Shown here in pieces: positions 1-64,000 of a stretch of 64,000 bases of DNA. The stretch is from Pseudomonadota bacterium. Lineage in GTDB: Bacteria; Desulfobacterota; Desulfobulbia; Desulfobulbales; SURF-16. The stretch covers positions 1 through 64,000 of the forward strand of contig JAHILF010000098.1 of the NCBI GenBank assembly GCA_018897105.1. The letters run 5' to 3'. Every line of letters begins with the position of its first letter. Positions within the stretch are counted from its first letter, which is position 1. Below the pieces are notes generated by a model. That model searched no databases. It saw only the letters and a program-made list of their open reading frames with translations, and had not been told where the DNA came from. The position numbers were made by a program, and so were the translations under genes.

Positions 1-409
1 ACGAAATATCGGCGGGCTGAAGCAAACGGCCTTGGCATGTGAAGGATTCTGGCATGAGTCTGTTATGCCAGAAAATGGATTGTGAGTCCAGTTTTATTTT
101 TGCTGGGGATTCACATTTGAAACCTGACCTGAGTAGTTACATAATATCTCAAATAAACCACTCTCACGCTTGTTTATAACCGCCAAAGCAACTTATTCAC
201 GCAAGAATTTTACCCAGGAGAAACCGATGGCAGGTTTTGCCGGGAATATCCCCGGGAGAATATCGGCGCAATTATTTACCCTCAATCGGGCAAAATTCCG
301 CTGTAAACGGTTAATTGGCTCTTTGCTGTTTATTGAAGGAAATGATTCTGAGAAGGCCATCTGCCTGGACATTTTTAACAACCTGGAGGGAAAAGACAGG
401 AGAGTCGGG
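1..409. other. Gene-poor left edge with a stem-loop
   Basis: No convincing gene is seen in these 409 bases. The two short frames open at the left edge (14 and 28 codons) could be the tail of a truncated upstream + strand gene, but nothing in them is recognisable. A perfect 9-bp inverted repeat lies at 47-55 and 65-73 (arm TTCTGGCAT, 9-nt loop). No T-run follows it on either strand, so it is not a typical intrinsic terminator. An imperfect second hairpin lies at about 81-117. Confidence 0.4.
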
Positions 410-709
410 TTAAAGGGTAATCTGATCTATCGGCCCCTGATAGATTACCGGCGTTATGCCACGGCTTGCTATAGCCCTTTCCGCAGCCTTACAGATGGTA
501 GTCATATAGACTTTCTGGCAATCCTGGATAATATCGGCGATCCATTCACACATATCCCGATCAAAAAACTCGACGATAAGTGGCTCAGAGGCCCTTTCTC
601 CCACAAATTGCAGCCCGTTCCCCGTCTGCTCATAAATCAGAAATCTCTTTGCAGTGCCAAAACGTTCGTTCACCACTTTTTTGTCACTCGATACAACGGC
701 TATACGCAT
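410..709 (-). CDS. NifX/NifB C-terminal-like (dinitrogenase FeMo-cofactor biosynthesis domain) protein
   Basis: This 99-residue protein consists of a single domain of the family found in NifX, NafY and the NifB C-terminus, which bind or carry Fe-S/Mo-Fe cofactor precursors. The N-terminal strand MRIAVVSSD, the NERFGTAKRFLIYE segment at about residues 14-27 and the C-terminal alternating helix/strand pattern support the call. Start choice: the frame could begin 19 codons upstream, but the ATG at 709 is preceded by a strong AGGAGG-type ribosome site, so it is preferred. No nitrogenase genes are nearby. Such stand-alone proteins are common in anaerobes and are often unrelated to nitrogen fixation, so the cofactor handled is unknown. 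Family assignment is fairly sure; the role is not. Confidence 0.75.
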   Translation of the reverse strand: MRIAVVSSDKKVVNERFGTAKRFLIYEQTGNGLQFVGERASEPLIVEFFDRDMCEWIADIIQDCQKVYMTTICKAAERAIASRGITPVIYQGPIDQITL

Positions 710-1076
710 ATCTCCTCCTTTATCGAGAGAGTTGACAGTCCGGGGAATGTACAAAAAATTTCCCACCCATCATGGAAATGATCGCGTTTTTTTAATACAA
801 ATTATATGCCACCTGCATCCCTTTTCTACCGCATGATCGCAACCAGTCGTTATCTCGTTATAAAGTCGTTTATGCCTCTTTGCCTGTTACAGAAACAAAT
901 CAATTTTTTTCTACCCCAGATCTGTTGCATAATTCAATTTCTTGAACTTTTCAGCTTGACCGCCAGTCACAATGATAATAATGTTTTTCCATATTCATCC
1001 CCTGCGTAAATTATTCTCTGGAATCTTCTTCCGCCAATAATAAAACTGATCATCAGGCAACAGCGAGGTAAAACAC
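710..1076. other. Divergent intergenic region
   Basis: This 367-base AT-rich spacer separates the leftward NifX-like gene from the rightward TPR gene, so promoters for both probably lie here. A TATAAT hexamer faces the NifX-like gene (minus strand, 801-806) but has no good -35 partner. The overlapping TGGCA/TTTGTA arrangement is only a partial sigma-54 match, with GT instead of GC at -12. No gene is supported. Confidence 0.3.
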
Positions 1077-1691
1077 TTGACAAACAACACGAATATCCCT
1101 GACGGATATATAAAAAAAGAAACAATGTGGTTCGTTGCTTTGGTAGCTCTTGCTTTCGGCTTTCTGGCAGGGATTGTTTTCAGCGTTTATAAATCCGGTC
1201 CGTCTCCGGCACCCGTCACCCCGCAGGCCATTCAGCAGCAAAGTCAGAACCCGTCTACTGACGCGCAGACAACCCAGAACATACTGGCCCTGGAAAAAGA
1301 GGTGGTTGCCCACCCGGACAACGTTGAGGCGTGGACCCAACTGGGCAATTATTATTTTGACAGCAACAATTTTGGCAAGGCCATTGAGGCCTACAATAAA
1401 TCACTTGCTTTAAATCCAAATAATGCCGACGTGCTGACCGATCTGGGGGTCATGTATCGCCGCAATGGCAACCCCAAAGAGGCGATTGCGGCCTTTGATC
1501 GAGCCATAGCAATCAACCCGAACCACCCCACTGCCAGGTTTAACCGGGGCATCGTACAGCTCTACGACCTGAAAGATCGTGAGGGCGCAATCAAAACATG
1601 GGAGGAGTTGGTGAAACTTCACCCTGACGCCAAGGCGCCGAATGGACAGCCTGTCACCGAAATCATCACAACGGTCAAAGAGCAGAAATAA
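1077..1691 (+). CDS. Membrane-anchored TPR-repeat protein
   Basis: The 204-residue product has a short cytoplasmic N-terminus, one hydrophobic segment at about residues 17-38 and a Pro/Gln-rich linker (about 40-70). At least two clear tetratricopeptide repeats follow (about 84-117 and 118-151), with a degenerate third. TPR repeats are protein-protein docking surfaces, so this is probably a periplasm-facing scaffold. The start is a TTG at 1077 with a GAGG ribosome site eight bases upstream; no in-frame ATG precedes the membrane segment. An intrinsic terminator follows, so the gene is probably monocistronic. The architecture resembles cytochrome c biogenesis factors of the CcmH/CycH type, but no ccm genes are adjacent and that function is not claimed. 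Confidence 0.8.
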   Translation: MTNNTNIPDGYIKKETMWFVALVALAFGFLAGIVFSVYKSGPSPAPVTPQAIQQQSQNPSTDAQTTQNILALEKEVVAHPDNVEAWTQLGNYYFDSNNFGKAIEAYNKSLALNPNNADVLTDLGVMYRRNGNPKEAIAAFDRAIAINPNHPTARFNRGIVQLYDLKDREGAIKTWEELVKLHPDAKAPNGQPVTEIITTVKEQK

Positions 1692-1714
1692 TTCCAGGCA
1701 AGGTCCCTTCTCCG

Positions 1715-1750
1715 AATCAGAGCAGCTCTGCTGCTCTGATTTTCTTCAGT
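1715..1750 (+). terminator. Intrinsic terminator after the TPR gene
   Basis: A perfect 12-bp stem (1715-1726 with 1730-1741, 3-nt loop TCT) is followed by a T-rich tract, 24 bases after the TPR gene stop codon. Confidence 0.75.
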
Positions 1751-1924
1751 TCGTAAAAAAGTTTCCTAAACAATCTGTAATTGCTATAGTAAGTTATTGA
1801 AACAGCAATAAGCGTGGTCATTTTTGTCAACGAGGCTCAGCTCATGCAGAAATCCTGCTTCACCTCACAAATACACTCTATTTATGCATTTTCTTCTTTT
1901 TAATCAAATCACTGCGTCAAAGCT

Positions 1925-3961
1925 GTGAAATCATCTCGCCAATATCCACTTTCATCACTCATTGTCCTGGCGGCCGTCATGCTGACAGGGGCTTTTCTGC
2001 TATTATCCACCCATTTCTATTTTCATCATCTTTTGCTGCAGCTTGAAAGAACCGCTGCCAATGAAAGAGCGCGACGTATCATCGGCGAACACATAGTCAG
2101 CGACCTGCATCAGGCCAGCGCCCAGTTTTACCAGATGCTTGCTGAAATACGGGTAGAAAAACGTAAACTTACCCAAAATCTCATCCAACAGGAACTCGCT
2201 GATATTCGCTCCGCCCTCAAGGTTATTGAAGTTGGCGGTGTTTTTCACAAGGCAATCCAGCTGCATTCTTCGCCAGAAGAAAAACTGATTGACGAAATTA
2301 CCTACAAAAAGACCGACAAGGAAAAGTATCTGATCGAGTTGCTGGAGATCAACCCCCTGCTTGCTGAAATTGAAGAGAAAGTGGTGATGCTGGAAAATCT
2401 GCTGCACAAACGTGATGGTCTTCAGGGAACTGCCGGTCAAACCGGTGATCTGTTCCAAATCCAGCAGGAACTTCATCGATTTCTTAAAAATACGGAACCC
2501 CTTTTCAGCAAAATAGACGAAGCGGGTAACAGTATCTATTTTATCAATACGAAACGACTACACGAACTTGATATAGAGGAAAAAGCTCTCGCCAAAAAAT
2601 ACCAGCTGGTGGAATTGGCCATTTTTATTACCATCTTCACCATCACCTTCTCCTTGTTTTTTGCCCTGGCCCGGAAGATTCTCACCATCAACAAAAAACT
2701 GCAGCAGGAAATTCTTGAAAAAGGACAGGCTGAGGATCTCATCAGTCGGGCGAAACAGGAGTGGGAACGGACGTTTGATGCAGTCCCTGATCCCATTGTG
2801 CTGCTCGATAGAGAACACCGCATTATCCGTCTCAACAAGGCCATGGCGTCGCTGGTGGGCAAACCGGTGGCCCAATGTGTCGGCTTGAAATGTTATCAGG
2901 TCATGCACGGGACTGACAGCCCCCCTTCCTATTGCCCGCATTCCCTGCTGATCAATGATCACCGGGAGCACAAAACCGTGCAGTTCATGGATCTTTTCGG
3001 TGTTTTCTTTGAAATTTCGGTTTCCCCCCTGTTCACTCGCGACGGGGAACTCATCGGCTCCGTTCATATAGCCCGTGATATCACCGACCAGAAACAGGCC
3101 GAAAATGCCCTGTATAAAGCCAATGAGGAACTGGAGCAGAAGGTTGAACAAAGAACGATCGTGCTGAAGAGATTTATCGATGAACTGCAGTACGAAATAT
3201 CAAACCGCATCAAGGCGGAGGAGGCCCTTTTCCAGACCCAGCACCAGCTTCTGCACGCCGAGAAACTGAGCGCCATCGGCAAACTCTCCGCCTCAATCGC
3301 CCATGAGTTCAACAATCCTCTTTTTGCAGTCATTAATATTCTCAGCGGGGTGCAGCAACACGAATCCCTCTCCCCGCAGAATGAGAGGATGCTTGAGCTG
3401 GCTATCCAGGAATGCGACAGAATGAAGATGCTGATCCAGAACCTGCGCGATTTTAACCGTCCGTCCACCGGCGTCCATGTAGCCACCGATATCCACCAGA
3501 CCATCGACAATATGCTGCTGCTGTGCAAAAAAGAGTTCACGGACAGGAAAATTAAGGTTGAAAAGAATTTCGCCGTCAACATGCCGGTGATCCTGGTGGT
3601 GAAAGACCAGATCTGCCAGGTACTCCTCAATCTCCTGACCAATGCCCGCGATGCCTGTAAAAACGGCGGGGTCATCAAAATCAGTACCGAAGTGCTCGAC
3701 CAGCGGGTGGCCATCAGCATGGAAGACAGCGGCTGCGGTATTGAACCTGATCACCTGCACAAGATCTTCAAAGCCTTTTTCACCACCAAACAGGAACTTT
3801 CCGGCACGGGATTGGGACTTGCCGTTTCGCTGGGCATTATCGAAAAGCATGGAGGGACGATCTCGGTCAATTCCCAACTGCAGAAGGGCAGCGTCTTTAC
3901 CATCACCCTGCCGATCATTCCGGAAAATGATAATCTGGGTGAATACCGAATTCTCATCTGA
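1925..3961 (+). CDS. PAS-domain sensor histidine kinase (orphan)
   Basis: This 678-residue inner-membrane kinase autophosphorylates on histidine and should pass the phosphate to a response regulator. Transmembrane helices at about 9-31 and 229-250 bracket a periplasmic, probably coiled-coil, sensor. A PAS domain (about 280-390) and a coiled coil (about 390-440) follow. The H-box has H460 in IAHEFNNP, and the ATPase shows an N-box around N569-N573, a G1 motif DSGCGIE (601-607) and G2 GTGLGLA (627-633). The PAS domain contains Cys318, Cys323 and Cys337, the last in a Cys-Pro-His, which could bind metal or haem or respond to redox; that is inference. The start is a GTG at 1925 with a weak ribosome site. 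No regulator gene is adjacent. Confidence 0.9.
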   Translation: MKSSRQYPLSSLIVLAAVMLTGAFLLLSTHFYFHHLLLQLERTAANERARRIIGEHIVSDLHQASAQFYQMLAEIRVEKRKLTQNLIQQELADIRSALKVIEVGGVFHKAIQLHSSPEEKLIDEITYKKTDKEKYLIELLEINPLLAEIEEKVVMLENLLHKRDGLQGTAGQTGDLFQIQQELHRFLKNTEPLFSKIDEAGNSIYFINTKRLHELDIEEKALAKKYQLVELAIFITIFTITFSLFFALARKILTINKKLQQEILEKGQAEDLISRAKQEWERTFDAVPDPIVLLDREHRIIRLNKAMASLVGKPVAQCVGLKCYQVMHGTDSPPSYCPHSLLINDHREHKTVQFMDLFGVFFEISVSPLFTRDGELIGSVHIARDITDQKQAENALYKANEELEQKVEQRTIVLKRFIDELQYEISNRIKAEEALFQTQHQLLHAEKLSAIGKLSASIAHEFNNPLFAVINILSGVQQHESLSPQNERMLELAIQECDRMKMLIQNLRDFNRPSTGVHVATDIHQTIDNMLLLCKKEFTDRKIKVEKNFAVNMPVILVVKDQICQVLLNLLTNARDACKNGGVIKISTEVLDQRVAISMEDSGCGIEPDHLHKIFKAFFTTKQELSGTGLGLAVSLGIIEKHGGTISVNSQLQKGSVFTITLPIIPENDNLGEYRILI

Positions 3962-4023
3962 AATCGTTCTATTAGATTAGAGACAAAGGTCGAGTTTTGC
4001 GGGCCGCCAAACCCAAGGGTGCC

Positions 4024-4806
4024 TCAAAAGAAAAGAGTAACGGCAAGCCAGCCCAAGGCCTCGCCAAACTCGCAACTCGCCCCCAGCACATCTCCCGTGA
4101 CCCCACCCAGCATTTCATGGGCCCGATAGCGCAGCCAGAATGACGGCACCATGGTGACGTAAAAAACCGCGGCAAGACCTATCAATACGGGGGTATGCGA
4201 GCTGGCCGATACCAGCACCGGCAGCAGAAACAAAAAGCCGATCAAGATCTCCTTCACCGTTATCTGGCCGACAAACAGCTGCCCGGTCCCGTTTTTGCGG
4301 GGATAACGGCTTTTCCAGGCCAGGGTCATCATGGCCCAGCGGGAAGCTGCCGGCACAAAGGCAAGACAGGCAAAGAGAACAAAGGTGGGAAAATCCCGCC
4401 AGGTCTGCACCAGAGTGAGCAGCGAAGAAAGACCGGCGGTTTTCAACAGCAGGACCAGCACAATACCCACTACCCCGAAAGCGCCGGTGGCGGAATCCTT
4501 CATGATGGCCAGTCTTTTTTCCGCCTCAAAGCTGCCGCCCAGGCCGTCAAACAGGTCCGCCACCCCATCAAGATGCAGTCCCCTGGTCAGCCAGGCTTCA
4601 AAGGCAACCAGCAGCACGGCGGCGGCAAGAGGCGCAAGCCCGACAGCCAGCATCAGCCAGCCGCAACCGGCCATGGCCACACCGATTAACCAGCCGGCCA
4701 GGGGGAAGAATGCCCCGCTCCGCGCGACGTTTTCCTGGGTCACTCCGCTAAGTTTTACCGGAATAATAGTCAAAAAAGATAGGGCAACCGCAATGGAGCG
4801 CAGCAT
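4024..4806 (-). CDS. cobS: Adenosylcobinamide-GDP ribazoletransferase (cobalamin-5'-phosphate synthase)
   Basis: CobS joins adenosylcobinamide-GDP to alpha-ribazole (5'-phosphate) in the last step of cobamide nucleotide-loop assembly and is an integral inner-membrane enzyme. The 260-residue protein has the expected length and several hydrophobic helices. It carries the family signature RGLHLDGVADLFDG at residues 75-88, an acidic Mg-binding motif. It is the last gene of the leftward cbiR-cobT-cobS group and lies 31 bases after cobT, whose product makes its alpha-ribazole-phosphate substrate. The HK gene converges from the other side with a 62-base gap and no obvious terminator. Confidence 0.95.
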   Translation of the reverse strand: MLRSIAVALSFLTIIPVKLSGVTQENVARSGAFFPLAGWLIGVAMAGCGWLMLAVGLAPLAAAVLLVAFEAWLTRGLHLDGVADLFDGLGGSFEAEKRLAIMKDSATGAFGVVGIVLVLLLKTAGLSSLLTLVQTWRDFPTFVLFACLAFVPAASRWAMMTLAWKSRYPRKNGTGQLFVGQITVKEILIGFLFLLPVLVSASSHTPVLIGLAAVFYVTMVPSFWLRYRAHEMLGGVTGDVLGASCEFGEALGWLAVTLFF

Positions 4807-4837
4807 GGGCTTGTTCCTTGTCTCATCGCACCGGTTA

Positions 4838-5899
4838 TCAGACGCTCACCCCGGCCTCGGCAAAGGTGGCCATTTCGTTTATAATTTTCACCCCGGCCTC
4901 GATGATGCCCATGGCCAGGGCTGCTCCGGTTCCTTCCCCGAGGCGCATATCCAGGTTGAGGATGGGAGAAAGGCCAAGTTTTTCAAAAAAAATGCGATGT
5001 CCCTGTTCAGCCGACATATGGCTGAAGAAACAATAATCAGCCACATTTTGTTGCAGCTGCAAAGCAACCAGGGCCCCGGCGCTGGAAATAAAACCGTCCA
5101 CCACCACCGCCACCCGGCTGCGGGCACATTCCAGAATCATACCACAGATGGCGGCGATCTCAAACCCGCCCAGGGCAGCCAGGGTGTCCAGCGGCCCCTG
5201 GAGATGGTCTTTGTTGATCTCAAGACCTCTCTTGATCACCTCAATCTTGTGATTAAGTGTGGCATCATCGATGCCGGTACCCCTGCCGGTAATTTCTTCC
5301 ACCCCGACACCAAGCAAAGCGGCAAAAAGGGCGGCGGACGGGGTTGTGTTGGCTATCCCCATCTCACCGGTGCCCAGTATCCTTGCCCCGTTACTGATGG
5401 CCTCTCGGGCGGTTTCCATGCCAACGCCTATGGCCTGCAATGCCTCATTGATCTCCATGGCCGGACCTTTGGCCAGGTTTGCCGTACCGGCTTTCACCTT
5501 ACGCGAAACCAGGCCCTTTTCATTCATCTCAGCGGCCACGCCCACATCGATAACCCACACCTCTGCGCCCACATGGCGCGCCAGCACATTCACCCCGGCC
5601 CCACCCCGCAAAAAATTAACGACCATCTGCCGGGTGACATCCCGGGGCACGCTGCTCACCCCCTCCTCCGCCACCCCATGATCTGCGGCAAAGGTGAGGA
5701 TAACCTTGCGGCCCAGATCCGGCCTGATAGTGTTCTGGATAGCGCATATCCGCCTGGCCAGAACTTCAAGCTCACCCAGGCTTCCCCTAGGTTTGGTCAG
5801 ATTGTCGAGGCGGGCCTGGGCCTGCTCCAGCATCAATCGGTTTACCGGCTGAATTTCCTGTAACAACACGGCCAGATCATCCCTGCTCGTCAGTACCAT
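4838..5899 (-). CDS. cobT: Nicotinate-nucleotide--dimethylbenzimidazole phosphoribosyltransferase
   Basis: CobT activates the lower-ligand base by transferring phosphoribose from nicotinate mononucleotide. With the start at 5899 the protein is 353 residues, the usual family length. The motif PRGSLG (37-42), the GEMGIANTT segment (178-186) and the catalytic glutamate in LGEGTGAA (E322) are all visible. Start choice: an upstream in-frame start at 5947 would overlap the preceding gene by 32 bases, while the ATG at 5899 has a GGGG ribosome site and begins the conserved N-terminus. It lies between cbiR and cobS, all leftward, so co-transcription is expected. No cobalamin riboswitch was recognised upstream of the group. 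Confidence 0.95.
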   Translation of the reverse strand: MVLTSRDDLAVLLQEIQPVNRLMLEQAQARLDNLTKPRGSLGELEVLARRICAIQNTIRPDLGRKVILTFAADHGVAEEGVSSVPRDVTRQMVVNFLRGGAGVNVLARHVGAEVWVIDVGVAAEMNEKGLVSRKVKAGTANLAKGPAMEINEALQAIGVGMETAREAISNGARILGTGEMGIANTTPSAALFAALLGVGVEEITGRGTGIDDATLNHKIEVIKRGLEINKDHLQGPLDTLAALGGFEIAAICGMILECARSRVAVVVDGFISSAGALVALQLQQNVADYCFFSHMSAEQGHRIFFEKLGLSPILNLDMRLGEGTGAALAMGIIEAGVKIINEMATFAEAGVSV

Positions 5900-5915
5900 A
5901 TTCCCCTTTCCTCTT

Positions 5916-6701
5916 CTACTGTTGATAGTGAAGCCAACTTTCCGCAATATGCTGCAAGGAGGCCTGCAGGTCGGCGCTGCGGTAAACCTCCAGGGTGAGC
6001 ACCCCGGTAAAGCCTACGGCATGCAAAACATGGCCGAGACGCTTGGAGCACGCCTGTTGTTCCGCACCCAAGGCCTGATGGTCCCGGCCGCCTCTTAGCC
6101 CGTGATAATGTATATGGGCAGCCTTGCCGATATCGGCAAAAAGAACATTCTGATCCTCGCCATACAAAAGACCATGGCCGATGTCCGCGCACAGCGCAAA
6201 ACCGTGCTCTCGCACCAGAGGTCGCACCAAGCTGAAAGGGTAGTCAATGTTTTCTATGGCCACTACCGCCCTTTCCCGGCCCAGAGCATGTCTGAGCCTC
6301 CTCAGGAATTCATCGATATTACCAAGCCATTGGCCCATGGCAAGCTCCGGCTGCAAGGCAAGATGCAGATCATAACAAAGCGGGCTAAGCTGCGCAAGCT
6401 GAGCCATCAAGCGGATAATTTCAGCAATCGCCTGTTGCCTTACGCCTTCATCACTGCTGCCGGGCTGGATATCAGAGGGGAGATGAACGGTATAACTGAG
6501 ATCATGCTCTTGCGCAAGTCCTTGCAGCAGGTGGACATCGACCTGCTGCGGCAGGCGGCATTGACTGGGGGATTCAAAAAAAAGCAGCTGGATGTCATCA
6601 ACCCTGTCGGCCAGGTAGCGGACATTCTCCTCAATGCCGGCGGGGATGACAAACGAGGTGGCGCCAATTCGCCAGGGGTAGCGCCCTTTAATCTTCACCA
6701 T
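5916..6701 (-). CDS. cbiR: AP-endonuclease-2-superfamily TIM barrel, probable cobamide-remodelling phosphodiesterase CbiR
   Basis: The 261-residue protein has the pattern of the xylose isomerase-like/AP endonuclease 2 TIM barrel. Potential metal ligands sit at strand ends: E43, H73, H113, E150 (in AIENIDYP), D173 and H176 (in CADIGHG), H198/H200 and E238. Established knowledge: CbiR, described from Akkermansia, belongs to this superfamily and hydrolyses the phosphoribosyl bond of cobamides so that they can be rebuilt with another base. The assignment here rests mainly on context, since the gene lies 16 bases upstream of cobT and in the same direction as cobS. Its start overlaps the upstream hydrolase by 14 bases. 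An unrelated sugar isomerase/epimerase is the alternative. Confidence 0.65.
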   Translation of the reverse strand: MVKIKGRYPWRIGATSFVIPAGIEENVRYLADRVDDIQLLFFESPSQCRLPQQVDVHLLQGLAQEHDLSYTVHLPSDIQPGSSDEGVRQQAIAEIIRLMAQLAQLSPLCYDLHLALQPELAMGQWLGNIDEFLRRLRHALGRERAVVAIENIDYPFSLVRPLVREHGFALCADIGHGLLYGEDQNVLFADIGKAAHIHYHGLRGGRDHQALGAEQQACSKRLGHVLHAVGFTGVLTLEVYRSADLQASLQHIAESWLHYQQ

Positions 6702-7488
6702 GTTCGATGCAGTCCTTCAGGGTGATCAATTCACCGGCCCTGTCCTGCCATGCCAGAGAAATGCCGGGCAAGGCCTCTTTTCCTGCTTTCAAGACGGCGG
6801 AAATCGTATCATAGGCCAGGGCAGGATGATTATTGGTTTCGCTGATATGGGCAAGGACAACATGCTGCAGGCCGTCATGCAGGAGATCCGCCACAAAGCG
6901 GGCGGCCTCCTCATTGGCTAGATGCCCCTGGTTGGAACGAACCCTCTGCTGCAGATAAAGAGGATAGGGACCGTTTTTCAGCATGGCGGGATCATGGTTG
7001 CATTCGATAATCAAGCCGTTGCAACCTGCCAGACGGTGCCGGATCATACGAGACACCATACCGGTGTCTGTGCAGTAACCCAGTGTGCAGAAGCCATTTT
7101 CAATGACAAAGCCCACGGGATCGGCACAATCATGGCAGATGGCAAAGGGATGAATATGGAAATGATGGAGATCAAAGCTTGTGCCGGTGTGAAACTCGTG
7201 AATGGCAGGAACAGCGCCGAGACACTTTGCCGCCGCGTCAAGAGTGCCTTTATTGGCATAGATCGGCAGCTTGTATTTACGGGCCAGAACAGCAGCCCCT
7301 TTGATATGATCGCTGTGCGCATGGGTGAGCAGTATGGCATCAAGAGAGGAAGTTTCGACGCGGATGGCAGCAAGCCTTCTCTCTATCTCCACCCCTGAGA
7401 AGCCGTTGTCAATGAGAAAGGCCCTGCCCTGGGACGAAACATAGGTCGCATTGCCTTTACTGCCGCTGCCAAGTACGCAAAACTGCAT
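6688..7488 (-). CDS. MBL-fold metallo-hydrolase, YycJ/WalJ-like
   Basis: This 266-residue cytosolic hydrolase belongs to the metallo-beta-lactamase superfamily. The zinc motif HAHSDH is at residues 56-61, and the N-terminal MQFCVLGSGSKGN is typical of the YycJ/WalJ group of exonuclease-like enzymes. Its natural substrate cannot be read from sequence. It sits between dut (60-base gap) and cbiR (14-base overlap), which suggests transcription into the cobamide genes rather than a shared function. Confidence 0.85.
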   Translation of the reverse strand: MQFCVLGSGSKGNATYVSSQGRAFLIDNGFSGVEIERRLAAIRVETSSLDAILLTHAHSDHIKGAAVLARKYKLPIYANKGTLDAAAKCLGAVPAIHEFHTGTSFDLHHFHIHPFAICHDCADPVGFVIENGFCTLGYCTDTGMVSRMIRHRLAGCNGLIIECNHDPAMLKNGPYPLYLQQRVRSNQGHLANEEAARFVADLLHDGLQHVVLAHISETNNHPALAYDTISAVLKAGKEALPGISLAWQDRAGELITLKDCIEHGED

Positions 7489-7548
7489 CAGTCATTCCCT
7501 GATGATCTTATTCTGGTCCCGGCCCAAACAAAGCACTTGCCCAGGCAA

Positions 7549-8016
7549 TCAGATGCCGGAATGGCCGAATCCGCCATCGCCCCGCCGGGTCTCGTCCAGG
7601 GCCGTTACCGCAAGCACTTGGGCTCGGCAGACAGGGGCCAATACCAGCTGAGCAATCCGGTCGCCCCGGTTGATGGTAAATGTTTTCCGGCCGAGATTGA
7701 TCAAACCCACTTTCACCTCGCCGCGGTAATCAGCATCGATGGTGCCGGGACTGTTGACCACTGTGATGCCATACTTGATGGCAAGACCGCTACGGGGCCG
7801 TACCTGCAACTCAAATCCCGGTGGAACGGCCACGGCAAAACCCGTGGGCACCATACAGATATCCCCCGGCGCCAAACACAAGGGTTCGTGCAGCGCACTG
7901 GCCACATCCATGCCTGCTGCCAGATCAGAGTGATAGGCGGGTAAAGGCAGATCAGCACTTTGCTCGGGATCGAGCCAACGTAATGAAAGAGTAATCTGTT
8001 TTTGCATCATCCTCAT
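7549..8016 (-). CDS. dut: dUTP diphosphatase
   Basis: The enzyme hydrolyses dUTP to dUMP and pyrophosphate, keeping uracil out of DNA and supplying thymidylate synthesis. The 155-residue trimeric-type dUTPase shows all five motifs: AGMDV (34-38), RSGLA (75-79), the D94/YRGE block, GDRIAQL (118-124) and the C-terminal GDGGFGHSG (146-154). Two ATG codons at the N-terminus (residues 1 and 4) are both plausible starts. It follows the M16 peptidase by 41 bases on the same strand. Confidence 0.96.
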
Positions 8017-8057
8017 TATTCCGTTGCGGCGATGGAACTACTCCCCAGCGGGCTCCG

Positions 8058-9338
8058 CTAGGAAACGGCTTTACCGGTAAGAAGATCCCACTGCACATCC
8101 TTATCAGCTATGGGCCCAAGCATCGCCGTGGTCATTGCCCTGTCGAAGAGGTTGCCGGCAAGCTGCCTAACATCTTCAACAGTGACCTGGGTCAGTCCGG
8201 CCACGACTTCATCAAAATCAACATTGCGTCCAAAATAGAGCTCATTTCTGGCGATTCTCGTCATCCGCATCTCCAGATTATCGGCAGCGAGAAATAGGCC
8301 GGTCCTGGCATAATCCTTGGCATTGGCCAGTTCCGCCTCTAACACCGGGGCAAGCATCAACTTATCGAGTTCGGCTCTGATCACCGCCAGGGACCTGTTC
8401 ACATTATCAGGATTGACCCCCAGATAAATGCCCAGATAGCCGCTGTCGGCGTATGCATCAAGGTAGGATTGCACCGAATAGGCCAAGCCCCGCTTCTCCC
8501 GTATCTCCTGGAAAAGTCTGGAACTCATATTGCCGCCAAGCAGGATATTGAGCAGCATCAGCTTGTAGCGTTCATCGGAGGTGATGGGCATACCGTAGGC
8601 ACCCATTGCCACATGGACCTGTTCCAGGGGTTTGGTGAATATCTTCCGAGTCACGGGCAATTCATGGGGTTCCTTGCGTTGGCGAACACCCCCGCCCTGG
8701 CGCTGCAGAGATGTAAAGGCAGGGGCGATCAGATCACAGAACTCCTGATGTTGCACATTGCCGGCTGCGGCAAAAACAATACGGTCAGGGGTATAGAATG
8801 TTTTCACATGGTTTAGCAGTTTCTGCCGGTCCATGCTGGAGACAACCCCCATTGGGCCCAGAATGGTATTGCCCAAAGGGTGATGGCCCCAGAGCAGCCC
8901 CTCAAACAGCTCATGCACCTGCTCTTCGGGAGTATCTTCCACCATGCTGATTTCCTGCATGATAACCTGGCGCTCCCGCTCTATCTCCTCATCATCAAAA
9001 AGAGAGTTGAGGAAAAAATCGACTAACAGGTCGACCAACCGGGGCAGCTGACTGTCGAGCACCATCCCGTAATAGCAGGTGGCGTCCTTGCTGGTAAAGG
9101 CATTGGACATACCGCCAAGCACATCGAGTTCCATGGCAATCTGACTGGCAGAGCGGGTCGGGGTGCCTTTAAATAGCATATGTTCGACAAAGTGGGAACA
9201 GCCGTTGGTCAGATCATGCTCATCCCGCGCTCCGACATCAACCCAGATGCCGACACAGACCGTCCTGGCATGGGGTATATGCTCGCTGACCACACGTACC
9301 CCATTGGCAAAAACCGTTTTATGATGCATTGGCGACAA
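8058..9338 (-). CDS. M16-family zinc peptidase (pitrilysin/processing-peptidase type)
   Basis: The 426-residue protein is a single M16B-type subunit with the inverted zinc motif HFVEH (H49, E52, H53) and the distal glutamate E129 about 76 residues later. The second half carries the R/Y-containing segment expected of this family. No signal peptide is visible, so it is probably cytosolic. In many bacteria this gene directly follows pnp, as here with a six-base gap, and precedes dut. The linkage suggests a housekeeping role in peptide turnover, but the substrate is unknown. Confidence 0.93.
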   Translation of the reverse strand: MSPMHHKTVFANGVRVVSEHIPHARTVCVGIWVDVGARDEHDLTNGCSHFVEHMLFKGTPTRSASQIAMELDVLGGMSNAFTSKDATCYYGMVLDSQLPRLVDLLVDFFLNSLFDDEEIERERQVIMQEISMVEDTPEEQVHELFEGLLWGHHPLGNTILGPMGVVSSMDRQKLLNHVKTFYTPDRIVFAAAGNVQHQEFCDLIAPAFTSLQRQGGGVRQRKEPHELPVTRKIFTKPLEQVHVAMGAYGMPITSDERYKLMLLNILLGGNMSSRLFQEIREKRGLAYSVQSYLDAYADSGYLGIYLGVNPDNVNRSLAVIRAELDKLMLAPVLEAELANAKDYARTGLFLAADNLEMRMTRIARNELYFGRNVDFDEVVAGLTQVTVEDVRQLAGNLFDRAMTTAMLGPIADKDVQWDLLTGKAVS

Positions 9339-9344
9339 TGATTT

Positions 9345-11438
9345 TTAATCCGCCAGCTCTGCCATGGCAGCCTTACGGCTGAGGCGGATCTTGCCCCGCT
9401 GGTCCACGTTAAGAACCTTGACCATGACCTCGTCACCTTCCTTCAGGATATCCGACACCTTCTCCACCCTCTTGTCTTCCAGTTCAGAGATATGTACCAG
9501 ACCGTCGGTCCCCGGCAGAATCTCGACAAAAGCGCCGAAATCAACAATCTTCTGCACTGTGCCTTTGTAGATCTTGCCGATTTCCACCTCGGCCGTGATC
9601 TCATGCACCCGGTCATAGACCTGCTGGCCGACAATACCGTCAGGGGCGAAAATCATCACCTTACCGGAATCTTCAACATCGATCTTCACGCCGTATTCAG
9701 CAGTAATTGCCTTAATCATCTTACCCCCGGGGCCGATAAGATCCCGGATCTTGTCAGGATTGATCTGCATGGTGAAAATTTTCGGCGCATGCTCGGGCAA
9801 TTCCTCGCGGGGCGCCCCAATAGCCTCGGCCATCTTCTCCAGGATGTGCAGGCGACCGGCTTTGGCCTGCTCAAGGGCCTTGGTCATGATCTCCCGGGAT
9901 ATCCCTTCAATCTTGATGTCCATCTGCAGGGCGGTGATGCCGTCAGCCGTACCGCACACCTTGAAATCCATATCGCCGAGATGATCTTCATCACCTAAAA
10001 TGTCGGAGAGTACGGCAATGGTCTCGCCATCCTTGATCAAACCCATGGCAACGCCGGAAACCGGCTTCTTGATGGGAACGCCGGCATCCATCAAGGAAAG
10101 GCAGCCACCGCACACCGTGGCCATGGAGGAGGAGCCGTTGGACTCCATCACATCGGAAACAATGCGTATCGTATAAGGAAAGCTGCCCACATCCGGTAAC
10201 ACCGCCTGGATGGCGCGGGTGGCCAAAGCGCCATGACCGATGTCCCGTCTGCTGGGTCCACGCATGAAGCGCACCTCGCCGACACAGAAGGGAGGAAAAT
10301 TGTAGTGCAGCATGAAGGGCATATTTTCCATGCCTCCCAAGGTCTCCACCCTTTGTTCATCCTCACCGCTGCCCAGGGTGGTGGAAACAAGGGCCTGGGT
10401 TTCGCCGCGGGTAAACAGGGCGGAACCATGGGCGCGCGGCAGGATGGCGATTTCACTGCTGATGGGCCGGATATCCGCAAAACCGCGGCCGTCAATACGC
10501 TTGCCTTCCTTGACGATCATGTCGCGCATCATGACTTTTTGCAGGTCATGGAGAATTTCCTTGGCCGCACGGTGACCGGCAAAGTCTTCGCCCTTTTCCA
10601 GTTCGGCAAGAACCTCCTTCACCAGTTCATGGTAGAGCTCACTCCGCTTCATTTTATCGGCGGTGGTAATCACCTGCTGCATGCCGGCGGTAGCGATCTC
10701 GGCGACCTTCTGCTGCAGGGCCACATCCAGTACCGGCACTTGCACTTTGATCTGCTCGCGGCCAACCTCCTGGCGCAGGATCTCCTGAATGTCAAGCAGC
10801 GGCTGCAGTCCTTGATGACCGAAATAAATACCGGACAGCACCTCTTCCTCGGAAAGGTTGTCGGCCCCGCCCTCGACCATGACCACCGCATTGCGACTGC
10901 CGGCCACGATCAGATCCATGCGGGACTTGGTCAGTTGTTCCTTGGAGGGATTGAGCACATACTCCCCGTCGATATAGCCGACCCGAACCCCGGCAATCGG
11001 GCCGAGGAAGGGAATGTCAGATACGGTCAAGGCGGCGGAGGCGCCTACCATGGCCATAATGTCAGGATCATTCTCCTTGTCGGCCGAAAGGACCATGGCA
11101 ATGATCTGCGTTTCATTGGTATAGCCTGGGGCAAACAATGGACGCAAAGGGCGATCAATAAAACGGCAAGTCAATGTTTCTTTCTCAGTGGGACGGCCGA
11201 TTTCCCGTCGGAAGTAACTACCGGGAATTCTTCCCACTGCGTAAAAACGCTCCTGGTATTCCACGGTGAGCGGGAAGAAATCAATATCAACCTTTGGCTC
11301 TTTAGCGGCAGTTGCCGTAACAAGAACAACGCTGTCCCCATAGGAAACGACAACTGCGCCATTTGCCTGCTTGGCCATTTTCCCGGTTTCAATCGATAAT
11401 ATGCGCCCGCCAATTTCTACTTCAACTTTTTTATACAT
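9345..11438 (-). CDS. pnp: Polyribonucleotide nucleotidyltransferase (PNPase)
   Basis: PNPase degrades RNA 3' to 5' by phosphorolysis, forms a trimer and is often part of the RNA degradosome. With the start at 11438 the protein is 697 residues, matching the family: two RNase PH-like domains separated by an alpha-helical domain, then a KH domain (GPGGKMIKAI region) and a C-terminal S1 domain. Start choice: the frame is open for 36 codons upstream, but only the ATG at 11438, giving MYKKVEVEIGG, has a good ribosome site (AAGGTG) and the expected N-terminus. rpsO lies upstream behind an intrinsic terminator, the common rpsO-pnp arrangement. Confidence 0.97.
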   Translation of the reverse strand: MYKKVEVEIGGRILSIETGKMAKQANGAVVVSYGDSVVLVTATAAKEPKVDIDFFPLTVEYQERFYAVGRIPGSYFRREIGRPTEKETLTCRFIDRPLRPLFAPGYTNETQIIAMVLSADKENDPDIMAMVGASAALTVSDIPFLGPIAGVRVGYIDGEYVLNPSKEQLTKSRMDLIVAGSRNAVVMVEGGADNLSEEEVLSGIYFGHQGLQPLLDIQEILRQEVGREQIKVQVPVLDVALQQKVAEIATAGMQQVITTADKMKRSELYHELVKEVLAELEKGEDFAGHRAAKEILHDLQKVMMRDMIVKEGKRIDGRGFADIRPISSEIAILPRAHGSALFTRGETQALVSTTLGSGEDEQRVETLGGMENMPFMLHYNFPPFCVGEVRFMRGPSRRDIGHGALATRAIQAVLPDVGSFPYTIRIVSDVMESNGSSSMATVCGGCLSLMDAGVPIKKPVSGVAMGLIKDGETIAVLSDILGDEDHLGDMDFKVCGTADGITALQMDIKIEGISREIMTKALEQAKAGRLHILEKMAEAIGAPREELPEHAPKIFTMQINPDKIRDLIGPGGKMIKAITAEYGVKIDVEDSGKVMIFAPDGIVGQQVYDRVHEITAEVEIGKIYKGTVQKIVDFGAFVEILPGTDGLVHISELEDKRVEKVSDILKEGDEVMVKVLNVDQRGKIRLSRKAAMAELAD

Positions 11439-11805
11439 TCTTTCACCTTTCGGATTACGAACTACGCCTGAACAATAAAGAGCAGGTTGAGGACCCGTGA
11501 ACGCTAGTTCAAAATCTGCAACGCAAACTAAAGACAGTTTACGCAAACTTGATCCGAGTCGACTGCACTACGCTTCATCACTCAGGCCTAATTCGTAATC
11601 CTTTTTAAAATAATAAAAGTCCAGGATTCCGAAGAATCCTGGACCATTTACAAGATCTCACACCTGCCATGTGGAGGATGATAAAGATATTGCTCCAAAA
11701 TTTGCCATTACATTGGCAGACTCTCCACTGAAAGGCGCGGAGAGAGATACGAATTTCTCACGGCTTTTGCGGGGTCGATTTTTATCGACTGCACAAATAT
11801 AGAGC
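11439..11805. other. rpsO-pnp intergenic region / pnp leader
   Basis: This 367-base stretch lies between rpsO and pnp and holds the rpsO terminator (11607-11644). A further imperfect inverted repeat, with arms CTCTCC and GGAGAG at about 11720-11745, may fold in the read-through transcript. In enterobacteria the equivalent region carries an RNase III hairpin used for pnp autoregulation. A similar role here is inference only. Confidence 0.4.
11607..11644 (-). terminator. Intrinsic terminator between rpsO and pnp
   Basis: A perfect 11-bp stem (11619-11629 with 11634-11644) closes on a four-base loop that reads TTCG on the minus strand, a very stable tetraloop. It is followed on that strand by TTTTATTATTTT. 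Confidence 0.85.
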
Positions 11806-12075
11806 TTATTTGCGGATACCGAGTTCCTTGATGACCTGACGGTATCTATCCAGATTTTTCCCTTTCAGGTAGTTCAGCAACCTTCTTCTCTGGCCGACAA
11901 GCTTCAACAGACCACGACGTGAATGGTGGTCTTTCTTATGGGTTTGAAAATGTTCGGTCAGATAGGTAATCCGGGCACTGAGCAGAGCGACCTGTACCTC
12001 AGGCGAACCGGTATCATCTTTATGGGTTGCAAATTTCTCAATAATTTCTTGCTTCTGAACAGGTTCCAGCGACAC
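11806..12075 (-). CDS. rpsO: 30S ribosomal protein S15
   Basis: S15 binds 16S rRNA early in small-subunit assembly. The 89-residue product has the canonical length and conserved blocks: [11 protein letters not shown] (residues about 22-32), [16 protein letters not shown] (about 42-57) and the basic C-terminal helix RRRLLNYLK. It lies 45 bases downstream of truB and is followed by a strong terminator. S15 commonly represses its own translation through its leader; no specific leader structure was identified here. Confidence 0.98.
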
Positions 12076-12120
12076 GATTATATCCTCCTACAAAATAATA
12101 GACATTCGTTACATTAAGTA

Positions 12121-12855
12121 TTACACGTTATTCAAACATCCTGCGATCACACCATCAACAGGAAGCATATATTCCAACAAAAGTGCAAAAACGGCCTGCC
12201 GATCCTGCATCAGCGCATCACCCGGCAGGGCGTCAATTACATTAAAACAACCGTTGCGCAATCTTCTCAGCTCGACGAGATGTGCGCCGCAGCCCAGCGC
12301 GGTGCCGATATCCGTCCCCAAGGTACGGATATACGTACCCTTGCCGCATACCACCCGGATACACAACAGATCATTCTGCCAGTCAAGCACTTCAATTTCC
12401 CTGACAAAAATCTGTCTCGGCTCTTTTTCTACCTTTATGCCCTTCCGGGCATAAAAATACAAGGGTTTACCCTGATGTTTCAAAGCAGAGAACTGTGGCG
12501 GTTGCTGAATCTGTTCGCCGACAAATGCCGCCACGCATTCATCAATCCTCGCCTTGTTCAGACCGATGAGGTCATGCTGTCCGATTATCACCCCGGTCAG
12601 ATCCTGACTGTCAGTCTCCACTCCGAGCTTCAAGGTGGCGGTGTACTCCTTTTCGCCATCCATGAGCTGCGGAATGATCTTGGTGGCCGGGCGGCCTGCA
12701 CAGATGACAAGCAGCCCGGAAGCAAAAGGATCAAGGGTACCGGAGTGACCCACTTTTTTTACCTGCAAAGCCCGTTTGACCAGCTGTACCATTCTAAAAG
12801 AGGTTGGCCCAACAGGTTTATCAATCAGGAAAATTCCTGGGGGAACAGCTTCCAT
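12121..12855 (-). CDS. truB: tRNA pseudouridine(55) synthase
   Basis: TruB isomerises U55 in the T loop of tRNAs. The 244-residue protein has the family N-terminus (IFLIDKPVGPTSF) and the catalytic aspartate D42 in GHSGTLDPFASG. The later GKGTYIRTLGTDIG motif is also present. Its length is typical of the bacterial form with a short C-terminal extension instead of a full PUA domain. The start codon directly abuts the stop of nrnA, indicating translational coupling in the rbfA-nrnA-truB-rpsO string. Confidence 0.97.
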   Translation of the reverse strand: MEAVPPGIFLIDKPVGPTSFRMVQLVKRALQVKKVGHSGTLDPFASGLLVICAGRPATKIIPQLMDGEKEYTATLKLGVETDSQDLTGVIIGQHDLIGLNKARIDECVAAFVGEQIQQPPQFSALKHQGKPLYFYARKGIKVEKEPRQIFVREIEVLDWQNDLLCIRVVCGKGTYIRTLGTDIGTALGCGAHLVELRRLRNGCFNVIDALPGDALMQDRQAVFALLLEYMLPVDGVIAGCLNNV

Positions 12856-13833
12856 TTAGTTCTGAGGTGAAATCAGAAGGATATGCAACTCTGACAGAAG
12901 CTCCTTCTGTACCCCGGCCATGTCTTTATCCCGCAACTTAAAGCCGGCGGCATTACGGTGCCCTCCACCACCAAACATTCTGGCGACCTGCGAGACATCA
13001 TACAGCCCTTTGGAACGAAGGCTCACGCCGATATATTCTTTCGCCTCTTTAATAAAGGCGGCAACTTTTACCTTTTCAAGAGAACGGGGGTAATTGATAA
13101 ATAACTCCGTATCCGCGGCTGTCGTGCCGGTTTTTTCATACATTTCGCGATTCACCGTAATAACAGCCAGCTGTTCATCCTCATAAAGCGCCAATGTCGC
13201 CAGTACTTCCTGGAGAAGCTGCAGACGGTTCCGGGTAAAGTTATCAAAAATCTTTCCCGATATCTCGGCAGGCTTCACACCCTTTGCTATCAAATCTCCG
13301 GCAATGCGCAGTGTATCTGCGGTTGTTGACGCATACTTGAATGAGCCTGTATCGGATACAATGGCGGAATAAAGACAATAGGCGGCGTCATAGTCAATAT
13401 TGGCACCCATGGCCTGGGCCAACTCATACACCATCTCGCCTGTTGATGATTTGCCAGCGTCAACCCAGCGAAAATCACCGAAATTCTTATGGCCCGTATG
13501 ATGATCAATAACAACAAAGGGATGGATGTTGAGAATATAATCCTTCTCCTTGCCCAGCCTCATGCCATCTCCGCAATCGAGGGCCACGCCGCAGTCAAAT
13601 TGCTCCAGTTCCGGCAGGCCGATGTTCAGTCTGTCGGAGCCGGGCAGGAACTCAAGTATGTAATGCGCCGGTTCCTCGCTGTAGAGATACACTTCCTTGC
13701 CCATGGACCGCAATATATTCCCCAAGGCAAGCTGGGCTCCCAGCGCGTCGGCGTCCGGGAAGACATGCGTTGCAATGAAAACGTTTTCGGCCCCACGGAG
13801 AAGAGGAATTATTTCAGACAGAGCCTGGTTCAT
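12856..13833 (-). CDS. nrnA: Bifunctional oligoribonuclease/PAP phosphatase NrnA (DHH/DHHA1)
   Basis: NrnA degrades very short RNAs and dephosphorylates 3'-phosphoadenosine 5'-phosphate, a by-product of sulfur metabolism. The 325-residue protein has the DHH-domain DADALG motif (27-32) and DHH at 110-112. The DHHA1 substrate-binding motif GGGGHRNAAG lies at 288-297. It overlaps rbfA by 20 bases and abuts truB, the standard Firmicute/deltaproteobacterial arrangement downstream of infB. Confidence 0.93.
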   Translation of the reverse strand: MNQALSEIIPLLRGAENVFIATHVFPDADALGAQLALGNILRSMGKEVYLYSEEPAHYILEFLPGSDRLNIGLPELEQFDCGVALDCGDGMRLGKEKDYILNIHPFVVIDHHTGHKNFGDFRWVDAGKSSTGEMVYELAQAMGANIDYDAAYCLYSAIVSDTGSFKYASTTADTLRIAGDLIAKGVKPAEISGKIFDNFTRNRLQLLQEVLATLALYEDEQLAVITVNREMYEKTGTTAADTELFINYPRSLEKVKVAAFIKEAKEYIGVSLRSKGLYDVSQVARMFGGGGHRNAAGFKLRDKDMAGVQKELLSELHILLISPQN

Positions 13834-14224
13834 CTTCGCTGGCTATCTCCTGAAAGATTTTTTGTATCTTTTGATCATAATCTATTGATGGGTCAGAAAA
13901 AAATACTAATTCCGGCACATGACGCAAGCGCAGTTCCTTGGCCAGGTAGCTGCGCATAAAACCTTTTGCCCTCTGCAAACCCGAACTCACCTTGCCAGCC
14001 ATTTCCGGAGCACAGGCATAATAAACCTTGGCACGGCTCAAATCATTGCTCATCTCAACATGAACAAGGGTGACATGCTGCAGAGCCGGATCTTTTACTT
14101 TGAAGAGGAGCAGGTTGGCCAACTCATTTCTGATCGAATCCGCTACCCTGACGGGCCGTCTCTTGGGTGTGGCAGCCAACCCGTCCGGCAACTTGAAGCG
14201 CGATCTATCTTTTGCTGCGACCAT
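13814..14224 (-). CDS. rbfA: 30S ribosome-binding factor A
   Basis: RbfA is a KH-like protein needed for late maturation of 16S rRNA and 30S subunits. The 136-residue product has the conserved N-terminal RVADSIRNELANLL (about 25-38), the central DLSRAKVYY strand (about 61-69) and the RLRHVPELVFFSDPS block (about 99-113). It lies 24 bases after infB and overlaps the start of nrnA. Confidence 0.95.
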   Translation of the reverse strand: MVAAKDRSRFKLPDGLAATPKRRPVRVADSIRNELANLLLFKVKDPALQHVTLVHVEMSNDLSRAKVYYACAPEMAGKVSSGLQRAKGFMRSYLAKELRLRHVPELVFFSDPSIDYDQKIQKIFQEIASEDEPGSV

Positions 14225-14248
14225 TGCGTTTCTCTTGCAGAGGGAGCT

Positions 14249-17122
14249 TTACAGCTCCGCCTCTGTCTTCTCCATTATAAAAGCCTCAAGTTGGTCACCC
14301 ACCTTGATGTCATTGTAGTTTTCAATGCCCAGACCGCATTCATAACCTGACTGCACTTCTTTTGCATCATCTTTGAAGCGCTTAAGGGATGAAATCCTGC
14401 CGGTGAAGACAACAATACCATCCCGCAGAAGACGCACATGGGCATTGCGCTCGATCCTGCCATCCGTCACGTAGCACCCTGCAATTGTACCGATTTTGGG
14501 GACATGGAATGTCTCCCTTACTTCAACCTTACCAATGACCTTTTCCTCGAAGGTAGGCTCAAGCAGGCCAACCATCGCCTTCCTGATATCATCCAGGGCA
14601 TGATAAATAACATCATAGAAACGCAGATCAACATTTTCGGATTTGGCCAGATCAGCTACCTTGCCGCTCGGCCGGACATTGAAGCCGATGATCAGGGCAT
14701 CTGAAGCAGCAGCTAGCAGAACGTCCGATTCGATGATTGTACCGGTGCCGGAATGCAGTATCTTCACTTTGATCGCATCCGTACTCAATTCTTGAATAGC
14801 CTTGCCAAAGGCCTCCAGGGTGCCCTGCACATCAGCACGGAGAACAACCCGCAGCTCTTTCACTTCACCTTCCTGCAGCTTCTCAAAGAGATTCTCAAGG
14901 GTAATCTTGGTGCTGCTAGCAAGTTCAGACTCACGGCTCTTCAACTGCCTGTCACTGCTGACGCTTCTTGCCATTTTCTCATCAGGCACAACCACAAATT
15001 CGTCACCAGCCTTGGGCACTCCGCTCAAACCCTGTATTTCAACCGGCATAGACGGACCGGCCTCATCGATCTTGCGCCCCTTGTCATCCATCAGTGACCG
15101 TACTTTACCGTGATAAATTCCGGCAACAAAATGGTCACCTACACGTAATGTCCCATGTTGGATAAGCACTGTCGCTACGGGGCCGCGGCCTTTGTGCAGT
15201 TGGGCCTCAATGACCCAGCCCTTGGCCCGGCGCTTCGTATCTGCTTTCAGCTCCAGAATCTCGGTCTGCAGGATGATGCTTTCAACAAGCTCATCAATGC
15301 CTATACCCTGTTTGGCCGATGTTTCACAATAAATTGTCTCACCGCCCCACTCTTCCGGCACCAAATTAAGTTCAGCCAGCTCGCGCTTCACCCTGGCCGG
15401 GTCGGCATTAGGCTTATCTATTTTATTGACAGCGACAAGTATCGGCACTCCAGCGGCCTTGGCATGATTGATTGCTTCCTTGGTCTGATCCATGACACCG
15501 TCATCGGCGGCAACCACCAGCACAACCACATCGGTGACCTGGGCTCCACGGGAACGCATTTCGGTAAATGCAGCATGGCCCGGCGTATCAAGAAAGACCA
15601 GATCGCCCTTCAGGGAACGAACATAATGGGCACCGATATGCTGGGTAATGCCGCCAGCCTCACCGGCTGCGACATCCGTATTACGGATGGCGTCAAGAAT
15701 GGATGTTTTCCCGTGATCAACATGGCCCATAACCGTAATAACAGGAGGGCGGGGAATCTCCATGCCGCCACTTTCAGACTCTTCAAGATTGACGATGGTC
15801 TGTTCGTCTGTGACGCCCTGCTCCACTTCAAAACCGAAATCACTGGCAACCAGCATTGCCGTATCCACATCAAGGGCCTGATTGACCGTGGCCATAATAC
15901 CCAGGCTGATGAGCTTGGCGATAATCTCATTGGACTTTATTCCCATTCTGTGGGCAAGGTCACCAACGGAAATAGTCTCCACCACCTTGATGCGCTTCTT
16001 GATAGCTTTTGTTTCACTGACCAGCTGCTCCGCGTCTTCACGTTTCTTTTTCTTGAAACCGCCGCCCCTATGTCCACGCATAACGCGCACCCCAGAGGCT
16101 ATACGTGCACCAAGCTGACCGATTTCTTCAACATCCACGTCAACGCCGTCATTTCTCTTGACGCCTTTCTTGAAGCGGGCAAGGCCGGGTTCAGGACTGA
16201 ACTTCACAAAGCGTTTGCCCTTCTTCGCTTTGCCTTTGCTTTTATCGGCATCATCATCTACGACATCAACAGGTCCTGTTTCAGGGCGTACAACAACTTT
16301 GGGTTTTTTCGGCTTTTCAATCTTTTTGGGACGAACCTTGGTTTCCTCAACAGGGAGGGGCAGTTCAGTGCGTCCGATTATCTTGGCCAAACCCTTTTTC
16401 CGTTTCGGTAATGCTACGATATCTTCTTTTTTCAGTTCAGGCTCTCCCTGAGGAATTTGGTCATGCGATTTTGCTATCTCAGCCTCTTCCAACATTGGTT
16501 CCAGGGGTTCATGCTCTGCAGTACTTTCCTTTTCTGGAGCGTTCGGTCCACCAGAGGATTCAGGTACAGCATCTTTTTCCCTTTGCGGCATTTCCGTTTC
16601 ATTTCCCAGGCTCTGTGCAACAGTTGCGGCAGCCGCTTCAGCTTCAAGTGGCGCCCCGGGCTGTTTTCCTTGCATGTCATCAGCCGCCACCGATGGCTCG
16701 ACAGCCTCTTTTCCCTCAAGCGATTCAGCAGCAACTTCCTGACCTGCCTTTTCAGCGCTCACAGGAACAGACTCTTGCTCTGTCGGCTCGATCGGCGGCT
16801 GTTTGTATTCAACTTCCGGTTCAATTTTGGTTTCCGGAGCAAAACCCTCGGTTGCTTCCATTTCGGGGATTTCTTCATCTACATCCAGAACTGCCTGGGT
16901 CCGCCTGCGAATAATTGTTGTACGGCCTTTGCTCTCAATTCTTTTTTCTTGAACATCGACCTTTTTAAAACCAAGTCTGGTGCGTATTTCCTCAGCCATA
17001 TCATCTTCAAGAGTGGAGTTATAGGCTCGAACATTGTAGCCTAATTCAATGAGTTGTGTGGTCAGAGTCTTACTTTCAACCCCAGCTTCTTTCGCCAACT
17101 CGTATACCCGGATTTTTCCCAT
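14249..17122 (-). CDS. infB: Translation initiation factor IF-2
   Basis: IF-2 is the GTPase that places initiator tRNA on the ribosome and promotes subunit joining. The 957-residue protein starts with the IF2-N domain ([12 protein letters not shown]). A long Glu/Pro/Ala-rich linker (about 100-300) and a basic region follow. The GTPase domain has P-loop GHVDHGKTS at about residue 466, the DTPGH motif and NKID. The C-terminal domains II-IV end at the stop. It sits 28 bases after ylxR in the classic nusA-ylxR-infB order. The linker's low complexity generates a long antisense open frame that is not a gene. Confidence 0.98.
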
Positions 17123-17150
17123 TATATGCTCCTGAAACTTCCCTTCTGCT

Positions 17151-17444
17151 CTATTTTACCGCTAAACTTTTCATAAAGTTGTTCATCAAGGATGTTCTAT
17201 CATCTTGCCACAGCAGGTTCTCACAATGGAGAGCCCTGGCCAGTTTTCTTTCTCTTTTCAAGAGATTGCGTAGACATTTTTCCTGCCTGCAGCAGTAAGC
17301 TCCACGACCGGAAATTCTGAATTCGCTATCAAGAGCTATTTGTCCATTAAATACTGCAAATCGTACGAAACAATGTTTTTCAGCCTTTTTCCCGCACCCA
17401 AGACACGTCCTGATCGGGGCTCTTTTCTCTTTCTGCAGAACCAC
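17151..17444 (-). CDS. ylxR: YlxR-family (DUF448) nucleic-acid-binding protein
   Basis: The 97-residue basic protein has the YlxR signature RTCLGCGKK near residue 12 followed by FVRFAV and a GRGAYCC segment (about 47-53). YlxR proteins are small RNA- or nucleoid-binding proteins encoded between nusA and infB in many bacteria. The gene fills that slot here, three bases after nusA. Cys15, Cys18 and the later Cys pair could coordinate a metal, but this is inference. Confidence 0.9.
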   Translation of the reverse strand: MVLQKEKRAPIRTCLGCGKKAEKHCFVRFAVFNGQIALDSEFRISGRGAYCCRQEKCLRNLLKRERKLARALHCENLLWQDDRTSLMNNFMKSLAVK

Positions 17445-17447
17445 CGG

Positions 17448-18746
17448 CTACAGTTTAACGTCCATGACCGGATCGAAAGAATCTTCCGACTCTGCTTCCC
17501 GAGGTTCGGCAGCACTTAGCGATTTGCCTGCCTCTTCCTTGAGAATCTGCACGGCATCTTCACTAAGACCTGACAGTTCCACCAACTCAGCAACCTCCGC
17601 ATTTACCAGTTCCTGGGCCGAGGTTATTCCACTGTCATAAAGGGTCTCTGCCAGTTTTTCATGCATGCCGCGAATATGCATCATGGACTGAAAACCCGCC
17701 TCAGTCATCTTGGCATATTTCTGCTCGCTTTTCACATCAATTCGCCAGCCGAGCAATTGGGAGGCCAGCCTGACATTCTGCCCCTGCCTGCCGATTGCAA
17801 GCGAGAGCTGATCATCCGGCACGACAACAAGCAATGTCTTTTTGTCCTCGTCAACCACAACCATGGAAACCTGGGCAGGAGCCAAGGCGTTTGATACATA
17901 CTTCGCAGGATCAGGACTCCAGGGCACGATGTCTATCTTTTCGCCCTGCAGCTCCTGAACCACATTCTGTACCCTGGATCCCTTCATGCCCACACAAGCG
18001 CCCACGGGATCGACATCTTGCTCTGCCGAGGCAACGGCTATTTTTGCCCTTGATCCGGGTTCACGGCAGGCATTGATAATTTTGACAATACCTTCGGCGA
18101 TTTCCGGAACTTCCATCTCAAAGAGTTTCACCAGAAATTCATTGCAGGTGCGGCTTAAAATCAATTGATGGTCACGAACATCCTGCCGCACCTCCATGAG
18201 ATAAGCCCGTATGCGATCTCCCTGCCGATAGGAACGTCTTGGCATCTGTTCTTTTTTGGGCAGCAATGCGTCGGTTCTGCCAAGATTGATAATCATGTTG
18301 CCGCGTTCAAAGCGCTGCACAATACCGTTAACAATGTCACCCTTGCGTTCCCGGTACATATCAAAGATCACGTCCCGCTCGGCATCCTTCATTTTCTGAA
18401 TGATTACCTGCTTGGCAGATTGGGCGGCGATACGACCAAGATCAGAAACATTTTCCATCTTGGAGCCCAGTTCATCGCCGAGCTCAACCTCCGGATCAAG
18501 CCGCATTGCCTCAAGTATTGAGACCTCGGTCTGTTCATCCTCGACTCGCTCAACAACTTTACGGAACTGAAAAAGTTCAACTTCCCCAAATTCTTCATTA
18601 AATTTGACTTCTATATCACGGCGCAACCCATATCTTTTTTTGGCGGCAGAAAGCACAGCCTCTTCCAGTGCCTCAATGAGTAGCTGCCTTTCAATTCCCT
18701 TGTCACGGCTTATCTGGTCAATAATTCTTTTTAAATCTGATAACAT
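17448..18746 (-). CDS. nusA: Transcription termination/antitermination protein NusA
   Basis: NusA binds RNA polymerase and nascent RNA, modulating pausing, termination and antitermination. With the start at 18746 the protein is 432 residues. It has an N-terminal RNAP-binding domain (about 1-125), an S1 domain (about 130-200), two KH domains (GACVGMKGSRVQ and AIGRQGQNVRLA regions) and a helix-hairpin-helix-like acidic C-terminus. Start choice: three consecutive ATG codons occur, and the last has the best spacing (seven bases) from the GGAG ribosome site and gives the typical MLSDLKRIIDQ. It follows rimP by 84 bases. Confidence 0.96.
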   Translation of the reverse strand: MLSDLKRIIDQISRDKGIERQLLIEALEEAVLSAAKKRYGLRRDIEVKFNEEFGEVELFQFRKVVERVEDEQTEVSILEAMRLDPEVELGDELGSKMENVSDLGRIAAQSAKQVIIQKMKDAERDVIFDMYRERKGDIVNGIVQRFERGNMIINLGRTDALLPKKEQMPRRSYRQGDRIRAYLMEVRQDVRDHQLILSRTCNEFLVKLFEMEVPEIAEGIVKIINACREPGSRAKIAVASAEQDVDPVGACVGMKGSRVQNVVQELQGEKIDIVPWSPDPAKYVSNALAPAQVSMVVVDEDKKTLLVVVPDDQLSLAIGRQGQNVRLASQLLGWRIDVKSEQKYAKMTEAGFQSMMHIRGMHEKLAETLYDSGITSAQELVNAEVAELVELSGLSEDAVQILKEEAGKSLSAAEPREAESEDSFDPVMDVKL

Positions 18747-18830
18747 CATCATTCTCCACGACTTCAACCCATCGAGGCTTTTAAAACGGGTGAAACCGGC
18801 AAAAATATATTAAAAACTGCACAGGCTAGT

Positions 18831-19295
18831 CTAAAATTCAATTTCGAGCCTTGCTTTACTTATCCCGCTCAAAGGATACGACATGATACCGGCATCACCC
18901 TGCAATAAAAGCACGCCGTTCTGCACATCCTGAATAATACCTATTTGGGTAAGATGTTTGCCATCAGTTTCTACTGTAAGCTTAACCTTTTCGCCCTTGT
19001 TACGCAGGAAATCATTTTCCGAACTCAAGGGACGATCAAGGCCCGGCGATGAGACTTCCAGAAAGTATTTTTGCGGGATCAAATCTTCAACGTCCAGTAT
19101 ATGGCTCAATTCCCGACTTACCTTCGCGCAATCATCAACCGATGTACCGCCCTGTTTATAAATAATAACCCTGAGCACCCAACCGATCGGCTCCTGACGA
19201 AATTGCACCTCAACCAGGTCCAGGAAATTTTCAGCCAGAACCGGGTTTATCAATCGTTCGATTTCTGCAACTATATGATCTTTCAGTAAAGACAT
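18831..19295 (-). CDS. rimP: Ribosome maturation factor RimP
   Basis: RimP assists 30S subunit maturation. With the start at 19295 the protein is 154 residues, the normal size. It has an N-terminal alpha/beta domain containing VSRELSHILD and EVSSPGLDRPL (about 85-95), and a C-terminal SH3-like domain ending in ISKARLEIEF. A frame extension 32 codons upstream runs through an intrinsic terminator and has no family similarity, so it is rejected as the start. This is the first gene of the rimP-nusA-ylxR-infB cluster. Confidence 0.95.
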   Translation of the reverse strand: MSLLKDHIVAEIERLINPVLAENFLDLVEVQFRQEPIGWVLRVIIYKQGGTSVDDCAKVSRELSHILDVEDLIPQKYFLEVSSPGLDRPLSSENDFLRNKGEKVKLTVETDGKHLTQIGIIQDVQNGVLLLQGDAGIMSYPLSGISKARLEIEF

Positions 19296-19321
19296 CCCAA
19301 CCCGCGGCAATGTGCCTCTGT

Positions 19322-19351
19322 TAAAAATAAAAAAAGCGGGCATAGCCCACT
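19322..19351 (-). terminator. Intrinsic terminator just upstream of rimP
   Basis: A 7-bp GC-rich stem (19345-19351 with 19335-19341, one G-U pair, loop TAT) is followed on the minus strand by a long T-rich run down to 19322. It ends 27 bases before the rimP start, so it stops transcription from the tRNA-Gly promoter or acts as an attenuator in a rimP leader. Confidence 0.8.
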
Positions 19352-19550
19352 TTATCCTCAGATGGCTGCAGGAATGGCCATCCAGTCTCAAGGTTTCAGC
19401 ACTCGGTCAACAAATGGCAATCAAAGAAGCAGGCAGGAAACCTTGCAATCTTTGCGCTTCAACCAAGGGTGCACAGTTATGGAAGAACCATCCAGTAACC
19501 ATACACTAGAATTTTTCCGGTGGTAACCCACAGGAATCGCAATACATTAT

Positions 19551-19626
19551 TGGAGCGGACAACGGGATTCGAACCCGCGACACCAAGCTTGGGAAGCTTG
19601 TACTCTACCAACTGAGCTACGTCCGC
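19551..19626 (-). tRNA. tRNA-Gly (anticodon UCC)
   Basis: A 76-base cloverleaf can be drawn with a 7-bp acceptor stem beginning GCGGACG (last pair G-U). The D arm contains AGCTCAGTTGGTAGAG. The anticodon stem CAAGC/GCTTG closes the loop TTCCCAA, which places TCC as anticodon. The T arm GCGGGTTCGAATCCCGT and an encoded CCA end complete it. It has its own promoter and lies between the nuo operon terminator and the rimP cluster. Confidence 0.97.
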
Positions 19627-19643
19627 TCATAAGTTAATTTTAT

Positions 19644-19671
19644 ACTATACTCAATTTTTTCAACTTGTCAA
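19644..19671 (-). promoter_or_regulatory. Sigma-70-type promoter of tRNA-Gly
   Basis: On the minus strand TTGACA (19666-19671) and TATAGT (19644-19649) are separated by 16 bases. The predicted start is about 10 bases before the mature tRNA 5' end at 19626. Confidence 0.75.
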
Positions 19672-19785
19672 GCAGACTGTCAGGAGTGGGAGTTGCCCAG
19701 CGCTTTAGCTGTCAACAGGATCATTGAAAATGATAATCGGCCGGGGTCGAGAGGATTAAATTTAGGATCTAAAAAGAGATAATAC

Positions 19786-19828
19786 AAAAAAAAGGCAGAG
19801 TAAATCAATCTACCAGATTCACTCTGCC
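19786..19828 (-). terminator. Intrinsic terminator of the nuo operon
   Basis: A 13-bp stem with one G-U pair (arms GGCAGAGT... and ...ACTCTGCC, 19794-19828) is followed on the minus strand by eight T residues (19786-19793). It lies 16 bases after the nuoN stop. Confidence 0.88.
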
Positions 19829-19843
19829 GCAAGATTAAGAGAA

Positions 19844-21259
19844 TTAGAAAATGTTGCGTACGGCAGTCTCTGCAACAGCGAGCAGCTGCTTGGGAGCTAC
19901 ACCCATAAAAATGATGACGGCAATTAAAGCAATACTGACGCAACGGGTCGCCAGATCCACAGGAACATCCGGTCTATCTTCAGGAGGACTGCAGAACGCT
20001 ACGCGAACCACTGACAAGTAATAATAAATCGCAATGGCGGTATTCAGCGCGGCGAGAATGACCAGGGCCAGATGACCGTCCCGGAGAGCGCCGGTAAGCA
20101 ACATGAATTTACCCATGAATCCGACAAAAGGCGGGATTCCGGCCAGGGCCATCATACCGACCAGCAGGGTCAAGGCAAGTATCGGAGCTCGTTTATACAG
20201 ACCGCTCATATCGTCAATAGAGACGTTTTCGCCATTCTTTGACACCTTGCAGATAACCAGAAAACAGGCAAGATTCATAAAAACATAACCGGCAATATAG
20301 TACATTGATGTGGCGTAACCGGTATCTTTCAAAGTGAGCAGGCCAAGGAGAACGAAACCGGCATGGGATATACCGGAAAAACCGAGCATGCGTTTGATAT
20401 CTTTTTGTACAAGCGCGGACAGGTTCCCATAAAACATGGAACAAACGGCCAGAATCATGAGCATATTGACTACAGCTTCTCCGCCGGTTGGGGCAACCAA
20501 TGTGGTGATGCGGATGAGAATGGCCACCGCACCGAGTTTTGGCACCGAGGCGATGAAGGCAGTGGTTGCATTAGAAGCGCCCTGGTAGACGTCAGGTACC
20601 CAGAAGTGAAAAGGGAAAACCGCCAGCTTATAAAAGAAACCCGACATGAACAGGGCAATAGCCAACATTGCGGTGGGGGTAGTAGCCAGCTCATGCATCT
20701 TGGGAACAAGTTCACTGAAGTAGGTAGTGCCGGTCATGCCGAAAATAAAACTCATGCCGTAAAGCATGGTGCCGGTTGCAACCACCCCGAAAAGGATGTA
20801 TTTGATCGCCGCCTCCATCTGCATCTTCATGCCGCCATGATCATCACGCATCGGCACCATAAGGTAAAGCGAGTATGATGACAGCTCAAGGGCAATAAAA
20901 AGAGTGAGAAGCTCGACACTGCTGACCAGCATCATGAGGCCTAAGGTGCTGAGAACCATAAAAAGAAAATATTCAGGCCGCAAACGGTCGTCCACCCCTT
21001 TCAATTCACCGCTGAAAAGCAGGACGATGACAAGACCGATGGAGATGGCCAGCTTAAATAGCTGTGAAAACATATCAATACGATAAGCATCGTAAAACAA
21101 ATTGTCGTTCATCTGGAGGGTGGCAAGGCTCAAAAAGCATGAAGCAATGGCCAGCACCAGCGACGCATATCTCGCAAGATTTTCTTTCCCCTGCCCGAGA
21201 CAGAGACAGAAGAGAACCAGACTCCCAATCAGCATTAATAACTCTGGTGCGAACAACAT
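19844..21259 (-). CDS. nuoN: NADH-quinone oxidoreductase subunit N
   Basis: NuoN is one of the antiporter-like proton-translocating subunits of the complex I membrane arm. The 471-residue protein is hydrophobic throughout, with about 13-14 helices. The key charged residues are present: Glu in FIALELSSYSLY (TM5), Lys in FFYKLAVFPFHFW (TM7) and Lys in ASVPKLGAVAIL (TM8). The ATG at 21259 has an AAGGA ribosome site. It is the last gene of the leftward operon, 79 bases after nuoM, and is followed by a terminator. Confidence 0.95.
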   Translation of the reverse strand: MLFAPELLMLIGSLVLFCLCLGQGKENLARYASLVLAIASCFLSLATLQMNDNLFYDAYRIDMFSQLFKLAISIGLVIVLLFSGELKGVDDRLRPEYFLFMVLSTLGLMMLVSSVELLTLFIALELSSYSLYLMVPMRDDHGGMKMQMEAAIKYILFGVVATGTMLYGMSFIFGMTGTTYFSELVPKMHELATTPTAMLAIALFMSGFFYKLAVFPFHFWVPDVYQGASNATTAFIASVPKLGAVAILIRITTLVAPTGGEAVVNMLMILAVCSMFYGNLSALVQKDIKRMLGFSGISHAGFVLLGLLTLKDTGYATSMYYIAGYVFMNLACFLVICKVSKNGENVSIDDMSGLYKRAPILALTLLVGMMALAGIPPFVGFMGKFMLLTGALRDGHLALVILAALNTAIAIYYYLSVVRVAFCSPPEDRPDVPVDLATRCVSIALIAVIIFMGVAPKQLLAVAETAVRNIF

Positions 21260-21338
21260 GTGTAATCCTTATACTGTAAAATAGCCTGCCTTAATAATTT
21301 ACTACGCGGCCAAATCACCAACGTCGCCTAAACAATTA

Positions 21339-22844
21339 CTACGGCACAATATTCATAGCAATCTGTGCCGTTTTGGCTACATCAACCTGCTGTATCAAAT
21401 ATTCAACACTTGTATGCATAACACTTAAAAATGGTTCCGGAGCCAGACCGATCCAGAATACAAAAACAAGCAACGGAGCAAGAGTAACAATCTCACGTAT
21501 ATTCAGATCAGCAAGATCTGGCCTACCGGGACCTCTGAAAAGGACATGCTGGAGCAGGCGCATCATGTAAGCAGCTGCCAGAATAGCGCCGGGAATGGCT
21601 GCGCCGGCGATGACCTTATTCACACTGAATGCCCCGGCAAGCACAAGAAATTCACCGACAAAACTGTTTGTCGCCGGAAAGGCCAGGGATGACAGCGAAA
21701 AAATCGTCAGAAAGGATACAAATATCGGCAGATTCTGAGCTATACCCGAATGATCGGATATCTCCCTGCTGTGGGTTCTTTCGTACATCATACCAACACA
21801 GAGGAAGAGAGCCCCTGTGGTCACACCATGATTGATCATCTGCAGTATCGCCCCTTCCATCCCCTGTTTGTTCAGGAAGAAAATGCCCAAGGTGACGAAA
21901 CCCATATGACCAACACTGGAGTAAGCGATCAGCTTCTTCATGTCTGACTGAGCAAGGGCGGTAAAGCCGCCATAAAGGATAGCCACAACCGACATCCACA
22001 GAACATAGGGCCCGAGAGTAAGGGTTGCCAAAGGGGTAATGGGCAGACAAAAGCGCAGAAAACCATATGTACCCATTTTCAGCAGAATACTGGCCAGAAT
22101 CACACTGCCTGCGGTAGGCGCCTCAACATGAGCGGCAGGCAACCATGTATGGAAGGGAAACATGGGCACCTTGATGGCAAAGGCCAGGAAGAATGCCAAA
22201 AATACCCAAATCTGAAAGGTGGAGCTGTAATCCTGCCCCATCATCATGGGGATACTGAAGGAACCGTTCTTCAGGTAGAGGGCGATAATGGCAACAAGAA
22301 GCATCACCGAACCTGCCAGGGTATAGAGAAAAAACTTGATGGATGCATAAATCTTTCGCGGTCCGCCCCAGACGCCAATGAGCAGATACATCGGTATCAG
22401 CATTGCTTCCCAGAGAATATAGAAAAGCACGAAGTCAAGCGCCATGAACACACCGAGCATGGCCGTTTCCATGATCAGCAGGCAAATCATGAACTCTTTG
22501 ATTCTTGTCTTGATATATGTCCATGAGCCGAGCACGCATAAGGGCAAAATCAGAGTCGTCAGAAGAACCAGCAGCAGACTGATGCCGTCAATACCAAGGG
22601 TATAATTGATATTCAACGAGGGTATCCAGCTGACATGTTCCCCGAACTGATACTTGGCTGTGGTTGAATCAAACCTGGAATAGAGCGGGAGGGAAATTAA
22701 TGCATTAACCGAGGTAACGGCCATTGCCCATATTCGTTGCACATTTTCTCCAGGCAAAAAAAGCAGTACTAGCGCCCCTGCCAACGGGAGAAATACGATG
22801 GTGCTCAAAAGGGGAAACCCTTCATTCATTATTAGAAAATCCAT
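21339..22844 (-). CDS. nuoM: NADH-quinone oxidoreductase subunit M
   Basis: NuoM is an antiporter-like proton pump subunit of the membrane arm. The 501-residue product carries Glu in ILWEAMLIPMY (TM5), Lys in FAIKVPMFPFHTWLP (TM7), Lys in ILLKMGTYGFLRF (TM8) and the TM12 Glu in GMMYERTHSRE. All charged positions of a working half-channel pair are therefore present. Start choice: a GTG two codons upstream is possible, but the ATG at 22844 is better spaced from the GAGGA site. It lies between nuoL and nuoN. Confidence 0.95.
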   Translation of the reverse strand: MDFLIMNEGFPLLSTIVFLPLAGALVLLFLPGENVQRIWAMAVTSVNALISLPLYSRFDSTTAKYQFGEHVSWIPSLNINYTLGIDGISLLLVLLTTLILPLCVLGSWTYIKTRIKEFMICLLIMETAMLGVFMALDFVLFYILWEAMLIPMYLLIGVWGGPRKIYASIKFFLYTLAGSVMLLVAIIALYLKNGSFSIPMMMGQDYSSTFQIWVFLAFFLAFAIKVPMFPFHTWLPAAHVEAPTAGSVILASILLKMGTYGFLRFCLPITPLATLTLGPYVLWMSVVAILYGGFTALAQSDMKKLIAYSSVGHMGFVTLGIFFLNKQGMEGAILQMINHGVTTGALFLCVGMMYERTHSREISDHSGIAQNLPIFVSFLTIFSLSSLAFPATNSFVGEFLVLAGAFSVNKVIAGAAIPGAILAAAYMMRLLQHVLFRGPGRPDLADLNIREIVTLAPLLVFVFWIGLAPEPFLSVMHTSVEYLIQQVDVAKTAQIAMNIVP

Positions 22845-22896
22845 TCCCACTATCCTCTATTCAATATATTACAGAGAGAGTTTACCGTTCGATCCC

Positions 22897-24675
22897 TCAA
22901 ACAAAGACGAAGACCAGCACTGCAGCTGCAGCAACCGACGCAGCAAAGAATATATTGTATTGCATATTACCAGCCTGAACCTTTCTTACAACACCACCAA
23001 GGGAACGGACAGTTCTGGCTGTACCGTCCACAACACCATCGATGGCATTCCAGTCAAACCACGACCAGAAACGGGATATTGTCATCAAGGGGAACAGACC
23101 GATATAGCGATAAACTTCACCAACCCAGCCATCAATGGTCTGGAAAATCCGGGAGTCAACCCAGAGGAATCCTCGTCCGGCCATCCTGTAGAACCAGTCG
23201 AGATCCAGACTGATAGTAGCAGTAGGCTCCATGAACCTTTTCAGGACAAAGAACATAATTCCTGTACCACCGATAATCTGAAAGGTCTCTGACAGATGGT
23301 AAGCGGTATAGGGATGGAATTCCACGGGAAACGGGAGCATATTATACAGATAAGGGGTATAGCAGCCGATGAAGGCACACATGGCGGCAGCAATAACCAT
23401 GGCTGCCTGCATGTTCCAGGGCGGATCTGCTGCCTTTTCCCATACTTCATTGGAACAGTTGTTTTTACCGAACCAGATATAGTACGGCACCTTGAGGCCA
23501 GCCAGCAGAAAGGTACCTCCAGCTGCGAGCAACAGGGAAAACCCGGCCCAGTAATGATGATGCTCCAAGCCTGCCGCGATGATCATCGACTTGCTGACAA
23601 AACCGCTGAACAGCGGGAAGCCGGCAATGGACAATCCACCGATTAGTGTAAAGAAGAAGGTGCGTGGCATTTTCTTATAGAGTCCGCCCAGCTCCGTCAG
23701 CTTACAGGTACCGGTCATGTACAGTACTGAACCGGTACCCATGAACAACAGGCCATTGTAAAGAATATGGGCAAAGGCATGGGCGCATGCGCCGTTGATG
23801 GCCAGTTCGGAGCCGATTCCTACGCCGCACACCATATATCCGACCTGACTTATCGTATCCCAGGCGAAAATGCGCCTGCCGTCGTTTTCAATGACACCAT
23901 AGACAACACCATACAGGGCCATGACGGCTCCCAGGACGATAAGAATCTCCATACCAGCAAAACCGCGGGCCAAAACGTAAATGGCGGTTTTGGTGGTAAA
24001 GGCGCACATGAATACAGCACCAGCGACGCTTGCCTCGGCATAGGCATCCTGCAGCCAGGAATGAAAAGGAGGAACAGCTGCATTGACAATAAAACCAAGC
24101 AAGATCAAATAGGTGGAAAGATTAGGGGTATCTACGGCCATCGGCCCAAAGGAAAGATCACCACCAGTGTTGTAATAGCGGAGCACAAACCCGGCCAGCA
24201 GAAAGAGTCCACCCAAGGTATGAATGAGCAAATACCGGTAACCAGTGGCAAGTGACTGCGGGCCGCGCCGGAACCAGACAAGAAAAACTGAGGCAAAGGC
24301 CATGAGTTCCCAGAAGAGGAAAAGAACAACATAGTCTCCGCAGAATATAACACCGAGTGAACCGGCAACATAAAACCAGGCGGCAATATGCTGAACGTCT
24401 TCTTCAACATTCAAGGCAAACAAGGTGCCGATGATACACATGAGTGACATGATATAGCCAAAAATCTGGCTTAGACTGTCAACCCTGCCAAATATCAATT
24501 GCCAATCAATAAATTGCACCACACCATGAACACCCTTAGTCATTATCAGCACGGACAGAAATGTCAGAACCGGCACAATGAGTAGGAAGGGTTTCCTGAT
24601 TGGCCCTTTGACAAAGGGCAGAATCAAGCCGCCGATAATAAGGATAAGTGCGGGATGCATCCAAAAATTATTCAT
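22897..24675 (-). CDS. nuoL: NuoL-like antiporter subunit with atypical channel residues
   Basis: The 592-residue membrane protein has the antiporter-type core. Its C-terminal extension contains SLDLDWFYR, DGVVDGTARTVR and a final hydrophobic helix, as in the lateral-helix region of NuoL. The TM5 Glu (E123 in LFWELMAF) and TM8 Lys (K229 in TTKTAIYVLAR) are present. The residue matching the TM7 Lys is Asn198 (IVNAAVPPFHSWL), and that matching the TM12 Lys is Asn307 (ILYNGLLFMGTGSV). Start choice: the ATG at 24675 follows a GAGGA site; a GTG five codons earlier is less likely. It overlaps the upstream 82-codon gene by eight bases. Confidence 0.82.
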   Translation of the reverse strand: MNNFWMHPALILIIGGLILPFVKGPIRKPFLLIVPVLTFLSVLIMTKGVHGVVQFIDWQLIFGRVDSLSQIFGYIMSLMCIIGTLFALNVEEDVQHIAAWFYVAGSLGVIFCGDYVVLFLFWELMAFASVFLVWFRRGPQSLATGYRYLLIHTLGGLFLLAGFVLRYYNTGGDLSFGPMAVDTPNLSTYLILLGFIVNAAVPPFHSWLQDAYAEASVAGAVFMCAFTTKTAIYVLARGFAGMEILIVLGAVMALYGVVYGVIENDGRRIFAWDTISQVGYMVCGVGIGSELAINGACAHAFAHILYNGLLFMGTGSVLYMTGTCKLTELGGLYKKMPRTFFFTLIGGLSIAGFPLFSGFVSKSMIIAAGLEHHHYWAGFSLLLAAGGTFLLAGLKVPYYIWFGKNNCSNEVWEKAADPPWNMQAAMVIAAAMCAFIGCYTPYLYNMLPFPVEFHPYTAYHLSETFQIIGGTGIMFFVLKRFMEPTATISLDLDWFYRMAGRGFLWVDSRIFQTIDGWVGEVYRYIGLFPLMTISRFWSWFDWNAIDGVVDGTARTVRSLGGVVRKVQAGNMQYNIFFAASVAAAAVLVFVFV

Positions 24676-24916
24676 CGTAATAATCCTCACGGGTCATGAT
24701 TCCCAAGCGCCCAAGGAACCTGGACACGAGAATGAGCAGTGCTCCACCGATCAGTCCAAAGAAACTCCAGAAAAAAGGTATTTTTTCCATTTTCGTATGA
24801 GCATGGCTCAAATCAATCATAAATGACCCCCAAAGACCAATCACACCTATCAATATCAGACAGGCAACAATAACGATCTTCAGGCGTGCGCGGAAGAATT
24901 CAATCAAACCAATCAT
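24668..24916 (-). CDS. Small two-helix membrane protein embedded in the nuo operon
   Basis: The 82-residue product has a basic N-terminus, hydrophobic helices at about 12-33 and 47-66, a short loop with His/Lys/Glu and an acidic tail ending TREDYYDE. Its start overlaps the end of the upstream MrpD-like gene by four bases (ATGA) and its end overlaps nuoL by eight, so it is translationally coupled to both. It matches no canonical complex I subunit that I recognise, and its length differs from nuoK (106). An accessory membrane-arm subunit or assembly factor that fits beside the extra antiporter subunit is the natural inference. Confidence 0.75.
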   Translation of the reverse strand: MIGLIEFFRARLKIVIVACLILIGVIGLWGSFMIDLSHAHTKMEKIPFFWSFFGLIGGALLILVSRFLGRLGIMTREDYYDE

Positions 24917-26412
24917 CCTATCACCGCCTTAACAAGATTCATGAAAAAATTCGGGTAGATACCAATAATGACCGAAATAAGAGAGGCCGTACAGAGGGGA
25001 ATAACCATAGCGAGGGGAGCCTCTTTGATCCCCTCATATACTTCTCCAGGCGGACGTTTGCCGAAAAATGCCTTATAGGTAACCGGGGCAAAATAACCGA
25101 CGTTCAACAGCGTACTGGCAAGAAGTATAAGAATGATGCCCAAAGAACCTGATTCGATCGTGCCGATCAACAGTTCCCATTTGGTAACAAAACCTGCAAC
25201 CGGAGGCGCGCCAATCATACTCAGCGTCGCCACGGCAAAGGCACCAAAGGTAAATGGCATTGTCCTGGCCAACCCGCCCATTTCAGAAATATTCTTTTTA
25301 TGGGTGGCGACATAGATTGCACCGGCGCAGAAGAAGAGAGTGATCTTGGAAAAGGCGTGGTTAGCGATATGGATAAGCCCACCGGTTATGCCGTGGGGTG
25401 TGAGCAGACAAACACCGAGAATAATATAGGAAAGCTGACTGACTGTGGAATAGGCAAGTCGGGCTTTCAGATTATCTTTGGTCAAAGCGATGACTGAGGC
25501 CATGACAATGGTGAAACCGACAAAGTAGGCAGTGGGTATTCCCAGGTTCAATAAACCCATCAGATCCACACCGAATCCATACAGCATCATACGTGTGGTG
25601 CAGAAGACTCCAACCTTAACAACGGCAACTGCATGGAGGAGCGCACTGACTGGGGTAGGTGCAACCATGGCACCTGGGAGCCAATGATGGAAAGGCATCA
25701 CGCCGTTCTTAGCAAAGCCGAAGAGACAGAAAATAAACAGCATGGTCACGAGGGCTGAATTTGCATCAGCCGGAAACATACCGGTATAGATGTTATAGGG
25801 AAAATCAAGTGAACCGGTCATTACATATATAAGTGCCAGGGACGGCAACAAAAAGGCTTTGGCGGTCGTGGTCAAATAAACGATATATTTCTTGGCGCCT
25901 TCATAGGCCTCTTCATCCTGATGATGAGCAACCAAGGGGTAGGTGCAGACACTGACTATCTCATAGAAGAGATACATGGTAAAGAGATTATCAGAAAAGG
26001 CAACGCCTATGGCGCCGAATATCGCTATGGCAAAACAGGTATTAAACCGTGTCTGGGCATGTTCATGCAGTCCCCGCATATAGCCCATGGAATAGAAAGC
26101 AGCTGCAATCCACAGTGATGAGGCGACAAGGGCGAAAATCATGGAAAAGGCATCAGCCCGTAGGGTGACCGTGACACCTGGCAGTATTTTAAAAAGCTGA
26201 TAATAAAAGGTTTTACCGGCAAGTACCGGTGACACCATCGATAAGACCATTGAAAAAAGTATAACTGCAGATACGATAGAGAAGCTCTCCCGCACATTCG
26301 GCTTTTTCCCGGACAATGATACAAGGAAGGAGCCAAGCAATGGGACAAGCAAAGCCCATACTAATCTACTTGTGGTGACGATATCGCCTGTGGCGGCGCT
26401 GACGGTTTCCAT
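24913..26412 (-). CDS. Extra antiporter-like complex I subunit (MrpD/NuoL-like)
   Basis: This 499-residue polytopic protein belongs to the proton-conducting transporter family shared by MrpA/D and NuoL/M/N. All expected intramembrane charges are visible: E151 (LFYEIVSV), K235 (FAKNGVMPFHHWLP), K266 (VVKVGVF) and K356 (FSKITLFF). It therefore looks competent for proton or sodium translocation. It lacks the long C-terminal lateral-helix extension. Start choice: the ATG at 26412 has a well-spaced GAGGA site; a TTG four codons earlier is unlikely. It lies between nuoK and the small membrane gene and is additional to nuoL, nuoM and nuoN, giving four such subunits in one operon. Confidence 0.9.
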   Translation of the reverse strand: METVSAATGDIVTTSRLVWALLVPLLGSFLVSLSGKKPNVRESFSIVSAVILFSMVLSMVSPVLAGKTFYYQLFKILPGVTVTLRADAFSMIFALVASSLWIAAAFYSMGYMRGLHEHAQTRFNTCFAIAIFGAIGVAFSDNLFTMYLFYEIVSVCTYPLVAHHQDEEAYEGAKKYIVYLTTTAKAFLLPSLALIYVMTGSLDFPYNIYTGMFPADANSALVTMLFIFCLFGFAKNGVMPFHHWLPGAMVAPTPVSALLHAVAVVKVGVFCTTRMMLYGFGVDLMGLLNLGIPTAYFVGFTIVMASVIALTKDNLKARLAYSTVSQLSYIILGVCLLTPHGITGGLIHIANHAFSKITLFFCAGAIYVATHKKNISEMGGLARTMPFTFGAFAVATLSMIGAPPVAGFVTKWELLIGTIESGSLGIILILLASTLLNVGYFAPVTYKAFFGKRPPGEVYEGIKEAPLAMVIPLCTASLISVIIGIYPNFFMNLVKAVIG

Positions 26413-26426
26413 GATAATCCTCAATG

Positions 26427-26747
26427 CTATCCGTTAAGTTCTACCAGGTCTTCAACTTCAATGGACTTGTAATTCCGATAAACAGCTATAACTATGCTCA
26501 GCGATATGGCCGCCTCGGCAGCGGCAATGGCCATGATAAACAATGTTATGATCTGCCCCACCGTAGGGTCAGGAGCAAGAAAATGGTTAAAGGCCATAAA
26601 GTTGATGGAGGCTCCGCTTAAAACGAGCTCTACGGCGATCAGCATACCGATAAGGCTTGGTCTGCGTACCAGACCGAAAATACCAAAACCAAATAGTATT
26701 GCTCCAATGATAAGATACGTATTGAGTTGTGTGCTGAGAGTTAACAT
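26427..26747 (-). CDS. nuoK: NADH-quinone oxidoreductase subunit K
   Basis: NuoK is the small three-helix membrane-arm subunit related to MrpC. The 106-residue protein shows the first helix (YLIIGAILFGFGIFGL) and the conserved TM2 Glu in LIAVELVLSGASINF. The TM3 Glu lies in AAAEAAISLSIVIAVYR, and the tail is short and acidic. A GGAGGGG ribosome site precedes the ATG. It starts two bases after nuoJ. Confidence 0.96.
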   Translation of the reverse strand: MLTLSTQLNTYLIIGAILFGFGIFGLVRRPSLIGMLIAVELVLSGASINFMAFNHFLAPDPTVGQIITLFIMAIAAAEAAISLSIVIAVYRNYKSIEVEDLVELNG

Positions 26748-26749
26748 CC

Positions 26750-27280
26750 TTAATTACCCCTCCTTCCGGCACGGGCAAGAGCCACTGAGCCTATGATGGC
26801 AGCCAGAAGTACAATGGAGATGAGTTCAAATACCATGCTGTACTTGGTCAGCAGGGATGCACCTATCATCTTTAAAGAACCGTCATTGACTTGGGTTGCA
26901 GGGGCCATCCAGTGACCGTTGACAGCTGCATAACCAAGGGCAAATGATACGGCGCCGCCACAAACCACGGCAAGCCCGCCGCTTAATCCGCTCATCTTTC
27001 TGGCCAATTTGGCCTCATCGGGCTCAGCAAGCATGATGGCAAAGGCTATGGTAACACAAACCGCACCTACATAAATAAGGAGCTCCATCATGGCGACAAA
27101 AGGACTGTTCAGGAAATAATAGAGCCCGGCAACGCCCAGGAAGCATACTGCAAGGCCGCTGACGCTTCTGATCAATCTTTTTGTACACGTTGCAATTATC
27201 GCCCCGATCATTGTGACGCAAATTAGGATCAGGAAAATAACTCCGGCTAAACCTTCGGGTGAAAACAGTGAAGGATTCAT
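26750..27280 (-). CDS. nuoJ: NADH-quinone oxidoreductase subunit J
   Basis: NuoJ is a five-helix membrane subunit next to NuoK and NuoA. The 176-residue protein has the conserved block ELLIYVGAVCVTIAFAIML (about 66-84), including the pi-bulge TM3 region. Its start overlaps the nuoI stop by one base (TGATG), indicating translational coupling. Confidence 0.96.
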   Translation of the reverse strand: MNPSLFSPEGLAGVIFLILICVTMIGAIIATCTKRLIRSVSGLAVCFLGVAGLYYFLNSPFVAMMELLIYVGAVCVTIAFAIMLAEPDEAKLARKMSGLSGGLAVVCGGAVSFALGYAAVNGHWMAPATQVNDGSLKMIGASLLTKYSMVFELISIVLLAAIIGSVALARAGRRGN

Positions 27281-27885
27281 CAGCTTTTTTCCTCTGCTTT
27301 TGATTCCCCGCCTTCCTTAGCAGGTTCTTTTTTTACGGCTTCTTGCTTGGCCGCAGCTTCTTTCTTTGCCGCAGCTGCTTTCTTTGCAGCTTCTTCCTTT
27401 TCGAGTTCTTTCTTCAATAATTCAGGATCAACCTCGGGCTCCGGAATGCCTTCAGGATGAAGTTTTTCAAGCAGATTAAAAATATAATCTTCGCGCCTGG
27501 TGCTGGCCAGATTGTACTCATTGGAAAATCTAATGGCCTCAGGCTTGCAATTCTCAACACACTGCCCGCAAAGACTGCAGGTGGTAAAGTTGAGAATATA
27601 GGCAGTCAGGACCTTTCCCTTCACCCCCGGCCGCTTTTCGGATTTGACAGTGATAGAGCCTGAAGGGCAACCCTTCTCACACATCCCGCAGCATATACAG
27701 CGGTTCATCCCGGTCTCTGGATCCTTGATCAGTTCGATATGACCCCGATAACGGGGATACATTTTTACTGACTCATGGGGATAAAGGAGAGTGATGGGTT
27801 TCGTCAGAAACTCTTTATTGGTAATCTGCAACCCGACGGCGAGACTCTTCAATCCTGTGATGATATCTTTAAAGTATCCGGACAT
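27280..27885 (-). CDS. nuoI: NADH-quinone oxidoreductase subunit I with Ala/Lys-rich tail
   Basis: NuoI carries the two [4Fe-4S] clusters N6a and N6b that pass electrons to NuoB. In the 201-residue protein the ligands are C63/C66/C69/C73 and C103/C106/C109/C113. An additional Cys65 lies inside the first motif. The C-terminal 45 or so residues are a low-complexity Glu/Lys/Ala tract (many AAKK/EAAAK units) not usual in NuoI and probably helical or disordered. Start choice: the ATG at 27885 is favoured over a TTG two codons earlier. It follows nuoH by two bases. Confidence 0.95.
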   Translation of the reverse strand: MSGYFKDIITGLKSLAVGLQITNKEFLTKPITLLYPHESVKMYPRYRGHIELIKDPETGMNRCICCGMCEKGCPSGSITVKSEKRPGVKGKVLTAYILNFTTCSLCGQCVENCKPEAIRFSNEYNLASTRREDYIFNLLEKLHPEGIPEPEVDPELLKKELEKEEAAKKAAAAKKEAAAKQEAVKKEPAKEGGESKAEEKS

Positions 27886-27887
27886 AA

Positions 27888-28871
27888 TCAAAATACCTTT
27901 ATAAATAAGGCTGTTAGCAACAAGTTAACCAATGAAAAGGGTATGAGGTATTTCCAGGAAAGATTCAGCAATCCCCAGAATGTCGTACGAGGATAGGTCC
28001 AGCGAATCCAGACAAAAGACCAGATGAGAAAATACATCTTGAGCAGAAACCAGTGCGGCCCGGGAAAAATACCGATGGGCGACTGCCAGCCCCCGAGAAA
28101 GAGGACGGTGGTCAAACTGCAGCCTATAACAAGGTTGGCATACTCAGCCATCATGAAAAGACCGAAACCCATACCACCGTATTCTGTATGATAACCGGCA
28201 ACCAACTCACCTTCGCACTCACCCATATCAAATGGTGTACGATTCGTCTCAGCCAGTGAACAGATAAAGAAAACCAGAAAGGAAACCGGCATGAGTATGG
28301 ATTTATCCAGCCTGAATACATTCCAGTTCCATATATAACCACCCTGCTGCCGGACAATTTCATTAAGATCCATGGATCCGGTGATCATCACTATGGTAAT
28401 TGCGGTGATCAACATGGGAATTTCATAGGCAACATTCTGTGAAACCGCCCTGGCACCAGCGATGAGTGAATACTTATTGCCGGAACCCCAGCCACCGATC
28501 AGGATGGACATTCCACCCACGGAGGCAAAGGCAAACATCATTAACAGACCGAAACTAAATTCTCGAGGTACCAGATGCTCGCCAAAAGGAATGGCTACAA
28601 ACAACAGAACAGCGGGAACCATGGTGAGAATCGGAGCACACATATACAGCGGTCTGTCAGCATTGGCCGGAACAATCAACTGTTTTGACATCAGCTTGAG
28701 ACCGTCGGCGAGCGGCTGCAGCAGACCATAGGGCCCAACGTCCTTAGGTCCGGTCCGCCGCTGAATATGTCCGGCACCCTTCCTCTCAACCCAGCCAAGA
28801 TAGGCGAGATTCAGACCAAGAAATGCTGCAAGGCATATCATGTAACTGAGTAATCGTATTAGTTCATTCAT
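27888..28871 (-). CDS. nuoH: NADH-quinone oxidoreductase subunit H
   Basis: NuoH forms the base of the quinone-binding chamber and links it to the membrane arm. The 327-residue protein has about eight helices. It shows the early ERKGAGHIQRRTGP motif (about 30-43), the acidic loop ETNRTPFDMGECEGELVAGYHTEYGG (split here as the conserved quinone-site loop, about 208-233) and the RWTYPR segment near the C-terminus. An AAGGAG site precedes the ATG. It follows nuoD by 12 bases. Confidence 0.97.
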   Translation of the reverse strand: MNELIRLLSYMICLAAFLGLNLAYLGWVERKGAGHIQRRTGPKDVGPYGLLQPLADGLKLMSKQLIVPANADRPLYMCAPILTMVPAVLLFVAIPFGEHLVPREFSFGLLMMFAFASVGGMSILIGGWGSGNKYSLIAGARAVSQNVAYEIPMLITAITIVMITGSMDLNEIVRQQGGYIWNWNVFRLDKSILMPVSFLVFFICSLAETNRTPFDMGECEGELVAGYHTEYGGMGFGLFMMAEYANLVIGCSLTTVLFLGGWQSPIGIFPGPHWFLLKMYFLIWSFVWIRWTYPRTTFWGLLNLSWKYLIPFSLVNLLLTALFIKVF

Positions 28872-28883
28872 AGTGATTGCTCC

Positions 28884-30002
28884 TTACCGGTCCATCTCGG
28901 GTATAACGGGATCAAGACTTCCCAAAAATGCCAGGGCGTCGGATAGCAGCATACCGCGGCTTGCCTCCTCGAACAGACTGACATTGGAATAGGTTGGAGA
29001 CCTCAGCCTCATGCGGTACGAGGTATTAGTGCCGTCACTGACTGTCCGCATTGAAAATGTGCCGCGGGCAGCTTCCACCGCATAATGATAATCACCTTTA
29101 GGCGGCTTCAGGGCTTTCGGCACTTTCTCTGCCATTACCGGTCCTTCCGGCAGTTTATTCAAGGCATTTTCTATGATACGGCAGGACTGGACCATCTCAT
29201 CCATTCTGACCATATAACGCGCCATGGAATCGCATTCTTTATACACCGGAATGTCAAAATCCAATTCAGGATAGACGCTGTAAGGTTCATTCCTGCGAAT
29301 ATCATAATTGACACCTGAACCACGGAGAACCGGTCCAGTAGCACCGTATTTCCGGCACATATCAGCTGAAATGGGTCCTACTCCAATAAGTCGATCCATC
29401 AGGATGGCGTTGCCGGTAACGAGCTTATGATACATGGGTATCTGCGGACGAAACCGCTTGAGAAAGGCGCGTGTTCCGGTAATGAAGTCGTCATCGATAT
29501 CGTTATACACACCACCAAAGCGGAAATAACAGTAGGTGAGCCTGGAGCCGGTGACCGACTCCAGCAGATCGAGGATCTGCTCGCGCTCATCCATGGCGTA
29601 CATCAGCGGGGTAAAACCGCCAAGATCCATGATATAGGCGCCGAATCCCAGGAGATGGCTTTGTATGCGGTTCAATTCAGCGGTAATGACGCGAATGTAC
29701 TCAGCCCGCTCCGGCACCTCAATTCCCGCAGCCCGCTCCATAAGGCCGGCATAGCAATGGTTGTATGCCATGGCGGACAGATAATCGAGGCGACCCATAT
29801 TGGGCCAGAACTGATTCCAGGTTCTATTTTCACCCATTTTCTCATGCATGCGGTGAATATAGCCCAGAATAGGCTCCGCCCGGTCGATATATTCTCCATC
29901 CATGACGACCTTAATTCGCAGTACGCCGTGGGTGGCAGGATGCTGTGGACCTATATTCAGCTCAAAGGTCTCACGCAACTGGCTTTGGGCTAATGAACTC
30001 AT
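28884..30002 (-). CDS. nuoD: NADH-quinone oxidoreductase subunit D
   Basis: NuoD is the [NiFe]-hydrogenase-like 49-kDa subunit that forms the quinone site with NuoB and NuoH. The 372-residue protein has the family hallmark IGPQHPATHGVLR (about 17-29), the quinone-ligating His/Tyr region and a C-terminus ending DPVIPEMDR. The hydrogenase nickel cysteines are absent, as expected for complex I. It overlaps nuoC by four bases (ATGA). Confidence 0.97.
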   Translation of the reverse strand: MSSLAQSQLRETFELNIGPQHPATHGVLRIKVVMDGEYIDRAEPILGYIHRMHEKMGENRTWNQFWPNMGRLDYLSAMAYNHCYAGLMERAAGIEVPERAEYIRVITAELNRIQSHLLGFGAYIMDLGGFTPLMYAMDEREQILDLLESVTGSRLTYCYFRFGGVYNDIDDDFITGTRAFLKRFRPQIPMYHKLVTGNAILMDRLIGVGPISADMCRKYGATGPVLRGSGVNYDIRRNEPYSVYPELDFDIPVYKECDSMARYMVRMDEMVQSCRIIENALNKLPEGPVMAEKVPKALKPPKGDYHYAVEAARGTFSMRTVSDGTNTSYRMRLRSPTYSNVSLFEEASRGMLLSDALAFLGSLDPVIPEMDR

Positions 30003-30559
30003 GGTTTGAAATCCTTACGTAATGGATAGAAATCAGCATCTTCCGGCAGCAAGAAGTGTTCAAGCTGCGGATGACCGACAAAATTGATGCCCAGCATTTC
30101 CCAGGTCTCCCTCTCATGCCAGTTCGCGCCACCATACAGATGACAAACAGTGGGAATATCCGGATTGTTCCGGTCAAGCCTGGCTCTCACCACCACGCGG
30201 AACAACTGGCCACCGGGATAGGAATAATCGTAGATGACCTCTAACTGACCTTCCTTGAGCCAATCAACGCCGGTCACCATCTCCAGGGTCATTCCTTCAG
30301 CATCAAGAATTTCTGCCGCTTTGACAACCTGATCCGGGTTAATCTGCACATCAAGATGTGTGCCCCGTTTTGCATATTCCGTTTCGATCAGCCCATTTTT
30401 TCGTGGTACATCCTCGTCTTTCTTGGCCTTGGGCTTTGCCTTGTCCTCACCCTCTGCTTCAGTTTGGACTTCCACCGGCGTCTCTTCCTGCGGTGGCTCA
30501 GCAGGAAGACCTTCAGCAGCCAAATTTTCCAGTTCTCTTTTTATTTTAGCTCGATCCAT
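29999..30559 (-). CDS. nuoC: NADH-quinone oxidoreductase subunit C with charged N-terminal extension
   Basis: NuoC is the 30-kDa peripheral-arm subunit. The 186-residue protein has the signature ERETWEMLGI (149-158) and the preceding strand block. Its first 55 or so residues are a Glu/Lys/Pro-rich low-complexity segment not usual in NuoC. NuoC and NuoD are separate genes here, unlike the fused NuoCD of enterobacteria. The start at 30559 lies 81 bases after nuoB, with only a weak ribosome site. Confidence 0.94.
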   Translation of the reverse strand: MDRAKIKRELENLAAEGLPAEPPQEETPVEVQTEAEGEDKAKPKAKKDEDVPRKNGLIETEYAKRGTHLDVQINPDQVVKAAEILDAEGMTLEMVTGVDWLKEGQLEVIYDYSYPGGQLFRVVVRARLDRNNPDIPTVCHLYGGANWHERETWEMLGINFVGHPQLEHFLLPEDADFYPLRKDFKP

Positions 30560-30640
30560 AACGTTACCATGAAGGTGGACTCACAAAAATCAGCAGTAAC
30601 AGTAATAAGCGGACTTGTGAGTGGTAAATGCCGGCCTGGC

Positions 30641-31195
30641 TTAACCCTTGACCATAGTTTCCGGTTTAACTCGCGGCCAGCGCCGATTACCAGTAATCTT
30701 TTCCTCAAGTTCCAGCAATCCCTCAATCAGGGCCTCGGGACGAGGGGGACAACCGGGAATATAAACATCAACCGGCAGAAAAGTGTCCGCTCCTTCAACT
30801 ACATTATATTGGCCCGGATAGGCAAAAGGTCCACCGGATATAGCACAGTTTCCCATGGCGATAACCCACTTGGGTTCCGGCATCTGGTCATAGAGAATTT
30901 TAACGGCCGGCAACATCTTTTTATTGATTGTACCGGCAACGATCATCACATCACTTTGGCGTGGTGAAGGCCGGAAAACCTCAGCGCCAAACCGCGAAAG
31001 GTCAAAGCGGGCACAACCGCTTGACAGCATTTCGATGGCGCAGCAGGCCAAGCCGAAAGTCAAAGGCCACAACGAGTTTGCCCTGGCCAACATCCGCAGT
31101 TGATCTAGCTGATGAAACTGCAGTAATGCAGACGGTATAGCACTTTCTATTGTTGGTAAACTTTCCGTTCCCACTTGAACACTCCCTTTTTCCAT
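30641..31195 (-). CDS. nuoB: NADH-quinone oxidoreductase subunit B
   Basis: NuoB holds the terminal [4Fe-4S] cluster N2. The 184-residue protein has the tandem cysteines C51-C52 (GLACCAIEM), C117 (GNCAISGG) and C149 ([10 protein letters not shown]). The predicted start at 31195 lies 49 bases inside the end of nuoA. A GTG at residue 8 is an alternative that reduces the overlap. The conserved core begins only around residue 24, so the exact start is uncertain. Confidence 0.96.
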
Positions 31196-31545
31196 GCATA
31201 AACAATCGCCAGCGAAAGAATCGCGACAAATAAGAGAATCTCGACAAATCCCCGAATACCCGGAAAATCGTTATAAACTGCGGCCACCGGGAAAAGAAAC
31301 AGCACATCCACATCAAAGGCCAGAAACATCAAGGCATAAAGATAATAAAGAATTCCGTAGCGAATCCAGGCAGGACCAATGGTCAACATGCCGCATTCAA
31401 TAGGGATCCTTGTCTTGTTGACGATTTGCCGAGTTCCTCGCGGGGAAAACAGATAAACAATCAGAAGCGGGCCGAAGCCAAAGGCGAGACCGCAAAGTGT
31501 AAAAGCGGCAATATAAAGAAGATCAAGGAGAGCTTGTTGTTCCAC
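31147..31545 (-). CDS. nuoA: NADH-quinone oxidoreductase subunit A
   Basis: NuoA is a three-helix membrane subunit and the first gene of the operon. With the start at 31545 the protein is 132 residues. It shows the conserved loop [35 protein letters not shown] region (split: ECG at about 48-50, FDVDVLFL near 80). Start choice: a GTG at 31545 sits eight bases after AAGGAG, which beats an upstream TTG with no ribosome site. A promoter is predicted about 150 bases upstream. Confidence 0.94.
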
Positions 31546-31705
31546 AGTTTCAGCTCCTTTGCCCAACCGCGTTAATTATCAGGGGTGGACGATAAAGCGC
31601 GTCTCAGTTCCAACTGATCAGCACTTTAAAAAAATTGTTTATGTGACCTCAAAATGCCAACTCATAACAGTGCATTGCATAATAAAAATAGATACTTTCT
31701 GGCGT

Positions 31706-31732
31706 TATTATCCCATAGGTTTTTCTATGTCA
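31706..31732 (-). promoter_or_regulatory. Predicted promoter of the nuo operon
   Basis: On the minus strand a perfect TTGACA (31727-31732) is followed after 15 bases by GATAAT (31706-31711), about 160 bases before nuoA. The spacer is shorter than the optimal 17, which may make it activator-dependent. This is a sequence match only. Confidence 0.5.
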
Positions 31733-31742
31733 AGCAAAAAAT

Positions 31743-31776
31743 GAATGACCATTCACACAATTATGAATAACTATTC
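31743..31776. promoter_or_regulatory. Paired 12-bp palindromes upstream of the nuo promoter
   Basis: Two related palindromes, GAATGACCATTC (31743-31754) and GAATAACTATTC (31765-31776), lie 22 bp apart start to start, about two helical turns. The nearer one is 10 bp upstream of the predicted -35. Both extend to TGAATRAYYATTCA-like sites. The layout fits a dimeric regulator binding side by side on one DNA face; the regulator is unknown. Confidence 0.5.
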
Positions 31777-31852
31777 ATTGGTGCATATTTCATAGAACAA
31801 AACGGGATATCACCCTAATTTCATGTAACAATTTACACCCGCAGCTCAAGGA

Positions 31853-31878
31853 TTATTTTGCACATATGCACAAAATAA
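31853..31878. promoter_or_regulatory. 26-bp interrupted palindrome between mpl and nuo
   Basis: Perfect 8-bp arms TTATTTTG and CAAAATAA flank a CATATG-centred core with two mismatched pairs. A direct repeat of TATGCACAAA follows at 31865-31874 and 31881-31890. It could be an operator or a weak bidirectional hairpin. The rest of 31546-31934 is AT-rich and holds no gene. Confidence 0.4.
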
Positions 31879-31934
31879 TTTATGCACAAAGCAGATCCAT
31901 AATTCAGTAGAAATACGGGGTTAGGGCTTTTTTT

Positions 31935-33383
31935 TTATTTCTTTGCAGGAAAAAGCTGACTGAGCCTGCTCAGCAGGCGTAGATGAATATTGTCAAATCC
32001 GCCATTGGACAATATGGCAACGACATCATCCGGACGGATGATGCCAGAAAGGTAATCGAGAATCAGGTCGGTATTGGGGAAGTAATAGCCGTCCACCCCT
32101 CTTTCCCGCAGGCCGGCGACCAGCTCTTTTGCGGAAAAACGCTGCTCTTCCGGCACCGCGGTCAGAACATCAGGCTCCTTGACTACCACCACATCGGCAG
32201 CACCAAAGACGCTCAGATAATCCTGCTGAAAAACCCGCCTCCTGCTCGAATTGGTGCGCGGTTCAAATACAGCAAGCAGACGCTGCCCCTCATATGCGGT
32301 CCTGAGGGCGGCGAGAGTCTCCCGCACCGCTGTCGGGTGATGGGCAAAATCATCGATGACGGTCACCCCGCCGACAACCCCACGCACCTCCTGGCGCCGC
32401 CTTACGCCCTGAAAGAGCTGAAGTTCGCGGACGATGACATCGGGGGCCAGCCCCAGACGTTCCAGCACCGCGATAACGGCCAGACTGTTCATACAGTTGT
32501 GCCTGCCGGGCATGACAGTGGTGAACGATCCAAAGGGCTTGCCGTGGTGCAGGGCCACAAAAGAGCTTCCGCCTCGAGCGCAGCTGACATCTGCCAGACA
32601 CCACTCATTCTCCGAAAACTGGCCGAAGCTGACGACACGGCAGGGTGCTGCGGCAACAAGCTCGCTTACCACCGGATCATCAAGATGGGCAACCAGGCAG
32701 CCATCCGTCGGCATAATGTCAATCAACTTGCGGAAAGAACTTTTTACCGCCTCCAGGTCTGCATAAATGTCGGCATGATCAAATTCAATACTGGTAATAA
32801 TGGCGATATGGGGGCGGTAATGAAGAAATTTCGGCCCCTTGTCAAAAAAGGCCGTATCGTATTCGTCACCCTCCACCACAAAATAGGGTCCATCACCAAC
32901 CCGAAAATTGCGGTCAAAGGCCTGGACAATACCGCCAATCATGAATCCCGGATCATAGCCGGCGCCATAAAGCATAGTGGCCAGCATGGAGGAAGTGGTG
33001 GTTTTGCCATGGGTGCCAGCCACTACCAGAGATTTTTTCGCGGCGAGAAACTTATGACTGAGAAGCTGGGGAAATGACAAATAGGGAATGCAAAGTTCAG
33101 CCAGGGCAATGGCTTCGGGATTTTTACGGGTAATGACATTGCCGACAACAACCAGATCCGGCCGGGGATCGAGATTTTCTCCTCGGTATCCCTCAAGAAT
33201 AGGAATGCCCGTACGGGCCAGAAAATCACTCATGGGAGGATAAACATGGCTATCTGAGCCGGAGACTTGGAAGCCCTCATTCTTAAGCATCCCCGCCATG
33301 GCGGCCATGCCGGTACCACACACCCCCATGAAGTGAATATGGCGCGGTGACTCAGGAAAAATATTCAGAGAGGCATCAAGCAT
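31935..33383 (-). CDS. mpl: UDP-N-acetylmuramate:L-alanyl-gamma-D-glutamyl-meso-diaminopimelate ligase
   Basis: Mpl re-attaches recycled murein tripeptide to UDP-MurNAc in the cytoplasm. The 482-residue Mur-ligase has the N-terminal nucleotide-binding GVCGTGMAAMA (about 20-30), the P-loop VAGTHGKTTTSSM (about 121-133), the EGDEYDTAFFDKGPKF block diagnostic of Mpl over MurC, and a C-terminal domain with FEPRTNSSRR. Start choice: the ATG at 33383 has a GAGGGGG site, better than a frame extension eight codons upstream. It is followed by an AT-rich regulatory region. Confidence 0.92.
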   Translation of the reverse strand: MLDASLNIFPESPRHIHFMGVCGTGMAAMAGMLKNEGFQVSGSDSHVYPPMSDFLARTGIPILEGYRGENLDPRPDLVVVGNVITRKNPEAIALAELCIPYLSFPQLLSHKFLAAKKSLVVAGTHGKTTTSSMLATMLYGAGYDPGFMIGGIVQAFDRNFRVGDGPYFVVEGDEYDTAFFDKGPKFLHYRPHIAIITSIEFDHADIYADLEAVKSSFRKLIDIMPTDGCLVAHLDDPVVSELVAAAPCRVVSFGQFSENEWCLADVSCARGGSSFVALHHGKPFGSFTTVMPGRHNCMNSLAVIAVLERLGLAPDVIVRELQLFQGVRRRQEVRGVVGGVTVIDDFAHHPTAVRETLAALRTAYEGQRLLAVFEPRTNSSRRRVFQQDYLSVFGAADVVVVKEPDVLTAVPEEQRFSAKELVAGLRERGVDGYYFPNTDLILDYLSGIIRPDDVVAILSNGGFDNIHLRLLSRLSQLFPAKK

Positions 33384-33403
33384 TACCCCCTCTTCTGGAT
33401 ACG

Positions 33404-33595
33404 TCATGTCCGGACGGTGCTCACAACCTTCTTATATACCTGCTCAAAAGTCTCATCAAAATTAGCAGGGGAAAGCCTACCGCACTCTATGAACTTAACG
33501 ATTATTTCCTTGGTGACCTTGAGAATCGCCTCATCGGTTATCGGCTTGAATGCCGCATTGTCGTGCGCGTCACCCTGATTTTTGCCTGATGACAT
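33404..33595 (-). CDS. Small conserved-looking protein of unknown function
   Basis: The 63-residue product starts at an ATG (33595) preceded by GCGGGG. It has a polar N-terminal third and a predicted helical remainder (ILKVTKEIIVKFIECG, then DETFEQVYKKVVSTV). A longer frame upstream runs into a terminator hairpin and is not used. The spacing of its last 40 residues vaguely resembles the N-terminal half of MucR-type regulators, but there is no zinc finger and no function is claimed. It lies 20 bases before mpl on the same strand, so it is probably co-transcribed. Confidence 0.55.
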   Translation of the reverse strand: MSSGKNQGDAHDNAAFKPITDEAILKVTKEIIVKFIECGRLSPANFDETFEQVYKKVVSTVRT

Positions 33596-33636
33596 GAAAA
33601 ACCCCGCAAGGATATATTGCTGATTTACATCAATGA

Positions 33637-33695
33637 AAATAAAAAAAGCCTCTGCGGTGTAAAAGAAGGCCAATTCTTGAGTACCGACAGAGGCT
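33637..33695 (-). terminator. Terminator/attenuator between tRNA-Ala and the small gene
   Basis: Arms AGCCTCTG (33647-33654) and CAGAGGCT (33688-33695) pair perfectly and are extended by CGGT/ACCG with one bulge. A run of T residues follows on the minus strand. A second possible hairpin, arms TCTTTAAT/ATTAAAGA, lies just upstream in the same transcript (about 33695-33745). The terminator ends about 42 bases before the next start codon. Confidence 0.7.
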
Positions 33696-33828
33696 ATCTT
33701 TAATATAAGGAAAAACTTATAGGCCCTCCCCGATTAAAGATCCATTTAACTTGTTAAAAACAAATCGTCCGCATCATAAAAATAGTATGTTTTTGCGACT
33801 CCATCAATAGAAGTGGTACAACATAAAT

Positions 33829-33904
<76 letters not shown>

Positions 33905-33929
33905 ACACAGCGGTCGAAATTTTGTGCAC

Positions 33930-33958
33930 TTATAATATTAATGAATAATGACTGTCAA
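33930..33958 (-). promoter_or_regulatory. Promoter of tRNA-Ala
   Basis: On the minus strand TTGACA (33953-33958) and TTATAA (33930-33935) are 17 bases apart, with the start expected about 20 bases before the tRNA 5' end. The same TTGACA architecture precedes tRNA-Gly. Confidence 0.7.
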
Positions 33959-34164
33959 GGTTTTTTTCCCCTACCCTGCCTAACATATTGAATAATCACA
34001 CCCATAAATTCTTGCTGCAAAGCATTTTTCTTGCGAACATTTTTGTTGTTTGCTAAGGTGTGTATGTTAAGGCTTAAGTAGTATGAGCGATCAAACATAT
34101 CTCGCAATTGTTGGGATATTCTTTGAAAGTTTTCCTCTACGTAATCCCATTGCCGGTCTTTCAT
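33955..34164 (-). CDS. Possible small protein, function unknown
   Basis: A 69-codon frame encodes a polar, probably helical product (EENFQRISQQLRDMFDRS, ending in a basic tail). Its stop codon lies inside the -35 box of the tRNA-Ala promoter. The ribosome site is poor and there is no recognisable domain. It may be real, but chance is not excluded. Confidence 0.3.
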   Translation of the reverse strand: MKDRQWDYVEENFQRISQQLRDMFDRSYYLSLNIHTLANNKNVRKKNALQQEFMGVIIQYVRQGRGKKP

Positions 34165-34230
34165 GCTTGTTCATGACCCGGTTCCTGATCATAAAAATTT
34201 GTCAAATTCAACTACTAAGTGAGCACATAG

Positions 34231-35268
<1,038 letters not shown>

Positions 35269-35277
35269 TTTATCCTG

Positions 35278-36138
35278 ATGAGAAAAAAAAATAAGAAATC
35301 AAAGCAGATCCAGCTTTTTTTCCTCTTCGGCTCCATCCTGACCTTCATCCTCATTCTGATTGCCTCAACCGTGGGCCGCCAGGAATTAAACGGACCACAA
35401 AGACTTGCTCTCGACCTGATAGGAAAAGGCCAGTTTGTTTTTACGCGCCTTACAACAGGCGTAGCCAATGTCTGGGCTGATTATATCGCCCTCGTTCATA
35501 TCCGGGATGAGAACAAGAGACTCCGTGAAGAACTTGACAAATTCAAGGCAACCAATATCAAGTATCGTGAGGCGGTTGCCACCAATGTCCGTTTGAGCAA
35601 ACTGCTGCAGGTAAAAGATTCTCTGCCTCCCCCCACCCTGACTGCCCAGATCGTGGGCCGCGACCCGTCCCTCTGGTTCCGGACCATTATTATTGACAGA
35701 GGCAGCAGTGAAGGAGTGGAAAAAGGCATGCCGGTTGTCACCGTTGAAGGGGTAGTGGGTCAGATACTGGACACGTCACCGAACTATTCGAAAGTTCTCC
35801 TGGCCAATGATCCGAACAGCGCCATTGATGTTCTCTTGCAGAAAAACAGGGTGCAGGGGATTGTCAAGGGAAACGGCAGCAACGGTTTTAACCTCCTCTA
35901 TGTCTTAAAAAATGCCGATGTTGAAAAAGGTGATGCCATCGTTACCTCCGGCCTTGGTGATATCTTCCCTAAAGGTCTGCCGGTAGGCAAGGTTTCCGAG
36001 GTTACCAAAAGCAAACGGGGCATGTTTCAGCAAATTGATGTTGAACCGTCGGTAGATTTTTCGCAGCTGGAATATCTTATTATTATCATGCATGAGAATT
36101 CATTGGCAGATCAGGACTTCGGGAAGCAATACCATTAA
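35278..36138 (+). CDS. mreC: Rod shape-determining protein MreC
   Basis: MreC is the periplasmic scaffold of the elongasome. The 286-residue protein has a basic N-terminus (RKKNKKSK), one transmembrane helix (about 11-30), a coiled coil (about 68-110) and the beta-rich MreC domain with ARVVG/QIVGRDPSLWF-like and VVGQILDTSPNYSKVLL segments. It lies nine bases after mreB and two before mreD. Confidence 0.95.
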   Translation: MRKKNKKSKQIQLFFLFGSILTFILILIASTVGRQELNGPQRLALDLIGKGQFVFTRLTTGVANVWADYIALVHIRDENKRLREELDKFKATNIKYREAVATNVRLSKLLQVKDSLPPPTLTAQIVGRDPSLWFRTIIIDRGSSEGVEKGMPVVTVEGVVGQILDTSPNYSKVLLANDPNSAIDVLLQKNRVQGIVKGNGSNGFNLLYVLKNADVEKGDAIVTSGLGDIFPKGLPVGKVSEVTKSKRGMFQQIDVEPSVDFSQLEYLIIIMHENSLADQDFGKQYH

Positions 36139-36140
36139 TC

Positions 36141-36677
36141 ATGCCTGTAATTTCCTACTTTTTCCTTGGCATTTTTTTGCTGATCCTGCAGACCTCCCTG
36201 ATAACTATTCTGCCTGAGTGGGTCGGCAGACCTGATGCTTTTTTTGTGCTCATAGTCTTTGTGGCCATCCGACTCAAGTTTGTCCATGGTGCCGTGCTGT
36301 TGCTTGTACTGGGGCTTATTATGGATATTTTCTCCGGAATTTTCCTGGGAATCTACCCGATCACCTACCTGCTGCTTTTTATTCTGCTGCATGGAATTGC
36401 ACGAAGGCTGGCCATCCATGAATCGGTCCATCGCATTCCCCTGGTGGTTGCCAGTTATCTCTTTGTCAATAGCCTTCTTTATACTTTTGCCTCCTACCTG
36501 GCGCCGGAAAATGAGCTAATATGGAACTGGAAAGAGATCCTCATGCAAATTCTGCTCCTCGCCATCATTACCTTGCCTCTTTTTACGCTTTTTGAAACTT
36601 TTGACGCCATTCTGACTCCTAAAAAAGGAGCCCAGTTTTTTCTCCGGTCAAAAAATAAAAACACATTCAGGGATTAA
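36141..36677 (+). CDS. mreD: Rod shape-determining protein MreD
   Basis: MreD is the integral-membrane partner of MreC. The 178-residue protein is hydrophobic with five or six helices and contains the LVLGLIMDIFSG segment (about 54-65) typical of the family. A basic C-terminal tail (RSKNKN) follows the last helix. Its position between mreC and mrdA supports the assignment. Confidence 0.9.
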   Translation: MPVISYFFLGIFLLILQTSLITILPEWVGRPDAFFVLIVFVAIRLKFVHGAVLLLVLGLIMDIFSGIFLGIYPITYLLLFILLHGIARRLAIHESVHRIPLVVASYLFVNSLLYTFASYLAPENELIWNWKEILMQILLLAIITLPLFTLFETFDAILTPKKGAQFFLRSKNKNTFRD

Positions 36678-36698
36678 CCCGTTTCCTAATTTCCTATC

Positions 36699-38567
36699 AT
36701 GCCCAGAATACGGAGAACAGTCGAAAAAATACATAAAATCGATGAGGAAGAGCTTATCATCCTCAAAAAACGGGTTGATATCGCCACGGCCCTTATCATC
36801 GTTTTCATCGCCGTTCTCATCGCCAGGCTCTGGTTTCTGCAGATCAAAAAAGGTGAGGAATACGTTAAACTCTCGGAAAACAACAGAATCCGCATCCAGC
36901 AGATCCAGGCGCCCCGCGGTAATATTCTTGACCGGTTCGGCCGGGTTATCATCACCAACCGCCCATATTTCAATCTGGTTTGGACCAAGGAAGATGCCCC
37001 GAATCCAGACGATGTGGTAAAACGGCTCGCGCAGATCCTGCATGAGGATATTTCCAATCTGCTGACCTCTATCCGCGAGGCATCTGGACAGCCTCGCTAC
37101 ATGCCGATCCTACTGAAAGAAGACATTGACTGGAAAACCCTGGTCTATATCGAAAACCACCATTTCGAACTTCCGGGCGTGCGCGTTGAAGCAGTACCAA
37201 GTCGCGATTACCTGTACGGCAACATGGCTTCGCATCTGATCGGCTATCTGGGACAGATCAACAAGGAAGAGCTGGAAAACCGCAAAGACAGCAAGTATCA
37301 GGGCGGGGACCTCATCGGTAAGATGGGAATTGAAAAACTTTATGAAAAAGAGTTGCGAGGGGAAAAAGGCTACCGTTACCTTGAGGTTGACGTCCTTGGT
37401 TTTGAACAGCAAATCCTCCGGCATCAGGACCCCCTGCCGGGTAACGATCTGCAGCTGACCATCGATTCAGACCTGCAACTGACCGCTGAAAAAGCCCTAG
37501 AAGGCGTTGGCGGTGCGGTGGTGGCCATGGATGTCAACACCGGTAAACTTCTGGCATTGGCCAGCTCACCGCCGCTTCAGCTTAATGAGTTCATTGGTGG
37601 TATTTCCACCAAGGTGTGGCAGGAGCATCTCAACGACCCTCTGCATCCCCTGATCGATAAAACCATCCAAGGTCAGTATCCCCCCGGATCGACATACAAA
37701 ATTGTTACGGCGCTGGCCGGTTTGGGTGAAAAAATTATCACCCCGCAAACCATTTTCTACTGCAACGGCGGACTCAATATCTATAATCGGCGATATGGCT
37801 GCTGGAAACCTTCAGGACACGGCGCGATCAGTCTGCAGAGGGCCTTGTCCGAATCCTGCGATGTCTATTTTTATCAGGTCGGACAACGGCTCGGCGTAGA
37901 TAGACTTGCAGCCTATGCAGAAAGTTTAGGTCTTGGTCAGAAAACCGGCATTGACCTGGAAAATGAAAAACCTGGACTCATCCCCACCTCAGTCTGGAAG
38001 AAAAAGAAAAAAAATGAATCGTGGCAGGACGGCGAAACCCTTTCCATAGCCATAGGTCAGGGATTTGATCTTGCGACCCCATTACAGATCTGCCGCATGA
38101 CGGCGGCCCTGGTTAATGGCGGCAAACTCTATAAGCCCCAAATCATTGAAGCAATTAAGGATCCTGAGGGCGCTACCATTAAAAAGTTTCAGCCCGACCT
38201 TCTCGGCACGGTTTACGGATCTGCACAGGACAGGAAGCTCATTATCAAAGGACTGATCGATGCGGTGAATACCAAACATGGTACAGCCGGCAGCGCCAAA
38301 ATATCATCGATTACGGTGGGCGGCAAGACCGGTACCGCCCAAGTGGTGCGCATGGCGAAATTCAGAAGCATACCGCAGTCGCTGCTGCCAAGGAAGTACA
38401 AGGATCATGCCTGGTTTACCTGCTTTGCCCCGGCGGAGAAACCGGAAATAGCCATAACGGTGCTTGTCGAGCATAGCGGACATGGCGGTTCGGTGGCTGC
38501 GCCTATTGCCAAACAGGTGCTGGAAGAGTATTTTAAGGATAAGATCATTGTTGAAACGGACCAGTAA
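36699..38567 (+). CDS. mrdA: Penicillin-binding protein 2 (peptidoglycan DD-transpeptidase)
   Basis: PBP2 cross-links peptidoglycan during cell elongation together with RodA. The 622-residue protein has a short cytoplasmic N-terminus, one membrane anchor (about 27-48) and the dimerisation/pedestal domain with APRGNILDRFG (about 71-81). The transpeptidase domain has the catalytic SXXK at S331-K334 (STYK), the SCD triad member near 386 and KTGTA at 543-547. It follows mreD by 21 bases. Confidence 0.96.
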   Translation: MPRIRRTVEKIHKIDEEELIILKKRVDIATALIIVFIAVLIARLWFLQIKKGEEYVKLSENNRIRIQQIQAPRGNILDRFGRVIITNRPYFNLVWTKEDAPNPDDVVKRLAQILHEDISNLLTSIREASGQPRYMPILLKEDIDWKTLVYIENHHFELPGVRVEAVPSRDYLYGNMASHLIGYLGQINKEELENRKDSKYQGGDLIGKMGIEKLYEKELRGEKGYRYLEVDVLGFEQQILRHQDPLPGNDLQLTIDSDLQLTAEKALEGVGGAVVAMDVNTGKLLALASSPPLQLNEFIGGISTKVWQEHLNDPLHPLIDKTIQGQYPPGSTYKIVTALAGLGEKIITPQTIFYCNGGLNIYNRRYGCWKPSGHGAISLQRALSESCDVYFYQVGQRLGVDRLAAYAESLGLGQKTGIDLENEKPGLIPTSVWKKKKKNESWQDGETLSIAIGQGFDLATPLQICRMTAALVNGGKLYKPQIIEAIKDPEGATIKKFQPDLLGTVYGSAQDRKLIIKGLIDAVNTKHGTAGSAKISSITVGGKTGTAQVVRMAKFRSIPQSLLPRKYKDHAWFTCFAPAEKPEIAITVLVEHSGHGGSVAAPIAKQVLEEYFKDKIIVETDQ

Positions 38568-38599
38568 ATTTAACTATAACACCTTCCTTCCCAGGATGG

Positions 38600-38622
38600 G
38601 GCAGGTGATGCTTTCACCTGCC
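38600..38622 (+). other. Stem-loop between mrdA and rodA
   Basis: A perfect 9-bp stem (GGCAGGTGA/TCACCTGCC, loop TGCTT) lies in the 99-base spacer. Only four T residues follow a few bases later. It is therefore a weak terminator or an mRNA-processing structure that may lower rodA relative to mrdA. Confidence 0.5.
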
Positions 38623-38666
38623 AGCCCTTTTATGATACTGCTTGAGATAATTTTTTAGCCTTCATT

Positions 38667-39779
38667 ATGTTACGCTTTGACAGACGACTTTTACAGCATT
38701 TTGACTGGATTATCCTGCTCTGGCTGGCACTTATTGCCACCATGTGCCTGATGAACCTGTACAGCGCAGTTTATCCGGATAAACCACCGGGAACCCCGGT
38801 TTATATCAAGCAGCTCTATTATTTTATTATGGGCATGGGGTTGGTGCTGGCCATCATCAGTGTCGACTACCGCATCTTCATGTCTTGGAACTACCCCATG
38901 TATGGCGCCATCTGCTTGTTGCTGCTTTATGCGCTGATTATGGGCAAAACCCTGTCAGGAGCCCAACGCTGGATCAGCCTCGGTTTTTTTAATCTGCAAC
39001 CGTCCGAACCAGCCAAACTCATGCTCGTTATCACCCTGGCAAGTTACTATTCCCGTAAAGACACCGGCAAGGGATTTACCTTGAAAGAATTGGGCATCCC
39101 CATAGCCCTGACAACCGTACCCTTTCTGCTTATCATGAAACAGCCTGACCTGGGCACGGCGCTTATGCTCGGCTTTATCTTTGTTTCCATGACCCTTTTT
39201 GTCAAACTCAAATGGCAGACCTTAAATATTCTGCTGGGCGTCTGCGCCTCTTTCATCCCCATCGCCTGGAAGTTCATCCTCAAACCATATCAACGCCAGC
39301 GCATTGAAACATTTCTCAACCCGGAGGCTGATCCCTTAAACAGCGGCTATCATATCATGCAGTCAAAAATAGCGGTGGGCAGCGGACTGACGTTCGGCAA
39401 AGGATACCTGGCGGGAACCCAGGGGCATCTTGATTTCCTGCCGGAACGCCATACGGACTTCGCCTTTTCCATCTGGGCCGAGGAATTCGGCTTTGTCGGC
39501 TCTGTACTCTTTTTATCCATTTATTTTTTCCTCATCCTCTGGGGTTTGAACAGCGCTGTGTCGTCCCGGGACAAATTCGGCACCCTGCTCTGCATCGGCG
39601 TGGTGTCCCTGATCTTCTGGCAGGCATTCATCAATCTCGCTATGGTTATGGGCATGCTGCCCGTGGTCGGCATGCCCCTGCCCCTTTTCAGTTACGGCGG
39701 CTCATCGCTTCTTACCACCATGGCCGGCATAGGAATCCTTATCAGCGTACGAATGAGACGCTATCAGGTGCCCAGCTAA
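38667..39779 (+). CDS. rodA: Rod shape-determining protein RodA (SEDS peptidoglycan polymerase)
   Basis: RodA polymerises glycan strands from lipid II during elongation. The 370-residue protein has about ten helices. It shows the SEDS signatures GAQRWISLGFFNLQPSEPAKL (about 92-112), the loop with KQPDLGTAL, and the C-terminal GMLPVVGMPLPLFSYGGSS (split, about 332-350). It ends the rod-shape operon. Confidence 0.97.
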   Translation: MLRFDRRLLQHFDWIILLWLALIATMCLMNLYSAVYPDKPPGTPVYIKQLYYFIMGMGLVLAIISVDYRIFMSWNYPMYGAICLLLLYALIMGKTLSGAQRWISLGFFNLQPSEPAKLMLVITLASYYSRKDTGKGFTLKELGIPIALTTVPFLLIMKQPDLGTALMLGFIFVSMTLFVKLKWQTLNILLGVCASFIPIAWKFILKPYQRQRIETFLNPEADPLNSGYHIMQSKIAVGSGLTFGKGYLAGTQGHLDFLPERHTDFAFSIWAEEFGFVGSVLFLSIYFFLILWGLNSAVSSRDKFGTLLCIGVVSLIFWQAFINLAMVMGMLPVVGMPLPLFSYGGSSLLTTMAGIGILISVRMRRYQVPS

Positions 39780-40142
39780 AAAAGAGGGGACAACAGGATA
39801 CTTCAAAGAGAGGCCCGGCCGCAGGACCAATTGACAACCTCAAAAAGAAGAGACAAAAAACGTTTTTTTTATTGCGCTCACTGCTGAAAAAAATCATTTG
39901 CTGATAGCGAGATAAAATTTCTCCTTGCTTCAAACATGAAGGAGCTTTTGCTGGAGGAGGCTTTTAATCGCCATGATGAAGAGACAGGGACGGCTAGCGG
40001 AACAGCTTACCCCAGATCGAGGTTTCAGCTGGCGGACCACTCATTAATGTGACCCGCACACCATCCGGCTTTCACGAATACGGCTTGCCCATTGTTGATT
40101 AACCATGCTCTATGGATTGCACCTTTTTTCCCACCTGACTCT
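39780..40142. other. Gene-poor spacer after rodA
   Basis: These 363 bases hold no supported gene. An A6-CG-T8 tract at about 39855-39872 could terminate the rod operon, but it lacks a GC-rich stem. A 38-codon + strand frame with an internal GGAGG (about 39936-40052) is probably chance. Confidence 0.35.
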
Positions 40143-40364
40143 CTAGCTGCACGAAATCGCATTGAGCCATCCTTTCACGATATCAATTATGCCATACTGG
40201 ACGATGGCACTTCCCAGACAGGTCAACCCCCATGCACCTATCACAGCACAGATATTGAAAATTGTTCCGGTTCCAACATGACTTGCTGCTTCAGCAATAT
40301 CTTCATCGTAGTTGTAGCCGTCGATGGCCGCAGTACATGCATGATTCTTAGATGACTTTTTCAT
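40143..40364 (-). CDS. Orphan hydrophobic Cys-containing peptide, possible bacteriocin-like or RiPP precursor
   Basis: The 73-residue product has a polar N-terminal half with Lys/Asp/Glu (MKKSSKN..., DGYNYDEDIAEAA). A Gly-rich turn (HVGTGT, about 39-44) leads to a strongly hydrophobic helical half containing Cys and Trp, ending ISCS. Start choice: the ATG at 40364 is preceded by GGGAGGAG at ideal spacing, one of the best ribosome sites in the window; nine upstream codons are therefore excluded. A sigma-54-type promoter lies about 60 bases upstream. Leader-plus-hydrophobic-core architecture suggests a secreted or membrane-active peptide. There is no canonical double-glycine leader and no adjacent maturation, transport or immunity gene. 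A small membrane regulator is an alternative. Confidence 0.65.
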   Translation of the reverse strand: MKKSSKNHACTAAIDGYNYDEDIAEAASHVGTGTIFNICAVIGAWGLTCLGSAIVQYGIIDIVKGWLNAISCS

Positions 40365-40748
40365 TGCTTCTCCTCCCTGCATCTCCTTCAAAATGCGTTG
40401 TATTTACCCTTTACTTTACTATATAGCACCAGACGTGCCACAAAGAACAGCACCGGTAAATAAACTGTCAACCTCCTGAAAATAAAGATTTTATTGCTGA
40501 TTGTCGCGCAAGCCGAAAACGCAGAAGTGTAGCAGATAATGATGCGCGCCACATAATGTGTTGCATGCAAATACTACATATGTGCAGCAGCAAAAAACTC
40601 AATGCGCGGAAGTCCAACTGGACGGCCCACCACTGTTATGGGGCTTTATGTGAGAGTTTTTCGGGGGATCATTCGGGCCCGGGAGACGGACAGGTTCTCT
40701 TTAGGGGAAAATTTAGCCGAAAAGAGGTTCAGGGAAAAGATGAGAGAA
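40365..40748. other. Upstream region of the orphan peptide gene
   Basis: Besides the sigma-54 promoter at 40424-40440, this 384-base region has a perfect palindrome TTGCATGCAA at about 40562-40571. That is roughly 125-150 bp upstream of the predicted transcription start, a typical distance for an enhancer-binding activator. No gene is supported; short frames on both strands lack ribosome sites. Confidence 0.35.
40424..40440 (-). promoter_or_regulatory. Sigma-54 (-24/-12) promoter of the orphan peptide
   Basis: On the minus strand the sequence is TGGCACGTCTGGTGCTA. It keeps the invariant GG-N10-GC spacing and matches the TGGCACG-N4-TTGCW consensus at all but one position (GTGC instead of TTGC). 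Transcription would begin about 12 bases further on, giving a leader of roughly 50 bases. Confidence 0.65.
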
Positions 40749-41726
40749 TCAGGACAGCCAGTTTTTCTGTCGAGCTGCTGTTTGGACAAGGTTTTTCAGT
40801 CCGGCAATAAAGCGGGGCTTGATGTTAAGGGATTCTGTTCGTTTCAGGGTCATGCCTAATGTTTCCGCCAGTTCCCTGTACTGGATATCGATTTCATAGA
40901 GGGTTTCCACATGGTCGGAAACAAAACTGATAGGAACCATCAGCACCTTGCTGCAGCCTTGACCCGCCAGTTGTTCCAGCATGTCCGGGGTTGACGGAGA
41001 CAGCCATTCAACCGGACCGCTTCTGCTCTGAAAGCAGAGATGACCTTTGATGCCAATAATTTTTTCCACCGCCTCGATCGTTTTATTCATGTCATCCAGA
41101 TAGGGATCCCCCTCCTCGATAAACTGCACCGGCAGGCTGTGGGCGCTGTAAACCAGCTGCGCATTATCACTCCCGTACTGTTTCATCCCGGTAACAATGG
41201 AATCTGCCAGACATTGGATATAATCCGGCTGGTCCGGCCAGGCGGCAATCTCCGTGATATCGAAAAATCCGTTAAAAGAGGCGGCAGCATGATGAAGATC
41301 TTCAAGAGAAGAACCCGTCGTTGCCTTGGAGTAATGGGGGTAAAGTGTGAGGGCGATGATACGGGAAATATTCTGATCGGCAAGTATCTGCAAGGTCTCA
41401 CGGGCAAAAGGCTGCCAGTAGCGCATGGCCATGGTAACCTTGAATCTGCCCACATGGCCCAGTTCTTTCTCAAGGGCCGCACCCTGCTGCAGGGTAAGAC
41501 TTTTCAGAGGAGAGCCTCCGCCGATCAGGGCATATGCCTTCCGGCTTTTCTGGGCACGGCGTTTAGCGATCATCCAGGCGATGGGCTTCTGCAGAAAAGC
41601 CGGGCCCAGCCGGATAATCTGACGATCAGAAAAGAGGTTGTACAAAAACGGCTCCACATCCTGCAGACGTTCCGGTCCGCCCAGGTTGAGCAGAATAACG
41701 GCTATGGACTGTGGCTTGTCCGCCAT
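40749..41726 (-). CDS. hemH: Ferrochelatase
   Basis: Ferrochelatase inserts Fe2+ into a porphyrin. The 325-residue protein has the N-terminal AVILLNLGGPE motif, the active-site His196 in YSAHSLPV and Glu274 in SDHVETLYEID. Start choice: the ATG at 41726 follows a GGAG site, and the TTG five codons upstream is less likely. The gene begins two bases after the HD-domain gene. Classical ferrochelatase beside an AhbD-like gene is unusual. Confidence 0.94.
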   Translation of the reverse strand: MADKPQSIAVILLNLGGPERLQDVEPFLYNLFSDRQIIRLGPAFLQKPIAWMIAKRRAQKSRKAYALIGGGSPLKSLTLQQGAALEKELGHVGRFKVTMAMRYWQPFARETLQILADQNISRIIALTLYPHYSKATTGSSLEDLHHAAASFNGFFDITEIAAWPDQPDYIQCLADSIVTGMKQYGSDNAQLVYSAHSLPVQFIEEGDPYLDDMNKTIEAVEKIIGIKGHLCFQSRSGPVEWLSPSTPDMLEQLAGQGCSKVLMVPISFVSDHVETLYEIDIQYRELAETLGMTLKRTESLNIKPRFIAGLKNLVQTAARQKNWLS

Positions 41727-41728
41727 GG

Positions 41729-42295
41729 TCAGACTCTCCAATCGCGCGTTGACATTATAAGGGAAGCCAACTGTTCAGGAGTGAAATCAAGATTTGCAAA
41801 AATCCTTTTTTCCATCCTGAGACATTTGTCGAAATTCTGCTGGATCAAGTCATGCCGTACAACATTATTGCGGCCATAGCGCTCGAGTATATAGTCGAGC
41901 CGGTCATGGAGGCTGACCACCTGGTCATGATTGACGCGCTTGTCGGCGTAATAGACAATTTCCTTTTCCGTAATTGGCCTGCTGCCGTTGCTTTTAAGCA
42001 CCACATGTTCTGCAACAATATCGGCTACTTCAACAAAACCGTGTTCCCGGCAGATCTCACTCCCCACTTTGGCGTGATCACAGTGGTTGTCAAGACACTG
42101 GGTTTTGGCAATATCATGGAGCAGGGAGGCGGAGATCACCAGATCAAGGTTAAGGTTCTCGCCGGTTGTCTGCATGAAGCCACGGGTGACTAGTTCCGCC
42201 ACTCTTGCCACCACCATGGAATGGGCCTTGATGTTGTCCAGCATCCGGTAATCGTCCATCAGTTGCAGACAGGTTTCTATGGTGGGAATCTTCAC
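41729..42295 (-). CDS. HD-domain phosphohydrolase
   Basis: The 188-residue cytosolic protein has the HD-superfamily metal site: H25 (KAHSMVV), H60-D61 (LLHDIAK), H97 (AEHVV) and D117 (YYADKRV). HD proteins hydrolyse phosphate esters of nucleotides, but the substrate here cannot be inferred. It sits between hemE (17-base gap) and hemH (2-base gap), so it is co-transcribed with haem genes. No role in haem synthesis is known to me. Confidence 0.85.
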   Translation of the reverse strand: MKIPTIETCLQLMDDYRMLDNIKAHSMVVARVAELVTRGFMQTTGENLNLDLVISASLLHDIAKTQCLDNHCDHAKVGSEICREHGFVEVADIVAEHVVLKSNGSRPITEKEIVYYADKRVNHDQVVSLHDRLDYILERYGRNNVVRHDLIQQNFDKCLRMEKRIFANLDFTPEQLASLIMSTRDWRV

Positions 42296-42312
42296 GCCTT
42301 AACCACCTTGAG

Positions 42313-43341
42313 CTACCTGGCTGACAAACGATGAACCGTATCAACCACAAACTTGGCCTTTTCCGGCGGAGTTTCAGGCAGAATGCCGTGACCCAGGTTG
42401 AAGATATGGCCCCGGGCAGCCTTGCCTTCCTCGAGTATGCCGGCAATTCTTTTTTCCAGCTTGTCCTCGGGCAGCAGCAGGGCGCAAGGGTCAAGATTGC
42501 CCTGTATGGAGATATCCGGGCCGAAAACCTTGATGGCATCGGTGAGATTCACCCGCCAGTCCAACCCCTGCACATCCGCGCCGCAGGTCTTGGACAGATT
42601 CATCAGGGTGGAGCCATTGTTGGCAAAATAAATCAACGGCACACCGGCTGGCTTTAAGGCAGTCATGATCTTCTTGACATAAGGCAGGGCAAACTCTGCA
42701 AAATCACAGGGGGCAAGGGCGCCGGCCCAGGAATCAAATACCTGCAGGGCCTGGGCGCCGGCTTCAACCTGGGCCTGCAGATAGCTGATGGTGCATTCGG
42801 TCACCTTGTCAAGCATGGCCCCGTAAAGCTCCGGTTCCGAATACATCATCTTCTTGGTCTGGAAAAAATTCTTCGAAGACCCGCCTTCAACCATGTAGGT
42901 TGCCAGGGTAAAAGGGGCGCCGCAAAAACCGATGAGCGGCACCTTGTCGGCAAGTTCCCGGCGCAGCAGGTAGATGGTATCCATGACATAGCCCAGTTTC
43001 TCGATCGGATCAGGCACAATCAGCTTATCAACATCCGCCTTACTGCGAATCGGGGCGGGCAGCACCGGCCCCTGTTTTTCGCGAAACTCAAGAGGCATGC
43101 CCATGGCATCGAGCACCACCAGGATATCGGAAAAGAGGATTGCCGCATCAACGCCGAGGATATCAACGGGCTGCAGGGTAACCTCTGCCGCCAACTCAGG
43201 AGTTTTGCAGAGCTCCAAAAAAGTCACCTTGCCGCGAACTTTATGATAGTCAGGAAGATATCGGCCAGCCTGGCGCATAATCCAGATTGGGGTATGGCTG
43301 ACCTCTTCTCCTTTGCATGCCTTGATAAAATTTGTATTCAT
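42313..43341 (-). CDS. hemE: Uroporphyrinogen decarboxylase
   Basis: HemE decarboxylates uroporphyrinogen III to coproporphyrinogen III. The 342-residue protein has the N-terminal signature PIWIMRQAGRYLPDYHK (about 18-34) with the substrate-binding Arg and the DILVVLDAMGMPLEF block (about 72-86). A C-terminal GHGILPETPPE follows. It lies between ahbD-like and the HD gene on the minus strand. Confidence 0.96.
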   Translation of the reverse strand: MNTNFIKACKGEEVSHTPIWIMRQAGRYLPDYHKVRGKVTFLELCKTPELAAEVTLQPVDILGVDAAILFSDILVVLDAMGMPLEFREKQGPVLPAPIRSKADVDKLIVPDPIEKLGYVMDTIYLLRRELADKVPLIGFCGAPFTLATYMVEGGSSKNFFQTKKMMYSEPELYGAMLDKVTECTISYLQAQVEAGAQALQVFDSWAGALAPCDFAEFALPYVKKIMTALKPAGVPLIYFANNGSTLMNLSKTCGADVQGLDWRVNLTDAIKVFGPDISIQGNLDPCALLLPEDKLEKRIAGILEEGKAARGHIFNLGHGILPETPPEKAKFVVDTVHRLSAR

Positions 43342-43439
43342 TCTTTTTCCTTGGTATTTGATGAGTGGATTGGCTGATGCGCCAAACTGTGCAGATGTCT
43401 CTGTTGTGCAACCAATGAACCATTGCGGAAATGGTATGC

Positions 43440-44498
43440 TTATTTTAATTTAGCCGGGACATGGGAACAGAAGGGCTCTTCCGCCATGTAGTCGCCGTGC
43501 ATGGCGTAGGCGCGGGCGCGACATCCGCCGCATACACTGACGTATTCACAGGAACCGCATTTACCCTTATAGGCCTTGAAATCACGCATATCATGGAACA
43601 GTTTTGAGTTTTCCCAGATATCCTTGAAGGATTTCTCCCGGATATTGCCGGCGCTCATGGGAAAATAACTGCAGGGCAGCACGTTGCCGTCAACATCGAT
43701 CAGGCAGATCAATTGCCCGGCAAGGCACCCTTTTGAGCCGCCGGTGGAAAATTTGAGGGTGCGCCGCTGGAAATCATCACCGGTTTCCTTCTTTTTCTGC
43801 AAGACGATCCGATAGTAACTTGGCGCGCAGGTAGGCCGGACCAGAATATCATCCTCCTCCTTTTCCATGTCGTAATGCCATTCCAGCATTTTCTCATAAT
43901 CCTCCATGGATATAAGCTCTTTCATGATCTCCTCGCCCCTGCCGGTGGGCACAATCATGAACATGTACCAGGCTGTGGCGCCGATTTCCTTGGCAAGCTT
44001 ATAGATCTTGGGGATCTCCTCCTGATTTCTCTTGGTAAATGAGGAATTAACCAAAAAAGAAATGTCATGTTTCCTAAACAGGGCGGCAGCATTCAAGGTG
44101 CCGGCAAATGCCCCGACCTGATTGCGGAAATTGTCATGCACCTCGGGGGTGGAGCCGTCCAGGCTGAGCGACACCATTTTGATGCCCGCTTCCTTGATTT
44201 TGCCGCAGATTTCTTCGGTGACCAACGTTCCGTTGGTGGCCAGGCACATTCGCAGGCCTTTACTCGTGCCATAGGTGGCAATGTCAAAAACATCCTTGCG
44301 CAACAGAGGCTCGCCGCCGGAAAGCACCATGACAGGGTTGGCATAGGAGGCGATATCGTCAAGAACCCGAAAGGCTTCCTCCAGGGGAAAATCAGGATGG
44401 CCTATGACCTCAAGCTGGGAAGAAGACCGGCAGTGAACGCATTTGAGGTTACAACGTCTGGTAATCTCCCAGGCAATCCATTTCGGTTCGAATTTCAT
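43440..44498 (-). CDS. ahbD: Radical SAM/SPASM protein, probable AhbD haem b synthase
   Basis: AhbD oxidatively decarboxylates iron-coproporphyrin III to haem b in the sirohaem-dependent pathway of sulfate reducers and archaea. The 352-residue protein has the radical SAM motif C16-x3-C20-x2-C23 ([10 protein letters not shown]). It also shows the GGEPLLR motif, the [13 protein letters not shown] segment typical of this family, and a SPASM domain with [15 protein letters not shown] and a final PFCSH. Length and C-terminus fit AhbD well. The neighbouring hemE and hemH belong to a different route, so a related radical SAM porphyrin enzyme remains possible. Confidence 0.75.
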
Positions 44499-44552
44499 AT
44501 GTTTCTGATCCTTTTCATGTCCGCGATGGCGAACAGTCGGTAAATAGCCCTC

Positions 44553-45872
44553 TTATAGATAATCCGCCGCCACACCTGAAAGCTCGCTCCGTTCACTTTT
44601 CTTCAAGGTGATGTGGCCGTGAATTGCTATAGCCTTTAACCGCTCCACCGTATAGGTCAGTCCGTTACTGCTGGAGTCGAGGTAGGGGTTATCGATCTGA
44701 TAGGGATCCCCGGTCAGCACCATTTTTGTCCCCTCGCCGGCCCGGCTGATGATAGTCTTGACCTCATGCGGGGTCAAATTCTGGGCCTCGTCGACGATGA
44801 CAAACTGGCCGGAGATGGAGCGTCCTCTGATATAGGTGAGGGCCTCCATTTCAACAATATGATCCTTCAGCAGTTTATCGACCTTATTTCGCACGGTTTC
44901 ATCATCCTGCCGATTTTTCTGGGAATGGCCGCTGGCCATGAGAAATGTAAGATTATCAAAAATTGGCTGCATCCAGTGTGACAGCTTTTCATCCTTATCG
45001 CCGGGCATGTAGCCCAGATCCTTGCCAAGGGGTATGATCGGCCGTGAGACCAGTATCTTCTCGTAGCGCTTATTGATAATCACCTCTTCAAGAGCGGCGG
45101 CCAGCGCCAAAAGCGTCTTGCCGGTACCCGCCTGCCCCACCAGTGTCACAAGTTGGACACTCGGATCAAGCAAAAGTTCCAGGCACATCCGCTGCTCCTT
45201 GCTGCGAGAGCGAATCTGCCAGGCGGAATCATACTGGGGATTCAGTCTTACCAGTTTTTTCTCGTTGATCGCCCGGGCCAGAGCGCTGTGCTTGGGGTCT
45301 GCCTCATCCTGGAGCAGCACGAATTCATTGGGAAGCAGCTCGAGGCCTTCCGCCTCGACCTCACGCTTTTCGTACAGGATATCAATAATTTTGCCAGGCA
45401 CCAGCTGCTCCCGGTATCCGGAAAAAAGCTCATCAAAATTGATCTTTTGCTTCTCGAAATCCATGACGCCGATGCCCAGGGCATCCGCTTTCAGACGGGC
45501 ATTGATGTCTTTGGAGACGAAAATGACTTTTTCGCCTTGTTTAAACAGGGTATAAGCGACCGCCAGAATCCGATTGTCCGCCACCTTCATATTCAACCCG
45601 TGACAGACAATATCATCTCCTTCCGTGACAATTTTCAAGATGCCGCCGTTTTCCATCTCCACCCCTTCCGCCAACCTGCCGTGACAGCGGAGACGATCGA
45701 GATCCCTGATAACCTTGCGGGCATTACGGCCAAGTTCATCGCTGCGGGATTTGAACTTGTCAAGTTCCTCGATAACGGACATGGGCAAGACAACATAATT
45801 GTCGGAAAAAGAGCTGATGGAATCAGCATTATGCAGTAAAACGTTTGTATCAAGGACAAAATATTTGCGCAT
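44553..45872 (-). CDS. PIN-PhoH family ATPase (YlaK/PhoH2-like)
   Basis: The 439-residue protein combines an N-terminal PIN RNase-like domain (about 1-130; acidic residues D8, E35/E36, D99, D122) with a C-terminal PhoH-type ATPase. The Walker A is GQAGTGKT at 246-253 and the Walker B lies in VIVDEAQNLTPHE. Related PhoH2 proteins act as RNA helicase/RNases. Stand-alone, they are not clearly toxin-antitoxin modules, and no small antitoxin gene is visible beside it. It starts divergently from nadE with a 143-base gap and ends 54 bases before ahbD. Confidence 0.92.
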   Translation of the reverse strand: MRKYFVLDTNVLLHNADSISSFSDNYVVLPMSVIEELDKFKSRSDELGRNARKVIRDLDRLRCHGRLAEGVEMENGGILKIVTEGDDIVCHGLNMKVADNRILAVAYTLFKQGEKVIFVSKDINARLKADALGIGVMDFEKQKINFDELFSGYREQLVPGKIIDILYEKREVEAEGLELLPNEFVLLQDEADPKHSALARAINEKKLVRLNPQYDSAWQIRSRSKEQRMCLELLLDPSVQLVTLVGQAGTGKTLLALAAALEEVIINKRYEKILVSRPIIPLGKDLGYMPGDKDEKLSHWMQPIFDNLTFLMASGHSQKNRQDDETVRNKVDKLLKDHIVEMEALTYIRGRSISGQFVIVDEAQNLTPHEVKTIISRAGEGTKMVLTGDPYQIDNPYLDSSSNGLTYTVERLKAIAIHGHITLKKSERSELSGVAADYL

Positions 45873-46015
45873 GAAAGAAGGCCTCGTTTTGACTCAGGAT
45901 TGCAGGGAAATTAGTGGTGCAATCAAGATTAGTATGAAACATGCCGATACCGCAAGCAAAACTTGCCCAAAAATTGATGCGGCATGAGCCATTTTATTAT
46001 GCTATAAATAGCAAA

Positions 46016-47653
46016 ATGAAAATCGCCCTGACACAAATAAACCCGGTGATCGGCAATTTTACTGACAATATCGCTCATATTGCCAGTCAGATCCAAACAG
46101 CCAGAAACGCCGGCTGCCAGCTTGCCATATTTCCGGAACTGGCCATCAGCGGCTACCCCCCCCAGGATTACCTGGAACACGAGGCCTTCCTGACCCAGCA
46201 GCAAGTCGCCATTCTCAGGCTTGTCGCAGAAACCCAGGGTATCGGCGTGCTCTGCGGAGCCATCACCCGCCACAGTGGCAGCACAGGCAAACCACTGCAT
46301 AACAGCGCCCTGCTCTTTGAGGGCGGCAACCTTCTTTTCAGTGCCCACAAACGTCTCCTGCCCACCTATGATGTTTTTGACGAAACCCGCTATTTTGAAC
46401 CGGGACAGACCAGCATTCCTTTTATTTACCAAGGACTCCGCCTGGGGATCACCATCTGCGAAGATATCTTTAACGACGAGGACAGCTTTCCCCATCCGCT
46501 TTATCAGGCCAATCCGGTAGCCGACCTGAAGCAAGGGGGAATCGATCTGCTCATCAATATTGCCGCCTCCCCTTTCACCATGGGCAAACAACAGTTGCGA
46601 CGGACAATTTTCTCCCAGCTCTGCCGCAAATATCATATTCCCCTGGTCTATGTCAATCAGGTTGGCGGTCAGGATTCCATTCTTTTTGACGGAGCCAGCA
46701 TGGTGCTGGGCAATGACGGCGCTCTCTGCCATCAGGCCAAGTCGTTTTGTGAGGACATGCTGATCATTGACACGGAACAGCTGCATGCTGCCCCTACTCC
46801 CGGGGAAATGGATGAAACAGGCCTTGTTTTTCAGGCCCTGGCCATGGGCTGCCGGGACTACATCAGAAAATGCGGGTTCTCCAAGGTGCTGCTGGGATTA
46901 AGCGGCGGCATCGATTCGGCCCTGACCTGCGCCATTGCCTGCGAGGCACTGGGCGCGGAAAATGTTACCGGCGTGGCCCTGCCCTCCCCCTACACCTCAC
47001 AGGAGAGTATTGATGATGCCAGGGCTCTTGCCGCAAACCTGGGCATACGTTTTGAGATCATTGCAATATCAGACACCTTTGCCTCGTTCCGCCAGACGCT
47101 TTCTCCCCTTTTCGCCGGACTAAAAGAGGACGTGACCGAGCAGAACATCCAGGCCCGTATCCGCGGCACCCTGCTCATGGCCCTGGCCAACAAGTTTAAT
47201 GCCCTTCTGCTTTCCACCGGCAACAAGTCGGAAATGGCGGTGGGCTACTGCACCCTGTACGGTGATATGGCAGGCGCCTTGTCCCTGCTGTCCGATGTAC
47301 CAAAGCAGATGGTCTATGCCCTTGCCCGTTTTGTCAACCGGCAGCAGGAAATCATCCCGTCCCGCACCATAATCCGCGCCCCCACGGCCGAGCTGGCTCC
47401 GGACCAGAAAGACCAGGATGACCTGCCCCCTTACGAAATGCTTGATCCCATTCTCAGCGCCTATCTTGAGGAGCACCTCTCCATCGCTGAAATCGTCAGC
47501 CGCGGCTTTGATAAAGAAATTGTGAAAGATATTATCCGCCGCATCAAGCGCAATGAATACAAACGGCAGCAGGCGGCCATGGGACTGAAAGTCACCTCCA
47601 AGGCCTTCGGCTTCGGCCGTCGCTATCCCATTGCCCAGCTCTTCAGGGAATAA
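46016..47653 (+). CDS. nadE: Glutamine-dependent NAD+ synthetase
   Basis: NadE amidates deamido-NAD using ammonia released from glutamine by its own nitrilase-like domain. The 545-residue protein has the glutaminase triad E41, K112 and C148 (TICED). The C-terminal synthetase has the pyrophosphate loop LSGGIDSALT (about 292-301) and the later STGNKSEMAVGY. Start choice: the ATG at 46016 gives the family N-terminus MKIALTQINP. An open frame of 25 codons upstream is not conserved-looking, although neither start has a clear ribosome site. Confidence 0.95.
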   Translation: MKIALTQINPVIGNFTDNIAHIASQIQTARNAGCQLAIFPELAISGYPPQDYLEHEAFLTQQQVAILRLVAETQGIGVLCGAITRHSGSTGKPLHNSALLFEGGNLLFSAHKRLLPTYDVFDETRYFEPGQTSIPFIYQGLRLGITICEDIFNDEDSFPHPLYQANPVADLKQGGIDLLINIAASPFTMGKQQLRRTIFSQLCRKYHIPLVYVNQVGGQDSILFDGASMVLGNDGALCHQAKSFCEDMLIIDTEQLHAAPTPGEMDETGLVFQALAMGCRDYIRKCGFSKVLLGLSGGIDSALTCAIACEALGAENVTGVALPSPYTSQESIDDARALAANLGIRFEIIAISDTFASFRQTLSPLFAGLKEDVTEQNIQARIRGTLLMALANKFNALLLSTGNKSEMAVGYCTLYGDMAGALSLLSDVPKQMVYALARFVNRQQEIIPSRTIIRAPTAELAPDQKDQDDLPPYEMLDPILSAYLEEHLSIAEIVSRGFDKEIVKDIIRRIKRNEYKRQQAAMGLKVTSKAFGFGRRYPIAQLFRE

Positions 47654-47654
47654 G

Positions 47655-49391
47655 ATGTCCTCGTCCCGCCTTGTCCTGTTCTTTATTCTGCTCTGCGTTC
47701 TCCTGCTGGTTATCCGGGAAAACATGACCAATCGTCCGGACCGACTCTACCAGACCACCTCCGGCCGGGTGGAAATGTGCCTGAGCTGCCATAAGACCGA
47801 GAAACTCGACGCGGCCCATGACCGCCTGGTGGTGGGGTGCTCCCCCTGCCATCTGGGTGATTTCCTGGCCATTGACAAAGAAAAGGCTCACCAGGGCATC
47901 GTCAAGAATCCTGGGGATCTGCGAGTCGTGGAGAAAACCTGCGGGATTGAGGGCTGCCATGCCGCTGACGTGAAAAAGGTCAAGAATTCCCTGATGGCCA
48001 CTAACCGCGGCATTCTTGCCACCCTGCTCTATTACTGGGGTGAAGCCCCGGACCAGAACGGCGACTATTCGGTGGAAAAACTCATTGCAAGCGGTCAGAC
48101 GTCTCTTGCCTTGGACTATTTCCGCAAACTCTGCGGCACCTGTCATCTGTGGAAACAGAAAGGGGATCTGCCCGGCTTTTTCGGTGAAAAAGGCGGCGGC
48201 TGCACGGCCTGCCACTTCATCCGGGACGAAAATCTCTCTGCCGAGGCGGCCGACAAAGTACACCCGCTGATCATCAAGAAGATACCGATAAACAACTGTA
48301 TACGCTGTCATAACCGCAGCGGCAGGATCGGCATATCCTATACCGGCGTGTACGAATCGGAAAACTACGGCACTCCCTACAAGAAGGGCGAGATGTCGGA
48401 AAAAAAGCTGCCGGGTGACCGCTATTATCTCAACCTGCCGGCTGACATCCATTATCTACAGGGTATGTCCTGTATTGACTGCCATACCAGAAACGAAATC
48501 ATGGGTGACGGCACCAACTACGCCCACTATGAGCAGCAGCTTGAGATCAGCTGCGGCACCTGCCATGTCAGCACCAGCCTGCAGCAGGCCGGACAGGTGC
48601 CTGGCACGACCCGTAAAAACGAAAAATTGAATAATATCATAGATGAAGGAGAGGCCTGGTTTATCAACAACAAGATCAACGGGAAAAAACATCCCTTAAG
48701 ACCGCCCAAAGCAGGGGTCTGCGATTTTGCCTCCCACAAGAGGGTGGGCTGCGAGGCTTGCCACTCCACCTGGGTTCCCCAATGTTACGGCTGCCATGTC
48801 AAACGTGATATGACGGAAACCCATCTCGATAAGCTCACCATGGAAGAGACTCCCGGCTGGTGGAACGAGGGTCGCTCCTATCTTCGCTATGAACGGCCGA
48901 TGCTTGCCATGTGGAATGACAAAGTGGTCATCGTCACCCCCGGCTGTCAGGATATCGTCACCCTGATCAACAAAGCAGGCAAACCGGACAGACAGTTCAA
49001 CACCCTAACCATGGCGGCCATCAATCCCCATACCACCCAGACCAGAGGCAGGGAATGCGTGGACTGTCACACATCCACCAAGGTGCTCGGTCTGGGTGAA
49101 GGCAAGGCCTGGAAAGAAAACGGCACCTGGCACTTTGCCGGAACCGACCAGGGACTTGCCACCGAAACCGGACAGACACCGCCCCTGGACGGCTATGTCA
49201 CCATTGACGGGGTTGCCCTGCAGAAAAGTTCCCGTCCGGAAGTCCGCCCATTCAACAAGGAAGAACTGGCCCGCATTCTGCGTATCGGTCTCTGCCTGGA
49301 ATGTCATCCCAAATATACCGATGCAGCCTATAAAAACTACAGTACGGACACCAGATGTCCGGTTTTTAATGAAGATGAGGTCGTCAAATGA
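47655..49391 (+). CDS. Multihaem c-type cytochrome, up to 12 haems
   Basis: The 578-residue protein begins with one hydrophobic segment (about 5-21, signal anchor or uncleaved signal). It contains eleven CXXCH haem sites, at residues 42, 62, 160, 183, 215, 273, 300, 366, 377, 468 and 547. One CX4CH lies at 96-102, giving up to 12 covalent haems. It would act in periplasmic electron transfer. No known enzyme signature (Lys-ligated nitrite reductase site, HAO tyrosine) was recognised. The ATG at 47655 lies one base after nadE with an AGGGAA site; the start at 47631 inside nadE is rejected. Its end overlaps hisD by four bases. Confidence 0.88.
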   Translation: MSSSRLVLFFILLCVLLLVIRENMTNRPDRLYQTTSGRVEMCLSCHKTEKLDAAHDRLVVGCSPCHLGDFLAIDKEKAHQGIVKNPGDLRVVEKTCGIEGCHAADVKKVKNSLMATNRGILATLLYYWGEAPDQNGDYSVEKLIASGQTSLALDYFRKLCGTCHLWKQKGDLPGFFGEKGGGCTACHFIRDENLSAEAADKVHPLIIKKIPINNCIRCHNRSGRIGISYTGVYESENYGTPYKKGEMSEKKLPGDRYYLNLPADIHYLQGMSCIDCHTRNEIMGDGTNYAHYEQQLEISCGTCHVSTSLQQAGQVPGTTRKNEKLNNIIDEGEAWFINNKINGKKHPLRPPKAGVCDFASHKRVGCEACHSTWVPQCYGCHVKRDMTETHLDKLTMEETPGWWNEGRSYLRYERPMLAMWNDKVVIVTPGCQDIVTLINKAGKPDRQFNTLTMAAINPHTTQTRGRECVDCHTSTKVLGLGEGKAWKENGTWHFAGTDQGLATETGQTPPLDGYVTIDGVALQKSSRPEVRPFNKEELARILRIGLCLECHPKYTDAAYKNYSTDTRCPVFNEDEVVK

Positions 49392-50701
49392 TTATTACCC
49401 CCTATACCACCCAGTCAGCCCAGGGAAAAAGCAATCTGTCCAAGCTTGCCTACCGCTTCCAGCTGGCTGATTCCTCCTGCCGTGAGGCAGTCAGTGCCAT
49501 TCTGCAGGCAATCAGGGAACGCGGCAATGAGGCCCTGCTCGAATACACCCGTAAATATGACTCGCCCAAAATGACCCTTGACCAGCTCCAGGTGTCGGAG
49601 ACGGAACTGCAGGAGGCGTACTCCCAGGTCGACGCCAAACTGATGCAGAGCCTGCAGCTGGCCAAGGAGCGTATCTGGACCTTTCATGAGCGGGAAATGC
49701 AGCAGTCCTGGATTCTGACCCGGGACGACGGCTCCATCACCGGCAGACTCGTGCGCCCGGTTTCCTATGCCGGACTTTACGTACCGGGCGGCCAGGGCGG
49801 CAAGACCCCCCTTGTCTCATCTGTGCTGATGAACGGCATCCCGGCCGCCATTGCCGGGGTCAAACACCGGATCATGGTTACCCCGCCCAATGCCCATGGC
49901 ATGGTTCATCCCGCCCTGCTTGTGGCGGCCCAGGAAATAGGCATCCGGCAGATCTATAAAACCGGCAGCGCCTGGGCTATCGCCGCCCTGGCCTACGGCA
50001 CGGAGACCATTCCGGCGGTGGATGTCATTGTCGGACCCGGCAACCAGTACGTTACCGAGGCCAAGCGCCAGGTGGCCGGCCGGGTGAGGATCGACATGAT
50101 CGCCGGACCGAGCGAGGTGCTCATCGTTGCCGACTCCACGGCAAAACCGGCCTTCATTGCCGCCGACATGCTGGCCCAGGCCGAACATGACCCCCAGGCC
50201 CTGGCCATTCTGGTTACCACCAGCCAGGAGATTGCCGACCGCACCGTAGTAGAGTTGGAAAAACAGCTGAAACTGCTGAGCCGCGAGGACATTGCCCGCA
50301 CATCCCTTACCGACCGGGGTACGATTCTGGTCTGCGGCAGCCTTGAAAAGGCCATGGACATTGCCAACGACATTGCCATCGAGCACCTGGAGCTCATGGT
50401 GACTGATCCTTTCAGCTGGCTGCCCAGCATCCGGCATGCCGGGGCTATCTTCCTCGGTGATTATTCCCCGGAGGCATGTGGCGACTATGTTGCCGGCCCC
50501 AACCATGTCTTGCCCACCATGGGAACCGCCCGCATCTCCTCGGCCCTCGGCGTGGAAACCTTTCTCAAGAAAAGCAGCCTGATTTCCTGCTCCCGCAGAG
50601 CCTTTCTGGCAGATGCCGAGCACATTCAGAACTTGGCCAACCTGGAAGGGTTGACCGCCCATGCCCGCTCTGTGGCGGTAAGACTTGATGAGGAAAAGTG
50701 A
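49388..50701 (+). CDS. hisD: Histidinol dehydrogenase
   Basis: HisD oxidises L-histidinol to histidine with NAD+ in two steps. The 437-residue protein shows the GLYVPGGQGGKTPLVSSVLMN region, the IYKTGSAWAIAALAYGTETIP block and DMIAGPSEVLIVAD. AEHDPQA supplies a zinc ligand and the C-terminal NHVLPTMGTAR is present. It overlaps the cytochrome gene by four bases and rsmG by four, so it is in a coupled operon. No other his gene is present in the window. Confidence 0.96.
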   Translation: MIITPYTTQSAQGKSNLSKLAYRFQLADSSCREAVSAILQAIRERGNEALLEYTRKYDSPKMTLDQLQVSETELQEAYSQVDAKLMQSLQLAKERIWTFHEREMQQSWILTRDDGSITGRLVRPVSYAGLYVPGGQGGKTPLVSSVLMNGIPAAIAGVKHRIMVTPPNAHGMVHPALLVAAQEIGIRQIYKTGSAWAIAALAYGTETIPAVDVIVGPGNQYVTEAKRQVAGRVRIDMIAGPSEVLIVADSTAKPAFIAADMLAQAEHDPQALAILVTTSQEIADRTVVELEKQLKLLSREDIARTSLTDRGTILVCGSLEKAMDIANDIAIEHLELMVTDPFSWLPSIRHAGAIFLGDYSPEACGDYVAGPNHVLPTMGTARISSALGVETFLKKSSLISCSRRAFLADAEHIQNLANLEGLTAHARSVAVRLDEEK

Positions 50702-51372
50702 TTGCCGTCATGGCCTGCCAGGAAATCATAGAACAAGGCTGTAAGGCCCTGGGCATAACTTTCAGTCATAAAGAGAGCATCGACAGACTTGTTTGCTACT
50801 ACACGGAACTTGTCAAATGGAACCGGAAGATGAACCTGGTCTCCCAAGCCTCTGAGCAGGAGATCATCGAAAGCCATTTCCTGGACTCTCTCACCCTGCT
50901 ACTCCATTTAAATTGTGCAGAGCGACCTGAACTTCTCGATGTGGGCACAGGCGCCGGTTTCCCCGGCCTGGTGCTGAAAGCTGCCTGCCCCGAACTGGTT
51001 CTGACCCTGGTTGAGCCCCGGGCCAAGAGAGTGACGTTTCTGCGGCATATTGTCCGCAGCCTGCATCTTGACAACGTCGATATTGTTGAAAAAAGACTTG
51101 AACCCGGCTTGTCCGGGCAGTTGAAACCCTGTGCCTGCATTACCAGCCGGGCCGTGGCAAAGATCAGCAATTTCCTGGAGCTTGCCGCGCCGTTCAGCAC
51201 CACCCGCGGCACCGTAATCTGCATGAAGGGCCCCAAAGCGGATGAGGAAATCAGCCAGTGGCGGACTGACCACCCTGCAAGCCCTTACACCCTCCAGAAA
51301 ATTATCCCCCTGACCCTGCCTTTTAGCCGGGCAATGAGAAATCTGGTGATCTTTCGCAAGACAGCAGAGTAA
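50698..51372 (+). CDS. rsmG: 16S rRNA (guanine(527)-N7)-methyltransferase
   Basis: RsmG methylates G527 of 16S rRNA using SAM. The 224-residue protein has the methyltransferase motif LLDVGTGAGFPGLVL (about 79-93), the LVEPRAKRVTFLRHIV segment and the TSRAVAKI motif. The GTG at 50698 overlaps the hisD stop and has a GAGG site; an ATG four codons later is an alternative. It is the last gene of the rightward nadE-cytochrome-hisD-rsmG run. Confidence 0.95.
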   Translation: MIAVMACQEIIEQGCKALGITFSHKESIDRLVCYYTELVKWNRKMNLVSQASEQEIIESHFLDSLTLLLHLNCAERPELLDVGTGAGFPGLVLKAACPELVLTLVEPRAKRVTFLRHIVRSLHLDNVDIVEKRLEPGLSGQLKPCACITSRAVAKISNFLELAAPFSTTRGTVICMKGPKADEEISQWRTDHPASPYTLQKIIPLTLPFSRAMRNLVIFRKTAE

Positions 51373-51414
51373 AAACTTTTTCTACGGGTTTCTCAAACAC
51401 CCATTACCTGCCTG

Positions 51415-51792
51415 CTACAAACGGAATTTATCCACCTGACCCTGCAGTTCGGTGGCAAAAGCAGACAACTCTCTGGCAGCGCTTTTGATGACCGCCGCAT
51501 TCTGGGCACCCGCCCAACATACCTTTTTAATACCGTTAACATTTTCCGTGGTCTCGGCTGTCTGCTTGTCCAGATCTTTCACCATGTTGGCCACCACGGC
51601 AAAGCCTTTGCCCGCCTCACCGGCCCGGGCCGCCTCAATGTTGGCGTTCAGGGCAAGGAATTTGGTCTGTTCGGTAATCTCAGCAATGACGTTGACCACA
51701 TTACCGATATCCAATGCCGCCTGATCAAGCTCGGCAATCAGAATCTTGGAGGCATCACTTTTATCTTTACCGTTGGTGGTTTTTTTAGGCAT
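51415..51792 (-). CDS. Miniature MCP signalling-domain protein
   Basis: The 125-residue soluble protein consists of little more than the hairpin tip of a methyl-accepting chemotaxis protein ([33 protein letters not shown] region, about 36-68). A short lysine-rich N-terminus and about 50 C-terminal residues complete it. It lacks sensor, membrane and HAMP parts and is half the length of a normal signalling domain. Two usually conserved positions after the tip are changed ([11 protein letters not shown]). A strong GAGGAG site precedes the ATG, which argues for expression. It could bind CheA/CheW as a cytosolic decoy or adaptor; a decaying remnant is the alternative. Confidence 0.8.
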
Positions 51793-52016
51793 AAAGGCTC
51801 CTCTGAAATATCCAATACATCAAAAAAAGGCGTCTTGTAGCAAAATATATGCCACCGCCAAAGCAGGCCTCAGCGTAACTTGCTGATTTTAAAAGGTATT
51901 TTTTGATCACGATTAGTGAGGGATAAACACCCCCTTTCCAAAGTTTATCTTGATCAAAAACGAAGGTTTTTCCCTCAATTATCTTGGTCAGGCTCAATAA
52001 ATAGGTGAGAAGACAG

Positions 52017-52050
52017 AAAAGAAGAAAAGAAGAAAAGAAGAAAAGAAAAA
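52017..52050. repeat. Octanucleotide microsatellite (AAAAGAAG)n
   Basis: About four tandem copies of AAAAGAAG run through these 34 bases, ending in an A-rich tail. Tracts of this type can gain or lose units by slippage. It lies about 170 bases upstream of cobQ and 225 upstream of the mini-MCP start, so any effect would be on transcription rather than reading frame. Confidence 0.8.
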
Positions 52051-52086
52051 TATTACAGACCGCCAAGAAGACTGCACGTTTTTACA

Positions 52087-52124
52087 TGAAAATTCATTTT
52101 TCTTTTGCATCATCTGAATTTTCA
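52087..52124. promoter_or_regulatory. 10-bp inverted repeat upstream of cobQ
   Basis: TGAAAATTCA (52087-52096) and TGAATTTTCA (52115-52124) are exact reverse complements separated by 18 bases, about 95 bases before cobQ. It could be an operator; the regulator is unknown. Confidence 0.35.
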
Positions 52125-52218
52125 GTGAATAGTTGACCCCTCATTAAATTTGCCAGACAGCGATAAAACGTTCCTGCCCGGCAAGAAAAATCAAGAAATC
52201 CCCTGACCTGAAAAAAAC

Positions 52219-53739
52219 ATGTCCCTTTCACTTGCCCAACTCTTCACCCGCAAATCATCGGTTCACACCCCGGCCCTTATGTTCCAGGGCACCTGCTCCA
52301 ATGCCGGGAAATCAATTCTCACGGCCGCCGTGTGCCGTATTCTGCTCCAGGACGGCCTATCGGTGGCGCCTTTCAAATCGCAGAATATGTCACTCAACTC
52401 CTTTGTCACCAAAAACGGCGAGGAAATGGGCAGAGCCCAGTCGGTGCAGGCCCAGGCGGCCCGGCTTGAAGCAGATGTCCGCATGAATCCCGTCCTGATC
52501 AAACCAAACAGCGACACCAGCAGCCAGATCATCGTCATGGGCAAACCGGTGGGCAACATGAACGTAGCAAATTACCTCGAATACAAACCAGAGGCATTTC
52601 TACAGGCCACCCGGGCTTTTGATGCCCTGGCGGAAGAGCATGACGTCATCATCATTGAAGGAGCGGGCAGTCCGGCGGAAGTGAACCTCAAACACCATGA
52701 CATTGTCAACATGCCCATGGCCCGATACGCCAAGGCCAAGGTGCTGCTGATCGGCGATATCGACCGGGGCGGCGTCTTTGCCTCCCTGCTCGGCACCATG
52801 GAAATTCTTGATCACTGGGAGCGTGAATTGATTGCCGGCTTTGTCATCAACCGCTTCAGGGGAGATAAATCCCTGCTGGAGGACGCCCTGGATTTTACCG
52901 AAAAGCGAACTGGCCGGCCGGTGCTCGGGGTGATCGACTATATTGCCGGACTGGGACTGCCGGAGGAAGACTCCGTGGGTTTTAAAAACGGCATCTATGA
53001 CAGCCTGCGCACAGAAGACAAGGTGCTTGAAATCGCACTGATCGATCTGCCCCATATCGCAAATTTTACCGACATCGAACCCTTTCTGACGGAACCGGAT
53101 GTCAGCCTGCGCATCGTTCGCACGATCAATGATCTCGCTGCGCCAGATGCAGTCATTCTGCCCGGCAGCAAAAATGTGGCCACCGATCTCACCTGGCTGA
53201 AACATTCCGGACTTGCCGCAAAAATTGCCGCTCTGCACCGAAAAAGCACTCCCATTATCGGTATCTGCGGCGGCTTTCAGATGCTGGGCCGCCAGATCAA
53301 AGACCCCCACGGCCTGGAATCAAAGAGACAAAACATCAATGGCCTCGGCTTCCTTGACCTGGAGACCGTGCTGGCCTGGGACAAGACCTTGACCCGCCAG
53401 CAGGGAACGCACCGACTCTCCGGCCTGCCCATCCGAGGGTATGAGATCCACCACGGACAGAGCATGTCATCCCATGCCCCCCTTCTCCATTTTTCCGATG
53501 GCCGGACCTGCGGCGTGTCATCCGATGATGGCCTGGTCTGGGGTTCCTACCTACACGGCATCTTTGATGACGACCACTTCCGCCGCTGGTTTCTCGATGG
53601 GCTGCGCCTGGGGCAGGGACTTGCGCCCATGGGCAGAATCTGCGCTTCCTATGATCTGGAGCCGGCTTTTGACCGTCTAGCTGATACCGTGCGGTCCCAG
53701 CTTGACATGAAGCAGGTTTACCGCCTTCTTGGTCTATGA
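52219..53739 (+). CDS. cobQ: Cobyric acid synthase
   Basis: CobQ amidates four side chains of adenosylcobyrinic acid a,c-diamide using glutamine and ATP. The 506-residue protein has the P-loop-like GTCSNAGKS (24-32), the PFKSQNMSLNS block and the EGAGSPAEVNL motif. The class-I-like glutaminase has Cys350 in GICGGFQMLG and the later YEIHHGQ. It overlaps cbiB by four bases. Together with cobS/cobT elsewhere in the window it indicates cobamide synthesis. Confidence 0.97.
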   Translation: MSLSLAQLFTRKSSVHTPALMFQGTCSNAGKSILTAAVCRILLQDGLSVAPFKSQNMSLNSFVTKNGEEMGRAQSVQAQAARLEADVRMNPVLIKPNSDTSSQIIVMGKPVGNMNVANYLEYKPEAFLQATRAFDALAEEHDVIIIEGAGSPAEVNLKHHDIVNMPMARYAKAKVLLIGDIDRGGVFASLLGTMEILDHWERELIAGFVINRFRGDKSLLEDALDFTEKRTGRPVLGVIDYIAGLGLPEEDSVGFKNGIYDSLRTEDKVLEIALIDLPHIANFTDIEPFLTEPDVSLRIVRTINDLAAPDAVILPGSKNVATDLTWLKHSGLAAKIAALHRKSTPIIGICGGFQMLGRQIKDPHGLESKRQNINGLGFLDLETVLAWDKTLTRQQGTHRLSGLPIRGYEIHHGQSMSSHAPLLHFSDGRTCGVSSDDGLVWGSYLHGIFDDDHFRRWFLDGLRLGQGLAPMGRICASYDLEPAFDRLADTVRSQLDMKQVYRLLGL

Positions 53740-54689
53740 TACCGCCCGTTCTCGAAATCATCCTTGCCGTCCTGCTCGATCAACTGTGGGGCGACCCCCG
53801 CTGGCTGCCTCATCCGGTCAGGGGGATAGGTGCCCTTGGCAGTAGTCTGGAGAATTTTTTCAGAAAAACTGGGCTTCCCCTGAAGGTGGCAGGCATTCTC
53901 ACCCTTTTACTTATGCTCGCCGCATCAGGCGGGATTGTGCTGCTCCTGCTTTACAGCGCCCAAAGCATCCATCCCTTTGCCGGGACAGCCATGTCCATCA
54001 TCATTTTATACACCACCATTGCCGCCCGGGACCTGGCTCGGCACAGCAACGCGGTTTATGCTGCCCTGCAGATCCACGACCTTAGCGAAGCGCGGCGCAG
54101 GGTGGCTATGATTGTCGGCCGCGAAACAGATAAGCTGAGCGAAGAGGAGATTGCCCGCGCTGCGGTGGAAAGCGTGGCGGAAAGCATGGTGGACGGGGTG
54201 TGTGCCCCCTTGTTTTATGCCTTTGTCGGGGGGCCGGCGGCAGCGATGCTTTATAAGGCGATCAACACCGCAGATTCGATGTTCGGCTATAAGAATGACA
54301 GGTACCGGGAATTCGGTTGGGCGGCGGCCCGGTTGGATGATCTGGCAAACTTCATCCCGGCCAGGCTCACCGGTCTGCTCGTGCCGCTTGCTGCCCTGCT
54401 GCTCGGATTTGACGCCAAGTCATCCTGGCATATATTTTGGCGGGACAGAAAGAACCATAGCAGTCCCAACTCCGGTCATGGAGAGTCGGCCGTGGCCGGG
54501 GCGCTGGGCATCCGGCTGGGCGGCAGCAGCACATACTTTGGCCGGGTAGTGGTCAAACCGACCATCGGTGATGGGCTGCAGCAGATATCAGCCGCCCATA
54601 TCCCGGCAACCAACAGACTGATGCTGGTTACCATGTCGCTCACCCTGCTGCTGCTCTCTTTATTTTCTTTTCTTCCTTTACTGAGATAA
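53736..54689 (+). CDS. cbiB: Adenosylcobinamide-phosphate synthase
   Basis: CbiB (CobD) attaches the aminopropanol arm to adenosylcobyric acid and is an inner-membrane protein. The 317-residue product has the N-terminal LLDQLWGDPRWLPHPVR motif (about 13-29), hydrophobic helices at about 50-75 and 80-100, and the conserved ESVAESMVDGVCAPLFYAFVGG region (split, about 145-166). The C-terminal NSGHGESAVAGALGIRLGG is also present. It directly follows cobQ. Confidence 0.96.
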   Translation: MIPPVLEIILAVLLDQLWGDPRWLPHPVRGIGALGSSLENFFRKTGLPLKVAGILTLLLMLAASGGIVLLLLYSAQSIHPFAGTAMSIIILYTTIAARDLARHSNAVYAALQIHDLSEARRRVAMIVGRETDKLSEEEIARAAVESVAESMVDGVCAPLFYAFVGGPAAAMLYKAINTADSMFGYKNDRYREFGWAAARLDDLANFIPARLTGLLVPLAALLLGFDAKSSWHIFWRDRKNHSSPNSGHGESAVAGALGIRLGGSSTYFGRVVVKPTIGDGLQQISAAHIPATNRLMLVTMSLTLLLLSLFSFLPLLR

Positions 54690-54744
54690 CTGCCGGAAAT
54701 GCAGGAGAACACTTAATCAGATCCATTTTTCCCCCGGTTTTAGT

Positions 54745-54868
54745 ATGAAAGTCCTTTCCCCAGCGCGTAATGCATCCTGCAGTAGTAGCGGGCCTTGCCC
54801 GCGATAACGGAGTTTTGGCAATGCCAAAGGTCGCGGGCAAGGCCCGCTACTACCCCGAGAACTTTCAT
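54745..54868. repeat. REP pair (BIME-like nested inverted repeat)
   Basis: Two perfect 23-bp inverted copies (54782-54804 and 54831-54853) each start with the GTAG tetranucleotide. Each contains its own hairpin GCGGGC-CTT-GCCCGC, the hallmark of REP elements mobilised by RAYT (TnpA-REP) transposases. The centre holds a smaller hairpin (TTTGGC/GCCAAA). An outer pair ATGAAAGT/ACTTTCAT (54745-54752, 54861-54868) encloses the whole. It lies between convergent cbiB and the zinc-ribbon gene, where it may also terminate transcription. No RAYT gene is in the window. Confidence 0.8.
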
Positions 54869-54911
54869 GCTTCGTTGTTCCCGCTTGCGGAGATGGGGGT
54901 TGCCAGCAGCT

Positions 54912-55628
54912 CTATCTCTTACCCAAGGCCGCTAATGCGGCAAGATAAGGGCCGAACAGTTCGTCATAATCACGGAAGCCTTTTTTCAGCACCAGCGGAA
55001 AGGCCGAGATATCGGCTTCGTTTATTACCAGATTGGCGCTGTTGGATAAGGCCTCCAGATTATAGAGCGTACTAAATTCCGGTCCTATCAGCACGTAATA
55101 GATATATCTTCTTTTCGGCATGGACATGCCCTGCATATAGGCGTGAACAGTCGATTCGGCCAGATTTCCTTCAAAGCCTGAATGCAGAACCACAGCGGAA
55201 AAATTTATAAAACGCATCCGCTCGATGGCATCCTCAGGGGTTCGCGGCATCACGGCCTTATAGCCCATATCATCGAAATACTGAACGATATCAGCCTGGA
55301 TCTGTTCATTCTTGACCAAGATCATCACCTGGGGCACATCTTCGAGCACCTCTCCACTACCCAGGTCCCCCCGCTCAAGCCAGCTGCGGTCAGGGGGGCC
55401 GGGAGGTTCAGGCAGCCCATGGCCGGCAGGAGTGGAAGAATGCCTTGACCCCGGCTGCCGCACCTCCTCCCGGTCCTCACGTTGCATCTCTATGGGCTTA
55501 TGACAATGGGGGCAGTTAAACTTCAGAGATTTGCCGGGCGGCAGAGCAGATACAGCATGGTCAATCTTCTCCCGCTGGCCTTCCGTTAAATTAAGTGTCT
55601 TGCCACAGTTGGGACATGCAGAAATCAT
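54912..55628 (-). CDS. Zinc-ribbon plus receiver-like protein of unknown function
   Basis: The 238-residue protein starts with a zinc ribbon (C5-x2-C8 and C39-x2-C42) resembling MJ0042-type fingers. A Pro/Arg-rich linker (about 48-95) follows, then an alpha/beta domain (about 98-215) laid out like a response-regulator receiver (VPQVMILVKNEQIQADIVQ, then FSAVVLHSGF). The usual phosphoacceptor Asp is not evident at the end of strand 3 (VVLHS), so it is probably a non-phosphorylated pseudo-receiver. It lies 70 bases downstream of the PilT/PilU-type gene on the same strand, suggesting a link to type IV pili; this is inference. Confidence 0.7.
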   Translation of the reverse strand: MISACPNCGKTLNLTEGQREKIDHAVSALPPGKSLKFNCPHCHKPIEMQREDREEVRQPGSRHSSTPAGHGLPEPPGPPDRSWLERGDLGSGEVLEDVPQVMILVKNEQIQADIVQYFDDMGYKAVMPRTPEDAIERMRFINFSAVVLHSGFEGNLAESTVHAYMQGMSMPKRRYIYYVLIGPEFSTLYNLEALSNSANLVINEADISAFPLVLKKGFRDYDELFGPYLAALAALGKR

Positions 55629-55698
55629 CGGCTACCTCATATCCTTCTATTTCATCAAGCACATCAAGAAAGAAAGCTGACATCAGCTACCGAAAAGA

Positions 55699-56877
55699 TC
55701 AGGAAAACGCATCATACTGATCTTTCTTTTCCTCTTCCATGCTCAGGCCGGTAATACCGGTGGTGGTTTCACCCTTGGCGGACTTAATCATATCAAGACC
55801 CCGGCCCATGGCACTTTTGCGTGAGCAATAACCCATGGCCGTTTCCTCGGTCACCAGCCCCTTTTCATAAAGCTGCAGAATATACTGATCAAAGGTGGTC
55901 ATGCCCATGGCGGTGCCGTCAGAAATGATCTCATAAAAGGTTTTCCCTTCCGACTCACCGTTCAAAACAACCTCTCTGACACGCAGGTTCATCCCCATGA
56001 CCTCAAAGGCGGCAACCCTGCCTCCGCCTACCCTGGGCAGCAGCCTCTGGCAGACAATCCAGCGGACGGTGTCAACCAGGCGGTTTCTGATCTGGGGCTG
56101 CTCATCATGCTCAAACATACCGAGACAGCGGTTGATAGTGGAACCTGCATCCACCGTATGCAGGGTGCTGAGCACCAGATGGCCGGTTTCCGAGGCGGTA
56201 AGGCCGATTTCCATGGTTTCCCGGTCGCGCATCTCGCCCACCAGAATGACCTTGGGAGCCTGACGCAGGGCGGCCCGGAGACCATTGGCAAAGGTATCGA
56301 AATCATTGCCCTGCTCCCGCTGGTTGAAGGTGGCCTGCCGATGGGGGTGGACAAACTCTATCGGGTCCTCCAGGGTGACAACATGCACGGCCCTTTCATG
56401 GTTGATCTTGTTAAGCAGAGCAGCCAGGGTTGTTGACTTACCTGATCCTGTTGCACCGGTTACCAGGATCAGACCGTTCAACTCATCTGACATCTTGTTC
56501 ATCGTCGGCGGCAAATTCAAGCTCTCGATCGTGGGAATCTCAGTGGGCAATCTTCGTAATACGGTTGAAAGATTGGTTTTCTGGGAAAAGACATTGACCC
56601 TGAACCTGGCCTTTTTACCCAGCCAATAGGAAAGGTCGCAGGATCCGGTTGTGGCCAGGTCCTTGAGCAGCCTTTTGTTGCCGCCGATGACGTTCAGCGC
56701 GAACACCTCGGACTGAAAGGGGGTAATCTGCGCTACTTCCGGCTTGACCTTTACAGGAGTGAGCACTCCCGAAGTTTCTACCTGTAGAGGCTTGTCCACT
56801 GTGACATTGAGATCGGAAACATTGCCATAGGTCTCAAGCATACAGGCAATCCAGTAATCTATTTCAGGCTGTTTCAT
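55699..56877 (-). CDS. PilT/PilU-type twitching motility ATPase
   Basis: This 392-residue secretion-superfamily ATPase powers pilus retraction as a hexameric ring at the inner membrane. It has an N-terminal PAS-like domain (about 1-100), Walker A GATGSGKST at 141-149 and the Asp box LEDPIEFVH. The Walker B is in VILVGEMRDRETME and the His box is TGHLVLSTLHT. The EMRDRETM form and the extended C-terminus past residue 350 fit PilU or a second PilT better than the main PilT. No other pil gene is nearby. Confidence 0.9.
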   Translation of the reverse strand: MKQPEIDYWIACMLETYGNVSDLNVTVDKPLQVETSGVLTPVKVKPEVAQITPFQSEVFALNVIGGNKRLLKDLATTGSCDLSYWLGKKARFRVNVFSQKTNLSTVLRRLPTEIPTIESLNLPPTMNKMSDELNGLILVTGATGSGKSTTLAALLNKINHERAVHVVTLEDPIEFVHPHRQATFNQREQGNDFDTFANGLRAALRQAPKVILVGEMRDRETMEIGLTASETGHLVLSTLHTVDAGSTINRCLGMFEHDEQPQIRNRLVDTVRWIVCQRLLPRVGGGRVAAFEVMGMNLRVREVVLNGESEGKTFYEIISDGTAMGMTTFDQYILQLYEKGLVTEETAMGYCSRKSAMGRGLDMIKSAKGETTTGITGLSMEEEKKDQYDAFS

Positions 56878-56907
56878 GCTGTCCTCCGAATTTTAATGCA
56901 AAAAGCC

Positions 56908-58143
56908 CTACATTTTTTCTTCTTTCAAGAGCAGAAAATAGAGTGCCCCCGGCTGCTTCATCACCCCCGCCGCCCTTGCGGCATACTCATCCCCACCCAG
57001 AAAAAAATCCGCCCGGCCGGGTCCTCGAATGGCTGCGCCGGTATCCTGATTGACCACGAACCGGTGCAGCGATTTCCAGTCGGTCTGTGCTCCATCGTTG
57101 GCAAAAACCGGCAGCTCGGTTTCCAGATAGCCAACCATGGGGACCGGAAAGCATTCGCTATCCACGGCAAGGGAACGGCCGGCGGTCAAAGGCTGGCCCA
57201 GACTACCCGCGGGCCCTTCATTCTCTGTTTCCCCCAGGACAGGGGAGAGTGAAAAAAAAATGTATCTGTCATTATGGTGCAGAATCTCCTGCAGCTCATC
57301 GGGATGATCATGCAGATAAGAGACAATTTTCGGCATCGTGACCTCTTCCAGGGTCATAGCGCCCCGATCCACCAGCAGTCGGCCGATACTCTGGTATCCT
57401 CTGCCGTTACTGGCGGCATAATGCACCTTGCGCACAGACCCGTCCGGCAGTCTGATTTTGCCGGAGCCCTGCACATGAAGGATAAATACGTCAACCGGGT
57501 CAGCCAGATAGACAATTTCCAAGCCCTGCAGCAGATCCCCGTTTTCAATCTCCGCCCGAGTCCAATAAGGAACAACACGCCCATTCTCCATCCTCCCCAC
57601 TCCATTACTATCCTGAATGCCGGATGAGACAACCAGATCCGGAGGAACCTGATAAAGAGGGTAGACAAAGGGCGATTTTCTGATCAGGCTACCGTCGCGA
57701 AAAGGCTCATAATAGCCGGTAACGAGGATTTGCCCTGCGCCATCAGAGCCCTGCGCCTGGCAGACATCGAAATTGTCAAAAAGAAATCTCTGGAAATCCG
57801 CTTCATTGGTGTATGTCTCGATCCCCCGCAAAAATGTGGCCAGTGATTTCTGCAGCCGCTGGGCGGAATAAACACGGCCACACAAGGAAAACTGCTGCTC
57901 TCCGTCGATCAGCTTCAGTGCGACCGCGCTCCTCTCCACACTTTTCTGTAAATCCTGCAGGCCGGAATCATCCAGCAGAAGAGGCATACTGCCCGGAGCC
58001 ACTTGCTTGAGTGCAGTATCATAGTCCGCTACGCCGATTGCCGAAACGGACAGCAACAGAAGGGCGGCTGTGATACCAATAAAATATCTCACCCAGTTAC
58101 CCGCCGGCACATATCGCTTATGCCGTAAAAATTGACTGAACAT
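56908..58143 (-). CDS. mltA: Membrane-bound lytic murein transglycosylase A
   Basis: MltA cleaves peptidoglycan glycan strands to 1,6-anhydro-muropeptides in the periplasm. The 411-residue protein has an N-terminal signal helix (about 19-40) without an obvious lipobox. The MltA domain contains GYYEP, FVLHVQGSGKIRLPDGS and ASNGRGYQSIGRLL, then the 3D domain with NQDTGAAIRGPGRADFFLG bearing the catalytic Asp. It is the first gene of the leftward mltA-pilU-zinc-ribbon group. Confidence 0.93.
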   Translation of the reverse strand: MFSQFLRHKRYVPAGNWVRYFIGITAALLLLSVSAIGVADYDTALKQVAPGSMPLLLDDSGLQDLQKSVERSAVALKLIDGEQQFSLCGRVYSAQRLQKSLATFLRGIETYTNEADFQRFLFDNFDVCQAQGSDGAGQILVTGYYEPFRDGSLIRKSPFVYPLYQVPPDLVVSSGIQDSNGVGRMENGRVVPYWTRAEIENGDLLQGLEIVYLADPVDVFILHVQGSGKIRLPDGSVRKVHYAASNGRGYQSIGRLLVDRGAMTLEEVTMPKIVSYLHDHPDELQEILHHNDRYIFFSLSPVLGETENEGPAGSLGQPLTAGRSLAVDSECFPVPMVGYLETELPVFANDGAQTDWKSLHRFVVNQDTGAAIRGPGRADFFLGGDEYAARAAGVMKQPGALYFLLLKEEKM

Positions 58144-58524
58144 CTGCCTGATTGGTTTCCTTACCCGATGGGGGCATAATTTTCTTTTGAGATATATTAT
58201 CAGGTTGTCCGGGAAGAAACATGATTAATACCGTTTTCCGATTACTCATCAGTCAGTATAGCAAGAAGAAATCTTTCATTCCAATGCTTCCTGCATTTTG
58301 TTTTTCGCTAAATTTTCTTCTTGACACAAAACAGATGCTCAAGCATAGAGGTTAAGGTTGAAACAGGTAATACAAAAAAAGACCTCTTTCTCTTTTTTTA
58401 GCTTGACCACATGCAACCCCACTGGTTATCAAAGGAAGGCATTTCATAGGTATCTCTACCATAGGTACGTTTACTGGCATTTTTTTACCTATATTAAATC
58501 ATAGTAATTTTTCAGGGAGGCAAA
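58144..58524. other. Divergent promoter region mltA/acs
   Basis: These 381 bases contain no gene. On the + strand TTGACA (58321-58326) is followed after 17 bases by a weak CATAGA, a possible acs promoter about 175 bases upstream of the start. Repeated ATAGGTA motifs lie closer to acs and are listed separately. Confidence 0.4.
58445..58492. promoter_or_regulatory. Three ATAGGTA motifs upstream of acs
   Basis: ATAGGTA occurs directly repeated at 58446-58452 and 58461-58467 (15-bp period) and inverted as TACCTAT at 58486-58492, within 33-79 bases of the acs start. GGTA-TCTC-TACC between the first two also forms a small palindrome. A regulator-binding cluster is possible. Confidence 0.4.
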
Positions 58525-60510
<1,986 letters not shown>

Positions 60511-60531
60511 TCCTCTTTTTCGCTGTATTCA

Positions 60532-60577
60532 CACAAAAAAACGGGCCCTCTTTTTTGAGACGCCCGTTTTTTTTGTG
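60532..60577 (+). terminator. Intrinsic terminator of acs
   Basis: A long hairpin pairs CACAAAAAAACGGGC (60532-60546) with GCCCGTTTTTTTTGTG (60562-60577), one bulge. The U-run is in the second arm, 22 bases after the acs stop. Confidence 0.88.
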
Positions 60578-60742
60578 AAAATTCCCTGGCAGGAAACCAC
60601 AACACATGATTATATGTTGATAGGATTGAGAATCCTTGAATATTCTCTTTTCCAGTTATTCATTACAGCAAAATTTTCGGCTCCGGCGCCAGCAGAGACA
60701 CCTCCAGCCACCATTCCACCTCTCAATCATACAGGATGCAAC

Positions 60743-61087
60743 ATGTCTGACGATAAAAGAAAACATGAACGATACTCGGCACTGAATCTCTCTTACATCT
60801 GCGAGGATAAAGATGGGGATGTCCTTTACGAGGGCATGGGACGGACCCTGAATGTCTCTGAGGGAGGTATCCTGCTTGAGACGAATTTCTACATCAGCCC
60901 CGACAACAACCTGACACTTGAAATCTCCCTGGAAGATACGCTGGTCGACCTGCGCGGTCGGGTAATCTACTGCAATGAGCAGGAAGGGAAAAAATTTCAC
61001 ACCGGCCTGGAATTGCTTGAACCGGATACGAACAGCCTGGCGATCCTGCACCAATTCATCAAAATTTTTGCGGAACAGAAAGGATGA
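60743..61087 (+). CDS. PilZ-domain protein (probable c-di-GMP receptor)
   Basis: The 114-residue cytosolic protein is a single PilZ domain with both c-di-GMP motifs: RKHER (RxxxR, about 6-10) and NVSEGG (D/NxSxxG, about 38-43). It should bind the second messenger. Start choice: an ATG at 60743 with an AGGA site begins the domain directly. The same frame extends far upstream through the terminator into acs and is not coding there. The target process is unknown; the PilT/PilU-type gene lies about 4 kb away. Confidence 0.88.
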   Translation: MSDDKRKHERYSALNLSYICEDKDGDVLYEGMGRTLNVSEGGILLETNFYISPDNNLTLEISLEDTLVDLRGRVIYCNEQEGKKFHTGLELLEPDTNSLAILHQFIKIFAEQKG

Positions 61088-61153
61088 TTTGTCTGCCAGG
61101 CCTGCAGACCTGATTTTTCAGAAAAACTTATGAAGCTGGCAGGTGAATGATCC

Positions 61154-61354
61154 ATGGCATCAGCTGCCGGCAAAAGTCAGATGGTAAAACGCACCCGCTT
61201 GAGGGACAAAAAACAATACAAAACAGCCTTAGGGTGTTTTGCTCTGCTCGCTGTCGGCACCCTGCCCACTCTCTTCTCAAATCCGCTTGAATATCTGATG
61301 GGACTTGGTTACTGCCTCGTCTTTTCCATCGGCATTGCGATTCTTCTATGCTGA
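61154..61354 (+). CDS. Possible small two-helix membrane protein
   Basis: A 66-codon frame encodes a basic N-terminus (about 11-22) and two hydrophobic segments (about 25-42 and 45-65). The ribosome site is poor; an ATG at residue 10 is an alternative start. Composition is like a real membrane peptide, but evidence is limited. It lies between the PilZ gene and the convergent mltB. Confidence 0.4.
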   Translation: MASAAGKSQMVKRTRLRDKKQYKTALGCFALLAVGTLPTLFSNPLEYLMGLGYCLVFSIGIAILLC

Positions 61355-61355
61355 A

Positions 61356-61387
61356 CAACGTTTGAACGTTCAAACGCTTAAACGTTG
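61356..61387. repeat. Nested palindrome between convergent genes
   Basis: A perfect 18-bp palindrome CGTTTGAACGTTCAAACG (61359-61376) is nested within the pair CAACGTTT/AAACGTTG (61356-61363, 61380-61387). It lies just after the + strand ORF and 20 bases before the mltB stop. It may terminate weakly in both directions or bind a protein. Confidence 0.5.
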
Positions 61388-61406
61388 ATACCACGCAGTT
61401 CCGGTT

Positions 61407-62447
61407 TTACTTGCCGGCCAGTTTCTCGGCAAGTTCCGCAACGGCCATGGCGTAGCGATTGGAGTTGTTCCAGGCGGTGATGGCCTGAAAATTCGGGTAT
61501 CCGGCCACGTAACGCATGCCGCCATCTTCAAGCTCCAGGCCGACGATGGTCACCTGTTTGTTGTCTGGAGCGGGCGGCACGGTCACCCCCTGGGCCTGGG
61601 CAACTTCCGCGACAGAAACAAAACCCTTTCTCCCTGTTTTATAGGCCTTTTCCAGAGTCTCACTTTTCAAGACCGGGCCAATCTCATGGTAGATGGGCGC
61701 ATGAAACACCCAGCCGAAACGGTGCAGATAATTGGCGATGCTTGCCAGCACGTCCGAAGTGGAATTCCACACATCCCTGCTGCCGTCCTTATCAAAATCA
61801 AGGGCATAATCCCGAAAGCTGGAAGGGATAAACTGGGTCTGACCGAAAGCGCCGCCATAGGAGCCGGTAACCGTCTGGGGATCGACATGATTTTCCCGGC
61901 AGAGCAGCAGGAAATGGACCAACTGTTCCCGATAAAAATTGCTCCTGCGCGGATAGGCGTCAAACATGGTGTTTAAGGTCTGAAAAAGATTGAAAGCCCC
62001 TTTGTGCTGACCGTAACGGGTTTCCACCCCCCAGATTGCCACCACGATTTCCCGCTCAACCCCGATTTCCTTTTCAATCTTATCAAGCAGCTCCTTGTTG
62101 GCTGCCAGCTTTTCCCGTCCCTCCGCCACGACTTCCGGGGTGATAAACAAAGGATAGTAGAGGTAATAGGGCTTGGCTTCCCATTGGGTGTCCATCAGCT
62201 CCAGCACCCGCTGCTTGATGGTGACGCCGGCAAAGAGTCGGTCAATCTCCTCCTGGCTGAAATCATACCGTGAACGTAGTTCCTTGAACAGGTCCTGGTA
62301 ACGGGGTGTGGCGAGATTAATCAACTGGCCGTCTTTGACTAGGTCTGCGGCCTTGGGTTGTTGGCCAGCCTCATCTGCCCTGGCAGCCGGAAGAGCGGTA
62401 AATACCAGAATAATCAGGACCAGCAGTGAGCGAACATTTCTAAGCAT
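61407..62447 (-). CDS. mltB: MltB-type lytic murein transglycosylase
   Basis: The enzyme cleaves glycan strands in the periplasm. With the start at 62447 the protein is 346 residues, with a signal peptide (hydrophobic core at about 6-20, ALPAARADE cleavage region). The SLT domain has the catalytic Glu in AIWGVETRYGQ, then GSYGGAFGQTQFIPSSF and DVLASIANYLHRFGW. Start choice: the ATG at 62447 follows AGAGGAG, whereas the frame open 38 codons upstream would place the signal peptide internally. It lies 34 bases after the DHH gene. Confidence 0.93.
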   Translation of the reverse strand: MLRNVRSLLVLIILVFTALPAARADEAGQQPKAADLVKDGQLINLATPRYQDLFKELRSRYDFSQEEIDRLFAGVTIKQRVLELMDTQWEAKPYYLYYPLFITPEVVAEGREKLAANKELLDKIEKEIGVEREIVVAIWGVETRYGQHKGAFNLFQTLNTMFDAYPRRSNFYREQLVHFLLLCRENHVDPQTVTGSYGGAFGQTQFIPSSFRDYALDFDKDGSRDVWNSTSDVLASIANYLHRFGWVFHAPIYHEIGPVLKSETLEKAYKTGRKGFVSVAEVAQAQGVTVPPAPDNKQVTIVGLELEDGGMRYVAGYPNFQAITAWNNSNRYAMAVAELAEKLAGK

Positions 62448-62481
62448 AGAGGGCTCCTCTTCCATTTTTTCAGCTAAGATT

Positions 62482-63441
62482 TCACCAGGTTTGCCGAAAG
62501 GCCTCGACAAAACCATCAAGTTGCTCCTGCGGCAAGGCATTAATACCGGCTGCTGCTTCACGGCCGCCGCCGGTGGGGAATTTCCGGCAGAGAGAGACGG
62601 CTCCCTGTTTATTGATCAGAGGCGCCCTGACGCTGACCAGCAGTGTCCCATCGCCATTGTCAACGATGAGCGCATGGGCCTTGCCCTCCATTTCCCTGGC
62701 CTTTTCGTTGCTGAACACCCCAGCGACCCGGCGGGACCAGGGGGCTTCGGGAAAGGTGAAAATCCTGCCCGTATCATTTTCAGCAAGAGGCTGTACCGAA
62801 CGCGCCCTGGCCATATCCTCGGCATACCCGTTCTGCAAACGACACGGCACACCGGACTCCCGGTAAAAATCAAAGGGGCTGGCAAAGGGGGTCAACGCCA
62901 GGTAAAGCTCCTGAGGCGTGACATGCAGGTCGGCAAGCGCCCGGCCATAGCCGTTATAATTCATCAAATCGCCAAGCTCCTGCAGGGTTGCAAGCTCTTT
63001 GTCGGTAAGTCCGAGACCGGCGGCAGTCTGTCGGGCAGCCACATGCAGATTATCGCCATAGGCGGCCACAATGGCCCAGAGGCGGAATTTACCGCTGAGC
63101 AACCGATCGATCAATAGGCCGGTACAGACCTCAGGGCTGGGGTCGATGATTGCCCGCAGATTTTCTGCCGCCGGAATTTCACCGGCAAAGTGGTGGTCAA
63201 CGTAAAAAATGTTGTTACGGCGCTGCAGAAGAGTACCCAGGGAGTCCTTATTGCTCTCCAGGGAAATATCAAGAACGGTAATCTCTGCTCCCTCCACCCC
63301 AGGATTGTCTGCCAGTTTTTCAAGCAGGCGGATATCGCGCTTCACCCCGGAAACAAGTATTGCCTGCCGAGGCTCGGCCAGGCGGAGCTGATGCAGGGCG
63401 CAGATGCCGTCAGCATCGCCGTTAAAGACATCGTAATTCAT
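62482..63441 (-). CDS. DHH-family phosphoesterase
   Basis: The 319-residue protein has the DHH-domain metal motifs FNGDADGICALHQ (about 6-18), VLDISLESN and FYVDHHFAG (about 79-87), and a C-terminal DHHA1-like FPTGGGREAAAG. It is distinct from the NrnA encoded elsewhere in this window. DHH proteins cleave nucleotides, short RNAs, pyrophosphate or cyclic dinucleotides, and the substrate here cannot be assigned. It lies between lptD and mltB on the minus strand. Confidence 0.88.
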   Translation of the reverse strand: MNYDVFNGDADGICALHQLRLAEPRQAILVSGVKRDIRLLEKLADNPGVEGAEITVLDISLESNKDSLGTLLQRRNNIFYVDHHFAGEIPAAENLRAIIDPSPEVCTGLLIDRLLSGKFRLWAIVAAYGDNLHVAARQTAAGLGLTDKELATLQELGDLMNYNGYGRALADLHVTPQELYLALTPFASPFDFYRESGVPCRLQNGYAEDMARARSVQPLAENDTGRIFTFPEAPWSRRVAGVFSNEKAREMEGKAHALIVDNGDGTLLVSVRAPLINKQGAVSLCRKFPTGGGREAAAGINALPQEQLDGFVEAFRQTW

Positions 63442-63462
63442 GCCCGGCCATTCTCCTGTCGG

Positions 63463-64000
63463 TTACTGGTCAAAAAGAAAATCGTTGTCGCCTCCGGAAT
63501 CCAGATCAACACCACCCTGCAGGTCGCCGGAAAAACCAAGGCCCAGAGACTGTCCAAGACCGACAAGGGAAAACATGATTGCCACTCGCTTGTCATCCGA
63601 ACTCTTCTCCGCAAAAAATTTTATGGCCCAGCATTGCTGGTGGTAGGTCAGGCCAAAGGAGGCGCTGGTAATAGTATTTTGATCAAGGGACTGCTTGAGA
63701 TCAGCCTCCAGGTACCAGGTATCGGTGAGCCTGGTGATCACCTCGGCATTTAACTGATTGATCTCGGAGCCTTTGGTATAGCGATACTCAAGGGAAGCAC
63801 TTTCGCCCCTGGTTGACGAATATCTGGTGTAGAGGTCATACATGGTCACCCCATCGCCATAGACGCTATAGGCTGTCTGGTATCTGGCCTGCCAGCGGGG
63901 CAGAGGGTAGAGATTCAACTTCAGGGTAACATCGGAAAAGGTGTGGTTTTCATCATGAGGACCGGCAAGATCCCGCCGGTCCTCATGAATATCATATGAC
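63463..64000 (-). CDS. lptD: LPS-assembly protein LptD, C-terminal part (runs off the window)
   Basis: The minus-strand frame is open to the window edge without a start, so this is the C-terminal ~178 residues of a longer gene. Alternating beta-strand patterns (YRYTKGSEINQLNAEVITRL, then TSASFGLTYHQQCWAIKFF) and the final MFSLVGLGQSLGLGF block match the outer-membrane barrel end of LptD. LptD inserts lipopolysaccharide into the outer leaflet. The QCW cysteine is one of the conserved barrel cysteines. This is direct support for an outer membrane with LPS. Confidence 0.78.
   Translation of the reverse strand, partial: SYDIHEDRRDLAGPHDENHTFSDVTLKLNLYPLPRWQARYQTAYSVYGDGVTMYDLYTRYSSTRGESASLEYRYTKGSEINQLNAEVITRLTDTWYLEADLKQSLDQNTITSASFGLTYHQQCWAIKFFAEKSSDDKRVAIMFSLVGLGQSLGLGFSGDLQGGVDLDSGGDNDFLFDQ

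Follow-up and report, generated by a model that had tools for sequence, protein, structure and literature searches.

In the phage shock (Psp) system, a sigma-54 activator is accompanied by small membrane proteins, and the same combination is seen in the gene clusters described here. The FtsH protease can begin to act on a membrane protein only if that protein has an unstructured tail of some 20 residues. Among redox complexes, those closest to our subject are the Hmc complex of Desulfovibrio (HmcABCDEF), the Ohc octaheme complex and the modules that pair tail-anchored FeS proteins with HybB-like quinol oxidases. The Ohc complex is predicted to be under the sigma-54 activator DVU3142 in Desulfovibrio and serves as a precedent for sigma-54 control (PMC4641369), and among the reported quinol oxidase modules one locus has a sigma-54 regulator gene and a peroxiredoxin gene nearby (PMC10924467). 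Here we describe a small gene in the window (the whole 64,000-nt stretch of DNA that was analysed) and its family, termed A; one promoter architecture links this family with a two-component system, an FtsH of its own and an Hmc-type complex.

A small conserved gene between rodA and hemH

The gene lies in the 970-bp gap between the stop codon of RodA (39779) and the end of HemH (40749), together with the following features.

40143 to 40364, minus strand: peptide gene of family A, 73 amino acids plus stop
40370 to 40377, minus strand: ribosome-binding site GGGAGGAG, 5 nt before the ATG
40425 to 40440, minus strand: sigma-54 -24/-12 element TGGCACGTCTGGTGCT, read as TGGCACG-TCTGG-TGCT with GG-N10-GC spacing, conserved in relatives
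40468 to 40481, minus strand: putative IHF-like position, consensus WATCAANNNNTTR, from which the window copy departs at two positions
40516 to 40535, minus strand: activator site III, CTGCTACACTTCTGCGTTTT, 12.9 bits, conserved in orthologues
40543 to 40565, minus strand: conserved block II, TGCAACACATTATGTGGCGCGCA, with the same half-sites at 5-bp spacing, overlapping a palindrome at 40561-40570
40571 to 40590, minus strand: activator site I, CTGCTGCACATATGTAGTAT, 15.6 bits, conserved in orthologues

The initial annotation had reported a 73-codon gene with an excellent ribosome site in an otherwise gene-empty islet of 970 bases, and the reading frame, the ribosome site and the size of the gap were all confirmed. 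Neither a sigma-70-like promoter nor a known RNA family (Rfam) was found in the gap. Homologues and codon-level conservation, on which the reality of the gene had been said to depend, were both found. Orthologues in three congeners also lie between rodA and heme genes (L034-L036), and a family member carries a further one elsewhere (L037). When the four syntenic copies were compared in pairs, dN/dS was 0.14-0.22 and the changes were mostly at third positions, a pattern by which the window gene is under purifying selection. Thus, synteny and substitution pattern together mark the reading frame as a real gene. That the frame might be spurious and its promoter match due to chance is suggested by its shortness and its orphan position; however, the low dN/dS, the order-wide spread of the family and the conservation of start, promoter and activator sites in relatives all oppose this idea, which we regard as already refuted by conservation and to which we assign a negligible probability.

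The neighbours of the window copy are RodA and heme-synthesis genes, with no FtsH gene, redox gene or gene for the partner protein B (see below) beside it, and this weakens the explanation that we prefer. HemH, HemE and an AhbD-like radical SAM protein occur together at 40749-44498, which represents a mix of two heme routes; the radical SAM protein scores below its curated cut-off. A pairing of this protein with the peptide, as in Geobacter-type or other radical-SAM RiPP systems, was considered and rejected because the protein, 3 kb away, is AhbD/NirJ2-like and belongs with heme synthesis.

A single-sequence query matched 61 of 97 related genomes, and a 42-row profile found A in 62 of the 94 related genomes, spanning 32 of 44 genera, with up to 15 copies per genome. 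Of 395 genomes spread over the phylum, only 21 matched, and nine of these belong to the order. Neither A nor B matched a Pfam or NCBIfam entry over its curated cut-off, no solved structure in the PDB gave a significant match to either, and the part of the literature that was searched did not describe the A family or its FtsH-linked cluster. By homology, A is a multicopy family of small membrane proteins, about 65-75 amino acids long and without a Pfam or NCBIfam entry, of which the window gene is one orphan copy. The description of the peptide as an orphan therefore holds at this locus, but not overall, where it belongs to a large family tied to a cluster of two-component, FtsH and redox-complex genes. 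Weak family hits in distant genomes without FtsH (L162-L165, L170) were excluded from the counts of system membership, and no sigma-54 site was found at those checked (L162-L165). Three of these loci (L163, L164, L165) encode very distant A-like peptides with the pattern GGLxEAGGPxGFxxSWxxA, again lacking both a neighbouring FtsH gene and a sigma-54 site; the family may have an older origin.

The product is predicted to be a one-helix membrane peptide, in keeping with an earlier guess of a membrane-active peptide. A polar, probably disordered N-terminus (residues ~1-19) precedes a long helix (~20-57), within which hydropathy places the membrane span, and a short, strongly amphipathic C-terminal helix (~59-71; helical moment 0.59). 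In the family alignment, the conserved residues are G43, W45, C49, G58, A69 and G72; G43 and W45 in the helix are invariant and C49 is nearly so, while the N-terminal half is variable and polar, its tail long and poorly conserved. The AlphaFold2 model (mean pLDDT 68.6; first ~18 residues of low confidence) had a pTM of 0.34 and no reliable tertiary contacts, and a structure search with it gave no match, a result that says little at so low a pTM. A lipoprotein attached through the conserved cysteine was rejected on inspection, as the GLT before Cys49 is not a lipobox and the cysteine lies inside the predicted membrane helix.

The small size, the hydrophobic half with glycine and cysteine and the tandem copies had raised the possibility of a bacteriocin, a RiPP precursor or a toxin peptide. 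This is now very improbable: genes for a maturase, a peptidase-exporter or immunity do not recur at the 98 loci, the window copy sits between RodA and HemH, no NCBIfam peptide model matches, and the conserved part is a membrane helix common to B. A division into leader and core likewise lacks support, since it is the N-terminal half that varies and B joins the same helix to a membrane segment resembling HmcD. A search of plasmids and phages gave no matches, which speaks against this reading too and led to a phage or plasmid origin of A being rejected.

The predicted sigma-54 promoter and upstream activator site

A -24/-12 element with exact GG-N10-GC spacing had been proposed upstream of the gene; it is present at the position listed above and is conserved in the orthologues. 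Nowhere else in the 64 kb window, with both strands scanned, does a sigma-54 site score 14.5 or more. A further sigma-54-like site, TGGCATATATTTTGCT (51839-51854, minus strand; score 13.5), lies elsewhere in the window. When the element was sought in the expected stretch upstream, with shuffles from a dinucleotide model as the null, it preceded 103 of 112 array-first A genes at a score of at least 12.5 (3% in shuffles) and 83 of 112 at a score of at least 13.5 (0.5% of shuffles). The -24 element begins at a median of 76 nt before the ATG of first A genes. Inner A genes of arrays, and B, mostly lack it, so the element marks transcription units rather than coding sequence. The window's genome has one match to rpoN (E 4e-63), and with it occur a TGGCAC-N5-TTGC element of GG-N10-GC spacing and upstream activator sites; activator genes beside family members would supply the cognate activator, whose binding is predicted. 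Altogether, genome comparison strongly supports the proposed sigma-54 control of the peptide.

Upstream of the A promoters, 50-310 nt before the -24 element, lies the palindrome TGCNACA-N4-TGTNGCA. Sites of at least 8 bits were found in 93% of upstream sequences and in 10% of shuffles, and sites of at least 14 bits in 72% and 0.4%, respectively; because the loci share ancestry and a genome may contribute more than one of them, these percentages describe the sample rather than independent trials. Since the matrix had been trained on these upstream sequences themselves, the fair comparison is with a null refitted on shuffles, which reached a mean of only ~8.2 bits versus 15.2 for the real upstream sequences. 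The perfect palindrome that had first been noticed upstream of the gene, TTGCATGCAA at 40561-40570, is real, but it is not itself conserved; it merely overlaps the middle one of three neighbouring activator-site blocks, which are conserved, and was rejected as the operator. The IHF consensus (TATCAA-N4-TTR) is fully matched in three orthologues and more weakly in the window.

The recognition helix of the response regulator is nearly uniform across family-linked loci. The activator site shared among loci and the activator genes beside family members strongly support the suggestion that a dedicated enhancer-binding activator acts on the predicted promoter. An exact-pattern search of the window's genome placed the activator site at seven positions, versus two for a reversed control. 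Two of the seven are at the master locus described below, and at the other five no convincing sigma-54 site was found in the expected position.

The conserved gene cluster and the partner protein B

The master locus of the window's genome, on contig C152, encodes kinases, an NtrC-type response regulator (REC, PAS, AAA+ and Fis HTH domains), an A peptide, FtsH, a c-type cytochrome, and HmcB-like and HmcC-like proteins. Three palindrome copies and a sigma-54 site precede its cytochrome gene, as they do in a congener. The same palindrome thus precedes both the window gene and the cytochrome gene, which ties the window peptide to the cytochrome operon within one genome. The A gene of the master locus (L033) has a sigma-54 site and a weak activator site, the strong sites lying before the cytochrome gene, and this weak site also counts against the preferred explanation. 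Across 98 loci, the recurrent order is kinase, sigma-54 response regulator, A, B, FtsH, cytochrome c, HmcB, HmcC and kinase, alongside which dispersed A/B cassettes occur; FtsH was counted at 42 loci, the HmcC-like protein at 41, the cytochrome at 39, the HmcB-like protein at 36 and the response-regulator cluster at 24. The HmcB-like protein scored 399 bits against NF045715 (curated cut-off 420) and the HmcC-like protein 334 bits against NF045714 (cut-off 550), so by these scores they are relatives of the Hmc models and not members.

B, a gene of about 100 codons often found behind A, encodes an N-terminal half homologous to A (hhalign 96.5%, E 8e-10) and a C-terminus, YTHIKGxEYLIxVAFFxAFPxFFKY, that resembles HmcD. 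Against the HmcD model (NF045712), B scored 21.8 bits, under the curated cut-off of 34 bits, which weakens the preferred explanation; the B of the window's genome scored 15.1 bits, and A itself gave no match to this model. Named loci with B are from Desulfobulbus, Desulfocapsa, Desulfogranum, Desulfopila, Desulfurivibrio and other Desulfobulbales-type bacteria, and the order of the window was deduced from these names. In the window's genome a single clear B was found, at C36; there is no B close to the window copy.

In several more distant genomes, A still adjoins FtsH and a sigma-54 regulator is often present, but the cargo is another one and consists in part of NrfD-type proteins or, judged by inspection, probable membrane cytochromes. 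Sigma-54 sites are present in part at A-FtsH clusters outside the order and at the C153 locus of the window's genome. The motif TGCNACA-N4-TGTNGCA was not found at them, which further weakens the preferred explanation; these loci may use other activators. The C153 locus (L152:9565-12521; also L155, L160 and L167) is a second A/FtsH/response-regulator locus and encodes two membrane proteins of ~480-490 amino acids, possibly multiheme cytochromes. Six FtsH-type (M41) proteases are encoded in the window's genome (C176, C67, C152, C46, C153 and C69), and two of them adjoin A genes.

These observations bear on whether A is mainly a regulator, adaptor or decoy of its linked FtsH, like small FtsH-binding peptides, and tunes membrane proteolysis in respiratory or envelope stress, the redox complex being co-regulated cargo only. 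The changing cargo beside A and FtsH outside the order (L157-L160, L166, L171) and at C153, the A-linkage of two M41 proteases out of six and the long, polar, poorly conserved N-terminal tail all speak for such a role. However, many A/B cassettes lie far from any FtsH, and the joining of the A helix to an HmcD-like segment in B suggests a subunit of a redox complex. We consider the FtsH-centred role possible but rather doubtful.

A 1-Cys-type peroxiredoxin gene lies directly upstream of A-A-B arrays in the window's genome and congeners (L032:4458-5105, L044, L046, L062), hinting at an oxidative trigger. This neighbour, together with the sigma-54 activator, the small membrane proteins, the amphipathic C-terminal helix and the FtsH partner, would also suit an envelope-stress peptide of the phage-shock style that protects a damaged or leaky membrane. 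As far as the clusters were inspected, however, no PspA/B/C-like gene recurs in them; the activator, a PAS response regulator, comes with kinases, and redox proteins make up the linked cargo. Such a function is therefore unlikely.

Predicted role and comparison with known systems

We hold with moderate confidence that A, a one-helix protein of a sigma-54 regulon, is made on induction as an accessory to an Hmc-type quinone/cytochrome complex and is subject to quality control by FtsH. Membership of the regulon is strongly supported by the shared promoter and activator site, and the molecular role is proposed from gene context and protein features. According to this model, a PAS histidine kinase would phosphorylate the NtrC-type response regulator (REC-PAS-AAA+-Fis HTH), which would bind TGCNACA-N4-TGTNGCA and activate the -24/-12 promoters of A genes both in the window and at other loci of the genome. 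It would also activate the operon for the Hmc-type quinone complex of periplasmic cytochrome c, FeS and NrfD-like proteins, beside the dedicated FtsH. The helix of A, and B as its longer relative, may pack in the membrane against HmcC-type subunits as accessory or assembly subunits, and FtsH may remove surplus or damaged subunits by gripping the long disordered N-terminal tail of A. The window copy would be an orphan A acting in trans.

Two roles fit A: it may be an accessory subunit of the quinone/cytochrome complex or help to assemble it, or it may be a regulator or substrate of FtsH; the two are mutually compatible. The HmcD-like end of B favours the former, and the constancy of A beside FtsH while the cargo changes favours the latter. 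More speculatively, the A/B peptides and the dedicated FtsH could form an undescribed sigma-54-controlled system for remodelling respiratory membranes, in which many one-helix proteins that can replace one another are produced when needed and direct FtsH towards or away from quinone/cytochrome complexes, so that electron transport can be exchanged. The carriers are ecologically important bacteria of the sulfur cycle, and a regulon with a defined DNA site gives a testable basis for how they may switch and maintain their respiratory membranes, with a protease placed near the centre of the switch.

The A clusters differ from the Psp system in that no Psp homologues were noticed in them. They resemble Ohc in the predicted sigma-54 control, by an adjacent activator, of a periplasmic cytochrome/FeS/membrane redox complex in a sulfate reducer; the complex is a different one, and that paper does not mention FtsH, nor its accessible part a small peptide family (PMC4641369). 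With the tail-anchored FeS/HybB-like quinol oxidase modules they share the HmcB-HmcC type pair and a cytochrome, although the corresponding paper does not mention FtsH, nor its accessible part A/B-type peptides (PMC10924467). Like the Hmc complex, the cluster has an HmcB-like FeS protein, an HmcC-like NrfD protein, a c-type cytochrome and, in B, a short membrane protein with an HmcD-resembling C-terminus. Unlike Hmc, it lacks a cytochrome of HmcA size, and HmcE and HmcF were not seen among its recurring clusters; to the Hmc-like core it adds FtsH, the A peptides, dispersed A/B cassettes and predicted sigma-54 two-component control.
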